Assembly (NCBI GenBank): GCA_030377865.1
Contig: JAUCGA010000002.1
Span: 1 to 64,000, forward strand
DNA length: 64,000 nucleotides
Reading direction: 5' to 3'
Source of the DNA: Anaerolineales bacterium HSG25
GTDB lineage: Bacteria > Chloroflexota > Anaerolineae > 4572-78 > J111
Under the pieces are notes generated by a model, which was not told the DNA's origin, did not search any database, and saw only the letters and a list, made by a program, of their open reading frames with translations. This document shows, piece after piece, positions 1 to 64,000 of this stretch. The translations under genes and the position numbers were made by a program. Position 1 is the first letter of the stretch. Every line of letters starts with the position of its first letter.

Positions 1-28
1 CCTATTCTCTCAAAAAATAAAACCACCT

Positions 29-87
29 GTCCATTGTACCTGAGCAGATGGTCTTAAAGCAAACGGTTTTAATTGTAGCTATATCAC
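29..87 (-). promoter_or_regulatory. Conserved DUF1703-type leader, copy 1, pointing off the left edge
   Basis: This block is nearly identical, in reverse complement, to the leaders at 56889-56955 and 62887-62950. On the minus strand it carries TTGCTT (57-62), an 18-base spacer and TACAAT (33-38), a plausible sigma70-type promoter. At 56889 the same block lies about 65 bases before an AAA-ATPase/DUF1703 gene, so a related gene probably starts just beyond base 1. That gene is not visible here. Confidence 0.5.
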
Positions 88-572
88 TTGGAATGAGTTC
101 TAAATAAGTTGCGCGTTTGCACCTAAGAATGAATTTTTAGACTGACACAAGAAACCTGCTTAGGCACAATACCCGTGAACGAAATTTTGTACTCACGATA
201 AATCGTTGATCGCAACCCTTTTTTTGCTATCTTACGATTTTTGGAGGAAACGATATATGCCAAAACATCACTGAGTGGATACTCATTCACTGGTATTGGG
301 TTTAGCCATTGCTTTAGGCAACAGTCTCGTTCGTCAGATTAGCGACGGTTAGACGGCTTGTTAACAGCAAGCACACGTCAAAGATGCGTCAAGTAAATTG
401 ATGGGTCTTATGTTATACTGTCATCAATCAATCTGATGGCAATGTCTGAGTATTTGTAAAAAATATGGGTCGTGTAATAAGGTTCTGGAAGAACCTGCCG
501 CTCATGAGGCGTTAAGCAATGTCACGGCCACGGATTGATAATCAGCTTAGAAAACTTTTTCAATATTTAGCT
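88..572. other. Intergenic stretch without a convincing gene
   Basis: No supported protein gene. Bases 98-113 contain the end of a repeat also found at 11528 and 47068 (GTTGCGCG part). An extended -10 box (TGTTATACT, 411-419) is followed by small hairpins (422-438 and around 480-495) and by the strong terminator at 573-607, so a short plus-strand transcript is possible; see findings. Confidence 0.4.
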
Positions 573-607
573 AAAACGGCCACACTTGGGGGAATGTGGC
601 CGTTTTT
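573..607. terminator. Bidirectional intrinsic terminator
   Basis: An inverted repeat (AAAACGGCCACA ... TGTGGCCGTTTT) with about 10 bases of loop has A/T runs on both sides. It lies 50 bases beyond the stop of the minus-strand kinase/cyclase gene and would end that message. It could equally end a short plus-strand transcript. Confidence 0.75.
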
Positions 608-656
608 GATTCTCAACAAAAACAATTCAGGACGTAGAGTCACATTTGGGTTACTC

Positions 657-3600
657 TTACTTCTTCGTCATGACTGTCACACTATCCCAATCAGATGGAA
701 CACCATGTTTGACGAGATCTGCAATTCGATTTATATACAGAGTTGCCACGGAATCATTGGGATTAACCCGCAACACTTCATTAAAGTGATGCTTCGCATC
801 GTCGAACTCTTTCGCCTGATAACGCCTCATTCCTTTCTCGAAATCGGCTTGAGTCTCCAATTTCAGGTTCATGTCTTTTTCTGGCAGACCATCCAGAACC
901 TCATAAATCGAGATAGGTTTGGTGCGTCCCTTGACTATGACTCTATCCAGAAAACGTATCTGGTAACGGTGCGGATCATCCAAATTGTTGTATGTCTCAT
1001 CACTAATGACGAACGATACCCCATAGAATTTAGTCAAACCTTCTATACGAGCTGTTAGATTGACGTTATCAGAGAAAGCATCACCTTGCATACGATTTTC
1101 TTCTCCAATCATGCCAACCATCATGTGACCAACATGGATGCCTACACCAACTGCTATCGGTCGTCTACCCTTTTCTACTCGATAACGGTTATACAACTCT
1201 ACCTGTTCTAATTTTTGAATTCCTGCTTTGAGGCAATCATCCGCCCCATTGGGGAATACAGCCATCATGCCATCACCCAGGAATTTAACAATAAAACCAT
1301 CGTTATCCCGAATTTTGGGGCTGACTCGTTTAAGGTAGCTATTGACAAAGTTGAAGTTTTCTTGGGGAGTCATCGCTTCAGAAATAGTGGTGAACTCACG
1401 AATATCGGAGAACATGATAGCCATTTCTTTTGCCACATGATCACCCAATTCAACATCCATAATCTGCTTTTTCTGCAAGAATTTGAGATATTCAATCGGC
1501 ACAAAGCGACTGTAGGATTCGGTCAATTCAACCTGTTGTCCGTATAGACTGGCATTTTCAATCGAAATTGCCGCTTGTGTGGAAAGTAGATGCAGAACCT
1601 GAATTCTGCCGGGAGTAAACGCCCCAGTAGTCAGATTATTTTCCAAGTAGAGAATCCCCTGCAACTTGCCCTGATTGACCAAAGGTGTACACAAAACAGA
1701 CTTAGGTTTTTGGTTGATGATGTAATCATCTTTTGCAAATCCACCTTCTGTGGTTGCATCGCTGAGAACAACACTTTCTAGGGAGTTCTTGACATAGTTG
1801 ATGATGGAAACAGGTAATGAAGTTTCAACCGGAATAGATTGCAATACTTTCATCTCCTGGCCAGCCTGACCTTCAACTTCGATGATTAATTGTCCACCTC
1901 TATCGAGAATAATATAACCTTTCTCTGCACCAGCATTTTCGAGAACAGTTTTCATGACATTGGATAGGACTGTGTCCAGAACGATTTCACCGGATAGAGA
2001 TTGAGAGGCTTTGAGAATACTCATGAAGTCCAATGCTCCGAAAGCATGTTCCCCAGTACGGGTAGCAGTTGTCGTGAAGGTGGTAGTTGTTCCCTGAATA
2101 GTGGAAGTCATGGTCATTTGTCCCAGAAGATCGGCGTACTTTTTCTCCAGATGCTGAACTTTAGCTATTGCTCCCCAACGCAGATAGGCATAAACCGCAT
2201 CACGCAGATAGTGACGGGCAACATGACGACGATTGATGCTCAGATAGAATTTCGCGGCCAATTCATTGGCCAAAGCTTCATCATTAAGATAACCATGTTC
2301 CATAGTAAGCGTAACGGCATTGTCATAAAGTTCTCTGGCCTGACCATCATCACCCGATATACGAGCCAACTCGGCTTTAACCAGTTCATACTTACCTTGA
2401 TAATTAGCAGGAGCATGGTCAGCCCACATCTTCATCTGTTCTTGATTAGTGGTCACATGAGCCAGAATTGCTTCTTGTTCATCCTCCGAGCTATCTTGAT
2501 ACACCGCCAATTTAGCCAGCGAATCGTAAAAATTGAAGATAGGCACAGAGCTTTGACTTTGCATATTACCAATGTAGTTTTGGCCTTCGTTGCTATAATC
2601 AAATGCTGCCTTGTTTTTATCAAACAGATAACTGAGTATTACCTTGTTGAGATAGAGGTGAGCCAAGGAATAGGAGTTGTTGGTGTCTAGATGCGTTTTT
2701 CGACGACCGTCTGTTTCATCACCTTCATTATATACTTTTCCCACAAGGAGGTGAGGTGTTTCCGTCGCCGCTTTGCCCGTTAAGTTGAGAATCGACTGTT
2801 GATACATATCTAGAATATCGATAAACATCCATTGGTTCAAGTCATGAAGAAGTTGATTGTATTTAGCAATCTCGCGCTCTACTCCCGTCAATTCCAACCC
2901 CAAAAAGTAGAGATTATTAGTGTAAAAAGCTATGCTCAAGGTGGCAAACATGAAATTACCAGTATCCATGCCAATCCGATAGGCTTCCAACAATGGCTGG
3001 CGCGTTTCGTCGAGATGTTCAACCCATATTCTGACCGTGCCGTTAAAAATACAACCGACTGTGGCCGCCGAAGTAATAGCTTCCTGACCAAAGTTCTGTA
3101 TTAGTTCCTCGGCCAACTTACCAGATTTGTAACCATTCTCAATGTCACCCAGAGCGCAAAGAACTGATGCATACTGACTGTAACCGTCGGGAGAGGAAAC
3201 TGGATCATTACCGTAATCAATGGATAAAGAGATCATTTGACTGACAACTATTTGGTATTGGAGGTAGTCAACGACAAAAGAGACAAAATACAATTTCTGA
3301 AGAATACGGACGACCGCCAACTTTTCCGGGTCAGACATCCTTGGCAAGTCGTTTAAGTCATCAATGCCTCGTTTTTCCCATCGTGCTTTAGTCTTGGCCA
3401 ATGCCTCATTAGACTGCTCAGGAGTGGGTTTTGCCGGAATATCTACCCCAAACAAGGCCAATGCTTCGCGGGATGTATTGATGCCCACAACAGGCTGATT
3501 CTTGGCGATTTCAGCTTGGATTTTGATTTGATACACCCGGACTTTGTCCATTTTGTCTTTCGCTTTCTTAAGGACCGTTTCTGCGAGTTGTTCCATCGCA

Positions 3601-6029
3601 TCAAAATCACCACTGAGATAGGCCGTTTCGGCAGCTTCCTCATGAAGTTCTAGGATAAGGCCATAGCACCTTTGCCACCCATCTTGGCCCACCAAATCCA
3701 CACCTATTTGTAGATACAGGTATGCTAGTTTAAAGGCAGCTGAGGCTTTGGCTTTTTTACCCGCCTGCAAATTCAACTCGGCTAATTTATCCTGCTCTTC
3801 TTGCGATTCTAGCAAAGATTGCCCTTGATTTAGCTGGTTCACCACATCAAAAATTTTCTGTTTTAATTCTTCTTCTGACATGTTTGCTAACATCAATTGC
3901 CCAATTTCCTGATGAATAGTCTGCTTATCCTCATCAGGAATGAGGGAATAGACAGCTTGTTGTATTCGGTCATGAGCAAATCTATGTTCAGAAATAAGTT
4001 CATCCGTCAACCCTTCAACATCAAGGTTGATGACATTATAGTTCTCGTCTAGCGGCAAAACTAGACCTTCAACGAGAACTGTATACAGTGCTGTCGCTGT
4101 TTCCGGAACTGATTTCTGATTGACCACCGCCAAGGTTTGTATATCAAACCGATTACCAATACAGGCTGCTAATTTCAATACTTGTTGGGTTTCATCAGGC
4201 AACTTGCGTACCTTGCTTGCCATCAGTTCAATGACATTATCAGTTATATCTCGGTTTTCTATTTGACCTAAATCCCAATCCCATTTTCCGGCTTGATAAT
4301 CAAAGGTCAACAATTTTTCATCATGCATCTCTTTCAGAAACTCATTGATAAAGAAGGGATTGCCATGAGTTTTTGTATAAACCAACTTTGCCAAAGGTTC
4401 AGCCCTATCTGGCGTGCTGACGACCGTATCGGCAACAAGCTGTTTGACTGTCGGCAATGACAACGGCCCAAGCGTAATGGTATTGACGATACCTCCGGCC
4501 TTTTCAATTTCTTCCAAGCCTAATATCAAAGGATGCGCCGCATCAACTTCGTTATCTCGATAAGCTCCAATAACAAACAGGTTTTGACTGTCTGTGGTCA
4601 TCAACAAATTGAGTAGCTTGAGGGAGGCCGTATCAGCCCACTGCAAATCGTCTAGGAAGATTACCAGCGGATGTTCCGGTTGAGCGAACAGTTGGATAAA
4701 GTTCTGGAAAAACAGGTTAAAACGGTTTTGAGATTCCATCGGCCCCAATTCTGGTACGGCTGGCTGTGGCCCGATAAGCTGTTCCAAGTTGGGAATAACA
4801 TCAACAATCACCTGCCCGCTTTCTCCCAATGTTGCCAACAACTTCTCTTTCCAAACGGTAATTTCTGCCTCATCTTCTGCCAACAACTGCCGAACCAATG
4901 ATTGGAAGGCTTGGGTTAAGGAAGCGTAAGGAATATCACGTTGCAACTGGTCAAATTTCCCAGAAATAAAATATCCCCGTTGGCGAGTTATCGGTTTATG
5001 AACTTCCTGCACCAAAACTGTCTTGCCAATCCCAGAGTAGCCAGCCACCAACATCATTTCGCTAGAACCTATACTCGCTCGGTCAAAAGCTGTCAATAAT
5101 ATATCAATTTCTTTCGCTCGACCATACAGTTTTTGCGAAACTTGGAAGCGACTAGAAATATCTGATTGGGCAATGGGGAAGGGATCAATTCGCCCCGTAG
5201 CTTGCCATTGTTGCAAACATTCTTCCAAGTCTGCTTTGATACCAAACGTGGATTGATAGCGATCAATCGCATTTTTGGACATCAGTTTTAATATAATCTC
5301 AGACAGTGTTTCTGGAATATTATGTTTTTGCTCATGAGGTGGAACAGGTTGCTGGGCAATATGAGCATGGATTAACTCCATTGTATCATTCGTCGAAAAA
5401 GGTAATTCGCCGGTCAACATCTCATAAAATGTAGCTCCCAACGAATAAAAATCGGTTCGATAATCAATCATCCGATTCATCCGTCCGGTTTGCTCCGGTG
5501 AGATGTAGGCTAATGTTCCTTTGAGACCCTTAGCCGCTTGCATGACCGTTTTTTCTTGGGATAGGTCACTTGAAATGCCAAAATCAATAATCTTAATCTG
5601 TTCTGTGTTGGCGTTATAGATGATATTGGATGGATTAACATCTTTATGAATGATTTGTTGTTGATGTATCTGACCTAATACTTCAACCATCTTAATTGCC
5701 ATTGGCAGAAATTCGGTCATGCGAATTGGTCTCAATTTCATCAACTTTGTCAACGACTGTCCACCAAAATCTTCCATTGTCATCACCAAACGGTTTCGAT
5801 AGGTTAGAAATTCATAGACATCTATCACCCCCTCTATTTCGCTCTGTTTTGTCAACAGTCCATACTCTCGCTTGAACCAAGCAATCCGTCGTGGCGGGGG
5901 ATACTCTTGCCGCAACATCTTGAGAATGACTGATTTGTCATCAGCCTCTCTGATACCACGATAAACGGTCGTTCTTTCACCTTGATAAAGCATTTCTTTT
6001 ATATCATACCCTGAAATAACAATCGACAT
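657..6029 (-). CDS. Ser/Thr protein kinase - AAA ATPase - GAF - adenylate/guanylate cyclase fusion
   Basis: A 1790-residue cytosolic signalling protein. An N-terminal protein kinase (about 7-270) shows Lys37 in VILK, HKDVNPSN at 128-135 (HKD in place of HRD) and DFG at 149-151. Next comes an AAA_16-type ATPase with Walker A GYSGIGKT near 330 and Walker B LVIFLDDLQWAD, then a long helical TPR-like region, a GAF domain (about 1350-1510), and a class III nucleotide cyclase whose metal-binding Asp residues lie in FSDIREFT and FLGDGMMAVF. The protein ends in a TPR-like tail. The start is supported by AGGAG about 9 bases upstream. Known relatives combine input sensing with output through phosphorylation or cyclic nucleotide; the inputs here are unknown. 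Transcribed alone, it ends at the hairpin 573-607. Confidence 0.93.
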   Translation of the reverse strand: MSIVISGYDIKEMLYQGERTTVYRGIREADDKSVILKMLRQEYPPPRRIAWFKREYGLLTKQSEIEGVIDVYEFLTYRNRLVMTMEDFGGQSLTKLMKLRPIRMTEFLPMAIKMVEVLGQIHQQQIIHKDVNPSNIIYNANTEQIKIIDFGISSDLSQEKTVMQAAKGLKGTLAYISPEQTGRMNRMIDYRTDFYSLGATFYEMLTGELPFSTNDTMELIHAHIAQQPVPPHEQKHNIPETLSEIILKLMSKNAIDRYQSTFGIKADLEECLQQWQATGRIDPFPIAQSDISSRFQVSQKLYGRAKEIDILLTAFDRASIGSSEMMLVAGYSGIGKTVLVQEVHKPITRQRGYFISGKFDQLQRDIPYASLTQAFQSLVRQLLAEDEAEITVWKEKLLATLGESGQVIVDVIPNLEQLIGPQPAVPELGPMESQNRFNLFFQNFIQLFAQPEHPLVIFLDDLQWADTASLKLLNLLMTTDSQNLFVIGAYRDNEVDAAHPLILGLEEIEKAGGIVNTITLGPLSLPTVKQLVADTVVSTPDRAEPLAKLVYTKTHGNPFFINEFLKEMHDEKLLTFDYQAGKWDWDLGQIENRDITDNVIELMASKVRKLPDETQQVLKLAACIGNRFDIQTLAVVNQKSVPETATALYTVLVEGLVLPLDENYNVINLDVEGLTDELISEHRFAHDRIQQAVYSLIPDEDKQTIHQEIGQLMLANMSEEELKQKIFDVVNQLNQGQSLLESQEEQDKLAELNLQAGKKAKASAAFKLAYLYLQIGVDLVGQDGWQRCYGLILELHEEAAETAYLSGDFDAMEQLAETVLKKAKDKMDKVRVYQIKIQAEIAKNQPVVGINTSREALALFGVDIPAKPTPEQSNEALAKTKARWEKRGIDDLNDLPRMSDPEKLAVVRILQKLYFVSFVVDYLQYQIVVSQMISLSIDYGNDPVSSPDGYSQYASVLCALGDIENGYKSGKLAEELIQNFGQEAITSAATVGCIFNGTVRIWVEHLDETRQPLLEAYRIGMDTGNFMFATLSIAFYTNNLYFLGLELTGVEREIAKYNQLLHDLNQWMFIDILDMYQQSILNLTGKAATETPHLLVGKVYNEGDETDGRRKTHLDTNNSYSLAHLYLNKVILSYLFDKNKAAFDYSNEGQNYIGNMQSQSSVPIFNFYDSLAKLAVYQDSSEDEQEAILAHVTTNQEQMKMWADHAPANYQGKYELVKAELARISGDDGQARELYDNAVTLTMEHGYLNDEALANELAAKFYLSINRRHVARHYLRDAVYAYLRWGAIAKVQHLEKKYADLLGQMTMTSTIQGTTTTFTTTATRTGEHAFGALDFMSILKASQSLSGEIVLDTVLSNVMKTVLENAGAEKGYIILDRGGQLIIEVEGQAGQEMKVLQSIPVETSLPVSIINYVKNSLESVVLSDATTEGGFAKDDYIINQKPKSVLCTPLVNQGKLQGILYLENNLTTGAFTPGRIQVLHLLSTQAAISIENASLYGQQVELTESYSRFVPIEYLKFLQKKQIMDVELGDHVAKEMAIMFSDIREFTTISEAMTPQENFNFVNSYLKRVSPKIRDNDGFIVKFLGDGMMAVFPNGADDCLKAGIQKLEQVELYNRYRVEKGRRPIAVGVGIHVGHMMVGMIGEENRMQGDAFSDNVNLTARIEGLTKFYGVSFVISDETYNNLDDPHRYQIRFLDRVIVKGRTKPISIYEVLDGLPEKDMNLKLETQADFEKGMRRYQAKEFDDAKHHFNEVLRVNPNDSVATLYINRIADLVKHGVPSDWDSVTVMTKK

Positions 6030-6118
6030 ATTTTTTATTCTCCTATTGTGAATAAACTACTTGTTACCCGACAAAAAAATTAGCCATATCTGATGGATTG
6101 ACAGGATTTTTTGCCTTT

Positions 6119-6161
6119 AATCCTGTCAATCCTGTCAATCCTGTCAATCCTGTCAATCCTG
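6119..6161. repeat. Tandem 9-base repeat (AATCCTGTC units)
   Basis: Four to five head-to-tail copies of a 9-mer in the spacer upstream of the kinase/cyclase gene. An inverted single copy (GACAGGATT) stands at 6099-6108, so the array can fold back. It belongs to a family also present at 15659, 24608, 49336 and 55866. There are no spacers, so it is not a CRISPR. Confidence 0.85.
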
Positions 6162-6184
6162 CCGGAAAATATTTTTGTTAATAA

Positions 6185-6318
6185 AGTTGTTCGGCAATAA
6201 AGGAGTGCAAAAGCTTCTTGCTTTTGCCGGAGACAAATATGCAAAAATAATAAGCTTTTGCACTCCGCAAACCTCGAATTTGAGTTTTTATGCGATGATA
6301 AGTTATTGCCGAACAACT
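6185..6318. mobile_element. MITE-like element, GTTGTTCGG family, copy 1
   Basis: A 134-base element bounded by perfect 16-base terminal inverted repeats (AGTTGTTCGGCAATAA / TTATTGCCGAACAACT). The interior also folds back, with GGAGTGCAAAAGC matching GCTTTTGCACTCC. It has no coding capacity of its own. A second copy with an expanded interior is at 48339-48510. Confidence 0.75.
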
Positions 6319-6355
6319 CTAATCAACATGTCGGATACTAAGAACAAATTATAGA

Positions 6356-6409
6356 AAACAAGGCAAGAAAAACCATCAAAACTATAGTGGTTTTTTTGCC
6401 TCGTTTTTA
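6356..6409. terminator. Intrinsic terminator downstream of the heme histidine kinase
   Basis: A long inverted repeat (AAAACaAGGCAA..AAAACC against GGTTTTTTTGCCTcGTTTT) with T/A runs on both strands. It lies 313 bases beyond the stop of the minus-strand histidine kinase. Confidence 0.6.
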
Positions 6410-6625
6410 AGTATAAAGATGTCCAGATAAATTCTGTCCCATTTAGTCATCCGATGACTAGCGGCCAAAACTTTTCTGGAGGACTATAACAATCAATTTA
6501 ATAATTAGTAACTATCATGATAATACCATAAATCTCTCTGATTTACAACAGGACAGGTAGTAATGTAGAATAATGAATTGGGAGAATTGGATATACCAAG
6601 CCAATAACGGTAGTGATGGCAGAAT

Positions 6626-6687
6626 CCGGAATGCAACGGGTTTAGCCGTTGCCTAAATCAATAGCTAAACCCATTGCACTCCGAAAT
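6626..6687. repeat. Palindromic GGAGTGCAA..GGGTTTAGC element
   Basis: Arms reading GCAACGGGTTTAGCCGTTGC and TAGCTAAACCCATTGCACTCC face each other. The same palindrome occurs at 16110-16195, and a fragment (GGGTTTAGCCATTGC) is at about 299-314. It is non-coding. The outer GGAGTGCAA arms are shared with the interior of the 6185 and 48339 elements. Confidence 0.6.
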
Positions 6688-6721
6688 TAAGTCAAATATA
6701 TTTATCCCTAAATTTGCTATT

Positions 6722-9409
6722 TTAACTTGTCTCAGAGTTATAAAGCGGTACGGTAAAGTTAAATGTTGTACCCTTATCTATTTCGCTCTCTATCCATATC
6801 TCACCGCCATGCGTGTCTACCATTTCGTGACACATAACCAACCCTAAACCCGTGCCTTTTTCTTGTGCTGTTCCCAGTGTTGTATGATGTAGTTCTATTT
6901 TGAATAACTTATCTATATCCTCTTGGCTTATACCTACCCCAGTATCAGAAACAGAAATCTTCACAAAGGACTGTTCGTCATCTTTGATCATGGCACTAAC
7001 GGACACCTGTCCTTTTTCTGGTGTAAATTTAAGCGCATTAGATACTAAGTTGCGAACAACCATATCCAGCATATGCTGATCAGCATAAACAAATATATCA
7101 GGTTGTACATTATTCTGTAGGCTGATTTTTTTGTCAGTCGCAGTTTCAGTTAACAATTGGATATTTATCCTAACTAACTCAGTCAAAGCGATTCTTTTGG
7201 GTTGATACTGCATCCGCCCCATCTGCATCCGTGACCATTGCAAAAGATTTTCCAATAAATTATGCACATTTTTAACCGAACGATGCAATGATTCCCCCAT
7301 CTCTTTTATATCCGTCGGTTCCAAAAAATCAGCCATCTCAGCCAATAGTTCCGATGTACCGAGCAGAGGCATAAACGGGCCTCGTAAATCATGAGCAACA
7401 ATGGAGAAAAATTTATCTTTGTTTGCGTTTATTTGAGCTAACTCCTCTTTGGCCTTAGCCAATTCAGAGGCCCGTCTCTGTGTTTGTCTGAGTAGTCGTC
7501 GATTTTCAACGGCTACGGCTAAACGACCAGTCAACGAAAGATAGAGCCGCACTTCTTGTTCTGTAAAATTGTAGGTTTCCTCACCCAAAAGTATGAGTAC
7601 TCCCATCTGTCGATCTTGGTTTAGAAGAGGCAAGACAACCATTGAATGAACATTTCGTTTTCTTGCGTTAGCGACAATATCTGGATCAATCGCTTCATTA
7701 TTCTGAACATCATTAAAAAATAGGGGGTCTGCTGAATGAGCTATATTGATGACTGTGGACATGGCCCAAGTGTAATGTGTTCCAATAGGTCTCGGAAGAG
7801 TGCCATGTCCACTATACCAACTCGCCCGTAGCCTGATTGTCTCAAGTTTGTCATCCTTACCATACTTACAAACAAGCAATAAAGCTCGGTTAATTGCCGG
7901 TAAGGCAATACCCTCAACCACTATCTTAACAAGTTCCGATAAATCGTTAGCTGACATCATTTGCCGACTAATTAGATAAAGTTTTTCTGTTTCTTCCAAG
8001 GCCATCTGGGTCTGTTCAAATAAACGAGCATTGGTCAAGGCTATCGAAACATGACTAGCCAAAGAACGAAGCAAATCGGCATCCCCCTCATCAAGACCCG
8101 CAACTCTGTTTTCATGGACAGCCAGTACACCAACAACTTCTTCCTTTCCAACAATTGGTACGATTATTTTAGAACGACTATCTGGTAATAAGGGATTAGG
8201 CTTCCAATTCAGTGATTTTCTTATATCATCAATCGCGACAACCTCTTTGCTAAGAACAGATCGAACAACGGTACTGTCCATATCGTTCATCGGAACAGTA
8301 TGTCTATTGGCTTTCATCGTGATGCCAGCCTTACCAGTCCCTTCTGTAAAAACCAAATTCTCTTTAGTTTCATCAAGCAGATAAACATGAGCCTGATAAT
8401 AACCCAATTTTTCTTTGATTTGGTTGACAAGTTCAACCAATAACTGATTGAAGTCAAGAATGGCGTTCAATCGTTCACTGACCGTAGCCACCGTCTCCAA
8501 ACGTTTGGTTCGAGCAATAACTAGTTGTTCGGACTGTTCCAACGCATGTTGGAGTTGGTCGGTCATCTGATTAAAAGAGTTAGCCAAGCTACCGAGTTCA
8601 TCTTTTGTACGTATTGGAACACGCTGGTCTCGCTGTCCACTGCTAATCTCACTGGCAGTTTTTTCCATCTCTTGCAAAGGTCGAAGTACAAATTGTTCAA
8701 CCAACATAAACAGAATGAGAAGAACGGTAATAGTTGTTGCGACTCCCGTGAGAAATAGTTGTTGACGGGTCTCAACAATTGAGACGCGGGCCTCCTTCAT
8801 GGGCACACTAACACTAATTCCCCCCCGAACATCACCAATTTTATAACCCTGAGCCTGATGACACCGCAAACAAACCTTTGTAACCATTAAGGGAGCCATA
8901 TAACGATAGATTTCAGCATCACCCTCAAACTCAATTGTGGTTGCATCTTTTTCACCTTGTTCAAAGCTACGCAAGGCATGGGCTTCCCATTCAGTAGGAG
9001 CATTATTTGGATTAAGTGGTTTTAAGCTGGTGATATGAAATGCGAAGTTTTCTCCCCGTTCAGCCCCAAGTTCGGATAGTTCGCGCGTTACCAAAGCTGG
9101 ATTACGCAACGTATAGGTTCGCCCTTTGGCCTCCTCAAGTTCAACCTCAAGATCTGGAACTTTCATGAGAAAAGGATTGGTATCAACGCCAGTTCGTTTT
9201 TCGATAAAAACGCCTCCCTGAGCTGCCACCCAAGCCCGAGTTAGAACTGCATTTTCAAATAAGGCTTCAGCACGAGTATGAACTTGTCCGATAATTTGCT
9301 CTTCTTGGCGTTTTGCCATCCAATAAAAAGTCGTGCCTAAAGTCGCAATAATCACTATTCCCAAGGCAATCATCATTTTGCTTCGGACACTCAGATTTAA
9401 TTTTATCAT
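6722..9409 (-). CDS. Membrane histidine kinase with heme-c-binding Tll0287/DUF3365-like sensor
   Basis: An 895-residue sensor kinase. There is a membrane segment at about 11-30, then an extracytoplasmic domain containing CLRCH (C180, C183, H184), a covalent heme-c attachment motif placed as in Tll0287/DUF3365 sensors. A second membrane segment (about 217-240), HAMP, two GAF domains, a HisKA domain (FSIVAHDLRGP) and a HATPase domain with GTGLGL follow. This suggests redox, gas or heme sensing outside the membrane with phosphotransfer inside. No response regulator is adjacent, so the partner is elsewhere. The preceding minus-strand region has only a weak TGGAG well upstream of the ATG. It could be co-regulated with the kinase/cyclase gene downstream, but 692 bases of repeats and a terminator separate them. 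Confidence 0.92.
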   Translation of the reverse strand: MIKLNLSVRSKMMIALGIVIIATLGTTFYWMAKRQEEQIIGQVHTRAEALFENAVLTRAWVAAQGGVFIEKRTGVDTNPFLMKVPDLEVELEEAKGRTYTLRNPALVTRELSELGAERGENFAFHITSLKPLNPNNAPTEWEAHALRSFEQGEKDATTIEFEGDAEIYRYMAPLMVTKVCLRCHQAQGYKIGDVRGGISVSVPMKEARVSIVETRQQLFLTGVATTITVLLILFMLVEQFVLRPLQEMEKTASEISSGQRDQRVPIRTKDELGSLANSFNQMTDQLQHALEQSEQLVIARTKRLETVATVSERLNAILDFNQLLVELVNQIKEKLGYYQAHVYLLDETKENLVFTEGTGKAGITMKANRHTVPMNDMDSTVVRSVLSKEVVAIDDIRKSLNWKPNPLLPDSRSKIIVPIVGKEEVVGVLAVHENRVAGLDEGDADLLRSLASHVSIALTNARLFEQTQMALEETEKLYLISRQMMSANDLSELVKIVVEGIALPAINRALLLVCKYGKDDKLETIRLRASWYSGHGTLPRPIGTHYTWAMSTVINIAHSADPLFFNDVQNNEAIDPDIVANARKRNVHSMVVLPLLNQDRQMGVLILLGEETYNFTEQEVRLYLSLTGRLAVAVENRRLLRQTQRRASELAKAKEELAQINANKDKFFSIVAHDLRGPFMPLLGTSELLAEMADFLEPTDIKEMGESLHRSVKNVHNLLENLLQWSRMQMGRMQYQPKRIALTELVRINIQLLTETATDKKISLQNNVQPDIFVYADQHMLDMVVRNLVSNALKFTPEKGQVSVSAMIKDDEQSFVKISVSDTGVGISQEDIDKLFKIELHHTTLGTAQEKGTGLGLVMCHEMVDTHGGEIWIESEIDKGTTFNFTVPLYNSETS

Positions 9410-9480
9410 AACCTAACTAACGCTCCATAAAGTTCGATGATAGTGATAGGTAGGCGTTGGTCTTCATTTGGACCATAAGA

Positions 9481-9547
9481 ACAGGGTGTGCGGAATGACA
9501 CTGATTAAATCATGCCAAAATCAGTGTCATTCCACGCATCCTGTTCT
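9481..9547. repeat. Inverted repeat around a TGACACTGATT core
   Basis: AACAGGgtgtgcGGAATGACACTGATT faces AATCAGTGTCATTCCacgcatCCTGTT. A related palindrome (AACAGGATTCGCAGGATGACACTGATT ...) is at 51575-51640, so this is a dispersed family. Non-coding. Confidence 0.6.
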
Positions 9548-10198
9548 AAGATTGGCCAAAACAAAGACTATAGCCTAAACAACTTATAAAAAACAGACTC
9601 CAAATCAATCTGATCCCGTCATGTATTATTGGAGTGCAAAGCTTGCTTTGCCGCGGTCTTGGGCACGTGGAAAAAAATAATTGTCCCGCGGAGTAGGCAC
9701 GTGTCGTGCCGCACCGCGGGTGCTAACTCCTCAATATGGGATGTTTTATTTCTTCCGTCTGCCTTGGTATTTTGAACTACCCAGATGAGGACTCTTCTCT
9801 CCATTTTGTTACATTCAGAGTGATATGGTCATCAGTCAACATGGCAACACTACCCTATTTTGCTCAAGTAAATCAATTATACCTCTAATGCCATCAATAT
9901 CAAACATAGTTTAGGGATAATTTTGTTATCCGACAAAACGATTTAGAGAAGGCTAAAAAAGTTATATAGAGAAACACAGAGGAGGTATATAGAAATACAG
10001 AGGTAAAAATAGTGACTTTTCCTTAAAACTCCGTGAATTCCCGCGTGATATTTGTGCTATGTATTTAATTAGTCTTAGTCAATTTTTTTTATCGGAGTGT
10101 GGGAATTTATTACTACGCTGAGAGTCGACAAAATCCGCATGGTTGGGATAAAGGGCACGGAGTTCCTTCATCAAATGAGGTTATCGGCTATAAACATA
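9548..10198. other. Repeat-bearing intergenic stretch, no gene
   Basis: I see no supported gene. Bases 9631-9725 hold a GGAGTGCAA-type repeat start and a GC-rich hairpin (CCCGCGG...CCGCGGG, 9684-9720). Bases 9925-10090 are AT-rich with AGAGAAACACAGAGG-like direct repeats. A short minus-strand open frame at 9619-9804 is made of this repeat sequence and is not believed. Confidence 0.4.
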
Positions 10199-10332
10199 AG
10201 GCGAAACAAATAACGCCTGGGAATAAATCCCTATGCTAAAAGCTGAAGACCGCTAAAAGTGGCCTATTTAGCTGGCTTTAGCCTGCTTTGACTATCAGCA
10301 TCGGGATTTATTCCGATGTGTTTTGTCGCACC
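10199..10332. mobile_element. MITE-like element with GGGAATAAATCCC ends
   Basis: Imperfect terminal inverted repeats of roughly 38 bases, including GGAATAAATCCC on the left and GGGATTTATTCC on the right, flank an inner fold (GCTAAAAG...). The length is 134 bases, with no coding capacity. It ends 17 bases before the -35 box of hom, so it may influence that promoter. Confidence 0.5.
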
Positions 10333-10349
10333 TTAAGTTGGTAGCCGGT

Positions 10350-10378
10350 TTGATGTTTTGTGCCAGCTATTTTATAAT
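10350..10378 (+). promoter_or_regulatory. Promoter of hom
   Basis: TTGATG (10350-10355), a 17-base spacer and a consensus TATAAT (10373-10378). The ATG at 10416 follows 38 bases later with TGGAG before it. The position of this promoter argues against the further-upstream start at 10323. Confidence 0.7.
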
Positions 10379-10415
10379 AGCCACTTCTATCAAAAAACAT
10401 CTCTGGAGATTTGAC

Positions 10416-11456
10416 ATGATTCATAAACTCGCATTAATTGGTTTTGGTACTGTGGGACAAGGGTTGGCTGAAATTCTGATTGACAAGGCCGACACACTCC
10501 GCGCAACAATCGGTTTTGAGGCTCAAATTGTAGCTGTTTCTGATTTACTAAAAGGCTCAGTCTATCACCCTGACGGACTCGATATTACCACCTTATTAGA
10601 TGTCGTCAAAACAACAGGTCGAGTGGATGATTATCCAAGTCAGCCTGGTTTAGAACGAGGTTGGGATAGTCTGAAAACAATTCGAGAAACCAACGCAGAT
10701 TCTATTGTTGAGGTCAGCTATACTGATATTCAAACCGGCCAACCGGCGATTGGCCATTGTCGAGCCGCCTTTACTAGCGGGAAACATGCCGTTATAAGCA
10801 ATAAAGGCCCCGTTGCTTTAGCTTATGACGAACTATCTCATTTAGCCAAAGAGAATAATGTTCGATTTGGCTTTGAAGGTACAGTAATGAGTGGTACACC
10901 AGCTATTCGCATGCCTTTAACGGCCCTAACTGGCACCGATATTCGGGAAGTACGTGGTATTTTCAACGGTACAACCAACTATATTCTCACCGAAATGGAA
11001 AAAGGGTTAGATTATGAAATCGCGTTACAACAGGCTCAACAGCTTGGCTATGCAGAGGCTGACCCGACTGCGGATGTTGAGGGGTATGATGCGATGGGCA
11101 AAGTAGTAATTTTAGCCAACGTAATTATGGGCCAGCCTCTACAAAAGAGCGATGTACCATGTAAGGGTATTAGCCATTTGACAAGTGCCGATATTGAACA
11201 AGCCACTCGTGAAGGCAAACGCTGGAAATTAATTGGCCGAGTCAAAAAAGATACTACCGGAGTTAGCGGCTCTGTAGCCCCAGAAATGATTCCCGTAACA
11301 GATCCATTAGCCAGCATTATGGGAGCCACCAACGCCATCACCTACGAGAGTGACTTGGCAGGCCCAATTACCTTGGTTGGCGCAGGCGCGGGTCGAGTGG
11401 AAACGGGCTTCTCGATTTTGATTGACTTAATCAACATTGCTCGGGGACAAATATAA
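10416..11456 (+). CDS. hom: Homoserine dehydrogenase
   Basis: Reduces aspartate semialdehyde to homoserine in the threonine/methionine branch, using NAD(P)H in the cytosol. The protein begins MIHKLALIGFGTVGQG, a Rossmann-fold nucleotide motif, and carries the family core NKGPVALAYDEL, GTVMSGTPAIR and GIFNGTTNYILTEM with AEADPTADVEGYDA near the active site. At about 346 residues it is the short form without a C-terminal ACT domain, so feedback control by threonine through that domain is not expected. The open frame extends back to 10323, but that start lies upstream of the promoter. The gene stands alone; lysine, threonine or methionine pathway partners are not adjacent. Confidence 0.93.
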   Translation: MIHKLALIGFGTVGQGLAEILIDKADTLRATIGFEAQIVAVSDLLKGSVYHPDGLDITTLLDVVKTTGRVDDYPSQPGLERGWDSLKTIRETNADSIVEVSYTDIQTGQPAIGHCRAAFTSGKHAVISNKGPVALAYDELSHLAKENNVRFGFEGTVMSGTPAIRMPLTALTGTDIREVRGIFNGTTNYILTEMEKGLDYEIALQQAQQLGYAEADPTADVEGYDAMGKVVILANVIMGQPLQKSDVPCKGISHLTSADIEQATREGKRWKLIGRVKKDTTGVSGSVAPEMIPVTDPLASIMGATNAITYESDLAGPITLVGAGAGRVETGFSILIDLINIARGQI

Positions 11457-11527
11457 ATCGCTCTAAAACGAACGCATGAAGTATGATAGTTTTCGTTATT
11501 GTCGGTAGGAATCGGGATTAATTAATT

Positions 11528-11612
11528 TGTGCAGTTCATGGTGAGAATGGTTCAATTTTAGAGATTGAACCACTCTGGAGCGCGCAACTTATTGAGACCT
11601 CATTCCTATCTT
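11528..11612. repeat. Dispersed repeat GTGCAGTTCATGGTGAGAATGG, copy 1
   Basis: About 85 bases, closely matching 47068-47150. It contains a hairpin GGTTCAAT...ATTGAACC and ends CTGGAGCGCGCAACTTATT. A related hairpin (GGTTCAATCTTAAAGATTGAACC) is at 51782-51810, and part of its right end is found inverted near base 100. Confidence 0.7.
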
Positions 11613-11631
11613 CGTTAAATTATACTTATAA

Positions 11632-11660
11632 TTGGCGTTGACCTAGCTATCTTGTATAAT
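11632..11660 (+). promoter_or_regulatory. Promoter before the NYN-LOTUS gene
   Basis: TTGGCG (11632-11637), a 17-base spacer and a perfect TATAAT (11655-11660). The transcript would start at about 11667, inside the left arm of the terminator-shaped hairpin at 11662-11694. Confidence 0.55.
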
Positions 11661-11661
11661 T

Positions 11662-11694
11662 CAGTTGAGTGTTTTTACTCAACTGTTTTTTTTT
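11662..11694 (+). terminator. Terminator-shaped hairpin abutting a promoter
   Basis: CAGTTGAGT and ACTCAACTG form a perfect 9-base stem with a 6-base loop, followed by nine or more T. It would serve as an intrinsic terminator for hom (about 205 bases upstream). Because the -10 box at 11655 touches it, it may alternatively shape the 5' end of the next message. Confidence 0.65.
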
Positions 11695-11734
11695 GATTTG
11701 ATGTAGGCTATGAGCGACAGAAAGGATTTAGGAT

Positions 11735-12976
11735 ATGAGTATTGATGATTTGAATAAACAGAACTATCGCCGTCGATTTGCTTTGTTAGTTGATGGTGAC
11801 AATATATCAGCAACATTATTGAGCAGTATTATGACCGAACTCGACAAACTCGGTTTGGTAACGATAAAACGGATTTATGGTGATTGGACACGCTCTAACA
11901 TGGGTAGCTGGCGACGCTTGTTGCATGACTACGCCGCTCGTCCGATTCAGCAGTTTCATTACACTGCGGGCAAAAACGCCACCGATTGCGCCTTGATTAT
12001 TGATGCAATGGACATCCTCTATTCGGGTCGAGTAGATGGTATCTGTTTAGCCGCTAGTGACAGTGACTATACCCGACTTGCTATCCGAATTCGGGAGGAG
12101 GGGTTATTCGTATTGGGGGTGGGCCGAAAACAGACTCCAAAACCATTTGTTAATGCCTGTAATCTTTTTATTTACGACCATGAGCTATCCTCACCAACCA
12201 ATTCTACCGAAAAACTGTCCTCTCAATCAGAATCAGGGCCAAGCAAAAATGGACATCAACACTTACCTGAAGCTATAAAAGAGCCAGAAAAACCTAAACA
12301 ATTACCAATAGAAGCGATTAAAGCCACAAATGGGGTAGAGCTTGATCCTGTGCCTATTTTAAGAAAGGCGATTCAGGAAATGACCGATAAATCTGGTTGG
12401 GCCAAGCTAAATAGTATTGGTACTGCCTTACGCGAAATTGATGATAATTTTAACTGTCACCGGTATGGGCATGGGAGCTTATCGAAACTATTTAGAGCCT
12501 ACTCCAAACAGTTTCAGATAAAAACCGAGGGTAAAGGTAAAAAACAAAAACCAGTTGCGGTTCGGTTTATTGGTCTAAAAACAGAAAAACCCGCTAAGTC
12601 GAAACAGGAAGCAACCAAATCGCAAGCAATCAACAACATAACCGCGACTCGACCCAAGCCAGCCTCAGAAACGAAGCCAACGACAAAGCCAACCGAGTTA
12701 GAGGCAAAAACCTCTGCCATCAAACAACCCAATTCTGCGTCGCTGTTAAAGCAAGCATTTGGCCGAGCGGTTCAAGAAAAAGGATGGATTAATTTGGCAG
12801 TTATAAAAAACTGTTTGCAACAGATTGACCCCAAGTTTGACCCGCAACAGTATGGTCACGATGAGTTGGAGAAATTAGTCCAAGCTCATCCTGAACTGTT
12901 TGAGATTAGAAGTAATACCAGTAATGATAAACCTGCTAAAACTTATGTACGGGTAAAGGAGTTGACTATCGCTTAA
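11735..12976 (+). CDS. NYN-domain protein with two LOTUS/OST-HTH domains
   Basis: 413 residues. Residues 14-150 are a NYN (PIN-like) domain: ALLVDGDN near the start, then KNATDCALIIDAMDIL and ICLAASDSDYTRLA supply the acidic residues expected of this metal-dependent ribonuclease fold (LabA/DUF88 group). Two copies of a LOTUS/OST-HTH domain follow, at about 206-275 and 340-405; each contains a KSGWAKLNSIGTAL- or KGWINLAVIKNCL-like helix and a later RYGHGSLSKL or QYGHDELEKL. A Lys/Pro/Thr-rich linker separates them. LOTUS domains bind RNA (G-rich RNA in studied cases), so an RNA-processing role is inferred. AAAGGA precedes the ATG. It is monocistronic, and its exact target is unknown. Confidence 0.88.
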   Translation: MSIDDLNKQNYRRRFALLVDGDNISATLLSSIMTELDKLGLVTIKRIYGDWTRSNMGSWRRLLHDYAARPIQQFHYTAGKNATDCALIIDAMDILYSGRVDGICLAASDSDYTRLAIRIREEGLFVLGVGRKQTPKPFVNACNLFIYDHELSSPTNSTEKLSSQSESGPSKNGHQHLPEAIKEPEKPKQLPIEAIKATNGVELDPVPILRKAIQEMTDKSGWAKLNSIGTALREIDDNFNCHRYGHGSLSKLFRAYSKQFQIKTEGKGKKQKPVAVRFIGLKTEKPAKSKQEATKSQAINNITATRPKPASETKPTTKPTELEAKTSAIKQPNSASLLKQAFGRAVQEKGWINLAVIKNCLQQIDPKFDPQQYGHDELEKLVQAHPELFEIRSNTSNDKPAKTYVRVKELTIA

Positions 12977-13054
12977 TTATCCATGTAGCACCCTGTCAAA
13001 ACCAGAAACTAGGCTTATCGATTGTAGTTTTTTGTAAGGAGGTATCAGTACCAG

Positions 13055-13612
13055 ATGACACAGAAATCGGCCGCTTATGAAGTTAAAGTTGTGCCTTATG
13101 ACCCCAATTGGGTACAGTTATTTGACCAAGAGGCCAAGCGCCTATCAACAATATTAGGTGATGAGATAATCGCCATCCATCATATCGGAAGCACGGCAAT
13201 TCCCGGTATATATGCTAAACCAATCCTCGATTTTTTGATCGAAGTACGAAACATCGGCATTATCAATCAGTTTAATGAGCCATTGGCTCAATGCGGTTAT
13301 GAAGCCAAAGGTGAATTTGGTTTACCGGGGCGACGATTTTTCAGTAAAGGCGCTGGCTCGGAACGAACACACCATGTACACATTTTTCAGGCCAATAATC
13401 CCGAATATGAACGGCATCTAGCATTTCGAGATTATCTGCTATCGCATCCAGATGTGGCATGTCAATATAGCCGCTTAAAACAAGAACTTGCCGAACGTTT
13501 TCCGAGGGATAGCGTGGGGTACACGAGTGCCAAAGACGATTTTATTCGTGCTATTGAACAAAAAGCAAGAACATGGCGAAAAATACACTTACGACAACTG
13601 GTCATGTCTTAG
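13055..13612 (+). CDS. GrpB/UPF0157 family protein (nucleotidyltransferase-like)
   Basis: A 185-residue GrpB/UPF0157 protein. The family core is present: VVPYDPNW at the start, then HHIGSTAIPGIYAKPILDFLIEV, which resembles the nucleotidyltransferase active-site strand with a GS motif and downstream acid. Members occur alone or fused to CoaE; the biochemical role is not settled. A near-perfect AAGGAGGT lies about 12 bases before the ATG. The stop codon (13610-13612) overlaps the left end of the 13611-13741 element, so the final residues may have been changed by that insertion. Confidence 0.85.
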   Translation: MTQKSAAYEVKVVPYDPNWVQLFDQEAKRLSTILGDEIIAIHHIGSTAIPGIYAKPILDFLIEVRNIGIINQFNEPLAQCGYEAKGEFGLPGRRFFSKGAGSERTHHVHIFQANNPEYERHLAFRDYLLSHPDVACQYSRLKQELAERFPRDSVGYTSAKDDFIRAIEQKARTWRKIHLRQLVMS

Positions 13613-13741
13613 GGCTGTTCAGTTCTCCATGTTCGTCACGCTACAAGCGTGACCTACACGGCCTCATGTCTGACAAAATTACTGTAGGTGACGCTTGTAG
13701 CGTCACAATTATGCCCATATAGATTAGAACTGAACAGCCCT
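13611..13741. mobile_element. MITE-like element with 16-base perfect ends (AGGGCTGTTCAGTTCT)
   Basis: Perfect terminal inverted repeats AGGGCTGTTCAGTTCT and AGAACTGAACAGCCCT bound 131 bases. The inside carries a second palindrome (GTCACGCTACAAGCGTGAC, later GTGACGCTTGTAGCGTCAC). No open frame. A left end of the same family follows the histidine kinase stop at 51471. Confidence 0.8.
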
Positions 13742-13839
13742 TTCATGTCTTGAGAGTAACGAGTATTTAGGCAGTTCCAACGTTTAAAACCTCCCCAAAT
13801 CGGCCTTACCCTGTGAATTCATTCACAGGGCAATACGGG

Positions 13840-13864
13840 AAACCTGCTTAAGCAGGTTTTTCGT
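13840..13864 (+). terminator. Intrinsic terminator
   Basis: A palindrome AAACCTGCTTAAGCAGGTTT followed by TTC. A second hairpin (CCCTGTGAATTCATTCACAGGG) precedes it at about 13809-13830. Probably ends the grpB-family transcript. Confidence 0.5.
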
Positions 13865-13980
13865 TTAAGATGCTGATTTCAATCAGTGGGTTGTTTGGGA
13901 GATTTATTTTTCTAGAATTGCCTTAGACCCTAAACTATTTTCACACATTTAGATAATCACTCTGAATCCCTGAAAATACA

Positions 13981-14018
13981 ACGGCGGTGCAATTGTTAGC
14001 AATTGCACCGCCGTTTTT
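13981..14018. terminator. GC-rich hairpin terminator
   Basis: ACGGCGGTGCAATT pairs with AATTGCACCGCCGT across a 6-base loop (GTTAGC), followed by TTTT. It can act for the plus strand. Confidence 0.65.
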
Positions 14019-14331
14019 GTTTCTATTTGTTTACGAAGTAACTTTCATTTCTTAAGTTGTTAAAAACAGGAGTGTCAAAATTGTATTTTGACAGCAAGAA
14101 TGGAATTCTTGCACTTTGGGAAAAGTGACAACTTAGACGTTTACATTTGAAATATTGGTAGTGTTACATCATTGACTGATGGGTATGTCACCCTGAGCGT
14201 TTTGTGCGAAGGGTCTCACTTACCCGAATCTAGGTAGATTCGAGAGGGTTCTTCGCCTTCGGCTCAGAATGACATAGAGCAGGTTATCAATCAACATGTC
14301 ATCACTACCGAAATATTATGTATACATTTGT
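14019..14331. other. Repeat-filled spacer between grpB-family gene and icd
   Basis: Bases 14039-14133 look like a short inverted-repeat element (TTAAGTTGTTAAAA against AAGTGACAACTTAG). Bases 14175-14310 resemble the dispersed ATGTCA...CGAATCTAGGTAGATTCG palindrome also seen at 29945-29995. No gene seen. Confidence 0.45.
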
Positions 14332-15576
14332 TTATAGGTTAGCAATTACAGCACTGGCGAATTCGCTTGTTTTAACCTCTTTGGCATCATCCATTTGGCG
14401 AGCGAAGTCATAAGTGACAATATTTTGAGCCAATGTTTTCTGATAGGCGGTATGAATTTTGTCTGCCGCTTCGCGCCAACCGATATATTCGAGCATCATA
14501 ACTCCAGAGAAGAGCAAGCTACCCGGATTCACTTTATCGAGATTGGTGTATTTAGGTGCTGTACCGTGGGTTGCCTCAAACAGGCCGATATGGTCGGCGA
14601 TGTTGGCTCCGGGTGCAATTCCCATGCCGCCAACTTCAGCGGCTAAGGCATCACTGAGATAGTCGCCGTTCAGGTTGGGTGCGGCTAACACGCTAAACTC
14701 AGCCGGACGTAGTTGAGACAACTGGAACATGATGTCGGCAATGCGGTCTTTGATGACGATTTTTCCTTCGGGCTGATGACCATCATAATCATCCCATAGC
14801 TCTTGTTCTGTGATGGTATAATCGCCGAATCGTTCTTTAGCAACCTCATATCCCCATTTGCGGAACGCGCCTTCGGTAAACTTCTGAATGTTTCCTTTAT
14901 GAACCAAAGTCACACTGTCATGCCCTTCATCAATCGCGTACTGAATCGCTTTGGCAACCAGTCGTTTGGTTCCAAATGCACTAATCGGTTTAATTCCGAG
15001 ACCCGCGCCTTCAAAGAAGGTCGCGCCCATTTCCTCGCGGAGGAACTTAGCCAGTTTCTCGTTTTCGGGGGTTCCAGCTTCCCACTCGATACCAGCATAA
15101 ACATCCTCGGTATTTTCGCGGAAGATGACCATGTTGACATCTTGTGGATTCTTCATAGGGCTAGGTACACCCTCATACCATCGTACTGGACGGACACAGG
15201 CGTACAGGTCAAGTACTTGACGCAGAGTAACGTTCAAACTGCGAAAACCGCCACCGACCGGAGTGGTCAAGGGGCCTTTAATTCCGACGATAAACTCTCG
15301 CATAGCATCAAAGGTTTCTTCTGGCATATAGTTGCCATCATAAATGGTAGACGCTTTCTCTCCAGCATAAATTTCCATCCAAGATATTTTGCGCTGACCG
15401 CCATAAGTTGCTTGCACCGCCGCGTCCCAGATACGTTTACTGGCGGTCATAATATCATAACCAATTCCATCACCTTCAATAAAGGCCAAAATTGGATTAT
15501 CTGGCACTTTTAATTCATCACCCACAACGGTGACTTTTTCCCCATCATTGGGTACAACAATGTTATCGTAAGCCAT
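14332..15576 (-). CDS. icd: Isocitrate dehydrogenase (NADP-dependent type)
   Basis: Oxidative decarboxylation of isocitrate to 2-oxoglutarate in the TCA cycle. The 414-residue length and the motifs match the E. coli-type homodimer: [13 protein letters not shown], then [23 protein letters not shown], holding the substrate-binding Ser and Asn that in E. coli are the phosphorylation site region, then [31 protein letters not shown] (catalytic Lys) and GTAPKYT. AGGAG lies about 10 bases before the ATG. It is an isolated minus-strand gene flanked by repeat-filled spacers. No aceK-like kinase is nearby. Confidence 0.95.
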
Positions 15577-15658
15577 AATTCAAAACTCCTAATATATTAT
15601 ATTTTTTGATTGCGATGAAGGTTCAGAAGTTTATCATTTCAACATGACTAAAACAATA

Positions 15659-15728
15659 TCTGACAGGATTAACAGGATTGACAGGATTACAAGTAAAAAA
15701 ATCCTGTCAATCCTGTTAATCCTGTCAA
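15659..15728. repeat. GACAGGATTAACAGGATT / AATCCTGTTAATCCTGTC fold-back repeat
   Basis: Three 9-mers read out and three back (GACAGGATTAACAGGATTGACAGGATT..., then AATCCTGTCAATCCTGTTAATCCTGTC), giving a 27-base stem. Located just upstream of icd on its 5' side. Same family as 6119, 24608, 49336 and 55866. Confidence 0.8.
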
Positions 15729-15999
15729 AAAATGCTTTTGATTTTATCAAAATATCAGGTCGTGAATGAAACGACAAACTCTTGAAGGTTCATAAACCTC
15801 ATACGCGTGTAATCAATCATTTCGATTTTATCGTTTAATCGACAAAACGCAAATTGTTTAAGTGCCTCGTTAGTAAATGACCGAATATCGCTGAAACATG
15901 ATCACCATTTCGGCATCGCCCCAAAAACCCCGTTTTTGGGAAAAAGTGTAGTGGTCAGCTTGATAAGTAACTTTCATTTCTAAGTTATCACTTTTATCA

Positions 16000-16197
16000 G
16001 CATGTCATTCCCGCATGCTTTGGGCGGGAATCTATGTATTGTCAGTGGATTCCCGCTAAAAACGTGCGGGAATGACAATTTACAAGTTAGTTCTGAAAAC
16101 TACTTATTGAAAACGGAGTGCAACGGGTTTAGCCGTTGCTACAGGCAATGGCTGAACCCATTGCACTCCAACATCATCTTGACCACCACAGTTTTTG
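16000..16197. repeat. Two adjacent palindromic repeats
   Basis: Bases 16002-16076 are a palindrome with GTCATTCCCGCA arms, related to 43047-43105. Bases 16108-16195 contain GGAGTGCAACGGGTTTAGCCGTTGC and its inverted partner ending GCACTCC, followed by ATCATCTTGACCACCACA, which recurs inverted at 29921. Short open frames overlying them are not believed. Confidence 0.6.
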
Positions 16198-16645
16198 GGA
16201 AAAAGATCACTTTACAGTCTCCAAAACTGCCTAAAAAACGAGTATTGTCTTAGTTTTGGCTACTTTTAGAATAAGGTTGGGGATTAATCCGTATATTCCA
16301 CCAATTCTGTTCTTTGACGATTTGACCCAAGACAAAAAGTGTATAGAACCGCAATTCACCATGTTTCAAACTTGCGGTGAGCAAAACTCGTCGAAAGTAT
16401 AAAGCGAATATTTGTACTAATTTGAGCGATGCTAGTTTATCATTTCTTAACAAAAACGATTAGGATACGAATGAACACAGCTAAACACGGACAAGGTAAA
16501 AAACCCGTGTTTAGCGAGAGAATTTAATAGCTTATTCGGTTTTTTTGACTTGTTTCTTCCAAACTGAGATACCCTTCACTTAAACGCTGAAATGCCCTTG
16601 AGGTAAATCTATGTTATAATAGCCTCAAAAACATTGGAGAATATT
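16198..16645. other. Spacer upstream of the 31-codon gene
   Basis: No firm gene. A 67-codon minus-strand frame at 16250-16453 lacks a good ribosome-binding site and recognisable motifs. A hairpin TAAACACGG...CCGTGTTTA is at 16481-16513. An extended -10 box (TGTTATAAT, 16612-16620) sits 26 bases before the 31-codon frame. Confidence 0.4.
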
Positions 16646-16741
16646 ATGAAACTTAAAACAAACATCAAAGCAGGACGAAGTGGTCTGAGGAATAAACGCG
16701 ACTGCATTCGTAACAACAATTGTCGCGTTGCTATATCCTAA
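16646..16741 (+). CDS. Putative 31-residue basic peptide
   Basis: A small frame with its own expression signals: extended -10 TGTTATAAT at about 16612-16620 and TTGGAG 7-8 bases before the ATG. The peptide starts MKLKTNIKAG, is rich in Arg, Lys and Asn, and has two Cys separated by five residues (C20-IRNNN-... pattern, D-C then N-C). A hairpin CCCATAAG...CTTATGGG lies 5 bases after the stop and a strong terminator at 16898-16943. The short charged leader followed by a Cys-containing tail recalls a RiPP precursor, but no modifying enzyme is next to it. I do not recognise the family, and it may be a regulatory leader peptide instead. Confidence 0.4.
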   Translation: MKLKTNIKAGRSGLRNKRDCIRNNNCRVAIS

Positions 16742-16897
16742 ACTCGACCCATAAGTAGTTGATAATACTATCTTATGGGCTAATGGTTATCCAATCCATC
16801 AATGATTACCAAGTAACCTCACCCGGTTTTCAACCATGGTAACAATTTTAACCAATAAAACAGGCAAATGACCTATTTAGAAGATAAATGACCATAC

Positions 16898-16943
16898 ATT
16901 ATTAAACCTCCGAGTATCTACATCTCGGAGGTTTAATAATTTT
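16898..16943. terminator. Strong 17-base-stem terminator
   Basis: ATTATTAAACCTCCGAG and its exact reverse complement flank a 9-base loop, followed by TTT. It separates the 31-codon gene from the cytochrome gene, whose ATG is 20 bases further on. Confidence 0.75.
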
Positions 16944-16962
16944 ATCGGACAACGAACAAACA

Positions 16963-17391
16963 ATGCGTTACTTACTCGTATTATTAACAACTATTCTCAT
17001 GCTCAGTTTAACTGCATGTAGTGATGAAGTGAACACCAATACTACTAACGACACGCCATTACCATCATCATCTGCATCATCTGTATCTGCATCTGCGGGA
17101 AAGGCATTATTCAACCAAAAGTTGATTGACATACAACCGGGTTGTATTACCTGTCATTCGTTAGAAAAAGGGGTTAAGCTGGTTGGCCCTTCATTAGCCG
17201 GAATTGGCAAACGAGCAGGCACAACCGTCGAAGGTCAACCAGCCGAAGAGTTCTTGCGAAATGCAATCATAAAACCAGATGATTATGTTTCAGAGGGATT
17301 TTCGGCAGGACAAATGCCAGAACGAATTGCGAATGTCCTCACACAAGAACAAGCTGACAGCTTGGTCTTGTATTTATTGACCTTGCAATAA
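16963..17391 (+). CDS. c-type cytochrome lipoprotein
   Basis: A 142-residue exported heme protein. A signal peptide ends in the lipobox LTAC (Cys19), then comes a Ser/Thr-rich tether (20-45) and a class I cytochrome c fold with CITCH (C61, C64, H65), a VGPSLAGIGKRAG stretch, and a probable distal Met ligand in AGQMPERI. It probably carries electrons at the outer face of the membrane. No clear ribosome-binding site precedes the ATG. It stands alone; no oxidase or bc complex genes are adjacent. Confidence 0.88.
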   Translation: MRYLLVLLTTILMLSLTACSDEVNTNTTNDTPLPSSSASSVSASAGKALFNQKLIDIQPGCITCHSLEKGVKLVGPSLAGIGKRAGTTVEGQPAEEFLRNAIIKPDDYVSEGFSAGQMPERIANVLTQEQADSLVLYLLTLQ

Positions 17392-17401
17392 TGCTGACGC
17401 T

Positions 17402-17500
17402 ACAGTCTTTCAGATAATGATTCTCAATTCAAGACCAACCTTCCCGCAAGTTCAAAACTTGCGGGAAGGTGCCAACTGAAAATGTTTATCTGAACATCTA
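17402..17500. mobile_element. MITE-like element, TCTTTCAGATAA family, copy 1
   Basis: About 99 bases with related ends (CAGTCTTTCAGATAATG...TTTCAATTC facing GAAAATGTTTATCTGAACATC) and a perfect central hairpin CCTTCCCGCAAGTT...AACTTGCGGGAAGG. It begins 10 bases after the cytochrome stop. Another near full-length copy is 41438-41538 (inverted); partial copies are 20382-20457 and 56863-56891. Confidence 0.75.
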
Positions 17501-17963
17501 TAACGGAAACTTTGGGCGAGCAAGACTACAACAGATTTGGGAATTTAACGGATAAAAACCTCCCCGATAACGAACTGATTACATTCAAATTCGGCTAATT
17601 CGTGTCATCAAAAATCAATCCGTTTTTTTCAATTATCCGTTGTAGTCCTGTTTTCAACTGAACCAAAGAAAAAGTTAGGGTGAGTGATTTTGAAGTTAGT
17701 TACCCTGTTTATCAAATAAACAGCCCAAAGCAGACGAAAATTATCTGTATGACTATATAACTGTTGCCAAATTACAAGCGCCATGATAAACTATCGACGC
17801 TCATGGTCTGTTATGATCTACGCGTTTTCGCTAATACAATGTCGGGGTCGTCAGCTATTTAGTTGATTGTCGATTAGAGATTGGTGCTTGGATTTTTTAG
17901 TATGTCAGAAATAAATACTTATCCAGTCACCAGTGTCCAATCATACCCCATCGGGAGGCTCGT
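17501..17963. other. Upstream region of ftsA
   Basis: Bases 17523-17647 are bounded by GACTACAAC and GTTGTAGTC with internal inverted pieces, probably another small mobile element. An extended -10 box TGTTATGAT is at 17809-17817. An ATG at 17903 opens a frame of 28 codons that is out of register with ftsA (see ftsA). Confidence 0.45.
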
Positions 17964-19187
17964 CTGGAGCGCTCAGTTGTTGCTTTAGATATTGGGACAA
18001 CCAAAATATGTACCCTCGTTGCCGAAGTCGGCCCTCCACCAGAAAATAGTATGCGGATTGTCGGTGTGGGCACTGTCCCCTCCAAAGGAATCCGTAAGGG
18101 CGTAGTGGTGAACGTTGGCGAAGTAACCAGCGCCATTACCGAATCCCTGCAATTGGCCGAGCGTACCTCTGGATATGAGATCGCCAGCGCCTACGTTGGT
18201 TTGGCTGGCGCACATATCAGCGCCATCAACAGTCATGGAGTTGTACCCGTCAGCCGAGGCGAGCGAGGCATTCATCCTGTTGATGTTGAACGAGCCTTAG
18301 AAGCTGCCCGAGCCATAGATATACCTCACAATCGCGAAATACTACACATCATTCCACGTAGTTTTAAAGTTGATGATGACGACGGAGTCCGTGACCCGAT
18401 TGGCATGCAAGCCTATCGGTTAGAAGTTGAAGCCCACATTGTAACTGGAGCCACATCTTCGATTCAGAATTTGGTTAAATGTGTGCAAAATTCAGGGATT
18501 GAGATTGACGCTTTGGTGCTAGAGCCGTTAGCCTCCGGTGAATCGGTATTGACCGACATCGAACGAGAAATGGGCGTGGTGCTAGTCGATATTGGTGGTG
18601 GTACGACAGACATCGCCATCTTTATCGAAGGGGCTATTTGGCATGCGGTGATTTTACCCACCGGCGGCGAACAACTAACCAATGATGTCGCGGTTGGGCT
18701 ACGTACTCCTTTTAGCGAGGCCGAACAGATCAAGCTAAAGTTTGGTCATGCCTTGCCCGACAGTGTCAGACCGCAAGAAACTGTGACCGTGACCATGTTT
18801 GGTGGCGACGGTAATCAAGAAGTGTCCCGTCAATTTTTATCGGAGATTGTTGAGGCCCGAACTGAAGAGATTTTTGAGATGGTGTTAAAAGAGATTAAAC
18901 GGAGCGGTTATGATGGCTTGTTACCGGCGGGTGTGGTTTTAGCCGGAGGCACAGCAGAACTACCCGGTATCCGTGACCTTGCTAGAGACGTATTAGGGCT
19001 ACCGGCTCGAACAGGCGACCCGCAAAATCTACAGGGTTTGGTTGATTCATTGCAAACACCTGCCTTTGCCACGACCGTTGGTCTGTTAGAGTGGGGCATT
19101 AAGCATGATGTGCCCACTACCACTCGGCAACAATTTAATACTGGGCTAAAAATACCAGCCTGGTTAAAAGCTATTTTACCAAGATAA
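17964..19187 (+). CDS. ftsA: Cell division protein FtsA
   Basis: Actin-like protein that tethers FtsZ to the membrane. The reading frame begins upstream of the first in-frame ATG (18051): codons from 17973 read SVVALDIGTTKICTLVAEVG, the canonical N-terminal phosphate-1 motif. Later come GGGTTDIAIF (VLVDIGGGTTD) and VLAGGTAELPGI. No ATG, GTG or TTG exists in this frame between a stop at 17898 and 17970. A CTG at 17964 sits 5 bases after a strong GGGAGG and is the best start, unless an upstream ATG (17903) is joined by a frameshift. The C-terminus is basic and hydrophobic, suiting a membrane-targeting helix. ftsZ follows 15 bases later. Confidence 0.9.
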   Translation: MERSVVALDIGTTKICTLVAEVGPPPENSMRIVGVGTVPSKGIRKGVVVNVGEVTSAITESLQLAERTSGYEIASAYVGLAGAHISAINSHGVVPVSRGERGIHPVDVERALEAARAIDIPHNREILHIIPRSFKVDDDDGVRDPIGMQAYRLEVEAHIVTGATSSIQNLVKCVQNSGIEIDALVLEPLASGESVLTDIEREMGVVLVDIGGGTTDIAIFIEGAIWHAVILPTGGEQLTNDVAVGLRTPFSEAEQIKLKFGHALPDSVRPQETVTVTMFGGDGNQEVSRQFLSEIVEARTEEIFEMVLKEIKRSGYDGLLPAGVVLAGGTAELPGIRDLARDVLGLPARTGDPQNLQGLVDSLQTPAFATTVGLLEWGIKHDVPTTTRQQFNTGLKIPAWLKAILPR

Positions 19188-19202
19188 GTAGGAGACAACA
19201 TT

Positions 19203-20369
19203 ATGACAACGCATGACATGGCTGATTATGGTGATTACATGATGCAACCGGAAAATTTTGCCCAAATCAAAGTGGTAGGAGTTGGTGGGGGAGGCAGTAA
19301 CGCCGTCAACCGAATGATTTCAGAGGGGTTACGCGGGGTTGAGTTTATCGCCGTCAACACCGATGCCCAAGCCCTATTGATGAGCGACGCACCGCAACGG
19401 ATTCGCATTGGTGACAAGTTAACCCGTGGCCTTGGCGCAGGTGGCAACCCCGAAGTCGGTAGCAAAGCGGCTGATGAATCGGCCCAAGAGCTAGATGATA
19501 TTTTACGCGGTTCAGACATGGTTTTCGTAACCTGTGGCATGGGTGGGGGAACAGGTACTGGCGCGGCCCCGATTATCGCCGATATTTCTAAAAAAACGGG
19601 GGCCTTAACCATCGGAGTGGTGACTCGCCCCTTTACTTTTGAGGGGAGTCGTCGCCAAAAAATGGCGATGGATGGGATTGAGCAACTCAAAGAAAAAGTA
19701 GATACCCTCATCGTCATCCCCAATGACCGCTTACTCGAAATTGTTGACAAACGGGTCAGCATGACCGATGCTTTTCGTACCGCCGACGATGTACTACGGC
19801 AAGGGATTCAAGGCATCTCCGAACTGATTACCGTACCCGGTCTTATAAATTTAGACTTTGCTGATGTTCGCACCATCATGACCGGCGGTGGCTCCTCGCT
19901 GATGGCGGTTGGTTCGGCCACTGGCGAAACTCGCGCCATCGATGCGGCTGAGAAAGCAGTGGCTTCATCTTTGCTCGATGTGACCATCGACGGAGCGCAA
20001 GGCATCCTGTTCAACATCACCAGTGGCCCGGACCTGAGTCTGTTTGAGGTCAATGAAGCGGCTGAAATTGTCCAACAAAAAGCCCACCCCGATGCTAACA
20101 TCATCTTTGGGGCGGTTATCGACGAAAATTTGCAGGATGAACTTCGTATCACCCTCATTGCCACCGGCTTTGATGCCGTGGGTGAGCAGAGGAAACCGAT
20201 TACCACTGCCGGACGCAAACAGGGTGATTCTAAAACCCTGCCATTTCCGCAGACGCAAACACATGCCGATGAAGCACCTGCTCCTCGTTCTGAACCAAAC
20301 TATGACCCCGAAGATTTAGAAGTGCCCACCTTCTTACGCAAACGACTGCAACGCCGTCGAGCGTCGTAA
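19203..20369 (+). CDS. ftsZ: Cell division GTPase FtsZ
   Basis: Tubulin-like GTPase forming the Z ring. 388 residues. The core starts [17 protein letters not shown]; the tubulin signature [10 protein letters not shown] is at about 117-126; the T7 loop region [11 protein letters not shown] is intact. A charged linker precedes a C-terminal peptide [11 protein letters not shown], the conserved site for FtsA and other partners. TAGGAG lies just upstream of the ATG, so co-transcription and coupling with ftsA are likely. A partial MITE and a terminator follow, so ftsAZ form a unit separate from mraZ onward. Confidence 0.97.
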
Positions 20370-20381
20370 AAGGCATGCATA

Positions 20382-20457
20382 TACAGTCTTTCAGATAATG
20401 GTTTTCAATTCAAGGCCAACCTTCCCGCAAGTTTAGAACTTGCGGGAAGGTGTTGTA
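20382..20457. mobile_element. Partial MITE, TCTTTCAGATAA family
   Basis: Carries the left end and the central CTTCCCGCAAGTTTAGAACTTG hairpin of the 17402 family but lacks the other end. It begins 12 bases after the ftsZ stop. Confidence 0.65.
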
Positions 20458-20475
20458 TCGTGTAATTCTGATATC

Positions 20476-20504
20476 AAACCCGCTCTTCTAGGAGCGGGTT
20501 TTTT
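20476..20504 (+). terminator. Intrinsic terminator after ftsAZ
   Basis: AACCCGCTC and GAGCGGGTT form a 9-base stem with a 6-base loop, followed by TTTTTGTTTT. It separates ftsAZ from the mraZ operon. Confidence 0.8.
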
Positions 20505-20683
20505 GTTTTCTCCGTAATATCCCCCCCCATTTTTCCTACATTAATATTTTTTATCCTGCTTGATTATTCGTGTTGAAAATAATATCCCAGAACAGGCTGT
20601 AGAGCCTGACCTGTATGCGCTACAGCAAAAATGAATTATTATCATAGCAACGCTATTTTACAACTATAGCCCATTGGTCAAAC

Positions 20684-20746
20684 TAGACAGGTGGGGTAAA
20701 GTGGGTTATAATGGGTCAATAGGTGGGCAAAGTGGGGTGAAGTGGT
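20684..20746 (+). promoter_or_regulatory. mraZ promoter with six phased MraZ boxes
   Basis: TAGACA (20684-20689), a 17-base spacer and TATAAT (20707-20712). The same stretch carries repeats of the (G/A)TGGG type beginning near 20691, 20701, 20711, 20723, 20732 and 20742, about one helical turn apart. MraZ is known to bind TGGGN direct repeats upstream of its own gene, so autorepression of the mraZ operon is expected. A further GTGGGG occurs near 20772. Confidence 0.8.
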
Positions 20747-20827
20747 TAATAGAACGTATGTTCTACTGCTGAGGTGGGGCATGCTATCAAAATCGACCAA
20801 CTTTGACATAACCAACAGGTTTAGTGA

Positions 20828-21259
20828 ATGTTTCTTGGTGAATTTGAACACACGATTGATGATAAAGGACGACTAACCATTCCGGCCAAGTTCCGAGAGG
20901 AACTGCGAGATGGAATTGTTATCACGCGTGGTTTAGATGGTTGTTTATGGGCCTATACTCGTTCTGAATGGGAACGATTAGCCGAGAAAATTTCTAAACT
21001 CCCCTCTACCAATCGCCCAGCTCGTAATTTTGCCCGTTTTATGTTCTCTAGCGCAGCCGATTCTATTCCCGACCGACAAGGTCGGATCCTCGTCACGCAA
21101 AATCTACGCGATTACGCGGATATCAAAAACGAAACCATCATCATTGGGGTGATGAATCGGATTGAGATATGGAACCCCACAAAATGGGCCAAAGTTATTG
21201 ACGAAGTCGAAGATACCCCTGAGTCGATTGTCTCTCAACTCGAAGATATAGACTTTTAA
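20828..21259 (+). CDS. mraZ: Transcriptional regulator MraZ
   Basis: A 143-residue double SpoVT-AbrB-type protein that opens the cell-wall operon in many bacteria. It starts [24 protein letters not shown], with the repeated DXXGR element: DDKGRL early and DRQGRILV in the second half. It forms ring-shaped oligomers that bind TGGGN repeats; six such repeats lie 80-140 bases upstream here. Only a weak AGGT precedes the ATG. rsmH follows after 80 bases. Confidence 0.95.
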
Positions 21260-21339
21260 CGACGATCAAACCGCTGAACATCAGCATAAAAGGTGGACGG
21301 TGGCAAGGTGACAATCTGGTTTGTAACCCTGCAACACTG

Positions 21340-22290
21340 TTGCCTTGCGTGCCATTTACATTGCATACACCTGTCTTATTAAATGAAGTCATAACCTTTT
21401 TACAGCCACAACTCGGTCAACTTTTTATTGATGGCACGGTTGGAGCCGGTGGGCATGCCCGATCTATTTTAGAAGCTACGGCTCCTGATGGGCGATTATT
21501 GGGTCTCGACCAAGATTTAACCGCTCTCGACATAGCAAGAGAACGGTTGGCTCCTTTTAATGAACGGGCGCAACTCATTCATGCCAATTTTGACCGAATA
21601 AAAACTGTCGCTATTCGAGAGGACATGTCTCAAGTTGACGGGATATTGCTCGATTTAGGGGTCTCCTCCATGCAGTTCGACCAACCTGAGCGTGGCTTTT
21701 CGTTTCAAGCTGATGGAACACTCGACATGCGGATGAATTCGACCAACCCCGTCACTGCGGCTCAGTTGGTCAACACCCTCCCTGAAGATGAGTTAGCCAA
21801 CCTGATTTATCAGTACGGTGAAGAGCGAGCTAGTCGTCGCATTGCTCGATCAATTGTACAAGCTAGGCCGATTACGCACACGCTACAATTGGCCGAGGTT
21901 GTCAAATCGGCCAAGCGGAAACGGGGTAAGGGAAAGCGGAAAATCCACCCCGCGACCCAAACTTTTCAGGCTTTACGCATCGCCGTTAATGATGAACTCG
22001 GTGTGATTGAACGAGTTTTGCCTCAAGCGATTGAGTTGTTAAAGCCAAACGGTCGTTTAGCAGTTATCTCATTTCATTCACTAGAAGACCGAATTGTGAA
22101 ATGGTTTTTTAAACGAGAAGCGTCAACGTGTATCTGTCCACCAGAACTACCGATTTGTATGTGTGACCATACCCCAACAGTACGTATTTTAACGAAAAAA
22201 CCGATTATCCCTACCTCATCCGATGTTAGCCAAAATCCACGAGCGCGAAGCGCAAAGTTGCGTGTTGTTGAACGATTAAATAGCCAGTAG
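21340..22290 (+). CDS. rsmH: 16S rRNA (cytosine1402-N4)-methyltransferase RsmH
   Basis: Methylates C1402 of 16S rRNA with SAM. The protein has [10 protein letters not shown] at the start, the SAM-binding [26 protein letters not shown], and the family-specific [19 protein letters not shown] and [13 protein letters not shown]. Four Cys near the end ([12 protein letters not shown]) are typical. The start is not an ATG: TTG 21340 or GTG 21349 both put HTPVLL near the N-terminus, and GTG is equally plausible. It is the second gene of the mraZ operon. Confidence 0.95.
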
Positions 22291-22349
22291 CCAGATGTTT
22301 CAGGTGTGGTGAATTTAGCCATATATTAGTTTTTGTAGGTGATTTCATT

Positions 22350-22829
22350 ATGTCAACTCATACCATTATCAGCTTTCGTCCGCAAAATGTTGTTCGCCAA
22401 CTAGAGTGGCACTTTGATAGTAAAGTCGCCGTAACTGTATTACCGATTTTGCTTATTTTTACCTTCTTGGCATGGGGATATTTAACCCAAGCCAGTGCTG
22501 TCACAACCACTACCTATCAGATTGATGGCATGCGTTTAGAACTTGATCAGCTCAGGAATCAAAACGCAGAGCTTGTTTTGGAAATAGCTCAACTCGAGTC
22601 TCTCTCACGAGTTGAGAACCGTGCTCGTAACCTCGGTTTCGCTCCCACCACGCAAGTTGAATATATTCAGGTTGAGACCTACCCCGCACTAGACGGGGAC
22701 GACATTGCACCTTATCGTGGCTCAGAGCGAGCACGGGGTAATGTAGATACCTATAGCCCTCAAACTCAGACCGATAGTTGGTGGGTTGGGGTACTTGATG
22801 ATGTTGTTGCTTGGGTTGATAAAAAATAG
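22350..22829 (+). CDS. ftsL: FtsL/DivIC-like septum formation protein
   Basis: A 159-residue bitopic membrane protein. A short cytosolic start is followed by one membrane segment (about 31-50, LPILLIFTFLAWGYLTQ) and a coiled coil (about 60-95, LELDQLRNQNAELVLEIAQLE), with a RNLGFAPTTQVEYI motif like the FtsL LGM..P region. It links FtsQ to FtsW-FtsI at the septum. The position between rsmH and ftsI is the usual one for ftsL. The C-terminal tail is longer than usual and polar. Confidence 0.82.
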   Translation: MSTHTIISFRPQNVVRQLEWHFDSKVAVTVLPILLIFTFLAWGYLTQASAVTTTTYQIDGMRLELDQLRNQNAELVLEIAQLESLSRVENRARNLGFAPTTQVEYIQVETYPALDGDDIAPYRGSERARGNVDTYSPQTQTDSWWVGVLDDVVAWVDKK

Positions 22830-22851
22830 ATCCTTTTTGATAACCTTTACC

Positions 22852-24555
22852 ATGAAAAATTCCGAAGAGCTGAGATACCGCATCTATATAATTATGGCAA
22901 TCATGAGCGCGGCCGGATTGACACTGGTCGGGCAATTGGTGCGTTGGCAGGTGGTTGAGCATCATCGTTTTGTAGCGATGGCTGAAGCAGAGCATCGTAA
23001 TGAAATTTTGATTGCTCCTCGCCGCGGTGAGATTCGGGATGGTGCCGGTTATCTACTGGCAACCGATATTATCCAGTATGACATTTCAGCTAGCCCCAAG
23101 ATTATTAGTGACCCACAAGATGTTGCCCAGCGTATTGCTCCCTTGTTGGACATGCCGGTCGAACAGTTAGCCGGAACTCTAAGTGGCGATGAGATATGGA
23201 TTCCTTTGGTCAAAGAGGTTCCTCAAGCGGCGGGTGAATCATTGTTAGAGTGGGATATTGTCGGCATTAAAGCCGAAGCTCGTACAAAACGGATCTATCC
23301 CGAGGGTGCGTTAGCTTCGCATTTGTTGGGATTTGTCAATGGAAATGGGTACGGATTTTACGGCGTTGAAGGTTACTACGACATCATGCTACGTGGCACG
23401 CCGGGCTATCAAAAAGGAGAACGTAGCCCCTTTGGTGAACTCATCCCTCTGGCGGCTAGTGATTTAGTATCGCCCAAAAGTGGCCCTACACTTTATTTGA
23501 CGATTGACCGTGGGGTACAGCATTTTATTGAAGAAGAGATTGAGCGCACTGTCGATATGTACCAAGCCCAGCGAGGTTCGGTAGTGGTACTACAACCCAA
23601 AACAGGTCAGATTTTGGGCATGGCAAATTTCCCCACCTATGATCCGAATCTATATGCTCAAACTGACGAGAAGCTATATGCCAACCCCGCAGTTAGTGAA
23701 CAGTACGAACCCGGCTCCGTCTTTAAGATTATCAGCATGGCCGCCGGATTAGATGCAAATGTGGTCTTGCCTGAAACAATGCTGTATGACGGAGGGGCGA
23801 TTGAGGTTGGTGGTCGAGTAATTTATAATTGGGATCGTCAGTCGCACGATATGGTAGACATGACCGATGTTTTGGCAAAAAGTCTTAATGTTGGTATGGC
23901 TCAAATTGCAGTAGCTCTCAATAAAGATCGTTTTTATACCTACATCAAGCGATTTGGCTTTGGACGACTCACCGAAACCGATTTGGCAAGTGAAGGCCCC
24001 GGTACTCTAAAAACACCTAAAGATTCAACGTGGCATGAGAGCGATTTGGGAGCCAACTCATTCGGACAAGGGATTGCCGTCACGCCGTTGCAAGTTGCTA
24101 GTGCCGTTAGTGCGGTTGCTAATAAAGGGTTACTGATGAAACCTTATGCGGTACAGCGAATCGTCGACGATGAGCGTGATATCGAAGTTAAGCCAGTCGT
24201 CATCCGCCGAGCAATCTCAGCGCAAACGGCTAACACGCTGACTGGTATGCTGGTTGAGGCTTTGGATAGAGCCGAATCAAAGGCGAGAGTACCCGGTTAT
24301 CGAGTAGCTGGTAAAACAGGCACGGCAGAAATCCCAATTCCGGGGGGCTATCATCCCACCTTGACCTTGGCTTCTTTTGTCGGATACCTACCGGCTGATG
24401 ATCCTGAATTGGTGATTTTAGTAATTATTGATCGTCCTACGATCTCTCGTTGGGGCAGTAAAACCGCCGCACCTACTTTTCGGCGTATTGCCGAACAATT
24501 AGTCGTTTTATTGAATATTCCACCTGATACTGAGCAATTAGTGATGAATGATTAG
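22852..24555 (+). CDS. ftsI: Septal peptidoglycan transpeptidase (class B PBP, FtsI)
   Basis: Cross-links septal peptidoglycan outside the membrane. One N-terminal membrane segment (about 12-30), a dimerisation domain with GRRGEIRDG-like RRGEIRDGAG, then the transpeptidase domain: active-site Ser in EPGSVFKI (SxxK), SLN in AKSLNVGMA (SxN) and KTGTAE. The start at 22852 is preferred over the in-frame ATG 22786, which lies within ftsL. About 567 residues. It has no PASTA domain. murE, which normally follows, is missing; a repeat fills the gap to murF. Confidence 0.94.
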   Translation: MKNSEELRYRIYIIMAIMSAAGLTLVGQLVRWQVVEHHRFVAMAEAEHRNEILIAPRRGEIRDGAGYLLATDIIQYDISASPKIISDPQDVAQRIAPLLDMPVEQLAGTLSGDEIWIPLVKEVPQAAGESLLEWDIVGIKAEARTKRIYPEGALASHLLGFVNGNGYGFYGVEGYYDIMLRGTPGYQKGERSPFGELIPLAASDLVSPKSGPTLYLTIDRGVQHFIEEEIERTVDMYQAQRGSVVVLQPKTGQILGMANFPTYDPNLYAQTDEKLYANPAVSEQYEPGSVFKIISMAAGLDANVVLPETMLYDGGAIEVGGRVIYNWDRQSHDMVDMTDVLAKSLNVGMAQIAVALNKDRFYTYIKRFGFGRLTETDLASEGPGTLKTPKDSTWHESDLGANSFGQGIAVTPLQVASAVSAVANKGLLMKPYAVQRIVDDERDIEVKPVVIRRAISAQTANTLTGMLVEALDRAESKARVPGYRVAGKTGTAEIPIPGGYHPTLTLASFVGYLPADDPELVILVIIDRPTISRWGSKTAAPTFRRIAEQLVVLLNIPPDTEQLVMND

Positions 24556-24563
24556 GGATTATC

Positions 24564-24702
24564 TTACTACCCGACAAGGAGTTTAGCTTAGACTAATTAT
24601 AGAATAATATCTGACAGGATTAACAGAATTAACAAGATTAAAGGCAAAAAATCCTGTCAATCCTGTCGAAAAATCTTTTTTCTAATCAAGATATCGGGTA
24701 TC
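24564..24702. mobile_element. TACCCGACA-ended fold-back element, copy between ftsI and murF
   Basis: Left end CTACCCGACAAGG and right end ATCGGGTATC frame an inner GACAGGATTAACAG...ATCCTGTC fold-back. The same architecture is at 49307-49443. It lies in the gap where murE is usually found and separates ftsI and murF by 163 bases. Confidence 0.55.
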
Positions 24703-24718
24703 AAGAGGGATTGTTTTA

Positions 24719-26161
24719 ATGGTCATTGCTGATATTATTGAAGCCTTAACCGATAATCGAATAGAAGCTCGTCAACCCATTACACAAGTGGTCATCGATT
24801 CTCGGCAAGCGGAGCAAGATAGTTTATTTGTCGCTTTGCCCGGTGAGAACAGTGATGGACATGAGTTTGTTGAGCAGGCATTTCGGCAGGGAGCGACAGT
24901 TGCTCTGACCCACCGTCCGGTGGAGTTGTCGGTGCCACATCAACATATTAAGGTTGATGAACCATTACCTCAAACCATTGACCCAAATCAGCCGTTGTGT
25001 ATCGAAACCTCAGATAGTTTGGTAGGACTGCAACAGTTTGCTAAATTTTGGCGACAAAAGTTCGATGTCCGAGTCGTCGCCATCACTGGCAGTGTCGGTA
25101 AAAGTACCACCAAAGAGCTAACCGCTTCGGTGCTATCAACCCGCTACAACTTGCTTAAGAGCGAGGGTAATTACAACAACGAAATCGGCTTACCCCTGAC
25201 TTTGTTGAATCTGACCTCGGCTCATGAGCGGGTAGTGCTAGAGATGGGCATGTACGATTTGGGCGAAATTACGTTGTTGTGTGAGTTAGCTCAACCCCAT
25301 GTCGGGGTTGTCACTAATGTTGGCCCCGTTCATTTAGAGCGTCTCGGCACAATTGAGCGAATCGCTCAGGCCAAGACCGAACTCGTGTCAGCCTTACCAC
25401 CGTACAACAGCCAAACTAAATCAGTAGCTATTTTGAATTATGATGATCCCTATGTGAGGGGCATGGTTCCCAAAACGAAGGCCGCAGTGATGAGCTATGG
25501 TCTTACACCTTCTGCCGATTTGTGGGCTAGTGATGTGACAAGTGCCGGATTAGACGGCATTCGGTTCGTCTTCAACCAAGGAACAGACACAATCCATGCT
25601 CGAGTGCCATTGTTGGGGCGGCACAGCGTCCATACTGCTTTACGGGCCGCGCTGGTGGGCTTGGTTGAGGGGCTGGCTTGGGGTGATATAATCACTGGGT
25701 TACAGAATTTGCCTGCCAAAGATCAGCTAAGGTTGGTCTGGATACCGGGGCCAAATGGCTCGATATTGCTCGATGATAGCTATAATGCTAACCCAGCCTC
25801 AACGATTGCGGCTCTGAACATGCTTGATGATCTATCCGCTCCCAAAAAAATTGCCGTTTTGGGTGACATGCTCGAACTCGGTCACATGGAAGAAGCAGGG
25901 CATCGGAAAGTTGGCTGTCGGGCGGCTAGAGTGGTCGATTTGCTAATTACGATTGGTGATCGTGCCCAAATTATTGCTGAAGAGGCCGAGGCATGTGGAC
26001 TGAATAGCTCGAAAATTATTCAGCTACCAGACAACCAAGCCGCGATTGACCTGTTAGAAGCTCAGTTAGCTCAAAATGAGATTGTATTGATTAAAGGCTC
26101 TAATTCACAAAAGATGGATCAAATTGTTAGTAACTTGACGAGAAGGAGTATCAGCGAGTGA
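24719..26161 (+). CDS. murF: UDP-MurNAc-tripeptide:D-Ala-D-Ala ligase MurF
   Basis: Adds the D-Ala-D-Ala dipeptide to complete the UDP-MurNAc-pentapeptide. 480 residues. The Mur ligase P-loop VAITGSVGKSTTKEL is near 119, followed by the MurF-specific GNYNNEIGLPLTLL, then EMGMYDLGEI, and LLDDSYNANPAS in the C-terminal domain. GAGG precedes the ATG. There is no murE anywhere in the window, so the preceding ligation step must be encoded elsewhere. Confidence 0.95.
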   Translation: MVIADIIEALTDNRIEARQPITQVVIDSRQAEQDSLFVALPGENSDGHEFVEQAFRQGATVALTHRPVELSVPHQHIKVDEPLPQTIDPNQPLCIETSDSLVGLQQFAKFWRQKFDVRVVAITGSVGKSTTKELTASVLSTRYNLLKSEGNYNNEIGLPLTLLNLTSAHERVVLEMGMYDLGEITLLCELAQPHVGVVTNVGPVHLERLGTIERIAQAKTELVSALPPYNSQTKSVAILNYDDPYVRGMVPKTKAAVMSYGLTPSADLWASDVTSAGLDGIRFVFNQGTDTIHARVPLLGRHSVHTALRAALVGLVEGLAWGDIITGLQNLPAKDQLRLVWIPGPNGSILLDDSYNANPASTIAALNMLDDLSAPKKIAVLGDMLELGHMEEAGHRKVGCRAARVVDLLITIGDRAQIIAEEAEACGLNSSKIIQLPDNQAAIDLLEAQLAQNEIVLIKGSNSQKMDQIVSNLTRRSISE

Positions 26162-26225
26162 GAGAATCTATCCGACCATCTTTTATAACCCAATTTGTTA
26201 GCCCGCTGATTCCTTAGCAAAAACA

Positions 26226-27203
26226 ATGGCTTACTCTCTTTCTTTAGGTGTTCTCTCTTTTCTGTTGGCTGTTATTTGGGGTAGACCGTTAATCACCCTT
26301 TTAAAACGACTCAAAATCGGCAAGCAAATTCGAGTCGAAGGACCGACCACCCATCAAGTAAAAACCGGTACGCCGACTATGGGCGGACTGATGATTGTTA
26401 TTCCGGTGTTGGTGATTACCGGTGTGCTGAATGTGGGGAATTTATGGGGAATTACCCTCTTAGGACGTTCGATTTTAGTGCCGATGGCCGTTTTAGTAGC
26501 CTTTGGTACTTTAGGAGCGATTGACGATTTGATGGGAGTGCGAGTCATTCCTACGGGCATGCTAGGGCGATACAAGCTGTTATGGCAGTTGATATTTTCG
26601 GCCATTACAGCTATGTTTTTACATTTTGCTCTTGATTTACGAAGTATCGCCATCCCTAGTGTAGTCGAAAAGATTGACATCGGCCTGTTCTACATCCCCA
26701 TCGCCATGTTCATCATTGTCGGCACCTCCAATGCGGTCAATTTGACTGACGGTCTCGATGGCTTAGCCGGAAGTATCGCCGCGGTCTCCTTTACGGCCTA
26801 CGGTGTGGTAGCTTTTTTACAAGAGCAACTCTGGCTGGTAGCTTTTGTGTTTACAGTTGTTGGGGCAATTTTAGCCTTTTTATGGTACAACGCCCACCCT
26901 GCCGAACTATTCATGGGAGACACAGGCTCTTTATCCATCGGTGCTACATTAGCCGTGGTGGCCTTGATGACGGGGCAATGGCTTCTGCTACCACTTCTTG
27001 GATTCGTCTTTGTAGCCGAAGCAGTCTCGGTAATTTTGCAGGTTACATATTTCAAAGCAACAGGGGGTAAGCGACTATTTAGAATGAGTCCATTGCATCA
27101 CCATTTTGAACTTATGGGTTGGTCGGAGACCCATGTCACCCAGCGGTTTTGGCTAATTGGAATTTTATCGGCCATGTTAGGTATTGCCCTCGCCTTGATA
27201 TAA
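26226..27203 (+). CDS. mraY: Phospho-MurNAc-pentapeptide transferase MraY
   Basis: Integral membrane enzyme that makes lipid I from UDP-MurNAc-pentapeptide and undecaprenyl phosphate. 325 residues, about ten membrane segments. Family motifs: HQVKTGTPTMGGLM, AIDDLMGVR, NAVNLTDGLDGLAG (catalytic Asp region) and MSPLHHHFELMGWSE. Poor ribosome-binding site; it sits 64 bases after murF and is probably cotranscribed. Confidence 0.96.
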   Translation: MAYSLSLGVLSFLLAVIWGRPLITLLKRLKIGKQIRVEGPTTHQVKTGTPTMGGLMIVIPVLVITGVLNVGNLWGITLLGRSILVPMAVLVAFGTLGAIDDLMGVRVIPTGMLGRYKLLWQLIFSAITAMFLHFALDLRSIAIPSVVEKIDIGLFYIPIAMFIIVGTSNAVNLTDGLDGLAGSIAAVSFTAYGVVAFLQEQLWLVAFVFTVVGAILAFLWYNAHPAELFMGDTGSLSIGATLAVVALMTGQWLLLPLLGFVFVAEAVSVILQVTYFKATGGKRLFRMSPLHHHFELMGWSETHVTQRFWLIGILSAMLGIALALI

Positions 27204-27224
27204 AGGGGATAAAGGAGTGACGGC

Positions 27225-27656
27225 ATGGTAATTGTTCTTGCAGAATCAACTCAGAAGCTACCTCATTCCAGTATCTATTTTGATGAAACGCAACTCCGCT
27301 TAGATATTAATCTATCGGTTAGGCTAGGAATTACGGCCAAACAAGCGAAACGTAAGCTGACCCGTTTTTTTATGGATGAAGTAAGTCTCCTCATTGGGCC
27401 AGAAACGCCTTCGCTGGTGCTGGTCAACGAAAGTGATATTTGTTGGCGTTTCCCTATGACCTTGACTCTGGGACGACAAGGTGTTGTAGGTCAAGTGGGT
27501 GTGGTGGATGTGAACGCTAAAACGGGTGAGTTGTTGATTGCGCCATCCCTGATTGAGGAGATAAAGCACAATGCCGAACAGTTGGCTCAACGTGCCGCAC
27601 ATTCAACAATTTCTGGATTATTGGAAACAGTCTACTCGCCATGCCGTTGTTGTTAG
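27225..27656 (+). CDS. Conserved small protein paired with a C39-like peptidase
   Basis: 143 residues, no membrane segment or family I can name. The middle reads ICWRFPMTLTLGRQGVVGQV and then VVDVNAKTGELL. From memory, similar proteins often precede small C39-like peptidases in Chloroflexota and Cyanobacteria; this should be verified by a search. AAAGGAG precedes the ATG, and it lies 21 bases after mraY. Its last 28 codons overlap the peptidase relic in another frame, and the tail (ending CRCC) is probably an artefact of the deletion that joined the two. Function unknown. Confidence 0.6.
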   Translation: MVIVLAESTQKLPHSSIYFDETQLRLDINLSVRLGITAKQAKRKLTRFFMDEVSLLIGPETPSLVLVNESDICWRFPMTLTLGRQGVVGQVGVVDVNAKTGELLIAPSLIEEIKHNAEQLAQRAAHSTISGLLETVYSPCRCC

Positions 27657-27774
27657 CGGGTTAGATTCTCAACGAGTTTATCTCAATGACCCTGCTTATA
27701 AAGTCGCTCCCCAATTTGCATCGTTGGATGGTTGGCTTGAGATGGATGAGGTGATAGCTGTTATCACGCGCTGA
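27571..27774 (+). pseudogene. C39-like peptidase with internal deletion of the catalytic half
   Basis: 67 codons. The N-terminus reads WLNVPHIQQ, like the first strand of C39-type papain-fold peptidases, and then jumps to the C-terminal half HAVVVSGLDSQRVYLNDPA (active-site His and Asp) and WLEMDEVIAVI. The roughly 80-100 residues that normally hold the catalytic Cys are missing, so it should be inactive. The deletion junction lies near 27610. It overlaps the preceding gene by 86 bases. Confidence 0.65.
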
Positions 27775-27891
27775 TCATTGCGGATAGGCTACGCGCAATG
27801 ATCAAAATTTTTTACAAAATTTGTAGATCTGACAGGTCTATAAAACCTGTTTCGATATTATTAATTCAAAGATTGAGGGAGTTTTATAACG

Positions 27892-28182
27892 ATGACACAC
27901 ATGCAAGCGCAAACTATGAAAAGCAAGAAAAAACGTCGTATCTATCCTGAGTTAGTTCCAACGCCCGCCGAGCGAGAAACAACCTATTACGCGGCTTTAG
28001 AACTCGTAGCCATCATTGATGAAAATTTAAGGCGAGGTGTATTCCATTATCGAAATAGGGCCGGACGCTTATTAAGCACCCTAGATGAGGTTATAAATGC
28101 TATTTTGACGGATAATTTGCAACTGCCAGCCCCTAAACAAGAAGAATCTGTTTGGGTAGCACCGCAAGAACGCGCCGCTTAA
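27892..28182 (+). CDS. Hypothetical small charged protein in the division cluster
   Basis: 96 residues, basic N-terminus (KSKKKRRIYP), then a helical segment with AERETTYYAALELVAI and RAGRLLSTLDEVINAIL. No signal peptide or membrane segment. GAGGGAG lies upstream of the ATG. I do not recognise the family. It sits between the peptidase relic and murD, on the operon strand. The codon pattern is like its neighbours, so it is probably a real gene. Confidence 0.6.
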   Translation: MTHMQAQTMKSKKKRRIYPELVPTPAERETTYYAALELVAIIDENLRRGVFHYRNRAGRLLSTLDEVINAILTDNLQLPAPKQEESVWVAPQERAA

Positions 28183-28344
28183 ACGATTACTTCGCGATTG
28201 CCCTCTTTGCTACTTTGCAGGTATAATCCATAAAGATTTTTAGTCATTATTAATCCTAATATAGGTTAGGGTTAGTTATGTCTTATTTGTGTTTATATCT
28301 ATATAGATATTATGTCAACTTATTAACTTTATTGGAATACAATT

Positions 28345-29781
28345 GTGGCAGACATCAGCATATTAGCAAATAAAAGAGTATTGATTGTTGGTTTAGGTAA
28401 AGAAGGGATTGCGCTGGCTTCGTTTTTGGCCGGTCATAATCTGAGCGTAACCGTCACCGATTCACAATCGGCGGCTGAACTGGGTGAGGTGGTGGAGCGT
28501 TTTGAAGCCGACGGAATACGGCTTGTTCTGGGTGAGCATCCGACTCGGTTGCTTGATGAGGTGGACATTTTGTTCGTTAGCCCCGGCGTACCATTAACAA
28601 TTCCCTTCTTAAAAGAGGCTCGATCTAGAAAAATTCCATTCTCCACGGAGACACGGCTTTTCTGTTACCTTTGTCCGGCTCCAATTATCGCCCTGACCGG
28701 CTCTAGCGGAAAATCAACCACAACCACTTTGGTTGGTGAATTTTTGCAGGCCGCAGGGTACAAAACATGGATCGGCGGTAATATCGGGCAACCCCTTATT
28801 GAGCATATAGCCGAAATAACACCTCAAGATCGAGTGGTTATGGAGTTGAGCAGTTTTCAGCTTGAATATTTCCACCCCCGTATAAATAAAGGTGTATCAG
28901 CCAATAAACTGGCTCCGTTATTAGCTGGTTGGAGTCCCTCACTTGGAGCCTTGTTGAATATTACACCCAACCATTTAGATCGTCACTCCTCTATGCGGAC
29001 TTATGTTCGAGCGAAGCGGGCCATTATCGACTTCCAAAAACCAGAGGATATCGTTGTTATGAGCCTTGATAATGATGTTACTCGTACGATTGGTCGTCAA
29101 TTTGGAGATAGAGCGCGTTGGTTTAGTATTGAAGCTGAACGCCCCAATGGTGCCTGTCTCTATCAAAACCAAATTGCCTTACTTGATGAAAATAAATCAC
29201 ATCAACCGATTATTCATCGGCAAGATGTAAAACTTTTGGGCGTACATAACGCGGCTAACATCATGGCCGCGGCATTGATAGCGCGTGAACTAGACATCTC
29301 CATCGAGACCATGCGAACAGTTTTGATGCGCTTTACTGGTCTTCCGTACCGCTTAGAGCTAGTGCGTGAGCATGAGCAGGTTAGCTACTACGACGATTCA
29401 ATTGCTACCACTCCTGAGCGGATGATGATGGCTCTGCGGGCCTTTGACAGACCGATTATACTCATTGCCGGTGGGCGAGATAAACGTCTTTCATGGGAAG
29501 AGACCGCTCGCGTGATTATTCATAAGACCGCCCATGTCATTTTATTTGGTGAAGCGAGAGACATGATTGCTCAAGTTATTACCAAAGCAGGGCAAGACAT
29601 TACCACTACTCAAACTCAGTTGCATTTGTGTAATAGTTTAGCTGAAACCGTCACCATTGCTTCTAATTTTGCCACGCCGGGGAATGTAGTCCTGCTCTCT
29701 CCCGGCTGTTCTAGTTATGATGCTTTCTCTGACTATATGGAACGAGGCGATCAGTTTAACCAACTTGTGGCCGACCTATAA
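28345..29781 (+). CDS. murD: UDP-MurNAc-L-Ala:D-Glu ligase MurD
   Basis: Adds D-glutamate to UDP-MurNAc-L-alanine. 478 residues from a GTG start (no in-frame ATG nearby). Rossmann-like N-terminus VLIVGLGKEGIALA, the Mur ligase P-loop ALTGSSGKSTTTTL, GGNIGQPLIEH and NITPNHLDRH are all present; DDSIATTPE is in the C-terminal domain. About 18 extra residues (KGVSANKLAPLLAGWSPS) precede the NITPNHL motif, compared with proteobacterial MurD. Confidence 0.95.
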   Translation: MADISILANKRVLIVGLGKEGIALASFLAGHNLSVTVTDSQSAAELGEVVERFEADGIRLVLGEHPTRLLDEVDILFVSPGVPLTIPFLKEARSRKIPFSTETRLFCYLCPAPIIALTGSSGKSTTTTLVGEFLQAAGYKTWIGGNIGQPLIEHIAEITPQDRVVMELSSFQLEYFHPRINKGVSANKLAPLLAGWSPSLGALLNITPNHLDRHSSMRTYVRAKRAIIDFQKPEDIVVMSLDNDVTRTIGRQFGDRARWFSIEAERPNGACLYQNQIALLDENKSHQPIIHRQDVKLLGVHNAANIMAAALIARELDISIETMRTVLMRFTGLPYRLELVREHEQVSYYDDSIATTPERMMMALRAFDRPIILIAGGRDKRLSWEETARVIIHKTAHVILFGEARDMIAQVITKAGQDITTTQTQLHLCNSLAETVTIASNFATPGNVVLLSPGCSSYDAFSDYMERGDQFNQLVADL

Positions 29782-29799
29782 ATGTGAAGCATGATGGTA

Positions 29800-29887
29800 A
29801 AAGTTCAGTAAAGTCACCCCAGAAACCCGATTTCTTTGAGAAATCGGGTTTCTGACGCTCTTTCTAGCGAGTTCACTGAATATTTAT
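29800..29887. mobile_element. MITE-like element, TTCAGTGAACTCGC family, copy 1
   Basis: Ends AAGTTCAGTAAAG and GCGAGTTCACTGAATATTT are inverted relatives. The core is the perfect hairpin AGAAACCCGATTTCT...AGAAATCGGGTTTCT. Other copies at 36544-36634 and 53722-53812. It begins 19 bases after the murD stop. Confidence 0.75.
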
Positions 29888-29917
29888 GATAGTGTATCAT
29901 TTCGTCTCATTCTGTGG

Positions 29918-30000
29918 TGGTCAAGATGATATTGAAAAACATGTCATACTGAGCCGAAAGCGAAGTATCCACTCGAATCTCCCTAGATTCGAGAGAAAGG
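29918..30000. repeat. Dispersed TGTGGTGGTCAAGATGAT / CGAATC palindrome
   Basis: TGTGGTGGTCAAGATGAT occurs inverted at 16176-16195, and the ATGTCATACTGAG...CGAATCTCCCTAGATTCG part is a relative of 14190-14250. Non-coding. Confidence 0.5.
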
Positions 30001-30010
30001 CATTGAACTA

Positions 30011-30062
30011 TTTTTTTGCTTGTTAAACGTAGAGTATCTCTACGCTAAACAAGCAAAAAAAA
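30011..30062. terminator. Long hairpin terminator before ftsW
   Basis: TTTTTTTGCTTGTT, CGTAGAG and their complements (CTCTACG, AACAAGCAAAAAAA) form a nearly perfect stem with A/T runs on both sides. It lies 24 bases before ftsW and may attenuate read-through from murD. Confidence 0.6.
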
Positions 30063-30086
30063 TTTCGCTAATTTAGTAGACATAAC

Positions 30087-31271
30087 ATGAAAAAATCGAA
30101 GACTCCAACTCATCATAATATGGACTACTTTGTTCTCGTCACTGTTGCCGCCCTTTTATTTTTTGGCTTAATGATGATCTACAGTGCCACGTTTGCCCTT
30201 GGATACCAACAGTTTGACCAGCCGACCTACTATTTTTCGCGACAACTATTATGGGTGGGTATTGGTTTGTTGGCTATGCTCATCTTTGCCAATGCGGAGT
30301 ATCACACTTGGCGACGCTTTTCGATTTTGATTATGGCTGGCACGTTGAGTTTGATGTTACTGGTGTTGATTGTGGGGGGCGAATATTTTGGAGCGCAACG
30401 CTGGCTATTCCGTGGCTCGATTCAACCCTCTGAGTTGAGTAAACTGGCAATCATCATCTATTTGGCTGACTGGCTGGCTGTAAAAGGTGATAAAATCAGA
30501 CAGGTAAGCTATGGGGTTTTACCATTTGGGATTTTATTGAGCCTGATTACCGGTTTAATCGTGTTACAGCAAGATTTAAGTACTGCTATTTTGGTTTCAG
30601 TTACCGCATTAGTGATGTTTTTTATTGCCGGAGGGGATTTATGGCAGATTATCGCGGGGTTAAGCGCCGGAGCTATGGTTTTTGTTATGCTAATTGTTAG
30701 CTCCTCCTACCGTTTGGCTCGGATTACCGCCTTTTTAGACCCGCTCAACAGTGATCCGTTAGGTGACGGCTATCAAATCCGTCAAATCTTGATAGCTCTT
30801 GGCTCTGGAGGAGTAACAGGTTTGGGATTAGGAGCTAGTCGGCAAAAGTTCGGCTATATCCCTGCTTCCCATACGGATGGTATCTTCGCTATTTTAGGTG
30901 AGGAGTTAGGATTACTCGGTTGTATCGTCGTGATTGGCTTGTTTGTCTTTTTGGCCTACCGAGGCTTCCAAATTGCCTTGGCCGCGCCCGATACATTTGG
31001 TTCGATTTTGGCGGTCGGTATCACTTTTAGCCTCGTTTTTCAGGCGATTGTTAATATTGGGGTGGTTACAGCATCGTTACCGTTTACTGGTATCCCGTTG
31101 CCCTTCATCAGTTTTGGTGGTTCCTCGTTGGTGGTCAGCATGGCTAGTGTTGGATTACTCCTCGCAGTGTCGCGTCGAACTATGCCCGAAGAGGAGCAAC
31201 CTACAAAAACAAAAAGAAAATCACGTTCTGCACATCTCGGAAAGAGAAACTGGCAAACACGTCTAGTCTAA
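30087..31271 (+). CDS. ftsW: Lipid II polymerase FtsW (SEDS family)
   Basis: A SEDS glycosyltransferase that polymerises septal glycan with FtsI. 394 residues, about ten membrane segments. Family residues include QPSELSKLAII, RLARITAFLDP, GDGYQIRQILIALGSGG, and LPFTGIPLPFISFGGSSLV. A basic C-terminal tail extends into the cytosol. No clear ribosome-binding site. Its usual neighbour murG is only a relic downstream. Confidence 0.95.
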   Translation: MKKSKTPTHHNMDYFVLVTVAALLFFGLMMIYSATFALGYQQFDQPTYYFSRQLLWVGIGLLAMLIFANAEYHTWRRFSILIMAGTLSLMLLVLIVGGEYFGAQRWLFRGSIQPSELSKLAIIIYLADWLAVKGDKIRQVSYGVLPFGILLSLITGLIVLQQDLSTAILVSVTALVMFFIAGGDLWQIIAGLSAGAMVFVMLIVSSSYRLARITAFLDPLNSDPLGDGYQIRQILIALGSGGVTGLGLGASRQKFGYIPASHTDGIFAILGEELGLLGCIVVIGLFVFLAYRGFQIALAAPDTFGSILAVGITFSLVFQAIVNIGVVTASLPFTGIPLPFISFGGSSLVVSMASVGLLLAVSRRTMPEEEQPTKTKRKSRSAHLGKRNWQTRLV

Positions 31272-31418
31272 TTCAAGTCTTTCAGTACAGCCATAGCAAT
31301 GCCTGCTACTTTTACTTGTGACAAGACAGGTGATTCAAGTTCAGGGTCTGAACTTTCGGGAATCAAGGTAGGATCTTTAGCTTGGGCATCGCCCATCTAA
31401 TTCAGGATGCAGTTTTGA
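31272..31418. other. Decayed spacer after ftsW
   Basis: No intact frame. Around 31394-31440 a second frame reads HLIQDAVLSC..GYTRE, weakly like the HQ..NA region of MurG, so this is likely eroded murG sequence out of frame with the relic that follows. Confidence 0.3.
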
Positions 31419-31622
31419 GTTGCACGGGATATACCAGAGAGCCGCGCAATTCTCAGCAATGATGTTGACATAAAGTCAGTTTTGCGCGACACTGTTATTA
31501 ACCTAATCTCAAATCAGCAACAACTAAACAGTATGAGCCAAGCTTATCCTTTACTAGCGCAACCTGATGTCGCAAATCGCTTGGCTGAGCAAATCTTGGA
31601 GGTGAGAAGTAATGCAGATTAA
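31419..31622 (+). pseudogene. murG: 3' relic of murG (GlcNAc transferase)
   Basis: The frame that stays open from 31419 to the TAA at 31620-31622 encodes a MurG-like C-terminus: ESRAILSNDVDIKSVL, then SMSQAYPLLAQPDVANR and LAEQILEV, matching the ...M...a......A..ia..il.. ending of the family. The N-terminal two thirds, including the acceptor domain and the UDP-GlcNAc site, are absent. The relic is exactly where murG belongs (between ftsW and murC). Its stop overlaps the start of the next gene by 11 bases, and its last codons supply that gene's GGAGGTGA ribosome-binding site, which may be why the tail persists. Since MurG is essential, an intact copy is expected elsewhere. Confidence 0.6.
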
Positions 31623-32304
31623 TTGGGTAGTACTAACATATTTTGTAATCGGAGTCTTCGCCTTATCTGGCTTTTTTCGTGGATGGTGGAAGGAGAGTAT
31701 AACCACCGGAGGACTGGCTTTCTTGTTTATTCTGCTGAACAATTCGCCTATTGCCGCTGAATTGGTCAACATTGTCAACTCAATCATCACCTTTGTGTGG
31801 TCGTTGGCTCCTAATTTTTTTACCAATCTTTTTGAAAGCATGTTTGATATCATCGTGACACCGGGGCTGGCTTTTCAGCTTGACTCTAGTGCCTCAGAAA
31901 CATGGATCTGGGCCTTAATGCTGATGGTCGTCTTTACCACACTTGTGGGGCGGTCACTTGGCCCAGACGCGGCCAAACCGATAGGTCGTTTTTTAGGGGC
32001 TTTACTAGGTGGCTTTAATGGCTTCCTTTTTCTCAGCTTATTGCGAGAACATCTGGATGGCCGTTTTCTTCCTTATGGTGGCACCTCTATCAACGAGATT
32101 GGAGGCTTAGCCAGCACTGGTGTTGCCATTCAAGCGACCAACTTACCGCCCCATACGGCTATGGATAGTCTAATGCCGTGGATTATCATCATCATTAGTG
32201 TCTTGGTATTTTTAGCTGGCCTAAAAACCCGAGTTGGCATGCCCAAAAGTAAAGTTCGTTTCTGGGAACTAGATTACCGCACCCCCTACGGGTATAACGG
32301 TTAG
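31612..32304 (+). CDS. CvpA-like membrane protein, paralogue 1
   Basis: 230 residues with four or five predicted membrane segments (about 6-24, 27-47, 50-70, 98-115 and 183-203). The first hairpin reads GFFRGWWKES, like the G-rG-re element of CvpA-type proteins; the family call is tentative. A soluble loop near 140-175 contains LLREHLDGRFLPYGG. GGAGGTGA before the ATG lies inside the murG relic. A paralogue follows 21 bases later. Function unknown; the location suggests a cell-envelope or division role. Confidence 0.75.
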   Translation: MQINWVVLTYFVIGVFALSGFFRGWWKESITTGGLAFLFILLNNSPIAAELVNIVNSIITFVWSLAPNFFTNLFESMFDIIVTPGLAFQLDSSASETWIWALMLMVVFTTLVGRSLGPDAAKPIGRFLGALLGGFNGFLFLSLLREHLDGRFLPYGGTSINEIGGLASTGVAIQATNLPPHTAMDSLMPWIIIIISVLVFLAGLKTRVGMPKSKVRFWELDYRTPYGYNG

Positions 32305-32325
32305 TATCAAGGAGGAAATGAGACG

Positions 32326-33042
32326 ATGACCCTTGATTGGATGAATTTAACGTTATTTATAGTAATATTTTTTGCCATTACCGGTTTTTTTCGAGGTTGG
32401 TGGAAAGAAGGTCTAACCACAATCTTTTTGGCTGGGCTGGTCTTTCTACTAAATCAACCTGATTTGGCAGAATGGCTTGTCGAAAGTTACAACAGCCTGA
32501 TGACCTTGCTCTGGAGCCTAATTCCAAGTAGTATGACCACCATCAGCGAAACTGATACCGATTCTGTGGTGGCGATTACCAAATCCACCCCCCCCGATTT
32601 TCTGCTTGTCGATGCTAGTAACGGTAGCACATGGTTCTACCTACTTTTGTTGGCGGTCGGAATTCCGGCATTGTGGACGCAGACTAGTTTTAACAATAAA
32701 CCTACGGCATTAGGGCATGTACTCGGTATTGGGGTAGGAGCTTTTAATGGCTTGTTGATTATGGGACTGCTTCGAGAGTACATGGACGGACGCTCTTTGC
32801 CCGGTGGTCAGACAGGAACCGAATCGGCGATTACCTTGGCTAGTAGTAGCTCTACTGGAACTGCCTCTGCCGAAGCGACACTGGTCGCGACAAATTTTCC
32901 AACCTATACCATCTTAGACAGCATGATCCCGTGGATTGTCATTATTGTCGGGGCACTGTTTGCCTTCGCCTTCTTCAAAACTCGGGTTGGCTCAGATGGC
33001 AAAAAAATGGTTTACCACTTACCACCACTTTATGTCAAATAA
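32326..33042 (+). CDS. CvpA-like membrane protein, paralogue 2
   Basis: 238 residues, same plan as its upstream neighbour: TGFFRGWWKEGLTT near the start, a GAFNGLLIMGLLREYMDGRSLPGG loop (here broken as GLLREYMDGRSLP), and a last membrane segment (about 205-225) followed by a short basic tail. The two share the RGWWKE, LLRE.(L/M)DGR.LP and SMIPWI(V/I)II elements, so they arose by tandem duplication. AAGGAGG precedes the ATG. Its last 11 bases overlap the start of murC, so translation is coupled to murC. Confidence 0.75.
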   Translation: MTLDWMNLTLFIVIFFAITGFFRGWWKEGLTTIFLAGLVFLLNQPDLAEWLVESYNSLMTLLWSLIPSSMTTISETDTDSVVAITKSTPPDFLLVDASNGSTWFYLLLLAVGIPALWTQTSFNNKPTALGHVLGIGVGAFNGLLIMGLLREYMDGRSLPGGQTGTESAITLASSSSTGTASAEATLVATNFPTYTILDSMIPWIVIIVGALFAFAFFKTRVGSDGKKMVYHLPPLYVK

Positions 33043-34408
33043 AATCCATTTAATCGGGATTGGCGGAACAGGGTTGTCCGCTATCGCTACCGTATTGCTC
33101 CAACGAGGCTACACCGTTTCTGGTTCTGACATGCAGGCTTCGGCATACACAAACCGTTTGGTCGACATGGGAGCTACAATCTATATTGGACAACGAGCCG
33201 AAAATCTCCAGCCAGATTTGGATACGGTAATCATCTCCTCCGCCATTCCCGACCATAACCCCGAACTGCAAGCGGCTCGACAGTTGAATCTGCCAGTCGT
33301 TAAACGAGCAGAATGGCTTGGTCAGATGATGGTTGGACAAACGGGTATTGCCGTTGCCGGTACACATGGTAAAACGACCACCACCTCCATGATCGCCTAT
33401 CTACTTGAGCAAGCAGGTGAAGCACCAACCTATATCATCGGTGGTGTTGTGCCCCAACTACATGGCAACGCCAAAGCTGGTACTGGCTCCGCCTTTGTGA
33501 TAGAGGCCGACGAGTATGACCACATGTTTTTGGGACTTCGCCCCGAGATTGCTGTCCTAACCACCCTCGAATGGGATCATCCAGATATTTTTCCGACCCT
33601 CGCTGACACCCAACAAGCCTTTACCGATTTCATCCAACTTGTCCCTGACCATGGAACAATCATCGCCTGTGGTGATGAAACAGGTGTTATGGCTGTGACC
33701 AGATATTCCTCTGCACCCGTTATTACTTATGGCCTCACCGCTCATAACGATTGGCAAGCCGTTGATATTCAGCCTAATCAATCTGGTGGGCACGATTTTG
33801 TTGTTTTGTATAATGAAGACAAAACTTCGGAGCGGAGCAAGTTGGCAGTCTCCTTAGCTGTACCGGGACTACATAATGTCGCGAACTGTTTAGCCACTTT
33901 AGTTGTGGCTCATAAGCAAGGTCTTAACGTGAGGCGAGCAGTACAGATTCTCGGCCAGTTTCAAGGAGTCGAACGTCGTTTTCAGCAGAAAGGTCTGGTC
34001 AACGGAATTACGGTCATTGATGATTACGCCCATCATCCCACCGAGATTAAGGCTACACTTCATGCCGCTCGTACCCGTTATCCCAAACAAAGAATTTGGG
34101 CCGTACTACAGCCCCATACCTTTAGTCGCACCAAAATTTTGCTGATTGAGTTTGCTCAAGCCTTTGAGCATGTCGATCAGGTAATCGTGGTTGATATTTT
34201 TGCTTCACGCGAAGTTGATGATGGTTCCATCTCTAGCGCAGACATTCTGGACATGATGGATCATCCGCAAGCCCGCCACATCGGCCCATTGCGGAACACG
34301 GCCGATTATTTGATTGACCATCTCCAGTCGGATGATGTGCTGATTACCCTTGGTGCAGGAGACGGTTATTTGGTCGGTGAATGGGTGTTGGCGGGATTGG
34401 ACGCGTAA
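33032..34408 (+). CDS. murC: UDP-MurNAc:L-alanine ligase MurC
   Basis: Adds L-alanine to UDP-MurNAc. About 458 residues from ATG 33032, where the protein begins MSNKIHLIGIGGTGLSAIA; an in-frame ATG at 32936 would read through the neighbour and is rejected. Motifs: GSDMQASAYTN, VAGTHGKTTTTSMIAY (P-loop), EADEYDHMFL, LEWDHPDIF, and DDYAHHPTEIKATL in the third domain. It overlaps the upstream CvpA-like gene by 11 bases. Confidence 0.95.
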   Translation: MSNKIHLIGIGGTGLSAIATVLLQRGYTVSGSDMQASAYTNRLVDMGATIYIGQRAENLQPDLDTVIISSAIPDHNPELQAARQLNLPVVKRAEWLGQMMVGQTGIAVAGTHGKTTTTSMIAYLLEQAGEAPTYIIGGVVPQLHGNAKAGTGSAFVIEADEYDHMFLGLRPEIAVLTTLEWDHPDIFPTLADTQQAFTDFIQLVPDHGTIIACGDETGVMAVTRYSSAPVITYGLTAHNDWQAVDIQPNQSGGHDFVVLYNEDKTSERSKLAVSLAVPGLHNVANCLATLVVAHKQGLNVRRAVQILGQFQGVERRFQQKGLVNGITVIDDYAHHPTEIKATLHAARTRYPKQRIWAVLQPHTFSRTKILLIEFAQAFEHVDQVIVVDIFASREVDDGSISSADILDMMDHPQARHIGPLRNTADYLIDHLQSDDVLITLGAGDGYLVGEWVLAGLDA

Positions 34409-34457
34409 GTAGTTCACCTACGAGGTTAATTTTCCTCGTAACTGTTGTCGTAAACCC

Positions 34458-35435
34458 ATGAAGAAACCCTTTAGTGTGGCTTTTAGTCAACAATTTGGTT
34501 CTCGTTTTCGGCTTGATGAACCGTTAGCCAACCATACCACCTTTCGTCTCGGCGGTCCAGCCAAATTTTGGGTCGCACCCGAAACCATAGACGAGTTGGT
34601 CGCGGTGGTGACCTCGGCACGACAGTATAAGGTACCATTTTTGATGCTCGGTGGAGGGGCTAATCTACTTGTCCGAGAGAGCGGTTTTAATGGTTTAGTC
34701 ATCCAAAATCGGGTTAATCAAGTCAACTTCCCTACTGTTGAACAACAATCTGTCGAATCAGCGGTAACGGTTGAGGTTGAGAGTGGAGTCGTCCTCCCTA
34801 ACTTTGCTCGGCGTTGTGCTAAACGGGGTTTAAGCGGTTTTGAGTGGGCGATCGGTATTCCCGGTACAATTGGTGGAGCGGTAGTCAACAATTCGGGAGC
34901 TTATGGCAATGACATGGCCCAAACCATGTATCGAGCCGAACTGCTCTCCCCCACTAATGAACGAGTGTGGCAGTTCGCAGATTGGTTTCTGTATCAATAC
35001 CGTTTTTCTCGTTTAAAAGGACGCACCAGCAGATTGATGAGTCCGACGGTTTCGGTAAAACGGACTACCACTGACACAGACTGGATCGTGTTACGGGCGG
35101 AGTTACAACTTACCTCTGCGTCGGTAGCCGAGGTAGAACAACGGATGAAACAGTTTAACAACCGTCGAAAAGCGACTCAACCAGCGGGAGCGACGATTGG
35201 CAGTATGTTTAAAAATCCGCCGAATGATTATGCAGGGCGACTGATTGAAGCCACTGGATTAAAGGGGTATCAGGTTGGGCAGGCTCAAATCTCACCCTTA
35301 CACGCTAATTTTTTCCAGAATTTGGGCGGAGCAACGGCGACAGATGTTTTGGCCTTAATCGAAACAGCACGTAAAACCGTCCACGAGCAGTTCAACATTA
35401 ATTTAGAGCTAGAGATCGAGGTTGTCGGTGATTAA
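34458..35435 (+). CDS. murB: UDP-N-acetylenolpyruvoylglucosamine reductase MurB
   Basis: NADPH- and FAD-dependent reduction giving UDP-MurNAc. 325 residues. FAD-binding elements: NHTTFRLGGPAKFW, LGGGANLLV, then GFEWAIGIPGTIGGAVVNNSGAYG and GATIGSMFKNP, with the catalytic Ser in GSMFKNP. RQ/QF layout follows the type II shorter form. It lies 49 bases after murC, and its stop overlaps ddl. Confidence 0.95.
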   Translation: MKKPFSVAFSQQFGSRFRLDEPLANHTTFRLGGPAKFWVAPETIDELVAVVTSARQYKVPFLMLGGGANLLVRESGFNGLVIQNRVNQVNFPTVEQQSVESAVTVEVESGVVLPNFARRCAKRGLSGFEWAIGIPGTIGGAVVNNSGAYGNDMAQTMYRAELLSPTNERVWQFADWFLYQYRFSRLKGRTSRLMSPTVSVKRTTTDTDWIVLRAELQLTSASVAEVEQRMKQFNNRRKATQPAGATIGSMFKNPPNDYAGRLIEATGLKGYQVGQAQISPLHANFFQNLGGATATDVLALIETARKTVHEQFNINLELEIEVVGD

Positions 35436-36540
35436 GCAAGATAAAAAACTACGGATCGGTTTATTATTTGGTGGACAAAGCGGTGAGCATGAGGTCAGTT
35501 TGACTTCGGCTCAGAGCGTCATGCAAGCCATTGATCTCACCAAATACGAAATTATACCGATAGGCATTAGCAAAACGGGGCAATGGCTCACTGGTGAGAA
35601 TGTCCATCAACAACTACTAGAGGCCGCGGGTGAACATCCTATGTTAGCCGGACAGGGGACTGGAACTAGACAAAGCCATCACAGCTTGGCCTTGTCTTTA
35701 CCGCAAACAGGCCCGCTCGACCTGATTTTTCCCGTATTACACGGCACTTATGGCGAAGACGGTAAAATTCAAGGTTTGTTAGAACTGCTCAATCTGCCGT
35801 ACGTTGGAGCCGAGGTCACAGCCAGTGCGGTCTGCATGGATAAGGTCTTGAGCAAAGAGGTGTTTCGAGCGCATGGCCTGCCCATTGTTATTTTTCGGGC
35901 CTTTTTGCAAAAACAGTGGCAAACAAACCCTGATACAGTGCTGGACGAGTGCGAGGCGGCCATGCCCTACCCCATGTTTGTCAAACCGGCTAATTTAGGC
36001 AGTAGTGTCGGCATCCACAAGGCCAAAAATCGCACTGAGCTAGAGGCAGGCTTAAATGATGCCGTACGCTATGACCGCAAAGTCATTGTCGAGCAAGGCT
36101 TAGAGGCGCGTGAAATTGAGGTCAGCGTATTGGGCAATGATGAGCCACAAGCCTCCGTGCCCGGCGAGGTGATTCCCTCACGAGAATTTTATAGCTATGC
36201 GGCTAAATATTTAGAAGAATCAAAAATGCTGATTCCCGCTCCTCTAAATGAGGAACAGACCAGCATGATTCAACAGTTGGCAATTATGGCTTTTCAAGCC
36301 TTAGATTGTGTGGGACTTGCTCGTTGTGACTTTTTTGTAGAAAAGGAAACGGGTGAGATATTTGTCAACGAGTTAAACACCATGCCCGGCTTTACCCCTC
36401 TGAGCATGTATCCTAAGCTATGGGCGGCCAGCGGGCTTTCTTATTCTGATTTACTTGACCGTCTTATTGAGTTGGCTTTAGCCCGTCATCAAGAAAAGCA
36501 GACGTTGCAAACCAGTTTTGATGTGGCGACTGCTCAATAA
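35428..36540 (+). CDS. ddl: D-alanine--D-alanine ligase
   Basis: ATP-grasp ligase supplying D-Ala-D-Ala to MurF. About 370 residues. Motifs: LLFGGQSGEHEVSLTSAQSV near the start, FPVLHGTYGEDG, LPYVGAEVTASAVCMDK, FVKPANLGSSVGI, and FVNELNTMPGFT near the end, consistent with a D-Ala-D-Ala rather than D-Lac enzyme, though specificity cannot be read with certainty. The GTG at 35428 gives an 8-base overlap with murB; TTG 35422 is the alternative. Confidence 0.95.
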   Translation: MIKQDKKLRIGLLFGGQSGEHEVSLTSAQSVMQAIDLTKYEIIPIGISKTGQWLTGENVHQQLLEAAGEHPMLAGQGTGTRQSHHSLALSLPQTGPLDLIFPVLHGTYGEDGKIQGLLELLNLPYVGAEVTASAVCMDKVLSKEVFRAHGLPIVIFRAFLQKQWQTNPDTVLDECEAAMPYPMFVKPANLGSSVGIHKAKNRTELEAGLNDAVRYDRKVIVEQGLEAREIEVSVLGNDEPQASVPGEVIPSREFYSYAAKYLEESKMLIPAPLNEEQTSMIQQLAIMAFQALDCVGLARCDFFVEKETGEIFVNELNTMPGFTPLSMYPKLWAASGLSYSDLLDRLIELALARHQEKQTLQTSFDVATAQ

Positions 36541-36543
36541 TTG

Positions 36544-36634
36544 TAAATATTCAGTGAACTCGCCAGAAAGAGCATCAGAAACCCGATTTCTTTGAGAAAT
36601 CGGGTTTCTAGAGCTACTTTACTGAACTTTTACC
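36544..36634. mobile_element. MITE-like element, TTCAGTGAACTCGC family, copy 2
   Basis: Same ends and AGAAACCCGATTTCT hairpin as 29800-29887, in the opposite orientation. It starts 4 bases after the ddl stop. Between it and ftsQ, short direct repeats of ACGTATCACGT occur at about 36677-36702, also seen inverted after the 58993 gene (60612-60655). Confidence 0.75.
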
Positions 36635-36708
36635 AATAATTCGTGATGGGTGAAACGTGACCTTCTACTCTGAACCCTCACGTATCACGTATCACGTATC
36701 ACGTTAAT

Positions 36709-37575
36709 ATGTTCCCATTCAAAAAAAAGCGCCCTCGTCGTTCTGAACTGCGACTTGGCAAACGAGCGACAAACTACCAACTGACCGCTCTTGCCCCCCG
36801 CCTTGTGGTTACGCCGGTGATTCATTCGGTGCAACAGCATAAAATTCGCCTGAGTGGTGGGTTTTTGCTCATCGGATTATTGACCCTGTTTTATATGCTC
36901 TTTAGCAACCCCATATTTTTTGTTTATGGGGCCGATATTCAAGGCAACGCCGCAGTCTCGGCTAAAGAGATTTATCTGGTCAGCAATTTGCATAACCAAA
37001 GTATTTTTTGGCTTGATGCAGAATCGATTTCGGCCAACATAACCGCATTGCCGAACGTCAAATCGGCAGAAGTAACGGTTCATTTACCGGCACAGGTTTC
37101 GATTTTTGTTGAGGAACGTAATCCCGAACTCCTCTGGGAGACCGGACAGGATAGTTGGTGGGTCGATAGTGAGGGTGTGGTTGTGCCTCCTCGCGGCGAT
37201 ACCGAAGGCATGTTACGCATCATCGACAATGACCAACAACCACTTGAGGTGGGCTACAAAATCGACCCGACCATTATTCGTGGGGCGCAGATGTTGCAGA
37301 ATCTGGTGCCGGGCTTATCGGCCATTCAACATTCACGAGCCAAAGGCTTGACCGTCGCCACGCCACAAGGTTGGCCTGTCTATCTGGGTGATGGTAGTGA
37401 AATACAACGAAAACTATCTTCCCTAACGGCGGTGGTAACCCAAATCAAAACTGAATCGTTGACCCCCCTTTATATCGACCTACGTAATCCTCTGCGTCCG
37501 GTCTATAGAGAAAAGCCGCTCATCCCCATCGAACAACCCATGTTCGCTCCTCGTTTTGACCCGAATCGATTCTAG
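36709..37575 (+). CDS. ftsQ: Cell division protein FtsQ/DivIB
   Basis: A 288-residue bitopic protein: a long basic cytosolic N-terminus (KKKRPRRSELRLGKR), one membrane segment (about 50-70, LIGLLTLFYMLFSNP), a POTRA domain (FFVYGADIQGNAAVSAKEIYLVS split around residue 80, then ALPNVKSAEVTVHLP) and the FtsQ beta domain (WWVDSEGVVVPP). It bridges early and late division proteins. It is the last gene of the cluster, separated from ddl by a MITE and short repeats, so it may rely on its own promoter. Confidence 0.9.
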   Translation: MFPFKKKRPRRSELRLGKRATNYQLTALAPRLVVTPVIHSVQQHKIRLSGGFLLIGLLTLFYMLFSNPIFFVYGADIQGNAAVSAKEIYLVSNLHNQSIFWLDAESISANITALPNVKSAEVTVHLPAQVSIFVEERNPELLWETGQDSWWVDSEGVVVPPRGDTEGMLRIIDNDQQPLEVGYKIDPTIIRGAQMLQNLVPGLSAIQHSRAKGLTVATPQGWPVYLGDGSEIQRKLSSLTAVVTQIKTESLTPLYIDLRNPLRPVYREKPLIPIEQPMFAPRFDPNRF

Positions 37576-37730
37576 GATAGGGTAGGATGTTCAATACTGG
37601 TAGAGAATTTGGTATGTTTCCTACCGACTGTTGTTTAGTCCTCAAATGACTTTTGTAGGAACTTAAACCTTGTTTTGGTTTGATTATTCTGTCACTTTGA
37701 ACGTCGTATACCCTAATTTGAGTATCGCTG

Positions 37731-38153
37731 TTAGCGTAACACTTTTGGCCTGTTTCTCAAAATTTGACAACCCAATGATGTTCCATTGGGGTTAAATTTT
37801 AGTTGACCTAACGTTTTAGTTTGCGAAAACTGCTTGGCTGTTTGAAACGATAAACATAATCGTTGTCGTAATGCCTGCTCGCCCTTGCTTGATTCATGGT
37901 GACGTAACGATTCTATGACTAACAAACTACTCAGGCGAACATGAGTCGGCTGTTCGGTCAAAATTTCATCTGCGGTCTTAAGTAACTGTTGGGCTAACGT
38001 TTCATTTGTAACCGAACTCGATCTGTCTGCCACAGGCACACTGTCCAAGCTCGATACTTGGTCGGCCCGAACCGATAGATTCAGCATGGTGCTGATTAGT
38101 ACGGTTCCAATAACAACAACAGTTACACTCAATAAGGTCATCCCTACTTTCAT
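37731..38153 (-). CDS. Small signal-anchored protein of unknown function
   Basis: 140 residues. One N-terminal hydrophobic segment (about 5-25, with a possible signal cleavage after RAD), then a helical region ADEILTEQPTHVRLSSLLV and SKGEQALRQRLCLS. That helix resembles the pre-propeller helices of some WD40/caspase-type proteins (LL.Q.P..rSLLLA.ES.....A..ALR..L); the similarity is only by eye. Strong AGGAGGG lies 4-5 bases before the ATG. It may be a truncated member of a larger protein. Convergent with ftsQ. Confidence 0.6.
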   Translation of the reverse strand: MKVGMTLLSVTVVVIGTVLISTMLNLSVRADQVSSLDSVPVADRSSSVTNETLAQQLLKTADEILTEQPTHVRLSSLLVIESLRHHESSKGEQALRQRLCLSFQTAKQFSQTKTLGQLKFNPNGTSLGCQILRNRPKVLR

Positions 38154-38329
38154 TATACCCTCCTATGGTTTGAACAATCATCAACAATTTGGCTTTAGAG
38201 CTAAGTTGTGTATAGTACAAGCATACCATAAACAGGGTAATCTTTCTGACCACAAACCTGACATTTTGCCAACGATTTGGTAGACTGGTCAGCGATGATT
38301 AACCAAACGAAACGCACGGAGGTAATATC

Positions 38330-39016
38330 ATGGTAGAAGACAAATTATTTAATGATACTCGCCAACTTTTATATGAGTTGTTAGACTACACAGTTGAGGC
38401 TCGTAAGGAACTTAAGGAGGAAGCTAAAAAACAGCAGAAACTAGCTGAAGAACGTCAAAAAGAGGCTGAAGAACGTCAAAAAGAGGCCGAAGAACAACGG
38501 AGAGAGGCTAAAGAACGTCAAAAAGAGTCTGACCGACAACGCGCTGAACTACGTAGGCAGTTGGGGGACTTAACCAAAAAAATGGGCACATTGATTGAGG
38601 ATTTCGTCGCTCCTGACTTGCCTCGGATATTACGTCAGATTGCCAAACTTGACGAGAACGAACCCATCATCGTTAATGTTCGCGTCAAGCGTCTCCATCC
38701 AAACCGAGTTGGCAATGGAAAACGCCAAATGATCGAAATTGATGCCATTGCCGAGGGGGGGAATTATCTATTGTTTAACGAGACTAAAAACAGCTTGCGC
38801 CCTAGATATGTGACAGATTTTGTAGAAACATTGGCCATAGCTAGGGATTATTTTCCCGAATATGAAGGCCGGACCATCATCGGCGTTATTTCTTCATTTC
38901 ATATCGACCCTAGTATTGTTACGCACGCTAGTCGTCAGGGATTGGTCGTGCTGGCTTTAGGTGAAGGCTCGATGGCGATTATGAATGATCCGGATTTTCA
39001 ATGGAAGCCATTTTGA
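38330..39016 (+). CDS. Coiled-coil PD-(D/E)XK-like protein (DUF3782-type)
   Basis: 228 residues. Residues 20-80 form a highly charged coiled coil with 7-residue repeats (EERQKEA, encoded by near-identical 21-base units at 38450-38490). Residues 90-225 look like a PD-(D/E)XK nuclease fold: EIDAIAEGGNYLLFNETKNS gives the Asp and the E-x-K-type pair. Such DUF3782/DUF4351-like proteins are multicopy in filamentous bacteria and have no settled function. GGAGG lies before the ATG. A tandem GNAT gene follows 20 bases later. Confidence 0.72.
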   Translation: MVEDKLFNDTRQLLYELLDYTVEARKELKEEAKKQQKLAEERQKEAEERQKEAEEQRREAKERQKESDRQRAELRRQLGDLTKKMGTLIEDFVAPDLPRILRQIAKLDENEPIIVNVRVKRLHPNRVGNGKRQMIEIDAIAEGGNYLLFNETKNSLRPRYVTDFVETLAIARDYFPEYEGRTIIGVISSFHIDPSIVTHASRQGLVVLALGEGSMAIMNDPDFQWKPF

Positions 39017-39036
39017 TAGTCATCGTAAGGCAATAA

Positions 39037-39930
39037 ATGGCGACACTCACTCCCCGATTGGTCGTCCGTCCGATAGAGCAACGGGACACTACAACCATTA
39101 TGCACTGGGTTAATAAATGGCGACGGGTGCATTGGTGTATCTCTCCCGCAGAGGTTGAAAAGAAGGTCGCCATCCAGCCCGGTTTTTTGGCCGAAGATAG
39201 CTCTGGCTTGCGAGGCTTTATGCTGACCGAATTTCAACCAGCGGGTCATCTGCTGATTATCGGAGTTGCTTTGCGAGATACATGGAGCATCCGAGCCTAC
39301 CTCAGACATCTTTTGCCGCCTCTTGAAAAACTCATGCAAACAGAATCCGCCACCGGCATCATGCACATTGGCGGCACCGACTGGTTTGTTAATGGAGTAG
39401 TAGAGTACGGCTTTACCAGCAAAGGTTGGATCGTCAACCTAGAGCGTCATTCTGAGGTCTCGTTACCCCCGTTTACTTTGCCCGTAGCCCACATCCGCCC
39501 CGCCACCAAGGCCGATGTGAGCGCCATCCATGAGATCGACTGTCTAACCTTTGATGTCATGTGGCATAAAGCCCGACCCTATTTTGAGGATGCCCTCAGC
39601 CCGCCGCATAATCTGCTGACCGCAGTGCTAAATCGGCGAGTAGTCGGCTATATTTGGAGCGAACGATACCAGAATCGAGTCCACATCACCCGTTTGGTCG
39701 TCCATCCCGACTATCAAGGTCGCCAGATTGGTCAGCAACTGCTTCATTATATGTTGACCAGCATGCTCGCAAACGGAGCGACTCGGTTTAGCACCAACAC
39801 ACTCACCGACAATCAAGCGGCGCTAAAGCTCTATCAACAGTTTAAGTTTGACTATACCGAGTTGAATCTGCCGATTTTATGGTGTGATGCAAGCGCATTA
39901 CAGGCCGAGAAAAAAATCGCCGCCATATAA
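39037..39930 (+). CDS. Tandem GNAT acetyltransferase
   Basis: 297 residues. The second half (about 150-290) is a clear GNAT domain: HIRPATKADVSAIHEID, then VVGYIWSERYQNRVHITRLVV split as VGYIW and ITRLVVHPDYQGRQIGQQLL (acetyl-CoA-binding Q/RxxGxG/A), and NQAALKLYQQFKF. The first half (1-140) resembles a second, degenerate GNAT copy (RLVVRPIEQRD at the start, and a VALRDTWSIRAYL helix) lacking a clear CoA loop. Substrate unknown. AAGG lies before the ATG; probably in an operon with the upstream gene. A terminator follows directly. Confidence 0.8.
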   Translation: MATLTPRLVVRPIEQRDTTTIMHWVNKWRRVHWCISPAEVEKKVAIQPGFLAEDSSGLRGFMLTEFQPAGHLLIIGVALRDTWSIRAYLRHLLPPLEKLMQTESATGIMHIGGTDWFVNGVVEYGFTSKGWIVNLERHSEVSLPPFTLPVAHIRPATKADVSAIHEIDCLTFDVMWHKARPYFEDALSPPHNLLTAVLNRRVVGYIWSERYQNRVHITRLVVHPDYQGRQIGQQLLHYMLTSMLANGATRFSTNTLTDNQAALKLYQQFKFDYTELNLPILWCDASALQAEKKIAAI

Positions 39931-39966
39931 AAAAGCCCACCTTTTATAAAAAAGTGGGCTTTTTTT
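39931..39966 (+). terminator. Intrinsic terminator after the GNAT gene
   Basis: AAAAGCCCAC pairs with GTGGGCTTTT across a short AT-rich loop, followed by TTTTT. It starts at the stop codon. Confidence 0.85.
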
Positions 39967-40002
39967 GTTAGGCAACTCTAAGAAAATAATCATTCAGCCC
40001 CC

Positions 40003-40205
40003 CTTGTTCCCAAACTCAGTTTGGGAACACAACCATGATGGTAACGGGTGTGTACCCGTTACCCATAACAGGCGGGTGTATACCCGCCAAATACCCGTTG
40101 CGATTACATAATCGCAACACTCTGTTTGACTTGCAACATGCCAGAAACAGAGTTTCTGTGGCAAATACGTCCCCAATCTCCAGATTGGGGACGAGGAGAT
40201 AGGCT
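40003..40205. repeat. GGTAACGGGTGTGTACCC repeat, copy 1
   Basis: Contains palindromes GGTAACGGGTGTGTACCCGTTACC and GGCGGGTGTATACCCGCC (each broken here to short arms), then CCAAATACCCGTTGCGATTACATAATCGCAAC. The core recurs at 51494-51570 and 51663-51750. Flanking hairpins TTCCCAAACTCAGTTTGGGAA and GTCCCCAATC..GATTGGGGAC frame it. Non-coding, downstream of leuB. Confidence 0.7.
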
Positions 40206-40231
40206 TTGATTATCGTGTAATGCTAGTTTTT

Positions 40232-41305
40232 TTATCCGAGAGCCTCAACCACTGCATCACCCATAGCCGAGGTGCTAATCGCTTCTACGCCCGACTCAGC
40301 GATGTCGGGGGTACGGTTTCCGGCATCAAGGACGGATTCAACCGCTTTTTCGATTGCATCGGCCTCAGCATTTAGACCCAACGAGGTGCGGAGCATCATG
40401 GCCACGCTGAGGATGGTTGCCAATGGGTTGGCGATGCCTTGTCCGGCAATGTCGGGCGCAGAGCCGTGAATCGGTTCATACAGGCCAAACTTGCCTTCGG
40501 CCAGTGAGGCTGAGGGGAGCATGCCCATAGAGCCGGTGAGCATGCTGGCTTCGTCACTGAGAATGTCACCAAACATGTTACCGGAGGCGACCACATCAAA
40601 ATCGGACGGGCGACGGACAAAATACATGGAGCAGGCATCGACCAGCACATCCTCATACTCTACATCAGGATATTCGGCGGCCACTTCATGCGCTACTTCT
40701 CGCCACAATCGGCTCGAGGCCAGCACGTTGGCTTTGTCAACGGAGGTCACTTTTTTGCGGCGTTGGCGGGCAACATCAAATGAAACCCGCATTAAACGAC
40801 CAATTTCGGCCTCGGTGTAGTACATGGTATCCAACGCGGCACGACCTTGGGCGTTGTCCTGCCGACCTTGCGGTTCGCCGAAGTACAGCCCGCCGGTCAA
40901 CTCGCGCACGATGACCATGTCCACATTTTCGATCACCTCTCGTTTTAGGGTGGAGGCATCGGCCAAGGCAGAATGGATTTTGACGGGGCGAATGTTAGCG
41001 AACAGCCCCAACTCTTTACGGATTTTGAGCAGACCTTGCTCGGGGCGAACTTTGGCTGAGGGGTCGCTCCATTTTGGCCCACCGACCGCGCCGAGTAGTA
41101 CCGCATCCGCGGCTTTACAGGCTGATATGGTCTCATCCGGCATAGGATTGCCGGTCTCGTCGATGGCGATTCCACCGGCCAACATTTCGGTATACTCAAA
41201 GGTGTGCCCAAACTTTTCGCCAATCGCATTCAGAACTTTGACGGCCTCGGCGACCACTTCGGGGCCGATGCCGTCACCGGGGAGTAGGGTTATTTTTGCT
41301 TGCAT
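40232..41305 (-). CDS. leuB: 3-isopropylmalate dehydrogenase
   Basis: NAD-dependent oxidative decarboxylation in leucine synthesis. 357 residues. Motifs: [13 protein letters not shown] at the start, [38 protein letters not shown] and [21 protein letters not shown] supplies the catalytic Lys. AGGAG lies 8 bases before the ATG. It is alone; leuA, leuC and leuD are not adjacent. Confidence 0.96.
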
Positions 41306-41437
41306 AGTTATTCTCCTAAATTTTCTCTAAAATCTATCTTAATATTTCCACGAACTGATACAGTTCGGAATAGGTATTGTATGATGAGTTTAACAAACGC
41401 GCAGTATATCATGGTTGGGTGAAGATGCCAAAATTTA

Positions 41438-41538
41438 TAGATGTTCAGATAAATATTTTCAGTCATCACCTTCCCGCAAGTTCTAAACTTGCGGGAAGGT
41501 TGGCCTTGAATTGAAAACCATTATCTGAAAGACTGTAT
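41438..41538. mobile_element. MITE-like element, TCTTTCAGATAA family, full copy inverted
   Basis: TAGATGTTCAGATAAATATTTTCA at one end (first 20 bases matched in inverted relation to CAGTCTTTCAGATAATGGTT at the other) around the CTTCCCGCAAGTTCTAAACTTG hairpin. 101 bases. Same family as 17402. Confidence 0.78.
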
Positions 41539-41736
41539 CTTCCCCATCTGTCTAAACTGTGATTTGGCTTAGATTGAGCGGGTACTGAAGGATTGAGAAA
41601 AATGTAGCAAGCCAATACGAAGTTGAAGCGGGTAGAAATCAACCACTGACTGTTTTTACGGCCATGACATCTCCTCGAGTAGATTAAGGGTTACGATGGT
41701 TTGACTGTAGCCTTGCGGTCAAACTGTATCAAAACA
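41539..41736. other. Spacer with a possible truncated minus-strand gene start
   Basis: On the minus strand GAGGAG precedes an ATG near 41667 that reads only eight codons; the following frame contains a hydrophobic, signal-peptide-like stretch before the MITE boundary. It may be a gene start cut by the MITE. A hairpin GTTTGACTGTAG..TTGCGGTCAAAC lies at 41699-41725. Confidence 0.25.
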
Positions 41737-41737
41737 A

Positions 41738-41769
41738 AACCAGCCCCGACTCTCGGACGGGGCTGGTTG
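41738..41769. repeat. ACCAGCCCCGA hairpin, copy 1
   Basis: AACCAGCCCCG pairs with CGGGGCTGGTT. Relatives at 42949-42990 and 55656-55700, each followed or preceded by GATTCTTC or a gene spacer. Could act as a terminator-like element. Confidence 0.55.
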
Positions 41770-41774
41770 ATTCT

Positions 41775-41925
41775 TCAATGCAGAATAACTATCTGCCCGC
41801 CGAGTCACCCTCCCGCCAACAAAAGCCACAAAAAAGAACCACGCTCAGAGATGGGATTTAACTGGATACCGTCGGCTGATTCTAGTCCGTTAAGGAGTTG
41901 ACCAACATGGACAGTGGATTGTGCA
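41775..41925 (-). repeat. LNGLES repeat, copy 1 (eroded 3' coding remnant)
   Basis: On the minus strand this repeat keeps an open frame reading QLLNGLESADGIQLNPISE and then RGSFLWLLLAGG before a stop. Related stretches occur at 44036-44170, 45053-45200 and 45862-46014. It appears to be the duplicated 3' end of an unknown gene. Confidence 0.5.
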
Positions 41926-41956
41926 TTCGATGGGCAGGTTATACAGTTGAGTAATA

Positions 41957-42343
41957 TCACCACAAGCGATGCACACCATAATCATCAAATGCCGTATCTA
42001 TGCTAATAATCGGTATTTGTTCATGGATTGCCTGTGCTATCAACAGTCGGTCAAACGGATCACGATGATGATATGGCAAGGTTGCCACAATGACGACATG
42101 GGCGATATCAATGCCCAACAGCGTGACATCATTGGTTTGCATGTGGTATGGGATATGTTGTTCGATAGGTTGTGTCAACTGCAATTTGCCGATACTAATT
42201 TTGATTGCCATTTCCCAAATGCTAGCAATGCTTAAAAGTGGCTGATTGGTCCGCTCCTCAATCAAAGTTCGAGCGGTGACACTGAGTTTGGTATCACCTT
42301 CTACAAACCACAAGAAACTATGGGTATCAAGCAGGAACTTCAT
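41957..42343 (-). CDS. PIN-domain toxin (VapC-like, Sll0205 type)
   Basis: 128 residues. A PIN ribonuclease fold with its acids: LLDTHSFLWFVEGD at the start, SIASIWEMAIK with the conserved Glu, HHRDPFDRLLIAQA and ISIDTAFDDYGV. Such toxins cleave RNA and are held in check by the antitoxin encoded upstream. Its ATG overlaps the antitoxin stop (ATGA, 42340-42343), the usual translational coupling. Third gene of a minus-strand unit driven from 42913-42941. Confidence 0.88.
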   Translation of the reverse strand: MKFLLDTHSFLWFVEGDTKLSVTARTLIEERTNQPLLSIASIWEMAIKISIGKLQLTQPIEQHIPYHMQTNDVTLLGIDIAHVVIVATLPYHHRDPFDRLLIAQAIHEQIPIISIDTAFDDYGVHRLW

Positions 42344-42573
42344 GGCATATATTCCTCAAAATCTTCCAATGGAGCATCAAAATCATCGGCCATGATAATG
42401 GTGCCTTTACCACTGCCAAACCGTGCTTGACGGGTATGTTTCGGCGGTTCTGTCAAAAACTTTAGTTTGATCTGGTCCATGACCCATTCGACCAACCGCA
42501 TTTGGTCGGTAAACGATAGTTGCTTAACCAGTTTTAAAACTGTTTCAAAGGTTATGATTGATTGTGTTTGCAT
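42340..42573 (-). CDS. DUF2281-like antitoxin of the PIN module
   Basis: 77 residues. Helical N-terminus (LKLVKQLSFTDQMRLVEWV) and a C-terminal toxin-binding tail ending MADDFDAPLEDFEEYM, the standard ending of DUF2281-type antitoxins partnered with PIN toxins. A Gly/Lys-rich GSGKGTII segment precedes the tail. The start lies inside the end of the upstream gene (29-base overlap), and the stop overlaps the toxin. Confidence 0.82.
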   Translation of the reverse strand: MQTQSIITFETVLKLVKQLSFTDQMRLVEWVMDQIKLKFLTEPPKHTRQARFGSGKGTIIMADDFDAPLEDFEEYMP

Positions 42574-42889
42574 TATATATATCCTCCAGAGTTAGATGTT
42601 TTGATACCTCTGGACGAGAAGGTTGTTGTAACCGATTTTGATAGATTTCCGCCGTAAGTATATCAAATTCAGGCTCATCTTGCCACAGACCATAAGCCAT
42701 CATAATCGGATAGACTTGGCCGGTCTTCAACTTTTTGGCAAAACTGGGGTCAGAATGGATAGTTTCGGTAACGGCTGATTGTTCTACATATTGCCGGATG
42801 ATGAGGGCTATCAAACGTAGTTGCTCAAATAACGGCTTGGGTTTTACAAACTGTTCATAGATTTGTTCAATGGTTATGGTAGACATGGT
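42545..42889 (-). CDS. Unknown small protein leading the PIN toxin operon
   Basis: 114 residues from ATG 42889, preceded by GGAGAG and a consensus promoter; the longer frame starting at 42934 would begin upstream of the transcription start. Sequence: TIEQIYEQFVKPKPLFEQLRLIALI helix, then EFDILTAEIYQNRLQ and HLTLEDIYNANT. The opening (STITIEQIYEQFV..LPL..QLRL) is like antitoxin N-terminal helices, so it may be an extra antitoxin-like component. No family recognised. Confidence 0.65.
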   Translation of the reverse strand, partial: TMSTITIEQIYEQFVKPKPLFEQLRLIALIIRQYVEQSAVTETIHSDPSFAKKLKTGQVYPIMMAYGLWQDEPEFDILTAEIYQNRLQQPSRPEVSKHLTLEDIYNANTINHNL

Positions 42890-42912
42890 ATCTCTCCACA
42901 TAAGATAATAGG

Positions 42913-42941
42913 AGTATAAAAGGTCGTCAAACAAATGTCAA
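42913..42941 (-). promoter_or_regulatory. Promoter of the PIN toxin operon
   Basis: On the minus strand: TTGACA (42941-42936), a 17-base spacer and TATACT (42918-42913). Near-consensus, 24 bases before the ATG at 42889. Confidence 0.75.
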
Positions 42942-43115
42942 AACAAAAATCAGCCCCGACACTATCAGAGCGTCGGAGCTGGTTGATTCTTCATCGCGGA
43001 ACTCTGTACCGGACAAAAACAAAAACTAGCCAGATTGAATGGAAATGTCATGCCCGAATGTAGTTATCGGGCATCTAAAATCCATAGATTCCCGCTAAAA
43101 GCGTAATGACCATGC
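42942..43115. repeat. ACCAGC hairpin copy 2 and CATTCCCGC-type repeat
   Basis: Bases 42949-42990 repeat the CAGCCCCGAC...GTCGGAGCTGG hairpin; 43047-43105 are related to the 16002 palindrome. No gene. Confidence 0.5.
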
Positions 43116-43143
43116 TTGTCAGATTACCAAAATTGGTTATAAT
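43116..43143 (+). promoter_or_regulatory. Promoter of the second PIN module
   Basis: TTGTCA (43116-43121), a 16-base spacer and TATAAT (43138-43143). It lies 80 bases before the antitoxin ATG at 43223 and downstream of the earlier in-frame ATG 43106, which is therefore rejected. Confidence 0.65.
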
Positions 43144-43222
43144 GACCTTTATAGTTAGTCAAAAAAGTTCTCGCCAATACCTAATGGTTTCAAAAATCTT
43201 TAGGGTCTCAAGGGTAATCATT

Positions 43223-43531
43223 ATGTCCACAATAACACAAGGTTCGCTGTTACAAAAAATTATTCGTATTTTACAACAATTATCTGAGAGTCAATTGCTT
43301 GTAATTTTTGAGTTTGCTCGTTTTTTGTTATCCAAAGAACAGATACCAAAAACTGAAACCTTATCTGTGAATGACCGTATCAATGTTGCTCTACAAGAAG
43401 CAGGTATAAAACCATACCAACCTGAAGAAGTCGCTCTGTATTTGGCAAGTCCCGAAAACCAAAATTGGCAGCCTCTTCTAGCAGGTGGCAAACCTGCCAG
43501 TGAACTCATTATTGAAGAAAGACGTACATGA
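43223..43531 (+). CDS. Antitoxin-like protein of the second PIN module
   Basis: 102 residues. N-terminal helices IIRILQQLSESQLLVIFEFARFLLS resemble DUF2281-type antitoxins; the C-terminus reads YLASPENQNWQPL and ends SELIIEERRT. Its stop overlaps the toxin ATG by four bases (ATGA). With its toxin frameshifted, the antitoxin may persist alone. Confidence 0.65.
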   Translation: MSTITQGSLLQKIIRILQQLSESQLLVIFEFARFLLSKEQIPKTETLSVNDRINVALQEAGIKPYQPEEVALYLASPENQNWQPLLAGGKPASELIIEERRT

Positions 43532-43991
43532 AAACAAGCGTAGGGCAGGTTTGTTATTTCGATAGTAGTGCTTTGGTTAAACGCTATTTCACTGAAATGG
43601 GTTCAGTTTGGGTGCAGACTCGATGTAGTGATTCCAAAAACTTGATTGTTATTGCAGAGATTACACGGGTTGAGATGGCAGCTGCATTTGCCCGCAAGGT
43701 GAGAGGGAAATTTATCACTCAGGCGGAATATCATAAGGCTCAAACTCAAATAATATCCCATATTCAAAACCAATATCGCCTCGTAGCTATCACCTCCCAA
43801 CGGATTGATACACATCTCAACACAAATTACGAGGCTATGATGCAGTTCAGTTGGCATGTGCGTTATATTTCAATCAACTGCTTGTGAGTAAAGTATTGTC
43901 ACCATTGATTTTTATATCAGCCGACAACGAATTGCTCATCGCTGCCCAAGCCGAAGGATTACAAACCGAAAACCCAAATAATTATCCTTAA
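43528..43991 (+). pseudogene. PIN-domain toxin broken by a one-base frameshift
   Basis: The first frame (43528 to about 43832) encodes YFDSSALVKRYFTEMGS and ITRVEMAAAFARK, the N-terminal acids of a PIN toxin. The conserved C-terminal part continues in another frame: LRGYDAVQLACALYF, then LIFISADNELLIAAQ, to a TAA at 43989-43991. The shift lies within about 43820-43835 (near ACACAAATTACGAGG). Read in one frame, the protein would be about 154 residues, the normal size. Either a real mutation or a sequencing error. Confidence 0.72.
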
Positions 43992-44035
43992 TCCTCTAAG
44001 TTGTTTCATCTTCGTCTAATCCGCTTAATTCACCG

Positions 44036-44170
44036 AATCCACGTTCTTATCCTCAATTCGGTATAACAATCTGCTCGCCAGACTCCCCACCCTGCAACAT
44101 GTACCATAAAAAAAAGCCACGCTCAGAGATGAGATTTAACTGGATGCCGTCGCTGATTCTAGCCCGTTAA
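44036..44170 (-). repeat. LNGLES repeat, copy 2
   Basis: Matches 45053-45200 and 45862-46014 closely. It carries a one-base deletion (GCCGTCGCTGATTC instead of GCCGTCGGCTG-type) that breaks the open frame seen in copies 1 and 3. It is followed by the duplicated GTTGCTATGCAGAATCGTCAA leader of the DUF3267-like gene. Confidence 0.6.
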
Positions 44171-44201
44171 GCGGTTGCTATGCAGAATCGTCAAGCCATG
44201 C

Positions 44202-44230
44202 TTGTCGGACTGAAATCGGCATGGTATGAT
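44202..44230 (+). promoter_or_regulatory. Promoter for a leaderless DUF3267-like gene, copy 1
   Basis: TTGTCG (44202-44207), a 17-base spacer and TATGAT (44225-44230). The ATG at 44238 is 7 bases after the -10 box, which is where transcription should start, so the mRNA is expected to be leaderless. Confidence 0.65.
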
Positions 44231-44237
44231 TCAAGCT

Positions 44238-44747
44238 ATGAATAATCAGCAAACCAAACCAAGCCAACAATCTTTCCTCTACAAACTCGGTGGCTATTAT
44301 GGTATCCCTCATGAATTGATCCATATTTTGGCCTATCGAATTATCCAAAAGCCATGTCGTTACCAATGGGGCGATGACCGAGTTATTCCCTTAGCTTATG
44401 ACACTGAAACTCGCCGAGAAAAACTATTCGTAACCCTCCTACCATTTGTAACTTTTATGGGCCTGGGCCTGTTTTTTCAACTGTTGTGGGTCATGTCGGC
44501 CTTCTTCATCAAGATGAGGCCGGAGCAATATTTTGTGGACGGCCCAACGTGGCATCTTCTCTTTTTTATTGTAGGGGGGCTTTTTATTGGATACGCCAGT
44601 ACGGCCCATTACGATTTAATCAAAGCTTACCATCTCCTATTCAGGAAAGATAGCGTTCAACAAGGTGGCCCAAAACCACATCGACGTGCCAAGGATGAGA
44701 AGCAACAAGGGAAACATCCACAAACAGCCAACCGTAGGATGTTGTAA
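44238..44747 (+). CDS. DUF3267-like membrane zincin peptidase, copy 1
   Basis: 169 residues from ATG 44238. IPHELIHILAYRI gives an HExxH zinc motif (H25, E26, H29) as in the DUF3267 putative zincin family, followed by two hydrophobic segments (about 60-82 and 100-122). An in-frame ATG at 44226 overlaps the -10 box and is rejected. The C-terminus from about 140 (VQQGGPKPHRRAKDEKQQG) is unlike the paralogue at 45261, which stops at that point, and overlaps the minus-strand gene 44637-45002; it is probably read-through into antisense sequence after loss of the stop. Substrate unknown. Confidence 0.75.
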   Translation: MNNQQTKPSQQSFLYKLGGYYGIPHELIHILAYRIIQKPCRYQWGDDRVIPLAYDTETRREKLFVTLLPFVTFMGLGLFFQLLWVMSAFFIKMRPEQYFVDGPTWHLLFFIVGGLFIGYASTAHYDLIKAYHLLFRKDSVQQGGPKPHRRAKDEKQQGKHPQTANRRML

Positions 44748-45002
44748 ATCACCGAACGGGCCGTGTTCAAAAAAATATCGCTCGGTCTTTGGCTCACGAG
44801 TGATGTCTTTGAATAAGAACAGCCCGATAAGTACATTGACCGAAGCACAACCGATGCTCAACGGATGGCTGTTAAAACCGACTGTTTCTAAGGCCAAACC
44901 TGCCATAAACCCACCGATAGCCCACAAACTGGTCATTCCTAAAATAAGACCTACTACCCGTAGATAATCTTGAGAGGATGGTTTGTTAGGTTTGTTGGTC
45001 AT
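44637..45002 (-). CDS. Small membrane protein convergent with the DUF3267-like gene
   Basis: 121 residues, with membrane segments about 15-38, 47-65 and 92-113 (FPLLLLILGTSMWFWATLL). GAGGAG lies 9-10 bases before the ATG. Its 3' part overlaps the end of the zincin gene on the other strand. A shorter homologue occupies the same position beside the second zincin copy (45654-45797): both have a YL(R/K).V...L....LW..GG(F/Y)M segment and end W.A..LN.I.P. Function unknown; the conserved pairing suggests a working unit. Confidence 0.65.
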   Translation of the reverse strand: MTNKPNKPSSQDYLRVVGLILGMTSLWAIGGFMAGLALETVGFNSHPLSIGCASVNVLIGLFLFKDITREPKTERYFFEHGPFGDLQHPTVGCLWMFPLLLLILGTSMWFWATLLNAIFPE

Positions 45003-45052
45003 AAATCATCACACTCCTCTAAGTTGTTTCATCTTCGTCTAATCCGCTTAAT

Positions 45053-45200
45053 TCACCGAATCCACGTTCTTATCCTCAATTCGGTATAACAATCTGCCCG
45101 CCAGACTCCCCACCCGGCAACATGTACCACAAAAAAGAGCCACGCTCAGAGATGGGATTTAATTGGATGCCATCCGCTGATTCTAGTCCGTTAAGGGTTG
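45053..45200 (-). repeat. LNGLES repeat, copy 3
   Basis: Open frame on the minus strand: LNGLESADGIQLNPISERG, then SFLWYMLPGGESGGQIVIPN and a stop. The best-preserved copy. Also shares the following CGAATCCACGTTCTTATCC segment with copies 2 and 4. Confidence 0.65.
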
Positions 45201-45224
45201 CTATGCAGAATCGTCAAACCATGC

Positions 45225-45253
45225 TTGTCGGACTGAAATCGGCATGGTATGAT
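45225..45253 (+). promoter_or_regulatory. Promoter for a leaderless DUF3267-like gene, copy 2
   Basis: Identical to copy 1: TTGTCG (45225-45230), 17 bases, TATGAT (45248-45253), then the ATG at 45261, 7 bases on. Confidence 0.65.
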
Positions 45254-45260
45254 TCAAGCT

Positions 45261-45677
45261 ATGAATAATCAGCAAACCAAACCAAGCCAACAATCTTTCC
45301 TCTACAAACTCGGTGGCTACTACCTCATCCCGCATGAACTGCTCCATGTGCTGGCTTTCCGGATTATCGGCAAGCCATGTCGCTATGAGTGGGGTAATGA
45401 TTATGTTCGTCCGCTTGTCAAAGAGTCGAAACGAGAGCGACTGTTTGTTTCGCTATTTCCGTTTGTGACCATTATGGGATTGGGGTTAATTTTTGGCTTG
45501 ATGTGGATATCATCAGCATTTTTTATCAACATTCGGCCTGAACGGTATTTTATTGACGGCCCGACGTGGCATGTTGTCTTTCTAATTCTTTGTGCCTTGT
45601 TCATCTTTTATAGTGGCACCGCGCATGGAGACTTGTTTAGTAGCTATTATATTCTATTTGGGCAAGATGAGATTTAA
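45261..45677 (+). CDS. DUF3267-like membrane zincin peptidase, copy 2
   Basis: 138 residues. The first 20 residues are identical to copy 1 (MNNQQTKPSQQSFLYKLGGY), then IPHELLHVLAFRIIG carries HExxH. Two membrane segments (about 62-82 and 100-120), and the ending YILFGQDEI gives the natural C-terminus of the family. A tandem duplication of promoter plus gene relative to 44202-44747; the 5' 100 bases are nearly identical while the rest has diverged. It overlaps the tail of the minus-strand 45654-45797 gene. Confidence 0.78.
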   Translation: MNNQQTKPSQQSFLYKLGGYYLIPHELLHVLAFRIIGKPCRYEWGNDYVRPLVKESKRERLFVSLFPFVTIMGLGLIFGLMWISSAFFINIRPERYFIDGPTWHVVFLILCALFIFYSGTAHGDLFSSYYILFGQDEI

Positions 45678-45797
45678 GATAATCGCCCAAAGCCAAACTG
45701 TAGCCCCAACAATAAGCATATAACCACCAGCAAACCATAGGCCAGAATAAGCTAGAATCCGAGTGACTATTTTCAAGTACGGGTTTGTTTTTTTCAT
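45654..45797 (-). CDS. 47-residue membrane protein, short homologue of the 44637-45002 product
   Basis: AAGGAG stands about 9 bases before the ATG (45797). The peptide MKKTNPYLKIVTRILAYSG continues LWFAGGYMLIVGATVWLWAI and ends LNLILPK: two hydrophobic stretches. It aligns with the first and last segments of the 121-residue neighbour but lacks its middle part, so it is either a compact version or an internally deleted one. Convergent with, and overlapping by 24 bases, the second zincin gene. Confidence 0.55.
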   Translation of the reverse strand: MKKTNPYLKIVTRILAYSGLWFAGGYMLIVGATVWLWAIILNLILPK

Positions 45798-45861
45798 TGT
45801 TTTGTCTCTCCTTGTTAACTCATTCCTATTGTTTGGTAATAATCTGGCGATCAGGTTAATC

Positions 45862-46014
45862 TGCTTAATTCACCGAATCCACGTTCTTATCCTCAATTCG
45901 GTATAACAATCTGCCCACCAGACTCCCCACCCGGCGATATGCGCCATGAAAAAGAGCCACGCTCAGAGATAGGATTTAACTGGATGCCGTCGCTGATTCT
46001 AGCCCGTTAAGCGC
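45862..46014 (-). repeat. LNGLES repeat, copy 4
   Basis: Same repeat, with the one-base deletion of copy 2. Here it is fused to the 3' end of the effector-associated-domain-like gene: the last residues of that protein (ALNGLESATASS) come from the repeat after the frame change. Confidence 0.6.
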
Positions 46015-46218
46015 CCATGTCGTTAATGTTTCAAATAAATCATGTGTTTTGGCATGTTCAAGCATCCCATCTACAAAATTCAACTCAGTGTATTGAGCGA
46101 CATGTTGATAACATGGATGGAACGCGTCATCATCATAACAAAATATCAGCAACTCTTGCCGAGTAAACTCATTGTGCAATAACTCACGAATTTTATCAAG
46201 GTTGTATTTTTTTCGCAT
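45976..46218 (-). CDS. Effector-associated-domain-like small protein
   Basis: 80 residues. YNLDKIRELLHNEFTRQELL followed by IFCYDDDAFHPCYQHV and VDGMLEHAKTHDLFETLTTW matches, by eye, the pattern of effector-associated (EAD-type) helical adaptor domains: L..LL...F...EL..LC.D......V.......V..L.E.A....L...L. Such domains link to proteases, TIR or ATPase effectors in conflict systems. Here it stands alone. Its C-terminus comes from the LNGLES repeat in a shifted frame, so it is probably the stump of a longer gene. Confidence 0.5.
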   Translation of the reverse strand: MRKKYNLDKIRELLHNEFTRQELLIFCYDDDAFHPCYQHVAQYTELNFVDGMLEHAKTHDLFETLTTWALNGLESATASS

Positions 46219-46307
46219 TACTTTAACCTAATCGCAACGTTGTTCTCAACCCTATTTTATATCAGTTGGGGGAAAAAGAACAGCGAATTCGTTGTCCTCA
46301 ATCCAAG

Positions 46308-46520
46308 TCACTCAAGTTCCAACTGATCCCGCATCAACTGATCTGTAGATACCTCAAAAAAGGTCGCGATTTTTAGAACCATAGCAGTATTGGGAACTTT
46401 TTCACCCCGTTCCATCTTGCCAACAAAACTATACTGCACCCCAAGTAGGGGAGCCAGTTGCCTTAAAGTTAACCCTCGACGTTTACGTAAGGTACGCAGT
46501 TTTTCACCAAAATCATTCAT
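46308..46520 (-). CDS. XRE-family transcriptional regulator
   Basis: 70 residues from ATG 46520 (MNDFGEKLRTLRKRRGLTLR). Helix-turn-helix of the Cro/CI type: LTLRQLAPLLGVQYSFVGKME, then GEKVPNTAMVLKIATFFEVS. A longer frame starting at 46586 runs through the shared promoter and is rejected. It is divergent from the AT-hook gene; an operator between the two (46539-46558) suggests it represses that gene and itself. Confidence 0.82.
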   Translation of the reverse strand: MNDFGEKLRTLRKRRGLTLRQLAPLLGVQYSFVGKMERGEKVPNTAMVLKIATFFEVSTDQLMRDQLELE

Positions 46521-46535
46521 ACACAAAATCCAATA

Positions 46536-46564
46536 TTGACATACCAAACAAAGTATGTTATTAT
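46536..46564 (+). promoter_or_regulatory. Promoter and operator between the XRE and AT-hook genes
   Basis: Plus-strand promoter TTGACA (46536-46541), 17-base spacer, TATTAT (46559-46564). An inverted repeat ACATAC-N8-GTATGT (46539-46544 and 46553-46558) fills the spacer and overlaps the -35 box, an ideal repressor site. The ATG of the AT-hook gene is 54 bases on with AGGAGG before it. Confidence 0.7.
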
Positions 46565-46618
46565 TTTTGTGTCCCAAAAGGGACAATAAATTATTCTAAT
46601 CAAGGAGGCAACACCATC

Positions 46619-46909
46619 ATGGCAACTTATCCCATCAAAGAACTGCTCCACAAATGGGAGCAAGCCACCATCACCATTGAGATGGCAATTGGGCATATCG
46701 GGCAACACCTTAACCTGTTGTGGGAGGAGGTCACACAAATCAAGCAGAATCACATCAAGCTGACCAACGCCCATGCCGAGACGCAACGTCAACAAGCTCT
46801 GTTACGTTTTGAAGTCGAGCGCCTGCTCAAGCACAATGGACTATCACCCACACCACATGACGCGCCGCCCAAGCGCCCCCGCGGTCGGCCACCCAAAAAG
46901 AAAGGATGA
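46619..46909 (+). CDS. Small coiled-coil protein with a C-terminal AT-hook
   Basis: 96 residues. A helical region (IEMAIGHIGQHLNLLWEEV, then AETQRQQALLRFEVERLL) likely forms a coiled coil; the C-terminus KRPRGRPPKKKG is a textbook AT-hook (RGRP core) for minor-groove binding of AT-rich DNA. AGGAGG lies 13 bases before the ATG. Controlled by the divergent XRE operator. Followed by two hairpins and a terminator, so a single-gene unit. I infer a small nucleoid- or plasmid/phage-type DNA-binding role. Confidence 0.72.
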   Translation: MATYPIKELLHKWEQATITIEMAIGHIGQHLNLLWEEVTQIKQNHIKLTNAHAETQRQQALLRFEVERLLKHNGLSPTPHDAPPKRPRGRPPKKKG

Positions 46910-46978
46910 CGCACCACGCTTATACGGCGCGGTACGTCTAAAACCAAACAGGTCAGGCCTGTTGTGTCTCACCAAGCA

Positions 46979-47060
46979 TGATAGGGGAATCTGTGTTTAT
47001 CACAAATCACCCTATCAGAATCAAAAGAGCGTCCGACCAATTAGCCGGACGCTCTTTTGT
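46979..47060 (+). terminator. Hairpin and intrinsic terminator after the AT-hook gene
   Basis: GATAGGG...CCCTATC with an inner TGTG..CACA (46980-47016) is followed by AAAAGAGCGTCCG / CGGACGCTCTTTT (47023-47058), a clear terminator. Confidence 0.8.
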
Positions 47061-47067
47061 TTAACTC

Positions 47068-47152
47068 GTGCAGTTCATGGTGAGAATGGTTCAATCGTTA
47101 AGATTGAACCATTCTGGAGCGCGCAACTTATTTAGGCCATTCCATTCCTAAC
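47068..47152. repeat. Dispersed repeat GTGCAGTTCATGGTGAGAATGG, copy 2
   Basis: Near-identical to 11528-11612, with the hairpin GGTTCAATCGTTAAGATTGAACC and the ending CTGGAGCGCGCAACTTATT. Confidence 0.75.
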
Positions 47153-47174
47153 CAGCCTGTCGGGTAACAAGCGC

Positions 47175-48254
47175 TCACTTGCTAATAATACCTCCCCCGA
47201 TAACCTGTTCGTCTTGAAAAAATGTAACAGCCTGACCGGGGGTGATGTCTCGTAGTGGTTTAGAGAAGGCAACATGGGCGCGTCGATCGGGTAGACAGGT
47301 CAAAATTGCCTCAGATTCATTCGACTTATACCGAATTTTGGCAGTGACAGGAAGCGAGCCTACGGGAGCTTCACCACTAATATAGTTAACCTCATGAGCA
47401 TGTAACTCCGACTGTCCTAACTCTTCTGCTGGACCGACCGTGAGATTGTTGCTGGCGGGATCCATATCAAGAACATACATCTTTTCGGCAGAGTGAATAC
47501 CCAACCCCTTGCGCTGACCAATCGTATAAAAAGCCAAGCCCTTGTGTTGACCGAGTACCTCGCCACGACTATTAATGATGTTGCCCTGTTGCATTGTTTG
47601 CGGAGCTTGTCGTTGCAAAAAATCTCGATAATCACCCTCACCTAAAAAACATAAATCCTGACTATCAGGCCGATTAAAGACAGGAAGATTCTTATCTTTG
47701 GCAATTTGGCGAATCCGAGTTTTGCTATAGTGCCCCACCGGAAACTTGACGTGAGCCAATCGCTTTTGGGTTAAGGTATACAATACATAGCTTTGGTCTT
47801 TACTATGATCAATCCCCTTAAGCAGTTGGTAGCGCCCCTGTTCATCTTGACCGATGCGGACATAATGACCCGTAGCTAGATAATCCCCCAAGCTCAAAGC
47901 CTCTTTGAGCAGGCGATTAAAGCGAATCTCCCGATTGCACATCACACATGGATTCGGGGTCACACCTTGAGCATACCCCTCAATAAAATACTCAACAACT
48001 GTCTGGCGGAACGTCTCTTTATAGTCTCGCACATAAAATGGAATTCCTAGGGTGTTGGCTACACGGCGGGCATCACATACCGCATCTGGTGTACAGCACC
48101 GATTGGACGAGCCACCTGCCTCAGCCCATAACCGTAGCATTAGTCCCACCACATTATATCCTTCTTCTAATAATAAAGCCGCGGCCACCGAGCTATCAAC
48201 CCCACCACTCATAGCCACCACCACAGTTTTTTCAGCGTTCTTGTTTATGGTCAT
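47175..48254 (-). CDS. mnmA: tRNA-specific 2-thiouridylase MnmA
   Basis: Installs the 2-thio group at U34 of Lys, Glu and Gln tRNAs. 359 residues. PP-loop AMSGGVDSSVAAALL for ATP, first catalytic Cys in TPNPCVMCNREIRF, second in DSQDLCFLGEGDYRDF, with GHYVRI and FYTIGQRKGLGI typical of the family. The N-terminus carries about ten extra residues. Monocistronic; the spacer upstream holds a MITE. Confidence 0.96.
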   Translation of the reverse strand: MTINKNAEKTVVVAMSGGVDSSVAAALLLEEGYNVVGLMLRLWAEAGGSSNRCCTPDAVCDARRVANTLGIPFYVRDYKETFRQTVVEYFIEGYAQGVTPNPCVMCNREIRFNRLLKEALSLGDYLATGHYVRIGQDEQGRYQLLKGIDHSKDQSYVLYTLTQKRLAHVKFPVGHYSKTRIRQIAKDKNLPVFNRPDSQDLCFLGEGDYRDFLQRQAPQTMQQGNIINSRGEVLGQHKGLAFYTIGQRKGLGIHSAEKMYVLDMDPASNNLTVGPAEELGQSELHAHEVNYISGEAPVGSLPVTAKIRYKSNESEAILTCLPDRRAHVAFSKPLRDITPGQAVTFFQDEQVIGGGIISK

Positions 48255-48338
48255 CCTAACCTCATCGACAATTTTCTGTTATCTTAAAACAAGAAGTATA
48301 AAATCGCTTGGGTGATGTGTCAAACCATTTTCATCAAA

Positions 48339-48510
48339 AGAGTTGTTCGGGAATAAAGGAGTGCAAAAGCATCTTGCTTTTGCCAGAGGTAAACATGCAA
48401 AAGCATCTTGCTTTTGCCAGAGGTAAACATGCAAAAGCAAGATGCTTTTGCACTCCATGCACCTCGATTTTGAGTTTTTATGAGATAAGTAGTTATTCCC
48501 GAACAGGTCT
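48339..48510. mobile_element. MITE-like element, GTTGTTCGG family, copy 2 with expanded interior
   Basis: Ends AGAGTTGTTCGGGAATAA and TTATTCCCGAACAggTCT. The inside holds two tandem 35-base units (GCAAAAGCATCTTGCTTTTG then CCAGAGGTAAACAT) and a third, inverted arm ending GCTTTTGCACTCC. Same family as 6185-6318. It lies between mnmA and the response regulator. Confidence 0.72.
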
Positions 48511-48612
48511 AAAATAACTACACATCCGATCGGGTAAAATTTGACCAATTATCTTGTTTCATAGTATCATGTTCGAGTTAATTTGGTAATCAAATAAAAT
48601 TAAGGATGGATA

Positions 48613-49296
48613 ATGATGGAACAAACGGTATTGATTGTTGAGGATGAAGAACGGATAGCCCATTGGATACAAGCCTATTTTGAAAAAGAGGGATACAATG
48701 CGATTGTGGCTCAAGACGGAGATACCGGCTTGCATTTGGCTCGAACCAAATACCCAGATTTGGTGATTTTGGACCTGATGTTACCGGGCATGGATGGTAC
48801 AGAACTATGTAAGGAACTCCGGCATGAATCGGATGTGCCGATTATCATGGTCACTGCTCGTAGTGAGGAAGCCGACCGTATTACTGGCTTAGAGCTAGGA
48901 GCCGATGATTATATCGTCAAACCGTTCAGCCCCGGTGAGTTGGTGGCGAGAGCCAAAGCGGTCTTGCGTCGAGTTGAGGGGAATGTTCGTCAAGCCAAAA
49001 CATTACAAGGTGGAAACATCGAACTAAATTTGACTGACCACACCTGCTCAGTTGACGGCAAACTGGTCAAGCTGAGCAAGATACAATTTGCCCTATTAGA
49101 GGTCTTAATGCGTAATCTGGGTCGAGCCATGACCCGAGAGCAACTGCTCGATAGCGCATTTTCTGATGATCTTGATGTGCTTGACCGGACAATTGATGTC
49201 CATATTCGTCGTTTGCGCCGTCAAGTTGAGGCTGACCCAGCCAATCCGCGTTATATTGTCACCGTTTTTGGGATTGGATATAAATTTGCAACCTAA
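48613..49296 (+). CDS. OmpR-family response regulator
   Basis: 227 residues. Receiver domain 1-120 with acidic pair VEDEE, phospho-acceptor Asp54 (VILDLMLPGMDG), Thr in IIMVTARS and Lys in YIVKPFSPGE. Winged-helix DNA-binding domain at the C-terminus (HIRRLRRQVE, then YIVTVFGIGYKF). The ATG at 48616 is an equally good start. The histidine kinase at 49458 is the evident partner, although a fold-back repeat separates them. Confidence 0.92.
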   Translation: MMEQTVLIVEDEERIAHWIQAYFEKEGYNAIVAQDGDTGLHLARTKYPDLVILDLMLPGMDGTELCKELRHESDVPIIMVTARSEEADRITGLELGADDYIVKPFSPGELVARAKAVLRRVEGNVRQAKTLQGGNIELNLTDHTCSVDGKLVKLSKIQFALLEVLMRNLGRAMTREQLLDSAFSDDLDVLDRTIDVHIRRLRRQVEADPANPRYIVTVFGIGYKFAT

Positions 49297-49306
49297 AGGA
49301 ATCTCA

Positions 49307-49443
49307 GTACCCGACATATTGATTAAATAAAGATTTTTTCGACAGGATTAACAAGATTGACAGGATTTTTTGCCTTTAATCTTGTTAATCCTGTCAGATA
49401 TTTTTTGTGTTTAGTTGAGGCTAAAAACCTTGTCGGGTAACAA
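49307..49443. mobile_element. TACCCGACA-ended fold-back element between regulator and kinase
   Basis: GTACCCGACA at the left and TGTCGGGTAAC at the right flank GACAGGATTAACAAGATTGACAGGATT and its inverted partner. 137 bases, starting 10 bases after the regulator stop. Fits the family at 24564; left ends also appear at 6064 and 53320. Confidence 0.6.
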
Positions 49444-49457
49444 GAAGGAATAAACCA

Positions 49458-51464
49458 TTGTCATTTCGCTGGCGTTTAATCTTGTCATTTGCTTTTGTAA
49501 TACTATTTAACACCCTTTTAAGTAGCGCATTAACTTTGCTGGCTACCACCGCTGGGGTTGATGTGTTGGTGACGGATCAAAATCGTACCCAAGCAACCTC
49601 TCTCGCCCCCCTGCTAGAGATGAGCTATTTGTATCATGGAAACTGGAGAGGGTTAGATTATACCCCACCCAAACAGACGGATTCTCCGACCCCCGTTGTC
49701 TTGCCATTGTTGTGGGAAGGAGAGTTTGATCGCTGGGAAATTGTAGCCCAAACACTTGATCTGAACCATCATCAACTGTATGAGAAATATTATCAGACTG
49801 GTAGTATCGCTGGTGTGGCAAAAGAACTTAATATAGACCCAAATCTGGTCGTGCATGATTTGATTCAAGCCGAGCGGAAGTTGGTTGGTCAAGCTGTTAC
49901 CGCAGACAAAATTACTCAACGACAAGCGGATGAACTACTTGGCCGTTTAGCCAGTAAAGAAACCGATTTTGTTATGAACCGGAGTCATGTCTTTGCTTAC
50001 GAGGAGTGGGTATCGGTGGTTGCCGAAACCCTAGTATTCGATCCCGATGATTTAGCCGTGGCCTATGGAGCGGGTGATTCTTGGGTCAAAGTGGTGGTTG
50101 ATAACCATGTTGCCCCTGAAACCGTGGTTGAAGCGATTATCGAATTTGAGGAACAACGAGCCTCTGAATTAGACATTACGTTAGATGATGAAACGAGTAA
50201 AGAGTTGGCAGAAGCGGTTAATGCTTGGATATTTAGTCAATTTCCGTCGGCTTATCAAGCAATGGCCAAACGGGACGGCGAGGCACTTAGCTGGATAAAC
50301 GTCGGTGACAACTGGCTTTTGAATACAATTTTAACCCGACAAGGGCGTTATCTTCTTGTGGGCTTAAATCGGCAGGTACTCTACGATACCGAACATCGGC
50401 AAGTGGGGGCTAGATTAACAACCGAAGCGGTTAATAAAGGGGTGCCATTGATGGATTACACGAAGAATCCACCCAAAAAAATTGGAACGTTGATCGCTAC
50501 CTCGACCTCAGGGTTTTACCAAATTCGCCCACAAGCATTTTTAAGCCGCTTATGGAATGCCGTACTTATCAGTAGCATTGTTTCTATGTTTGTAGCTATG
50601 ATGACTGGCTGGCTTTTAATTAAGCGTTTGGTTGCCCCCGTACAAGCCTTGACCAGCGCCGCTCGTAGTTTAGCGAGTGGTGAGACTGCTACCCCGTTAC
50701 CAGTACGCTTTAACGATGAGTTTGGCGAGATGAGCCGAGCCTTTAACCAGATGGCTGTTTCGTTAGAGAGCCAACAGACGTTACGAAATCGTCTGGTCAA
50801 CGATGTGGCACATGACTTAAAAACGCCTTTAAGTATCATTCAGCTTGAGTTAGAAGCGGCTGGAGATGGCATGCAAAGTTATGCCGAGGCTGGAGACAGG
50901 GTTCAACAAGAGGCGCGGTTGTTACAGAATTTGGTGGGCGATTTAAGCTGGTTGGCTCAAAGCGATGAGGGGTTACTACAACTAAATTCTGAGCCAACCA
51001 ATCTGGTGGAGCTTACCGAACGGGCTGTTGACCGCTGGCAATCTAGGGCGAGGCAAATCCATGTTGAAATACAATTTATGCCACCAGCAGAGACACTTCC
51101 TGAGATTAATGCTGACCCTAGACGGTTGCGACAAGTTCTGGGAAATCTACTATCTAACGCGTTGCAGTACACGCCAGAGGGAGGGCAAATAAAAATCACC
51201 ATCATTAAAGAAGATAATCCCAAGAATAAGGTGACCAGTTTGGTAACGACGGTTAGTAATACTGGGCCGCCTATTGATGCCGATGATTTGCCGCATCTGT
51301 TTGAACGATTTTATCGAACTGATAAGTCTCGTAATAAACGAACCGGTGGTCGAGGGTTAGGGTTATCAATTGTTCAACAGATTGTCGTTTTGCATGGTGG
51401 AGAGGTATGGGCAGACAGTAAACCCGGCGAGTTGACTTGTTTTGTCTATCGCTTGCCGGTTTAG
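49458..51464 (+). CDS. Membrane sensor histidine kinase with duplicated helical sensor module
   Basis: 668 residues from a TTG start preceded by AGAAGGA. Membrane segment about 7-30, a large extracytoplasmic domain, second membrane segment about 370-392, HAMP, HisKA with H450 in DVAHDLKTPLS and HATPase (NLLSNALQYTPEGG, GRGLGLSI). The sensor region contains two similar helical modules (about 93-164 and 183-257) with an A..L.L....L...Y..G.S...V....V.P..V...I...E pattern, the first followed by TADKITQRQADELLGRL, which resembles the G-K-ITQ-QAD modules of cell-surface proteins. Pairs with the regulator at 48613. Confidence 0.9.
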   Translation: MSFRWRLILSFAFVILFNTLLSSALTLLATTAGVDVLVTDQNRTQATSLAPLLEMSYLYHGNWRGLDYTPPKQTDSPTPVVLPLLWEGEFDRWEIVAQTLDLNHHQLYEKYYQTGSIAGVAKELNIDPNLVVHDLIQAERKLVGQAVTADKITQRQADELLGRLASKETDFVMNRSHVFAYEEWVSVVAETLVFDPDDLAVAYGAGDSWVKVVVDNHVAPETVVEAIIEFEEQRASELDITLDDETSKELAEAVNAWIFSQFPSAYQAMAKRDGEALSWINVGDNWLLNTILTRQGRYLLVGLNRQVLYDTEHRQVGARLTTEAVNKGVPLMDYTKNPPKKIGTLIATSTSGFYQIRPQAFLSRLWNAVLISSIVSMFVAMMTGWLLIKRLVAPVQALTSAARSLASGETATPLPVRFNDEFGEMSRAFNQMAVSLESQQTLRNRLVNDVAHDLKTPLSIIQLELEAAGDGMQSYAEAGDRVQQEARLLQNLVGDLSWLAQSDEGLLQLNSEPTNLVELTERAVDRWQSRARQIHVEIQFMPPAETLPEINADPRRLRQVLGNLLSNALQYTPEGGQIKITIIKEDNPKNKVTSLVTTVSNTGPPIDADDLPHLFERFYRTDKSRNKRTGGRGLGLSIVQQIVVLHGGEVWADSKPGELTCFVYRLPV

Positions 51465-51470
51465 GTTAGG

Positions 51471-51750
51471 GCTGTTCAGTTCTCCATGTTTCCATGATGG
51501 TAACGGGTGTGTACCCGTTACCCATAACAGGCAGGTATATACTCGCCAAATACCCGTTGCGATTACATAAAAAGAACAGGATTCGCAGGATGACACTGAT
51601 TAGAATCGAGTAAATCAGTGTCATCCTGTGAATCCTGTTCTCAACATCCTTGCTGATACTTTCCATGATGGTAACGGGGGTGTACCCGTTACCCATAACA
51701 AGCGGGTATATACCCGCCAAATACCCGTTGCGATTACATAATCGCAACGA
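51471..51750. repeat. Composite repeat cluster after the histidine kinase
   Basis: Left end GGGCTGTTCAGTTCTCCATG of the 13611-type element (51472-51491), a GGTAACGGGTGTGTACCC repeat (51494-51570), a TGACACTGATT inverted repeat (51575-51640, relative of 9481) and a second GGTAACGGGG-type repeat (51663-51750). Short minus-strand frames over it are not believed. Confidence 0.65.
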
Positions 51751-51780
51751 TCAGGAATTTTTCCACGTGCTTACGCCAGA

Positions 51781-51813
51781 AAGGTTCAATCTTAAAGATT
51801 GAACCTTTCTAAG
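51781..51813. terminator. Hairpin GAAAGGTTCAATC/GATTGAACCTTTC
   Basis: A perfect 13-base stem with a short loop, between the histidine kinase and the pentapeptide gene; it may terminate either. Shares its core with the repeats at 11528 and 47068. Confidence 0.5.
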
Positions 51814-51835
51814 TTAGGTGTTGCTTCCATGATTG

Positions 51836-53281
51836 TCACGGCAAAATAGCATCTTCGTAACTTTTTAGTCGTTTTAATTGATTGCTTTCGATTTTTGCTC
51901 CGGTTAAGTCTGCCCGACTGAAATCGGAGTCTCCTAAGTCAGCCTGACTAAAATCGGCTTGACGTAAATTCGCACCGATCAATTTTGCCTGATACAGTTT
52001 AGCTTTAGAAAATTTGGCTTGGCTCAGATTGGCATCACTCAAATCGGTGCGGTTAAGGTTTGCCTTTTCTAGGTCACACCCTTGCATGTTTGCTCCATTT
52101 AGTTTTGTGTCTTGCAGGTTGGCTTCCGTCAAGATAGCTCCTTCCAATTCGGCTTCGCTTAAATCGGCCTCATGCAGATCGACCCCATGTAGCTTTGCTC
52201 CGGTGAGTTTAGCCTGATGAAGATACGCACCATGAATGTCTGCCCCACTTGGGTCGGTTTCACGTAAGTCGATACCCAGCAAATCTGCTCCCCGTAATTT
52301 GGCATGGTTCAGTTTGGCTCCTTTTAGATAAGCCTGTCGAAGATAAACCCCTCGTAAATCTGCCCCGCGTAAATCCGCACCGGGTAAATCAACTTCTCGC
52401 ATGTCAGCTCCACGTAAAATAGCTTCGTTCAGCCGTGCTCGAGTTAGGTTGGCCCCGTGAAGCATCGAACCGCTTAAATCGGAACGTGTCAGATTCGCCT
52501 CGTTCATGTCAACATCCGTCAGATTCGTTTCTCGCAAGTCGGTGTCGATAATCTTGGCTCTTTGGAATATAGCTCCCTCTAGGTTGGACTCACTCATGTT
52601 CGCTTCTTGAATTTTTGCTTGAGTTAAATCGGCCTCATTAAGGTTTGCTTCTCGTAAATCAACCTTGATTAGTAATGTCTCTTTCAAATTAGCTCCGGTT
52701 AAATCGGTTCCTCGCAAATCGGTACCGCTCAGGTTAGCCCCACTCAAATTAATGCCTTGGAAATTAGTCAATGGCATCACGAGATCGCGTAAATCAGCTC
52801 CTTTAAGGTTAACAACAGGGTTTTCTTTGAGTAATCCAGCCTCGTGCAAAAATTGCAATAACGCCACTTTATTAATTTTATCCAAGCTTGGTAAAACCTT
52901 CAAAATCCGAGCTTTGGCAATATCGCGTACCTCAGAGCCAATGTCAGAATTACGCAAATTGTGTTTTAACATCAACTCGGTTACTTGGCTCAATATTACC
53001 TCTAATAACTCTGCTTGACGTTGTTTTGAGTCAACGTAACGTTGCTTATCATCTTGAATTTTACGATCTTGTTGCTTATTTTGGATACGTTCGGCTTCAA
53101 GTGTATGTTGCATCTCTAAATACCAACGCCCAAACCATAATAGGACGGCTGGCAATATCAACAGATCTAACCAGTCCCACAGCCCTTTACCTTCGGCAAA
53201 CGTGACCCAAAACCAAACCATAGCAATGATTACACTGATAATAAAGTTGCGATATTTAGCCTCAAGTTTGAAATTTTTCAT
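51836..53281 (-). CDS. Membrane-anchored pentapeptide-repeat protein
   Basis: About 481 residues from ATG 53281 (MKNFKLEAKYRN), preceded by GGAG. The longer frame from 53329 begins within a dispersed repeat. Two N-terminal membrane segments (about 10-30 and 35-52), a basic coiled coil (about 60-130), then some 60 tandem A(D/N)LXX pentapeptides (about 150-470; for example GADLRDL, GANLSGTDLRGTDLTGA) forming a right-handed beta helix, and a polar end. Such domains mimic or bind proteins or DNA; specific function is not predictable. The anchor places the helix in the cytosol. Confidence 0.88.
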   Translation of the reverse strand: MKNFKLEAKYRNFIISVIIAMVWFWVTFAEGKGLWDWLDLLILPAVLLWFGRWYLEMQHTLEAERIQNKQQDRKIQDDKQRYVDSKQRQAELLEVILSQVTELMLKHNLRNSDIGSEVRDIAKARILKVLPSLDKINKVALLQFLHEAGLLKENPVVNLKGADLRDLVMPLTNFQGINLSGANLSGTDLRGTDLTGANLKETLLIKVDLREANLNEADLTQAKIQEANMSESNLEGAIFQRAKIIDTDLRETNLTDVDMNEANLTRSDLSGSMLHGANLTRARLNEAILRGADMREVDLPGADLRGADLRGVYLRQAYLKGAKLNHAKLRGADLLGIDLRETDPSGADIHGAYLHQAKLTGAKLHGVDLHEADLSEAELEGAILTEANLQDTKLNGANMQGCDLEKANLNRTDLSDANLSQAKFSKAKLYQAKLIGANLRQADFSQADLGDSDFSRADLTGAKIESNQLKRLKSYEDAILP

Positions 53282-53319
53282 AAAAACTCCGTTTAATGTG
53301 GTTTTTGGAGCGAACTCAG

Positions 53320-53418
53320 TACTCGACATGCTGATTAAATAAAAATTTTTTCGACAGTTGGCGCGTCGGCTTCCTAACCGACCCGTTCAGCCAGTCGGCT
53401 AGGAAGCCGACGCGCCAT
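53320..53418. repeat. TACTCGACA end plus GC-rich GCGCGTCGGCTTCC hairpin
   Basis: GTACTCGACATGCTGATTAAATAAA matches the left end of 49307 (first 20 bases compared). It then carries a different stem-loop, TGGCGCGTCGGCTTCCTA...TAGGAAGCCGACGCGCCA (53359-53417), in place of the ATCCTGTC fold-back. A modular element. Confidence 0.55.
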
Positions 53419-53640
53419 TAATCAAACGCTCAATTTATTTAATCCCGATTCCTAAAGGTTTTTCCACGTATCTAAAGAGGAAAATTTGCGTCATAAGAAT
53501 TACGTACAAACATCAAAATTATAAACGGTAAATGAGCGGCATTACGGATAAATATGGTCAACTTTGTCGTGTTTTCAGTGCCAGTATCCAAACCGCTCTT
53601 GGCGACAAACGTAATTTACAAGGTAGTGGACGGATCCGTT

Positions 53641-53673
53641 AGCTACCCGCAAGTTTAGAACTTGCGGGTAGCT
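53641..53673. repeat. AGCTACCCGCAAGTT hairpin
   Basis: A perfect 15-base stem around TAG, related to the central hairpin of the 17402-type MITE. Bases 53419-53640 before it show no gene. Confidence 0.5.
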
Positions 53674-53721
53674 GACCACTACCTATGCAGGACTACCATT
53701 TACAATTCACCATTCACCGTT

Positions 53722-53812
53722 GTAAAAGTTCAGTAAAGTAGCCCTAGAAACCCGATTTCTTAAAGAAATCGGGTTTCTGACACTCTTTCTGGCGAGTTCA
53801 CTGAATATTTAC
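53722..53812. mobile_element. MITE-like element, TTCAGTGAACTCGC family, copy 3
   Basis: TAAAAGTTCAGTAAAG to GCGAGTTCACTGAATATTT around the AGAAACCCGATTTCT hairpin. Same orientation as 29800. Confidence 0.75.
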
Positions 53813-53908
53813 TTTCATTCTACCTTGCATAATCCTTATGACGCATTTTGGAGCAAAAAATCATTTATGGCATTAAGACGGGATTTTTGCTTGGCTAGTT
53901 GCCGTCTC

Positions 53909-55372
53909 TTAAGGTTGCAATCCTGTTTGTTCGTTAAATGCCTCAATTAACCCGTCAATCTCATCAGATAGCTTGGGGATGTCGTCCCAATAGTTTTTGT
54001 CGTACCACTGAGCCTGAATTTCATCGTAAGTTTTACCTTGTTGCTCGATCCATGTGTAATATTTCAAGTTGTGAATTCGCTTACGGTCATAGTAGCTCAA
54101 CTCTTGCACATAGTCAATGGTACTTCCAAGCAGGTAACGATGGTATGTGCCCGCGGCATCAAGTTCGGTAAACGCTCCCCGTTCAGTCGTCATCTCCTCT
54201 AATCGACTCTGATACATCTCCATTGAATCGGTTAGTACCGTCAACACGATGTCTTCCTCGTTAAGCTCATAATATTTGGCAAACTTAATGGACGACAACA
54301 GGTTGCTGACACTTGATATTCCCAACCACGGCAGTTTTTCTATTAAATCAGCCTCTACCCCTTGGCTTGCCAAATATTGCTGACCTGCCGGTTCATTAAA
54401 TAACCGAATCAGGCTGATGGGGGCTTCGTCATCAATTCCAATAACCATGTCGGTATTTTTGACATTGTGAATCCAAGGCACATGTTTGTCGCCGATACCT
54501 TCAATACGATGTTCACCAAAACCATTTTGGAGCAAGGTCGGACATTGGGTTGCTTCTGTGGCGGCAATTTTACAGGTATGGAACGCTTTTTTCAGAGCAT
54601 CTCCGGCGGCCAAGGTTCCACCTGATCCGGTAGCGGCTACATAACCTCGTACCGTGTCAGTGGGGCGCATGGCCTGTTCGAGCAGACTTAAAAAGGCACC
54701 GCCAGTAATCTCATGATGCCACAGATAGTTGCCGAATTCATCAAACTGATTAAAGATGGTCAGGTCTTGACCTGAGTTTCGTAGCTCCCAACATTTGTCA
54801 AAAATCTCTTTAACATTGCTCTCGCTACCGGGGGTTTTGATGATTTCGCCAGCCACTCCTTCGAGCCAAGTAAAGCGTTCCTTGCTCATGCCTTCGGGTA
54901 AAATAGCAATAGACTGACAACCGAGCAACGCCGAATCATACGCGCCTCCTCGACAGTAGTTGCCAGTAGAGGGCCACACAGCTTTTTGGCTTGATGGGTC
55001 AAACTGACCTGTCACCAAACGAGGCACGAGACAGCCAAACGCGGCTCCTACTTTGTGCGCTCCAGTTGGGAACCATTTGCCTACAACGGCAATAATCCGA
55101 GCCGATACACCGGTTAATTCGGGCGGAAACTCAACCATATTAACTGGGCCAAATCCACCACCACTTAAGGTTGGTTCATTGCGCCAACTGATACGAAATA
55201 GGTTGGCAGGGCTGATGTCCCACAAGCCCACCTGTTTTAGATTGGAAACTATAGCAGGTGGAATTAAGTTGGGGTTACGTTGTTGTTTTAAGGTAGGGAT
55301 AATAATATTACGTTCTTTGGCTCGTTCAATACCTCGTTGTAAAGCCTCATGTTGAATTGTTAAATCTATCAT
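53909..55372 (-). CDS. PLP-dependent fold type II enzyme (cysteine-synthase/threonine-synthase-like)
   Basis: 487 residues. PLP Lys in PTGAHKVGAAFG, the substrate loop STGNYCRGGAYDSA, phosphate-cup Gly-rich ATGSGGTLAAGDAL and a long C-terminal extension (YDRKRIHNLKYYTWIEQQGKT). This is the fold-type II family that includes cysteine synthase and tryptophan synthase beta, but the extended form is a separate subgroup whose substrate I cannot assign. No clear ribosome-binding site; isolated between repeat spacers. Confidence 0.82.
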   Translation of the reverse strand: MIDLTIQHEALQRGIERAKERNIIIPTLKQQRNPNLIPPAIVSNLKQVGLWDISPANLFRISWRNEPTLSGGGFGPVNMVEFPPELTGVSARIIAVVGKWFPTGAHKVGAAFGCLVPRLVTGQFDPSSQKAVWPSTGNYCRGGAYDSALLGCQSIAILPEGMSKERFTWLEGVAGEIIKTPGSESNVKEIFDKCWELRNSGQDLTIFNQFDEFGNYLWHHEITGGAFLSLLEQAMRPTDTVRGYVAATGSGGTLAAGDALKKAFHTCKIAATEATQCPTLLQNGFGEHRIEGIGDKHVPWIHNVKNTDMVIGIDDEAPISLIRLFNEPAGQQYLASQGVEADLIEKLPWLGISSVSNLLSSIKFAKYYELNEEDIVLTVLTDSMEMYQSRLEEMTTERGAFTELDAAGTYHRYLLGSTIDYVQELSYYDRKRIHNLKYYTWIEQQGKTYDEIQAQWYDKNYWDDIPKLSDEIDGLIEAFNEQTGLQP

Positions 55373-55655
55373 AAGTTGTTACTCCATATTGGATTTTAGA
55401 TTGTGGGCTGTAATCGTCCCCTAGACCCCATACAATTGAGGTTACGGGGAGTGTGTGAAGCCAATTTTGCTAGAGGCTCCGCTAGTGGGGTGCCACGTTT
55501 CAAAGTATACCACAATCTATTTAAGATTTGTAGCTTGACAGAGTGGTGTTGCTATAGAATCTCTTGAAAATGATCATCATGAGAACTCTTCAATCTTCGG
55601 TTTCAGAGTAATATGACCCAAATGAAGACTATAGTCTCGGAACCAGTGCCCCCCA

Positions 55656-55700
55656 AACGCAACCAGCCCCGACTCAGGTTGAGTCGGGGCTGGTTGCGTT
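55656..55700. repeat. Perfect 21-base-stem hairpin (AACGCAACCAGCCCCGACTC arm)
   Basis: A 21-base arm and its exact complement flank a 3-base loop (GGT). Core shared with 41738 and 42949. No T-run. Bases 55373-55655 and 55701-55865 hold no gene. Confidence 0.7.
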
Positions 55701-55865
55701 ATGTCTCACATCCCGATTTAGAGGTATAGGTTCGGACGTGAACCGCTGTGCAAGGGGGATGGTTTTGACTTTGTACATCTGACCTCGTAAAATAGCTCGT
55801 AACATTTATTGATGGAAATTACCAAGAGTTTGTCGTTTCATTCATGACCTGATATATTGACAAAA

Positions 55866-55940
55866 TCAAAAGCATTTTTTGATAGGATTAACAAGATTAA
55901 CTAGATTTTTTTGCTTGTAATCCTGTTAATCCGTCAGATA
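55866..55940. repeat. ATCCTGTTAATCC fold-back repeat upstream of higB
   Basis: GATAGGATTAACAAGATTAAC faces AATCCTGTTAATCC; first 20 bases compared. Same family as 15659. Confidence 0.7.
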
Positions 55941-55980
55941 TTGTTTTAGTCATGTTGAAATGATAAACTTCTGAATTACT

Positions 55981-56268
55981 ATGCATATCATCAGCCGTAG
56001 AGCTTTACGTGATTTTTGGGAACGGTATCCTGATAGCCAAAAGCCACTCTCTCGTTGGTTCAAAATCGTACAAAATAGCAATTTTTCTAGTTTTGCTGAA
56101 CTCAGAAACAGTTTTCCCTCTGTGGATAAAGTGGGAAATTTAATTGTGTTTAATATCGGCGGCAATAAATATCGTCTGATTACCTCAATTCATTTTAATC
56201 GTAACAAAGTTTATATTCGTCATGTCCTCACCTATAAAATGTATGACAAAGGAGTATGGAAACAATGA
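55981..56268 (+). CDS. higB: HigB-type toxin (mRNA interferase)
   Basis: 95 residues of the RelE/ParE fold. Typical HigB pattern: MHIISRRALRDFWERYPDS, then NIGGNKYRLITSIHF and RHVLTYKMYDKG before the end. Such toxins cut mRNA at the ribosome. Poor ribosome-binding site. The toxin precedes the antitoxin, the order characteristic of higBA, and the two overlap as ATGA. Confidence 0.9.
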   Translation: MHIISRRALRDFWERYPDSQKPLSRWFKIVQNSNFSSFAELRNSFPSVDKVGNLIVFNIGGNKYRLITSIHFNRNKVYIRHVLTYKMYDKGVWKQ

Positions 56269-56663
56269 GACTATTAACCGAAGAAACCCAACTACATTGG
56301 TTGGCGATTAGTCCTTTATTCGATATCCGTAATGATGATGACTATGACCGAGCCATCCGCTTGCTCAACCAACTCCTTGATGACATCGGAACCAATGAAC
56401 AGCATCCGTTGTATGGGTTGTTGGATACATTGGGCACGTTGGTTCAGGTGTATGAGGAGAACCACCTGCCTATGCCACTGGTGAGCGGGGGGGAAGCGTT
56501 ACAGTTTTTAATGACGGAGCATGACCTTAAAGCGACTGACTTGCCTGAGTTGGGACTCGTTGAGACTGTGACCGCCATTCTAAATGGACAGCGGGAGCTA
56601 ACGATTACCCAGATTCGCTGGTTAGCCCAACGATTTGGAGTGTCTCCGGCGGTGTTTGTGTGA
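56265..56663 (+). CDS. higA: HigA-type antitoxin
   Basis: 132 residues. The C-terminal half holds a Cro/CI-type helix-turn-helix: QFLMTEHDLKATDLPEL, ILNGQRELTITQIRWLA, QRFGVSPAVFV; the N-terminal half (DRAIRLLNQLLDDIG) resembles the HigA YgjM-type entry. ATG 56265 overlaps the higB TGA, a better start than ATG 56256. It neutralises HigB and represses the operon in known systems. Confidence 0.88.
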   Translation: MRLLTEETQLHWLAISPLFDIRNDDDYDRAIRLLNQLLDDIGTNEQHPLYGLLDTLGTLVQVYEENHLPMPLVSGGEALQFLMTEHDLKATDLPELGLVETVTAILNGQRELTITQIRWLAQRFGVSPAVFV

Positions 56664-56725
56664 GGAGTGAGGACGTGATGCGTGAGGTTGACTGAGCCTG
56701 CTGAGACCATCCACCGATGGACGAG

Positions 56726-56864
56726 CTAACGAATAACTTCCAAATAAGCCACACCGTCAGGAAGCACCTCAGCCAGAATACGTTGGTCAAGTGTAGCTAA
56801 CTTACCTCCATTGTGAACGGCTAGGCCCAATAGATAAATATCGGTAATTTGTTTCGGAGTGCCT
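56726..56864 (-). pseudogene. C-terminal remnant of a PIN toxin joined to a MITE end
   Basis: Reading from 56864 towards 56726 on the minus strand gives PKQITDIYLLGLAVHNGG, then KLATLDQRI and AYLEVIR before a TAG. This is the last third of a VapC-type PIN domain, with the conserved Asp of TD.YLL.LA and the TLDQ Asp. The N-terminal part is missing, and the sequence adjoins the partial MITE end at 56863-56891, which may mark the breakpoint. No start codon. Confidence 0.6.
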
Positions 56865-56888
56865 TGAAAACCATTATCTGAAAGACTG

Positions 56889-56955
56889 TAGCTACAATTA
56901 AAACCGTTTGCTTTAAGACCATCTGCTCAGGTACAATGGTAGGTGGTTTTTGTTT
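56889..56955 (+). promoter_or_regulatory. Conserved DUF1703-type leader, copy 2 (promoter)
   Basis: TGTAGCTACAATTAAAACCG, then TTGCTT (56908-56913), an 18-base spacer and TACAAT (56932-56937), followed by GGTGGTTTTTGTTTTTG. The ATG at 57021 follows. The block is shared with 29-87 (inverted) and 62887-62950. Confidence 0.65.
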
Positions 56956-57020
56956 TTGGACAATCGGGATGTCTTCCCTAATTCTAAATCCTACTCCTGT
57001 CTACATAAGGAAAAATAACA

Positions 57021-58817
57021 ATGCTAAAATTACCTTACGGCGATGCCGATTTTTACAGAATTATTACCGAAAGCTACTTTTTTGTTGACCGAACCGATAA
57101 AATACGACTGCTGGAAGAGATTAGCCATAAAGCACTATTCCTCCGCCCGCGCCGTTTTGGCAAGAGCCTGTGGCTGTCGGTGTTAGAGAACTATTACGAC
57201 CTTCGCAAGGCAGATGAGTTTGAACGGCTGTTTGGTCATCTGGATATTGGGCAGAATCCAACGCCATTGCACAATCAATATTTCATCCTAAAATGGAATT
57301 TTTCTACGATTGCTACTGTTGGCACGGAGGCCGAAATGCGCCAAGCGATTCATGATGAATTGAATGGTTGTATGGAGATATTCAAATCTACTTACTATAA
57401 AGACCTGGATTATGATATAGAATTAGATAAGAATAATGCCTTGCGTTCCCTGCGATCATTACTGGCCGCGGTAAAACGAACTCCCTACAAACTTTATCTC
57501 CTGATTGATGAATATGACAACTTTGCCAATGAGGTCTTGATGGGCGGCGACCCCCAAGGCCAACAACGATATGAAAAATTGGTCAAAGGAGAAGGCATGT
57601 TAAAAACCATCTTCAAAGTAGTCAAAGATGGCTTGGAAGGTCGAGGGATTGACCGACTGTTTATTACGGGTGTTTCACCCTTGGTTCTGAGTGACATTAC
57701 CAGCGGTTTTAATATTGTAGATAACATCTCTATGTTACCTGAATTTAACGAACTGTGCGGTTTTTGGGAGGAGGAAGTCAGCCAAGTTCTGGAACAGGTG
57801 GGCCAAAATTGTAACCTCTCCTCGAAACAGATAACAGAAGCGTTACGGATTATGAAAACCTTCTATGATGGCTATTGCTTTAGCTATGATAATGATGATA
57901 GAGGAGGTCTGTATAACCCCACCTTAGCCCTTTATTTCTTGAGACATTTTCAACGGTACTGCAAGTATCCTCGCAGATTGTTAGACACAAATCTCGCAAT
58001 GGATGGTAACAAAATCGCCTACATTGCCCAATTACCGCAAGGGGAGCAGGTGGTTTCTCAAGCGCTCGATGAAAAAGAGCCTTTGATAATTTTTGAATTG
58101 GCTGATCGCTTTAATCTCCAAGAAATGCTCCAACAAGACCATGACCGTACCTTTATGCTCTCTTTATTATATTATTTTGGGGTAATTACTCTAACCGAAC
58201 AAGAGAGACCTGAAGAACTGATTTTGAAAATTCCCAATCTGGTCATTCGAAAACTCTATGTGGAACGGCTTCATAAGATATTCTTACCCTTGGCCAAAGA
58301 TATGCACCATGCCGAACGAGTGACCCGACTGGTCTATCAAAAAGGGGAGCTTGGCCCATTGTGTGAATTTCTGGAACAACGACAATTTACAGTTTTTGAT
58401 AATCGAGATTATCGAGAAGCCGATGAATTGACCATCAAGGCTGTCTTTTTGACCGTTTTGTTCAATGATACGTTGTACATCATGGATTCAGAACCGGCCA
58501 TACAGCGTCGCTATGGCGATTTGATTATGATAATTCGGCCTGATATGCGTGGTGGACGTTTATGGGATTTATTATTTGAGTTTAAGTATGTGCCATTAGG
58601 TAAAAATAACCTGACCGGCGAGCAAGTTAAGGGGATGAGTACCGATGAATTGTTGGCCCTGAAACAGGTCAAGGCTGAGTTGGCTGATGCCAAGAAACAG
58701 TTGCTCTCCTATCGGGCTACCTTGACCAAAGTTTACGGTGTGGGGTATCTGCGGTTGCGAACTTATGCCGTGGTTGCGGTGGGGTATGATAGGTTAGTGT
58801 GGCAAGAAGTAATGTAA
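57021..58817 (+). CDS. AAA-ATPase-like / DUF1703 (PD-(D/E)XK) protein
   Basis: 598 residues. The N-terminal AAA-ATPase-like domain (PF09820 type) shows YFFVDRTDKI, the P-loop LRPRRFGKSLWLS, LYLLIDEYDNFAN (Walker B) and FITGVSPLVLSDITSGFN. The C-terminal DUF1703 domain belongs to the PD-(D/E)XK superfamily: GDLIMIIRPD, then LLFEFKYVPLG with the E-x-K pair. Such genes occur in many copies per genome and have no proven function; a mobile or conflict role is suspected. AAGGAAA lies before the ATG. The shared leader upstream indicates paralogues at both window ends. Confidence 0.88.
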   Translation: MLKLPYGDADFYRIITESYFFVDRTDKIRLLEEISHKALFLRPRRFGKSLWLSVLENYYDLRKADEFERLFGHLDIGQNPTPLHNQYFILKWNFSTIATVGTEAEMRQAIHDELNGCMEIFKSTYYKDLDYDIELDKNNALRSLRSLLAAVKRTPYKLYLLIDEYDNFANEVLMGGDPQGQQRYEKLVKGEGMLKTIFKVVKDGLEGRGIDRLFITGVSPLVLSDITSGFNIVDNISMLPEFNELCGFWEEEVSQVLEQVGQNCNLSSKQITEALRIMKTFYDGYCFSYDNDDRGGLYNPTLALYFLRHFQRYCKYPRRLLDTNLAMDGNKIAYIAQLPQGEQVVSQALDEKEPLIIFELADRFNLQEMLQQDHDRTFMLSLLYYFGVITLTEQERPEELILKIPNLVIRKLYVERLHKIFLPLAKDMHHAERVTRLVYQKGELGPLCEFLEQRQFTVFDNRDYREADELTIKAVFLTVLFNDTLYIMDSEPAIQRRYGDLIMIIRPDMRGGRLWDLLFEFKYVPLGKNNLTGEQVKGMSTDELLALKQVKAELADAKKQLLSYRATLTKVYGVGYLRLRTYAVVAVGYDRLVWQEVM

Positions 58818-58992
58818 TCTAAAAATAACACCATGAAACAATCAAGAATGTCTTATTTTAGTCACTGATGATAATCTGACCAACAATATTTTAGTCGATT
58901 CGCTTAAATAGCAGGGGACGATGGTGGTGGTACGAGTGTAGGTATTTTTGGTCTATTTTTAAGACCACAATATTACAAAAGGAGATATAATC

Positions 58993-60618
58993 ATGACAAA
59001 AATCCATTCAGCAGTATTAGACATGCAGAGCGATTTACGAAAAGGCAAAATCAACCGCCGTGAGTTTTTGCGCTTTGCCACTTTGTTAGGCGTATCAGCT
59101 ACAACAGCTGGTATTATGGCCGGTTGTGGAAATCAACCAGCCGCACCGAGTACACCGATCCCCATCAAGCGGGGTGGCACGATGAGAATCGGTACAGCGC
59201 TTCAGGAGGTGTCCCATCCGGCCCGTTTATCATGGGTTGAAAGTTCCAACGTGTTGCGTCAGGTGGCTGAATATTTGACCGAAACAGGCGCGGATGGTAT
59301 TACTCGTCCGTGGCTATTGGAACGATGGGAGGCCAATGAGGATGTAACCATGTGGACATTGTTTTTAAATAAAGGAATTAAATTCAACAACGGTCAGGAG
59401 TTAACTGCCGATGATGTGATTTTCAACTTCGAGCAATGGCTTGATCCCACGATTGAATCCTCAATGGCTACTTTGCTTTCCTATCTTAGCCCCTCCAATA
59501 TTGAACGAGTTGATGATTACACCATTCGTCTCCATCTTGATGCCCCTCAAATCGGTGTTCCAGAGCATCTGTACCATTACCCGGCTCTGATAATGTCACG
59601 TGAGTTTGAAGGGGATTTTATCAAACAACCACTTGGAACCGGCCCGTTCATCTTGACTGAATACACTGTTGGCGACCAAGCGGTTTGCCAACGGCGACCC
59701 GACTATTGGCGCATGGGGGTTGATGGCAACCCCTTGCCCTATCTTGATGAACTTATCTACATTGAACTGGAAGTAGAAGAGCGAGTTGAGGCCATGCAGG
59801 GGGGCGGTATTGACACATTGTATATGCCCAGCCCAAGGGATTGGCAGGTTCTTAAGGAGGTGCCTAATCTTGCAGTGTATGGGGTTAGTACCGCCCAAGC
59901 ATTCGTGATACGCATGCGAGTTGACCGACCTCCGTGGGATGATGTGCGGGTCCGACAAGCCCTCATGTTGTGTCAAGACCGCCAGAGAATTTTGGAGGGT
60001 TCCTATTTTGGGCAGGGTGAGTTAGCCATAGATGCCCATGTTGCCCCCATTCATCCGGCCTATTGTGAGAAACCAATCCCAAAATATGACCCTGAAAAGG
60101 CCAAAACATTGTTAGATGAAGCAGGTTATCCAGATGGTCTCCAGGTTAAGTTAATCACTAAGGATGATCGGAGCGAAGCGGAATTGGCCCGTATATTACG
60201 GAACTTGGCCGCTCCAGCAGGGTTTGATATTGAACTGAACACCATCGAGCCAGCCAAATATTGGGAACAATGGACAGAGGTCGAGTTGGGCATCACTCAT
60301 TGGACGCATAGACCACTTGGTACGATGGTTTTGGCTCTTGGCTACACCTCTGATAAGGAGGGTAATCCGGTCAATTGGAATGAAACCCGCTGGGTTGATG
60401 AGGAGTTTAACACTCTATTACGGCAAGCTGAACGCACCCTAGACATCCCCAAACGGCGGGAGATTATGTGTCAAATTGAAGAGATTATGCAAACACGCGG
60501 CCCGATTGGGATTAGCTATTGGCGAAAAATATGGACGATTATTCGGGCTGAGTTCAAAAATGTAAAGATGCACCCAACAGGCTATGACCTTTTCTATGAT
60601 GTGTGGAAAGATACGTGA
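58993..60618 (+). CDS. Family 5 ABC substrate-binding lipoprotein (oligopeptide type)
   Basis: 541 residues. A twin-arginine-like NRREFLRFATLLG signal ends in the lipobox MAGC, so it is probably exported folded and lipid-anchored. SBP_bac_5 fold: GTMRIGTALQEVSHP early, KFNNGQELTADDVIFNFEQW, GTGPFILTEYTVGD and VRQALMLCQDR motifs. The ligand is probably a peptide or other large solute. No permease or ATPase genes are nearby. AAGGAG lies before the ATG. CGTGATACGTGATG direct repeats follow (60612-60655). Confidence 0.88.
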   Translation: MTKIHSAVLDMQSDLRKGKINRREFLRFATLLGVSATTAGIMAGCGNQPAAPSTPIPIKRGGTMRIGTALQEVSHPARLSWVESSNVLRQVAEYLTETGADGITRPWLLERWEANEDVTMWTLFLNKGIKFNNGQELTADDVIFNFEQWLDPTIESSMATLLSYLSPSNIERVDDYTIRLHLDAPQIGVPEHLYHYPALIMSREFEGDFIKQPLGTGPFILTEYTVGDQAVCQRRPDYWRMGVDGNPLPYLDELIYIELEVEERVEAMQGGGIDTLYMPSPRDWQVLKEVPNLAVYGVSTAQAFVIRMRVDRPPWDDVRVRQALMLCQDRQRILEGSYFGQGELAIDAHVAPIHPAYCEKPIPKYDPEKAKTLLDEAGYPDGLQVKLITKDDRSEAELARILRNLAAPAGFDIELNTIEPAKYWEQWTEVELGITHWTHRPLGTMVLALGYTSDKEGNPVNWNETRWVDEEFNTLLRQAERTLDIPKRREIMCQIEEIMQTRGPIGISYWRKIWTIIRAEFKNVKMHPTGYDLFYDVWKDT

Positions 60619-60698
60619 TGCGTGATACGTGATGTGTGATGCGTGGTACGTGATAAGGATGAATATCCACTATCGGAAAGCATTAGGAACTTAAAATA

Positions 60699-62852
60699 AT
60701 GCACAAAAAAATCTCAGGTAAACTCTTTCGTAGTTTAACTGCCAAACTGATTATTGCCTTTTTTCTTGTTTCGCTGATCCCCTTGAGTTTGCTGGCGTTT
60801 TTCAATAATCGTAATACCCAAGCCATATTAATAGAAAATGCCAACCAATCTTTATCCACTGCCGCGTCACAGACAGCCAACAATATCGACACCTTTTTTG
60901 AGGTTAATTTAGATGCCCTCAAAGTGGAGGCTCAACTACCCGCTTTAGTAGCTTATTTGAGTTTGCCACCTGACCAACGAACAAATAGTTCCACCGAGGA
61001 AGCGACCTTAGCCACCTTGCAAGAACTGAGACGCAAAAATCGAATATTTATCACCTCGTATGCTTTGTTAGATCATGACGGTCAAAATGTGCTAGATACC
61101 GATTCTACCGGGATCGGATTAGATGAGTCGTACCAAGAGTATTTTCAAAAACCTCTGGAATCGGGCTTGCCAGAAGTATCACATATTACCTTAGCCAGCC
61201 CCGATAATTCAAAACGGGAAGACATGATTATCCATTTCAGTAGCCCCATTCGCGAAGCCACTCGAGGTGAGACAATTGGTATTTTACGCATCCGCTATAA
61301 AGCTACCACCTTGCAACAACTCGTTGTGGCTAATAATGGCCTCGCCGGAGATGAATCGTATGCCATTTTGCTTGACGAAAATCTCATCTACTTAGCTCAC
61401 GGTACCAACCCTGAACTGATCTTCAAAACAGTAATCCCTCTAAACCTTACTCAGATAGCTCGTTTACAAGACCTAACCCGTCTACCAAATCTACCCGTCA
61501 GTGAGCTTTCGACAAACTTATTTGACTTGGCCGAGAAGTTAGCCAACATCACCTTTGAACCCAACTTTACCACAAAAGTAGAAACATCGACCGACCGCCT
61601 CAACTTGGTAGTTGCCAAAGAGTTAAAAACACGCCCTTGGTTCGTCATCTTTGCCCAACCAGAAGCGGTATTTCTAGCTCCCATCAACGCCCAAACAAAA
61701 AATACGATTTATCTTGCCATTGCCATTGGATTCGCGGTCATGGCAGTTGCCGTTATTGCCGGACGTACTTTAGCTACCCCGCTTCTTGAACTAACTCAAG
61801 CCGTTAGTCGTTTCACGGCTGGTGATTTAGAAGTCCGAGCCAACATCAAGTCGAATGATGAACGGGAGACTCTGGCAACCAGTTTCAACACTATGGCTGA
61901 ACAAGTGGGTAGCTTGCTGAAAAATTTAGAGGAGCGCACCTACGAGTTGGAGGCTGAAATTATCGAGCGTCAACGTGCCGAATCGCAACTGGTTCAGTTA
62001 TCAGTGATTGAACGAGAGTTGGCTATCGCTCATCAAATACAACAGAACCTTTTACCTCCAGTCAAGCCAGATTGGTTGAACCTTGATGTGATCTGTTTCA
62101 ATAATCCGGCCCGTGAAGTGGGAGGAGATTTGTACAGTTATCATAAATTTACCCAAACGGCCTATGCCTTTGCTGTCGGTGATGTGTCGGGTAAAGGGGT
62201 TTCGGCGGCATTATTGATGGCGATTAGTTTGTCACAGTATAATGTTTCCCTAGACCTTGACCTATCTCCGATTAAACGTATGGTTTATCTGGATAAAACC
62301 ATCTCATCTTATACCAAACTTCGACATCAGAATTGTGCCATGTGCTACGTTGAGGTGGAGAGGAAAGAGGATGGAGGGATGGAGGATAGAGGGATAGAGG
62401 ATGGAGGAAAACACCTCAAACCTGCGCGAAGCCTCCCCGTAGGGGGACAAACCTCAAAACCTCAATCCTCTATCCTCAATCCCTCTATCCTGACTGTGGT
62501 CAACGCCGGTTGTATTCCGCCTTATATTAAACGTGCAGATGGTTCGGTTGAGTTTGATGAAAAAATGGGCGGTTTTGCTTTGGGGCAAGGATTAGGAGCA
62601 GAGTCAGGTTATCAGCAACATACGGTTGAGCTATTCCCCGGCGACATGGTGATTTTGACTAGTGATGGGGTGGTTGAGGCCAATAATGATACTGGCGACA
62701 TGCTCGGCTTTGAGCGGCTAGAGCAGATTGTTAGGGATGGGCCAACCGCTGGAGCTGAAGCCATGCTAGAACATCTCAAGCAAGAGGTGTTTGCCTTTAC
62801 TGAAGAGGCAGAGCAACATGACGATATGACGATGGTGGTGGTTAGAGTATGA
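60699..62852 (+). CDS. Membrane sensor phosphatase: Cache - HAMP - SpoIIE/PP2C, with an in-frame repeat insertion
   Basis: 717 residues. Membrane segment about 18-38, a double-Cache-like extracellular domain (about 40-330), second segment about 340-360, HAMP (LATPLLELTQAVSRFTAGDL), a short coiled coil, then a SpoIIE-type PP2C phosphatase starting IAHQIQQNLLPP with REVGGDLYSYH, AVGDVSGKGVSAALL and QHDDMTMVVV as metal-binding motifs. These proteins control anti-sigma or STAS partners. Between the middle strands, about residues 553-600 come from a repetitive insertion of GGATGGAGG-like units (62356-62498) that leaves the frame open. No partner switch genes are adjacent. Confidence 0.88.
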   Translation: MHKKISGKLFRSLTAKLIIAFFLVSLIPLSLLAFFNNRNTQAILIENANQSLSTAASQTANNIDTFFEVNLDALKVEAQLPALVAYLSLPPDQRTNSSTEEATLATLQELRRKNRIFITSYALLDHDGQNVLDTDSTGIGLDESYQEYFQKPLESGLPEVSHITLASPDNSKREDMIIHFSSPIREATRGETIGILRIRYKATTLQQLVVANNGLAGDESYAILLDENLIYLAHGTNPELIFKTVIPLNLTQIARLQDLTRLPNLPVSELSTNLFDLAEKLANITFEPNFTTKVETSTDRLNLVVAKELKTRPWFVIFAQPEAVFLAPINAQTKNTIYLAIAIGFAVMAVAVIAGRTLATPLLELTQAVSRFTAGDLEVRANIKSNDERETLATSFNTMAEQVGSLLKNLEERTYELEAEIIERQRAESQLVQLSVIERELAIAHQIQQNLLPPVKPDWLNLDVICFNNPAREVGGDLYSYHKFTQTAYAFAVGDVSGKGVSAALLMAISLSQYNVSLDLDLSPIKRMVYLDKTISSYTKLRHQNCAMCYVEVERKEDGGMEDRGIEDGGKHLKPARSLPVGGQTSKPQSSILNPSILTVVNAGCIPPYIKRADGSVEFDEKMGGFALGQGLGAESGYQQHTVELFPGDMVILTSDGVVEANNDTGDMLGFERLEQIVRDGPTAGAEAMLEHLKQEVFAFTEEAEQHDDMTMVVVRV
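62356..62498. repeat. GGATAGAGG/CCTCTATCC palindromic insertion inside a coding sequence
   Basis: Purine-rich direct repeats (GAGGATGGAGG, GGATAGAGG) on the left arm face CCTCTATCCTCAATCCCTC-type repeats on the right, with AAGCCTCCCCGTAGGGGGAC between. It encodes a Glu/Asp/Gly-rich then Pro/Ser-rich loop. Length 143 bases with imprecise ends; the frame is preserved. Confidence 0.65.
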
Positions 62853-62886
62853 TGTTTCACACTTGGTTATAGCCAATCAAGTGATG

Positions 62887-62950
62887 TAGCTACAATTAAA
62901 ACCGTTTGCTCTAAGACCATCTGCTCAGGTACAATGGGTGGGTGGTTTTT
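62887..62950 (+). promoter_or_regulatory. Conserved DUF1703-type leader, copy 3
   Basis: Nearly identical to 56889-56955: TTGCTC (62906-62911), an 18-base spacer and TACAAT (62930-62935), then GGTGGTTTTTGTTTTTGAG. It is joined directly to the 3' tail of a DUF1703 gene (62961-63044). It may still drive the propeller gene at 63088. Confidence 0.65.
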
Positions 62951-62960
62951 GTTTTTGAGT

Positions 62961-63044
62961 GAGGGCTATCTGCGGTTGCGAACATACACAGTTGTCTCGG
63001 TGGGGTATGACCGCTTGGTGTGGCAAGAGATAAAACCTTCGTAA
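62961..63044 (+). pseudogene. DUF1703 gene reduced to its last 26 codons
   Basis: From 62964 the frame reads GYLRLRTYTVVSVGYDRLVW then QEIKPS and TAA. The intact gene at 57021 ends GYLRLRTYAVVAVGYDRLVW QEVM. The leader and the tail are thus only about 12 bases apart, so nearly the whole coding region (about 1.7 kb) was deleted in one event. No start codon. Confidence 0.75.
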
Positions 63045-63087
63045 TTTTGTTCAAAATAGTAAATCAAATTTTTAAGAAGAATTTTTC

Positions 63088-64000
63088 ATGAAAAAAATAA
63101 CATTAACAGTTTGTTTAATTATGCTCATGGGGCTAACTGCCCCAATGACCCGTGCTCAAGAACTCCCCATTTATTTTGAGCATATTGGCTTGGAAGATGG
63201 TCTGCCTCATACTTCCGTATATGTAATAAATCAAGACAAGCACGGATTTATGTGGTTTGGCACGGATAATGGTTTGGCGAAATATGATGGGTATCATTTT
63301 GAACTCTATACCCATGACCCCACCAACTCCAACAGCATCAGTAACAATGACATTGCTGGAATTGAGTTAGATGGACATAATAATATGTGGCTTGCCACTG
63401 GATCTAGTGGTCTCAATAAAATCGACCTGACGACCAATACCGTTACCCGATATCTGCATGATGAAAATAATTCCTACAGTATAAGTAGCAATTCTATTTC
63501 TAATGATTCGAATAATCATGTTCTTTTTTATGATAACCGATATGAAGATCAGCAGGACTATATATGGTTTGGCTCGGATAATGGTTTAAATCGCTTAGAC
63601 CTCAAGACAGAACAATTTACCCGTTATTATCATGATGAAAATGATCCAACCACCTTAAGCAATAATAAAATTATTGCCATTTTCCCTGACCCCGCCAGAA
63701 AATGGTTATGGATTATTACGAAAACGGGTTTGGATAAATTTGACCCGACCACAGGCAAGGTGGTTCGTTACTTGCCAGAGATGAGAATCGGGACTATCTA
63801 TATTCTCCCTGATGGTAAGACGATGTGGATTGGTACAGATGATGTAACAAAGAATGCCTTATATCACTTTGATGTGACCGCTGAAACCCTAACCGACTAT
63901 CCTATTCAGGGGGATATACGAGATATTGCACCAACGGATGACGGTAAATTATGGATTGTGGTTAATAAAGCGGGTCTTTATTTATTTGACCCAGTAACAG
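63088..64000 (+). CDS. Two-component-regulator propeller protein, N-terminal part (runs off the right edge)
   Basis: Starts MKKITLTVCLIMLMGLTAPM, a signal peptide likely cut after TRA. It then shows repeated propeller blades: LEDGLPHTSVYVINQDKHG, FMWFGTDNGLAKYDG, IWFGSDNGLNRLDL, MWIGTDDV, each with the W(F/I)GT..GL..(Y/L)D pattern of reg_prop domains. 304 codons are seen with no stop. In full-length relatives the periplasmic propeller is followed by Y_Y_Y and a membrane segment before a kinase, cyclase or regulator output; that part is outside the window. No clear ribosome-binding site (AAGAAG upstream). Confidence 0.85.
   Translation, partial: MKKITLTVCLIMLMGLTAPMTRAQELPIYFEHIGLEDGLPHTSVYVINQDKHGFMWFGTDNGLAKYDGYHFELYTHDPTNSNSISNNDIAGIELDGHNNMWLATGSSGLNKIDLTTNTVTRYLHDENNSYSISSNSISNDSNNHVLFYDNRYEDQQDYIWFGSDNGLNRLDLKTEQFTRYYHDENDPTTLSNNKIIAIFPDPARKWLWIITKTGLDKFDPTTGKVVRYLPEMRIGTIYILPDGKTMWIGTDDVTKNALYHFDVTAETLTDYPIQGDIRDIAPTDDGKLWIVVNKAGLYLFDPVT

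Follow-up and report, generated by a model that had tools for sequence, protein, structure and literature searches.

Short DUF3267-like zincins of Chloroflexota are paired with a convergent membrane protein through a codon-aligned gene overlap

A short DUF3267-like zincin and a small membrane protein encoded convergently with it form a two-gene module in five Chloroflexota genomes, and their overlapping ends provide a clear case, spanning two bacterial families, of convergent gene overlap maintained in exact codon register. The most economical reading is that the module would encode a reduced intramembrane protease core together with a dedicated membrane subunit, a reading to which we assign a probability of about 0.5. 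The window, i.e. the whole stretch of 64,000 nt that was analyzed, is contig C77 of a 5.0-Mb Chloroflexota MAG (80% complete) and holds two such units in tandem. All four genes claimed for it by an earlier note were found in place, and in both units the partner gene does overlap the zincin 3' end.

Zincin 1 (44238..44747, plus strand) is, by sequence, a short DUF3267-like membrane protease of 169 amino acids with HELIH at residues 25-29 and a distal Asp. Partner 1 (44637..45002, minus strand), which has a Shine-Dalgarno sequence upstream, encodes a membrane protein of 121 amino acids for which three TM helices are predicted and which carries the motif R-x-FF...GP...VGCLW. The two convergent genes share 111 codon-aligned nucleotides (44637..44747), and antisense to the CTA codon of zincin 1 Leu134 lies the stop of the partner, TAG. 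Zincin 2 (45261..45677, plus strand; 138 amino acids, HELLH at residues 25-29), whose tail is shortened by a stop codon absent from the sister species, overlaps the convergent partner 2 (45654..45797, minus strand) by 24 nt (45654..45677), and here the partner stop is antisense to the CTA codon of Leu132. The partners had been described as homologous proteins of 121 and 47 residues; their homology was confirmed and extends to the partners found in other units, but the 47-residue form is a remnant rather than a full partner, derived by an in-frame 216-nt deletion from a 119-amino acid protein that the sister species keeps.

The assignment of both window zincins to the DUF3267-like HExxH proteins was borne out by PF11667 scores of 24.7 and 26.6 bits, which fall just below the cut-off of 27.1; in the wider set, 10 of 10 zincins matched this profile at E<=1 (best 7.2e-8), some of them above the cut-off. 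HE..H, Asp and Pro are invariant among the 10 full zincins aligned, and the zincin copy of genome G004 has lost HExxH. With ordinary DUF3267 proteins (PF11667) the short zincins share HExxH, the distal Asp, a Leu usually located at Asp+8 and the profile match, but they differ in architecture. Ordinary members mostly have about 170-290 amino acids with HExxH at residue 55 or beyond (55-389 in 30 of them), whereas in the short zincins HExxH starts at residue 14-25, no N-terminal membrane region lies ahead of it, and the protein stops 14-80 residues past the distal Asp; in DUF3267 proteins this N-terminal region has four TMs in 88% of cases (PMC13252029). The same 30 ordinary genes, used as controls, have no convergent membrane partner, unlike the short zincins. 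The HExxH helix and the distal Asp are also common to site-2 proteases (MEROPS clan MM), compared with which the short zincins have the core helices only; a search of solved structures with the zincin sequence gave no match. The partners, of roughly 105-121 amino acids and no known family, have three predicted TM helices, and all of these as well as the VGCLW..P motif are conserved. Homology between partner and zincin was ruled out, since comparison of the zincin profile with the partner revealed no similarity.

In each of the 13 units that have a partner ORF the two genes are convergent, with overlaps of 15-222 nt that are always a multiple of three, i.e. codon-aligned. The partner stop is the exact antisense of the same zincin Leu codon in 11/11 distinct units; this codon is always CTA or TTA, and the Leu stands eight residues past the distal Asp in intact copies. 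In G248 the CTA/TTA choice contrasts with a local usage near 8% (77 codons), and a Leu occupies the same position in 20 of the 30 ordinary DUF3267 proteins, being encoded by CTA in two of the 30 and by TTA in none. Because the units have a common ancestry, the counts cannot be treated as independent; what they reveal is a single ancestral junction that has persisted even though synonymous sites are close to saturation. Past the junction Leu the zincin tails vary and look like antisense read-through. This overlap phase accounts for 21% of convergent overlaps overall and for 32% in E. coli, and convergent overlaps usually originate by stop-codon loss (PMC2174442). A sequence scan revealed no terminator-like site at either window overlap. 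Antisense regulation through the overlapping 3' ends, as had been suggested, is possible, and the overlap may be only an inherited lock.

The distribution of the pair was analyzed in about 390 genomes from the class with profiles of zincin and partner, both of which were built from these same units and may therefore miss remote members. Fourteen zincin-partner units were found in five genomes, and strong partner matches were confined to these same five (G000, G001, G002, G004 and G248), all of which except G004 also gave strong zincin matches. The window holds two of the six paralogues of its genome; of the four outside it, those on contigs C69, C99 and C125 are each accompanied by a complete convergent partner, and in that on C9 the partner is reduced to its C-terminal part. 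G001 belongs to the same genus as the window's genome, and G248 to another family, 13 other genomes of which are without the zincin. The partner ORF is kept in 13 of the 14 units, the 14th retaining a 3' remnant, and co-occurrence of strong matches is complete in the approximately 390 genomes. The zincin and partner trees are congruent (Mantel, 40 of 20000 permutations), and computable dN/dS values outside the overlap (0.14-0.32 for the zincin, 0.18-0.56 for the partner) indicated purifying selection. The conserved pairing claimed by the earlier note is strongly supported by the unit counts, the co-occurrence and the trees, and the co-occurrence held for the short subfamily, partnerless homologues being limited to DUF3267 proteins of the ordinary, longer type and to further remote relatives. 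No further strong pair was found in a phylum-wide draw, plasmids, phages or viral contigs. Short DUF3267-like genes of family f21 (L055, L056 and L057), which have no partner, lie directly after a pterin carbinolamine dehydratase-like gene in three genera.

Either gene can decay alone. Two of the six partners in the window's genome (unit 2 and C9) are truncated while their zincins are still open, and the reverse is seen in G004, where a strong partner match accompanies a short zincin remnant without HExxH. Therefore, the link between the two genes is not absolute, which argues against an obligate mutual dependence as well as a simple toxin-antidote interpretation. A protease-membrane partner system, as suggested by the earlier note, is likely in view of the conserved pairing.

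We propose that this self-contained module would encode a two-subunit intramembrane protease. The zincin would be a reduced catalytic core of the DUF3267/S2P clan, made of the HExxH helix, one TM and then a TM ending in the distal Asp, and the convergent partner would be a dedicated membrane subunit that supplies the missing helices in a complex with it. The partner may gate or escort a transmembrane substrate, as proposed for TmcE with TmcP. The gene ends are locked together, the strand opposite the partner stop encoding a conserved core Leu, and this arrangement may couple the expression of the two genes. TmcP is a DUF3267 protein and an experimentally supported S2P-clan protease that requires TmcE, a small 2-TM membrane protein modelled where TM5-6 are missing, and the TMcin authors suggest that regulators of the TmcE kind also serve other DUF3267 proteases (PMC13252029, preprint). 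Both systems pair a DUF3267 zincin with a small, family-less membrane protein. In contrast to TmcP, the zincin described here is without the N-terminal region, and its partner is convergent and overlapping, whereas TmcE shares one operon with TmcP; the tmcA, tmcBC and tmcD genes of TmcP-TmcE clusters were not seen by eye near the zincin-partner units (ORF lists, about 4 kb, 8 units). Several points stand against the two-subunit reading. The partner has three long predicted hydrophobic helices and not the two TMs with a beta sheet between them of TmcE, and it is unlike the zincin profile; the AlphaFold2 model of the zincin is poor (pLDDT 58.7), those of both proteins come from shallow alignments of window and L008 sequences, and PDB fold searches with either of them found nothing. 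The pair adds to the DUF3267 proteases a membrane partner, not named before and genetically tied to them, that lies outside both TMcin clusters and Gram-positives, and it makes the suggestion of the TMcin authors testable.

The window units belong to an array (41772-46013) in which four copies of a repeat of about 157-184 nt, termed R (41772..41900, 43992..44173, 45015..45196 and 45857..46013), separate toxin-antitoxin and zincin units. In the sister species five repeat copies separate such units likewise at another locus. There the same units, VapBC modules and repeat occur in other order and between unrelated flanks, which indicates that the segment has been copied, rearranged and moved to another place. 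Beyond these two arrays the repeat does not occur in full, but only as matches of about 30 nt; several copies have an open minus strand (NGLESADGIQLNPISERGSFLW). Between the repeat and the zincin start the identity of units 1 and 2 is 92-100%, and past it about 62%, the fall taking place within one or two 60-nt blocks with a sharp edge near 44300. PIN-domain and DUF2281 modules are also carried by the array, whose loci differ in the two sister species, and the window's second gene for a PIN-domain (VapC-like) protein (43528-43991) is shortened and frame-shifted with respect to an intact 158-amino acid copy of the sister species (L037:11086-11562). Integron cassette arrays likewise have one kind of repeat between cassette-like units that include toxin-antitoxin genes, but integron cassettes were rejected because no TIGR02249 integrase match above the cut-off was obtained in three incomplete genomes and the repeat had no attC-like fold, its folding not exceeding that of shuffled sequences (z -0.28 and -0.01). 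Phage or plasmid cargo was rejected, as searches of plasmids, phages and viral contigs gave no matches, and so were known defence or phage families, with no matches including PADLOC. The units sit in unrelated neighbourhoods, and visual inspection of ORF lists reaching about 4 kb from 8 units showed no shared third gene or transporter. A reverse transcriptase and a short protein that resembles sulfatase-modifying factors and contains an Asn-rich stretch (L040:4466-6183) lie close to the C125 unit, in the manner of a diversity-generating retroelement, and a DUF4160 gene with a small companion (L040:6471-7120) directly adjoins the unit.

Strict pairing and co-inheritance would also fit a partner that is the substrate of the zincin, i.e. 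a membrane protein (regulator or precursor) cleaved by it, and the DUF3267 protease of TMcin clusters cleaves a transmembrane precursor (PMC13252029). We regard this explanation as unlikely, given that the partner is polytopic and not single-pass, that its conservation covers all predicted TMs and VGCLW..P, unlike that of a precursor with a discarded leader, and that transporter or modification genes were not seen recurring nearby (about 4 kb, 8 units, by eye). Less likely again is a mobile harm/immunity pair, comparable to the adjacent VapBC modules, in which the zincin would damage a peptide or membrane proteins unless restrained by the partner. Its patchy (5 of about 390 genomes), multicopy occurrence and its movement within an array of PIN-domain and DUF2281 modules, at different loci in two sister species, are consistent with such a pair; however, two zincins (zincin 2 and that of C9) have outlasted the truncation of their partners, for which intact paralogous partners could cover, and PADLOC, plasmid, phage and viral-contig searches were empty.

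Least probable of these is that the overlap is a frozen accident, in which functionally unrelated membrane proteins travel together and their shared 3' codons are hard to separate by mutation. The usual origin of convergent overlaps by stop-codon loss (PMC2174442) and zincin tails resembling antisense read-through agree with such an accident, but overlaps can become shorter (24 nt for unit 2 and 15 nt for G004) and yet a separated short zincin was not found; the congruence of the two trees over several lineages and the 30 ordinary DUF3267 genes without such a partner also argue against it. As an extension of the two-subunit reading, the core and gate subunits of a split site-2-type protease might be antisense-coded with selection on the overlap to balance the two mRNAs (leaderless protease versus Shine-Dalgarno partner), which we consider a rather doubtful proposal.

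Identical promoter-like sites (TTGTCG-17-TATGAT with a TG extension) precede zincin 1 (44202..44230, plus strand) and zincin 2 (45225..45253, plus strand), each 7 nt before the ATG. Their identity, on which the earlier note had laid weight, stems from recent mosaic tandem duplication and thus is not by itself evidence of selection. Judged from sequence comparison, the recurrence of the promoter in divergent paralogues is such evidence: in every one of the nine units from the genus, TG-n-TAT[CG]AT lies 6-7 nt before the zincin ATG, and the G248 unit has TTGACA-18-TATAAT five nt before it. A leaderless zincin mRNA is accordingly predicted for these units, but not for the G002 units and the G004 remnant (four units), where the close promoter is absent and the start appears Shine-Dalgarno led or ambiguous. 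Of the 42 genes in the window, none but the two zincins has such a -10 located 4-9 nt before the start.
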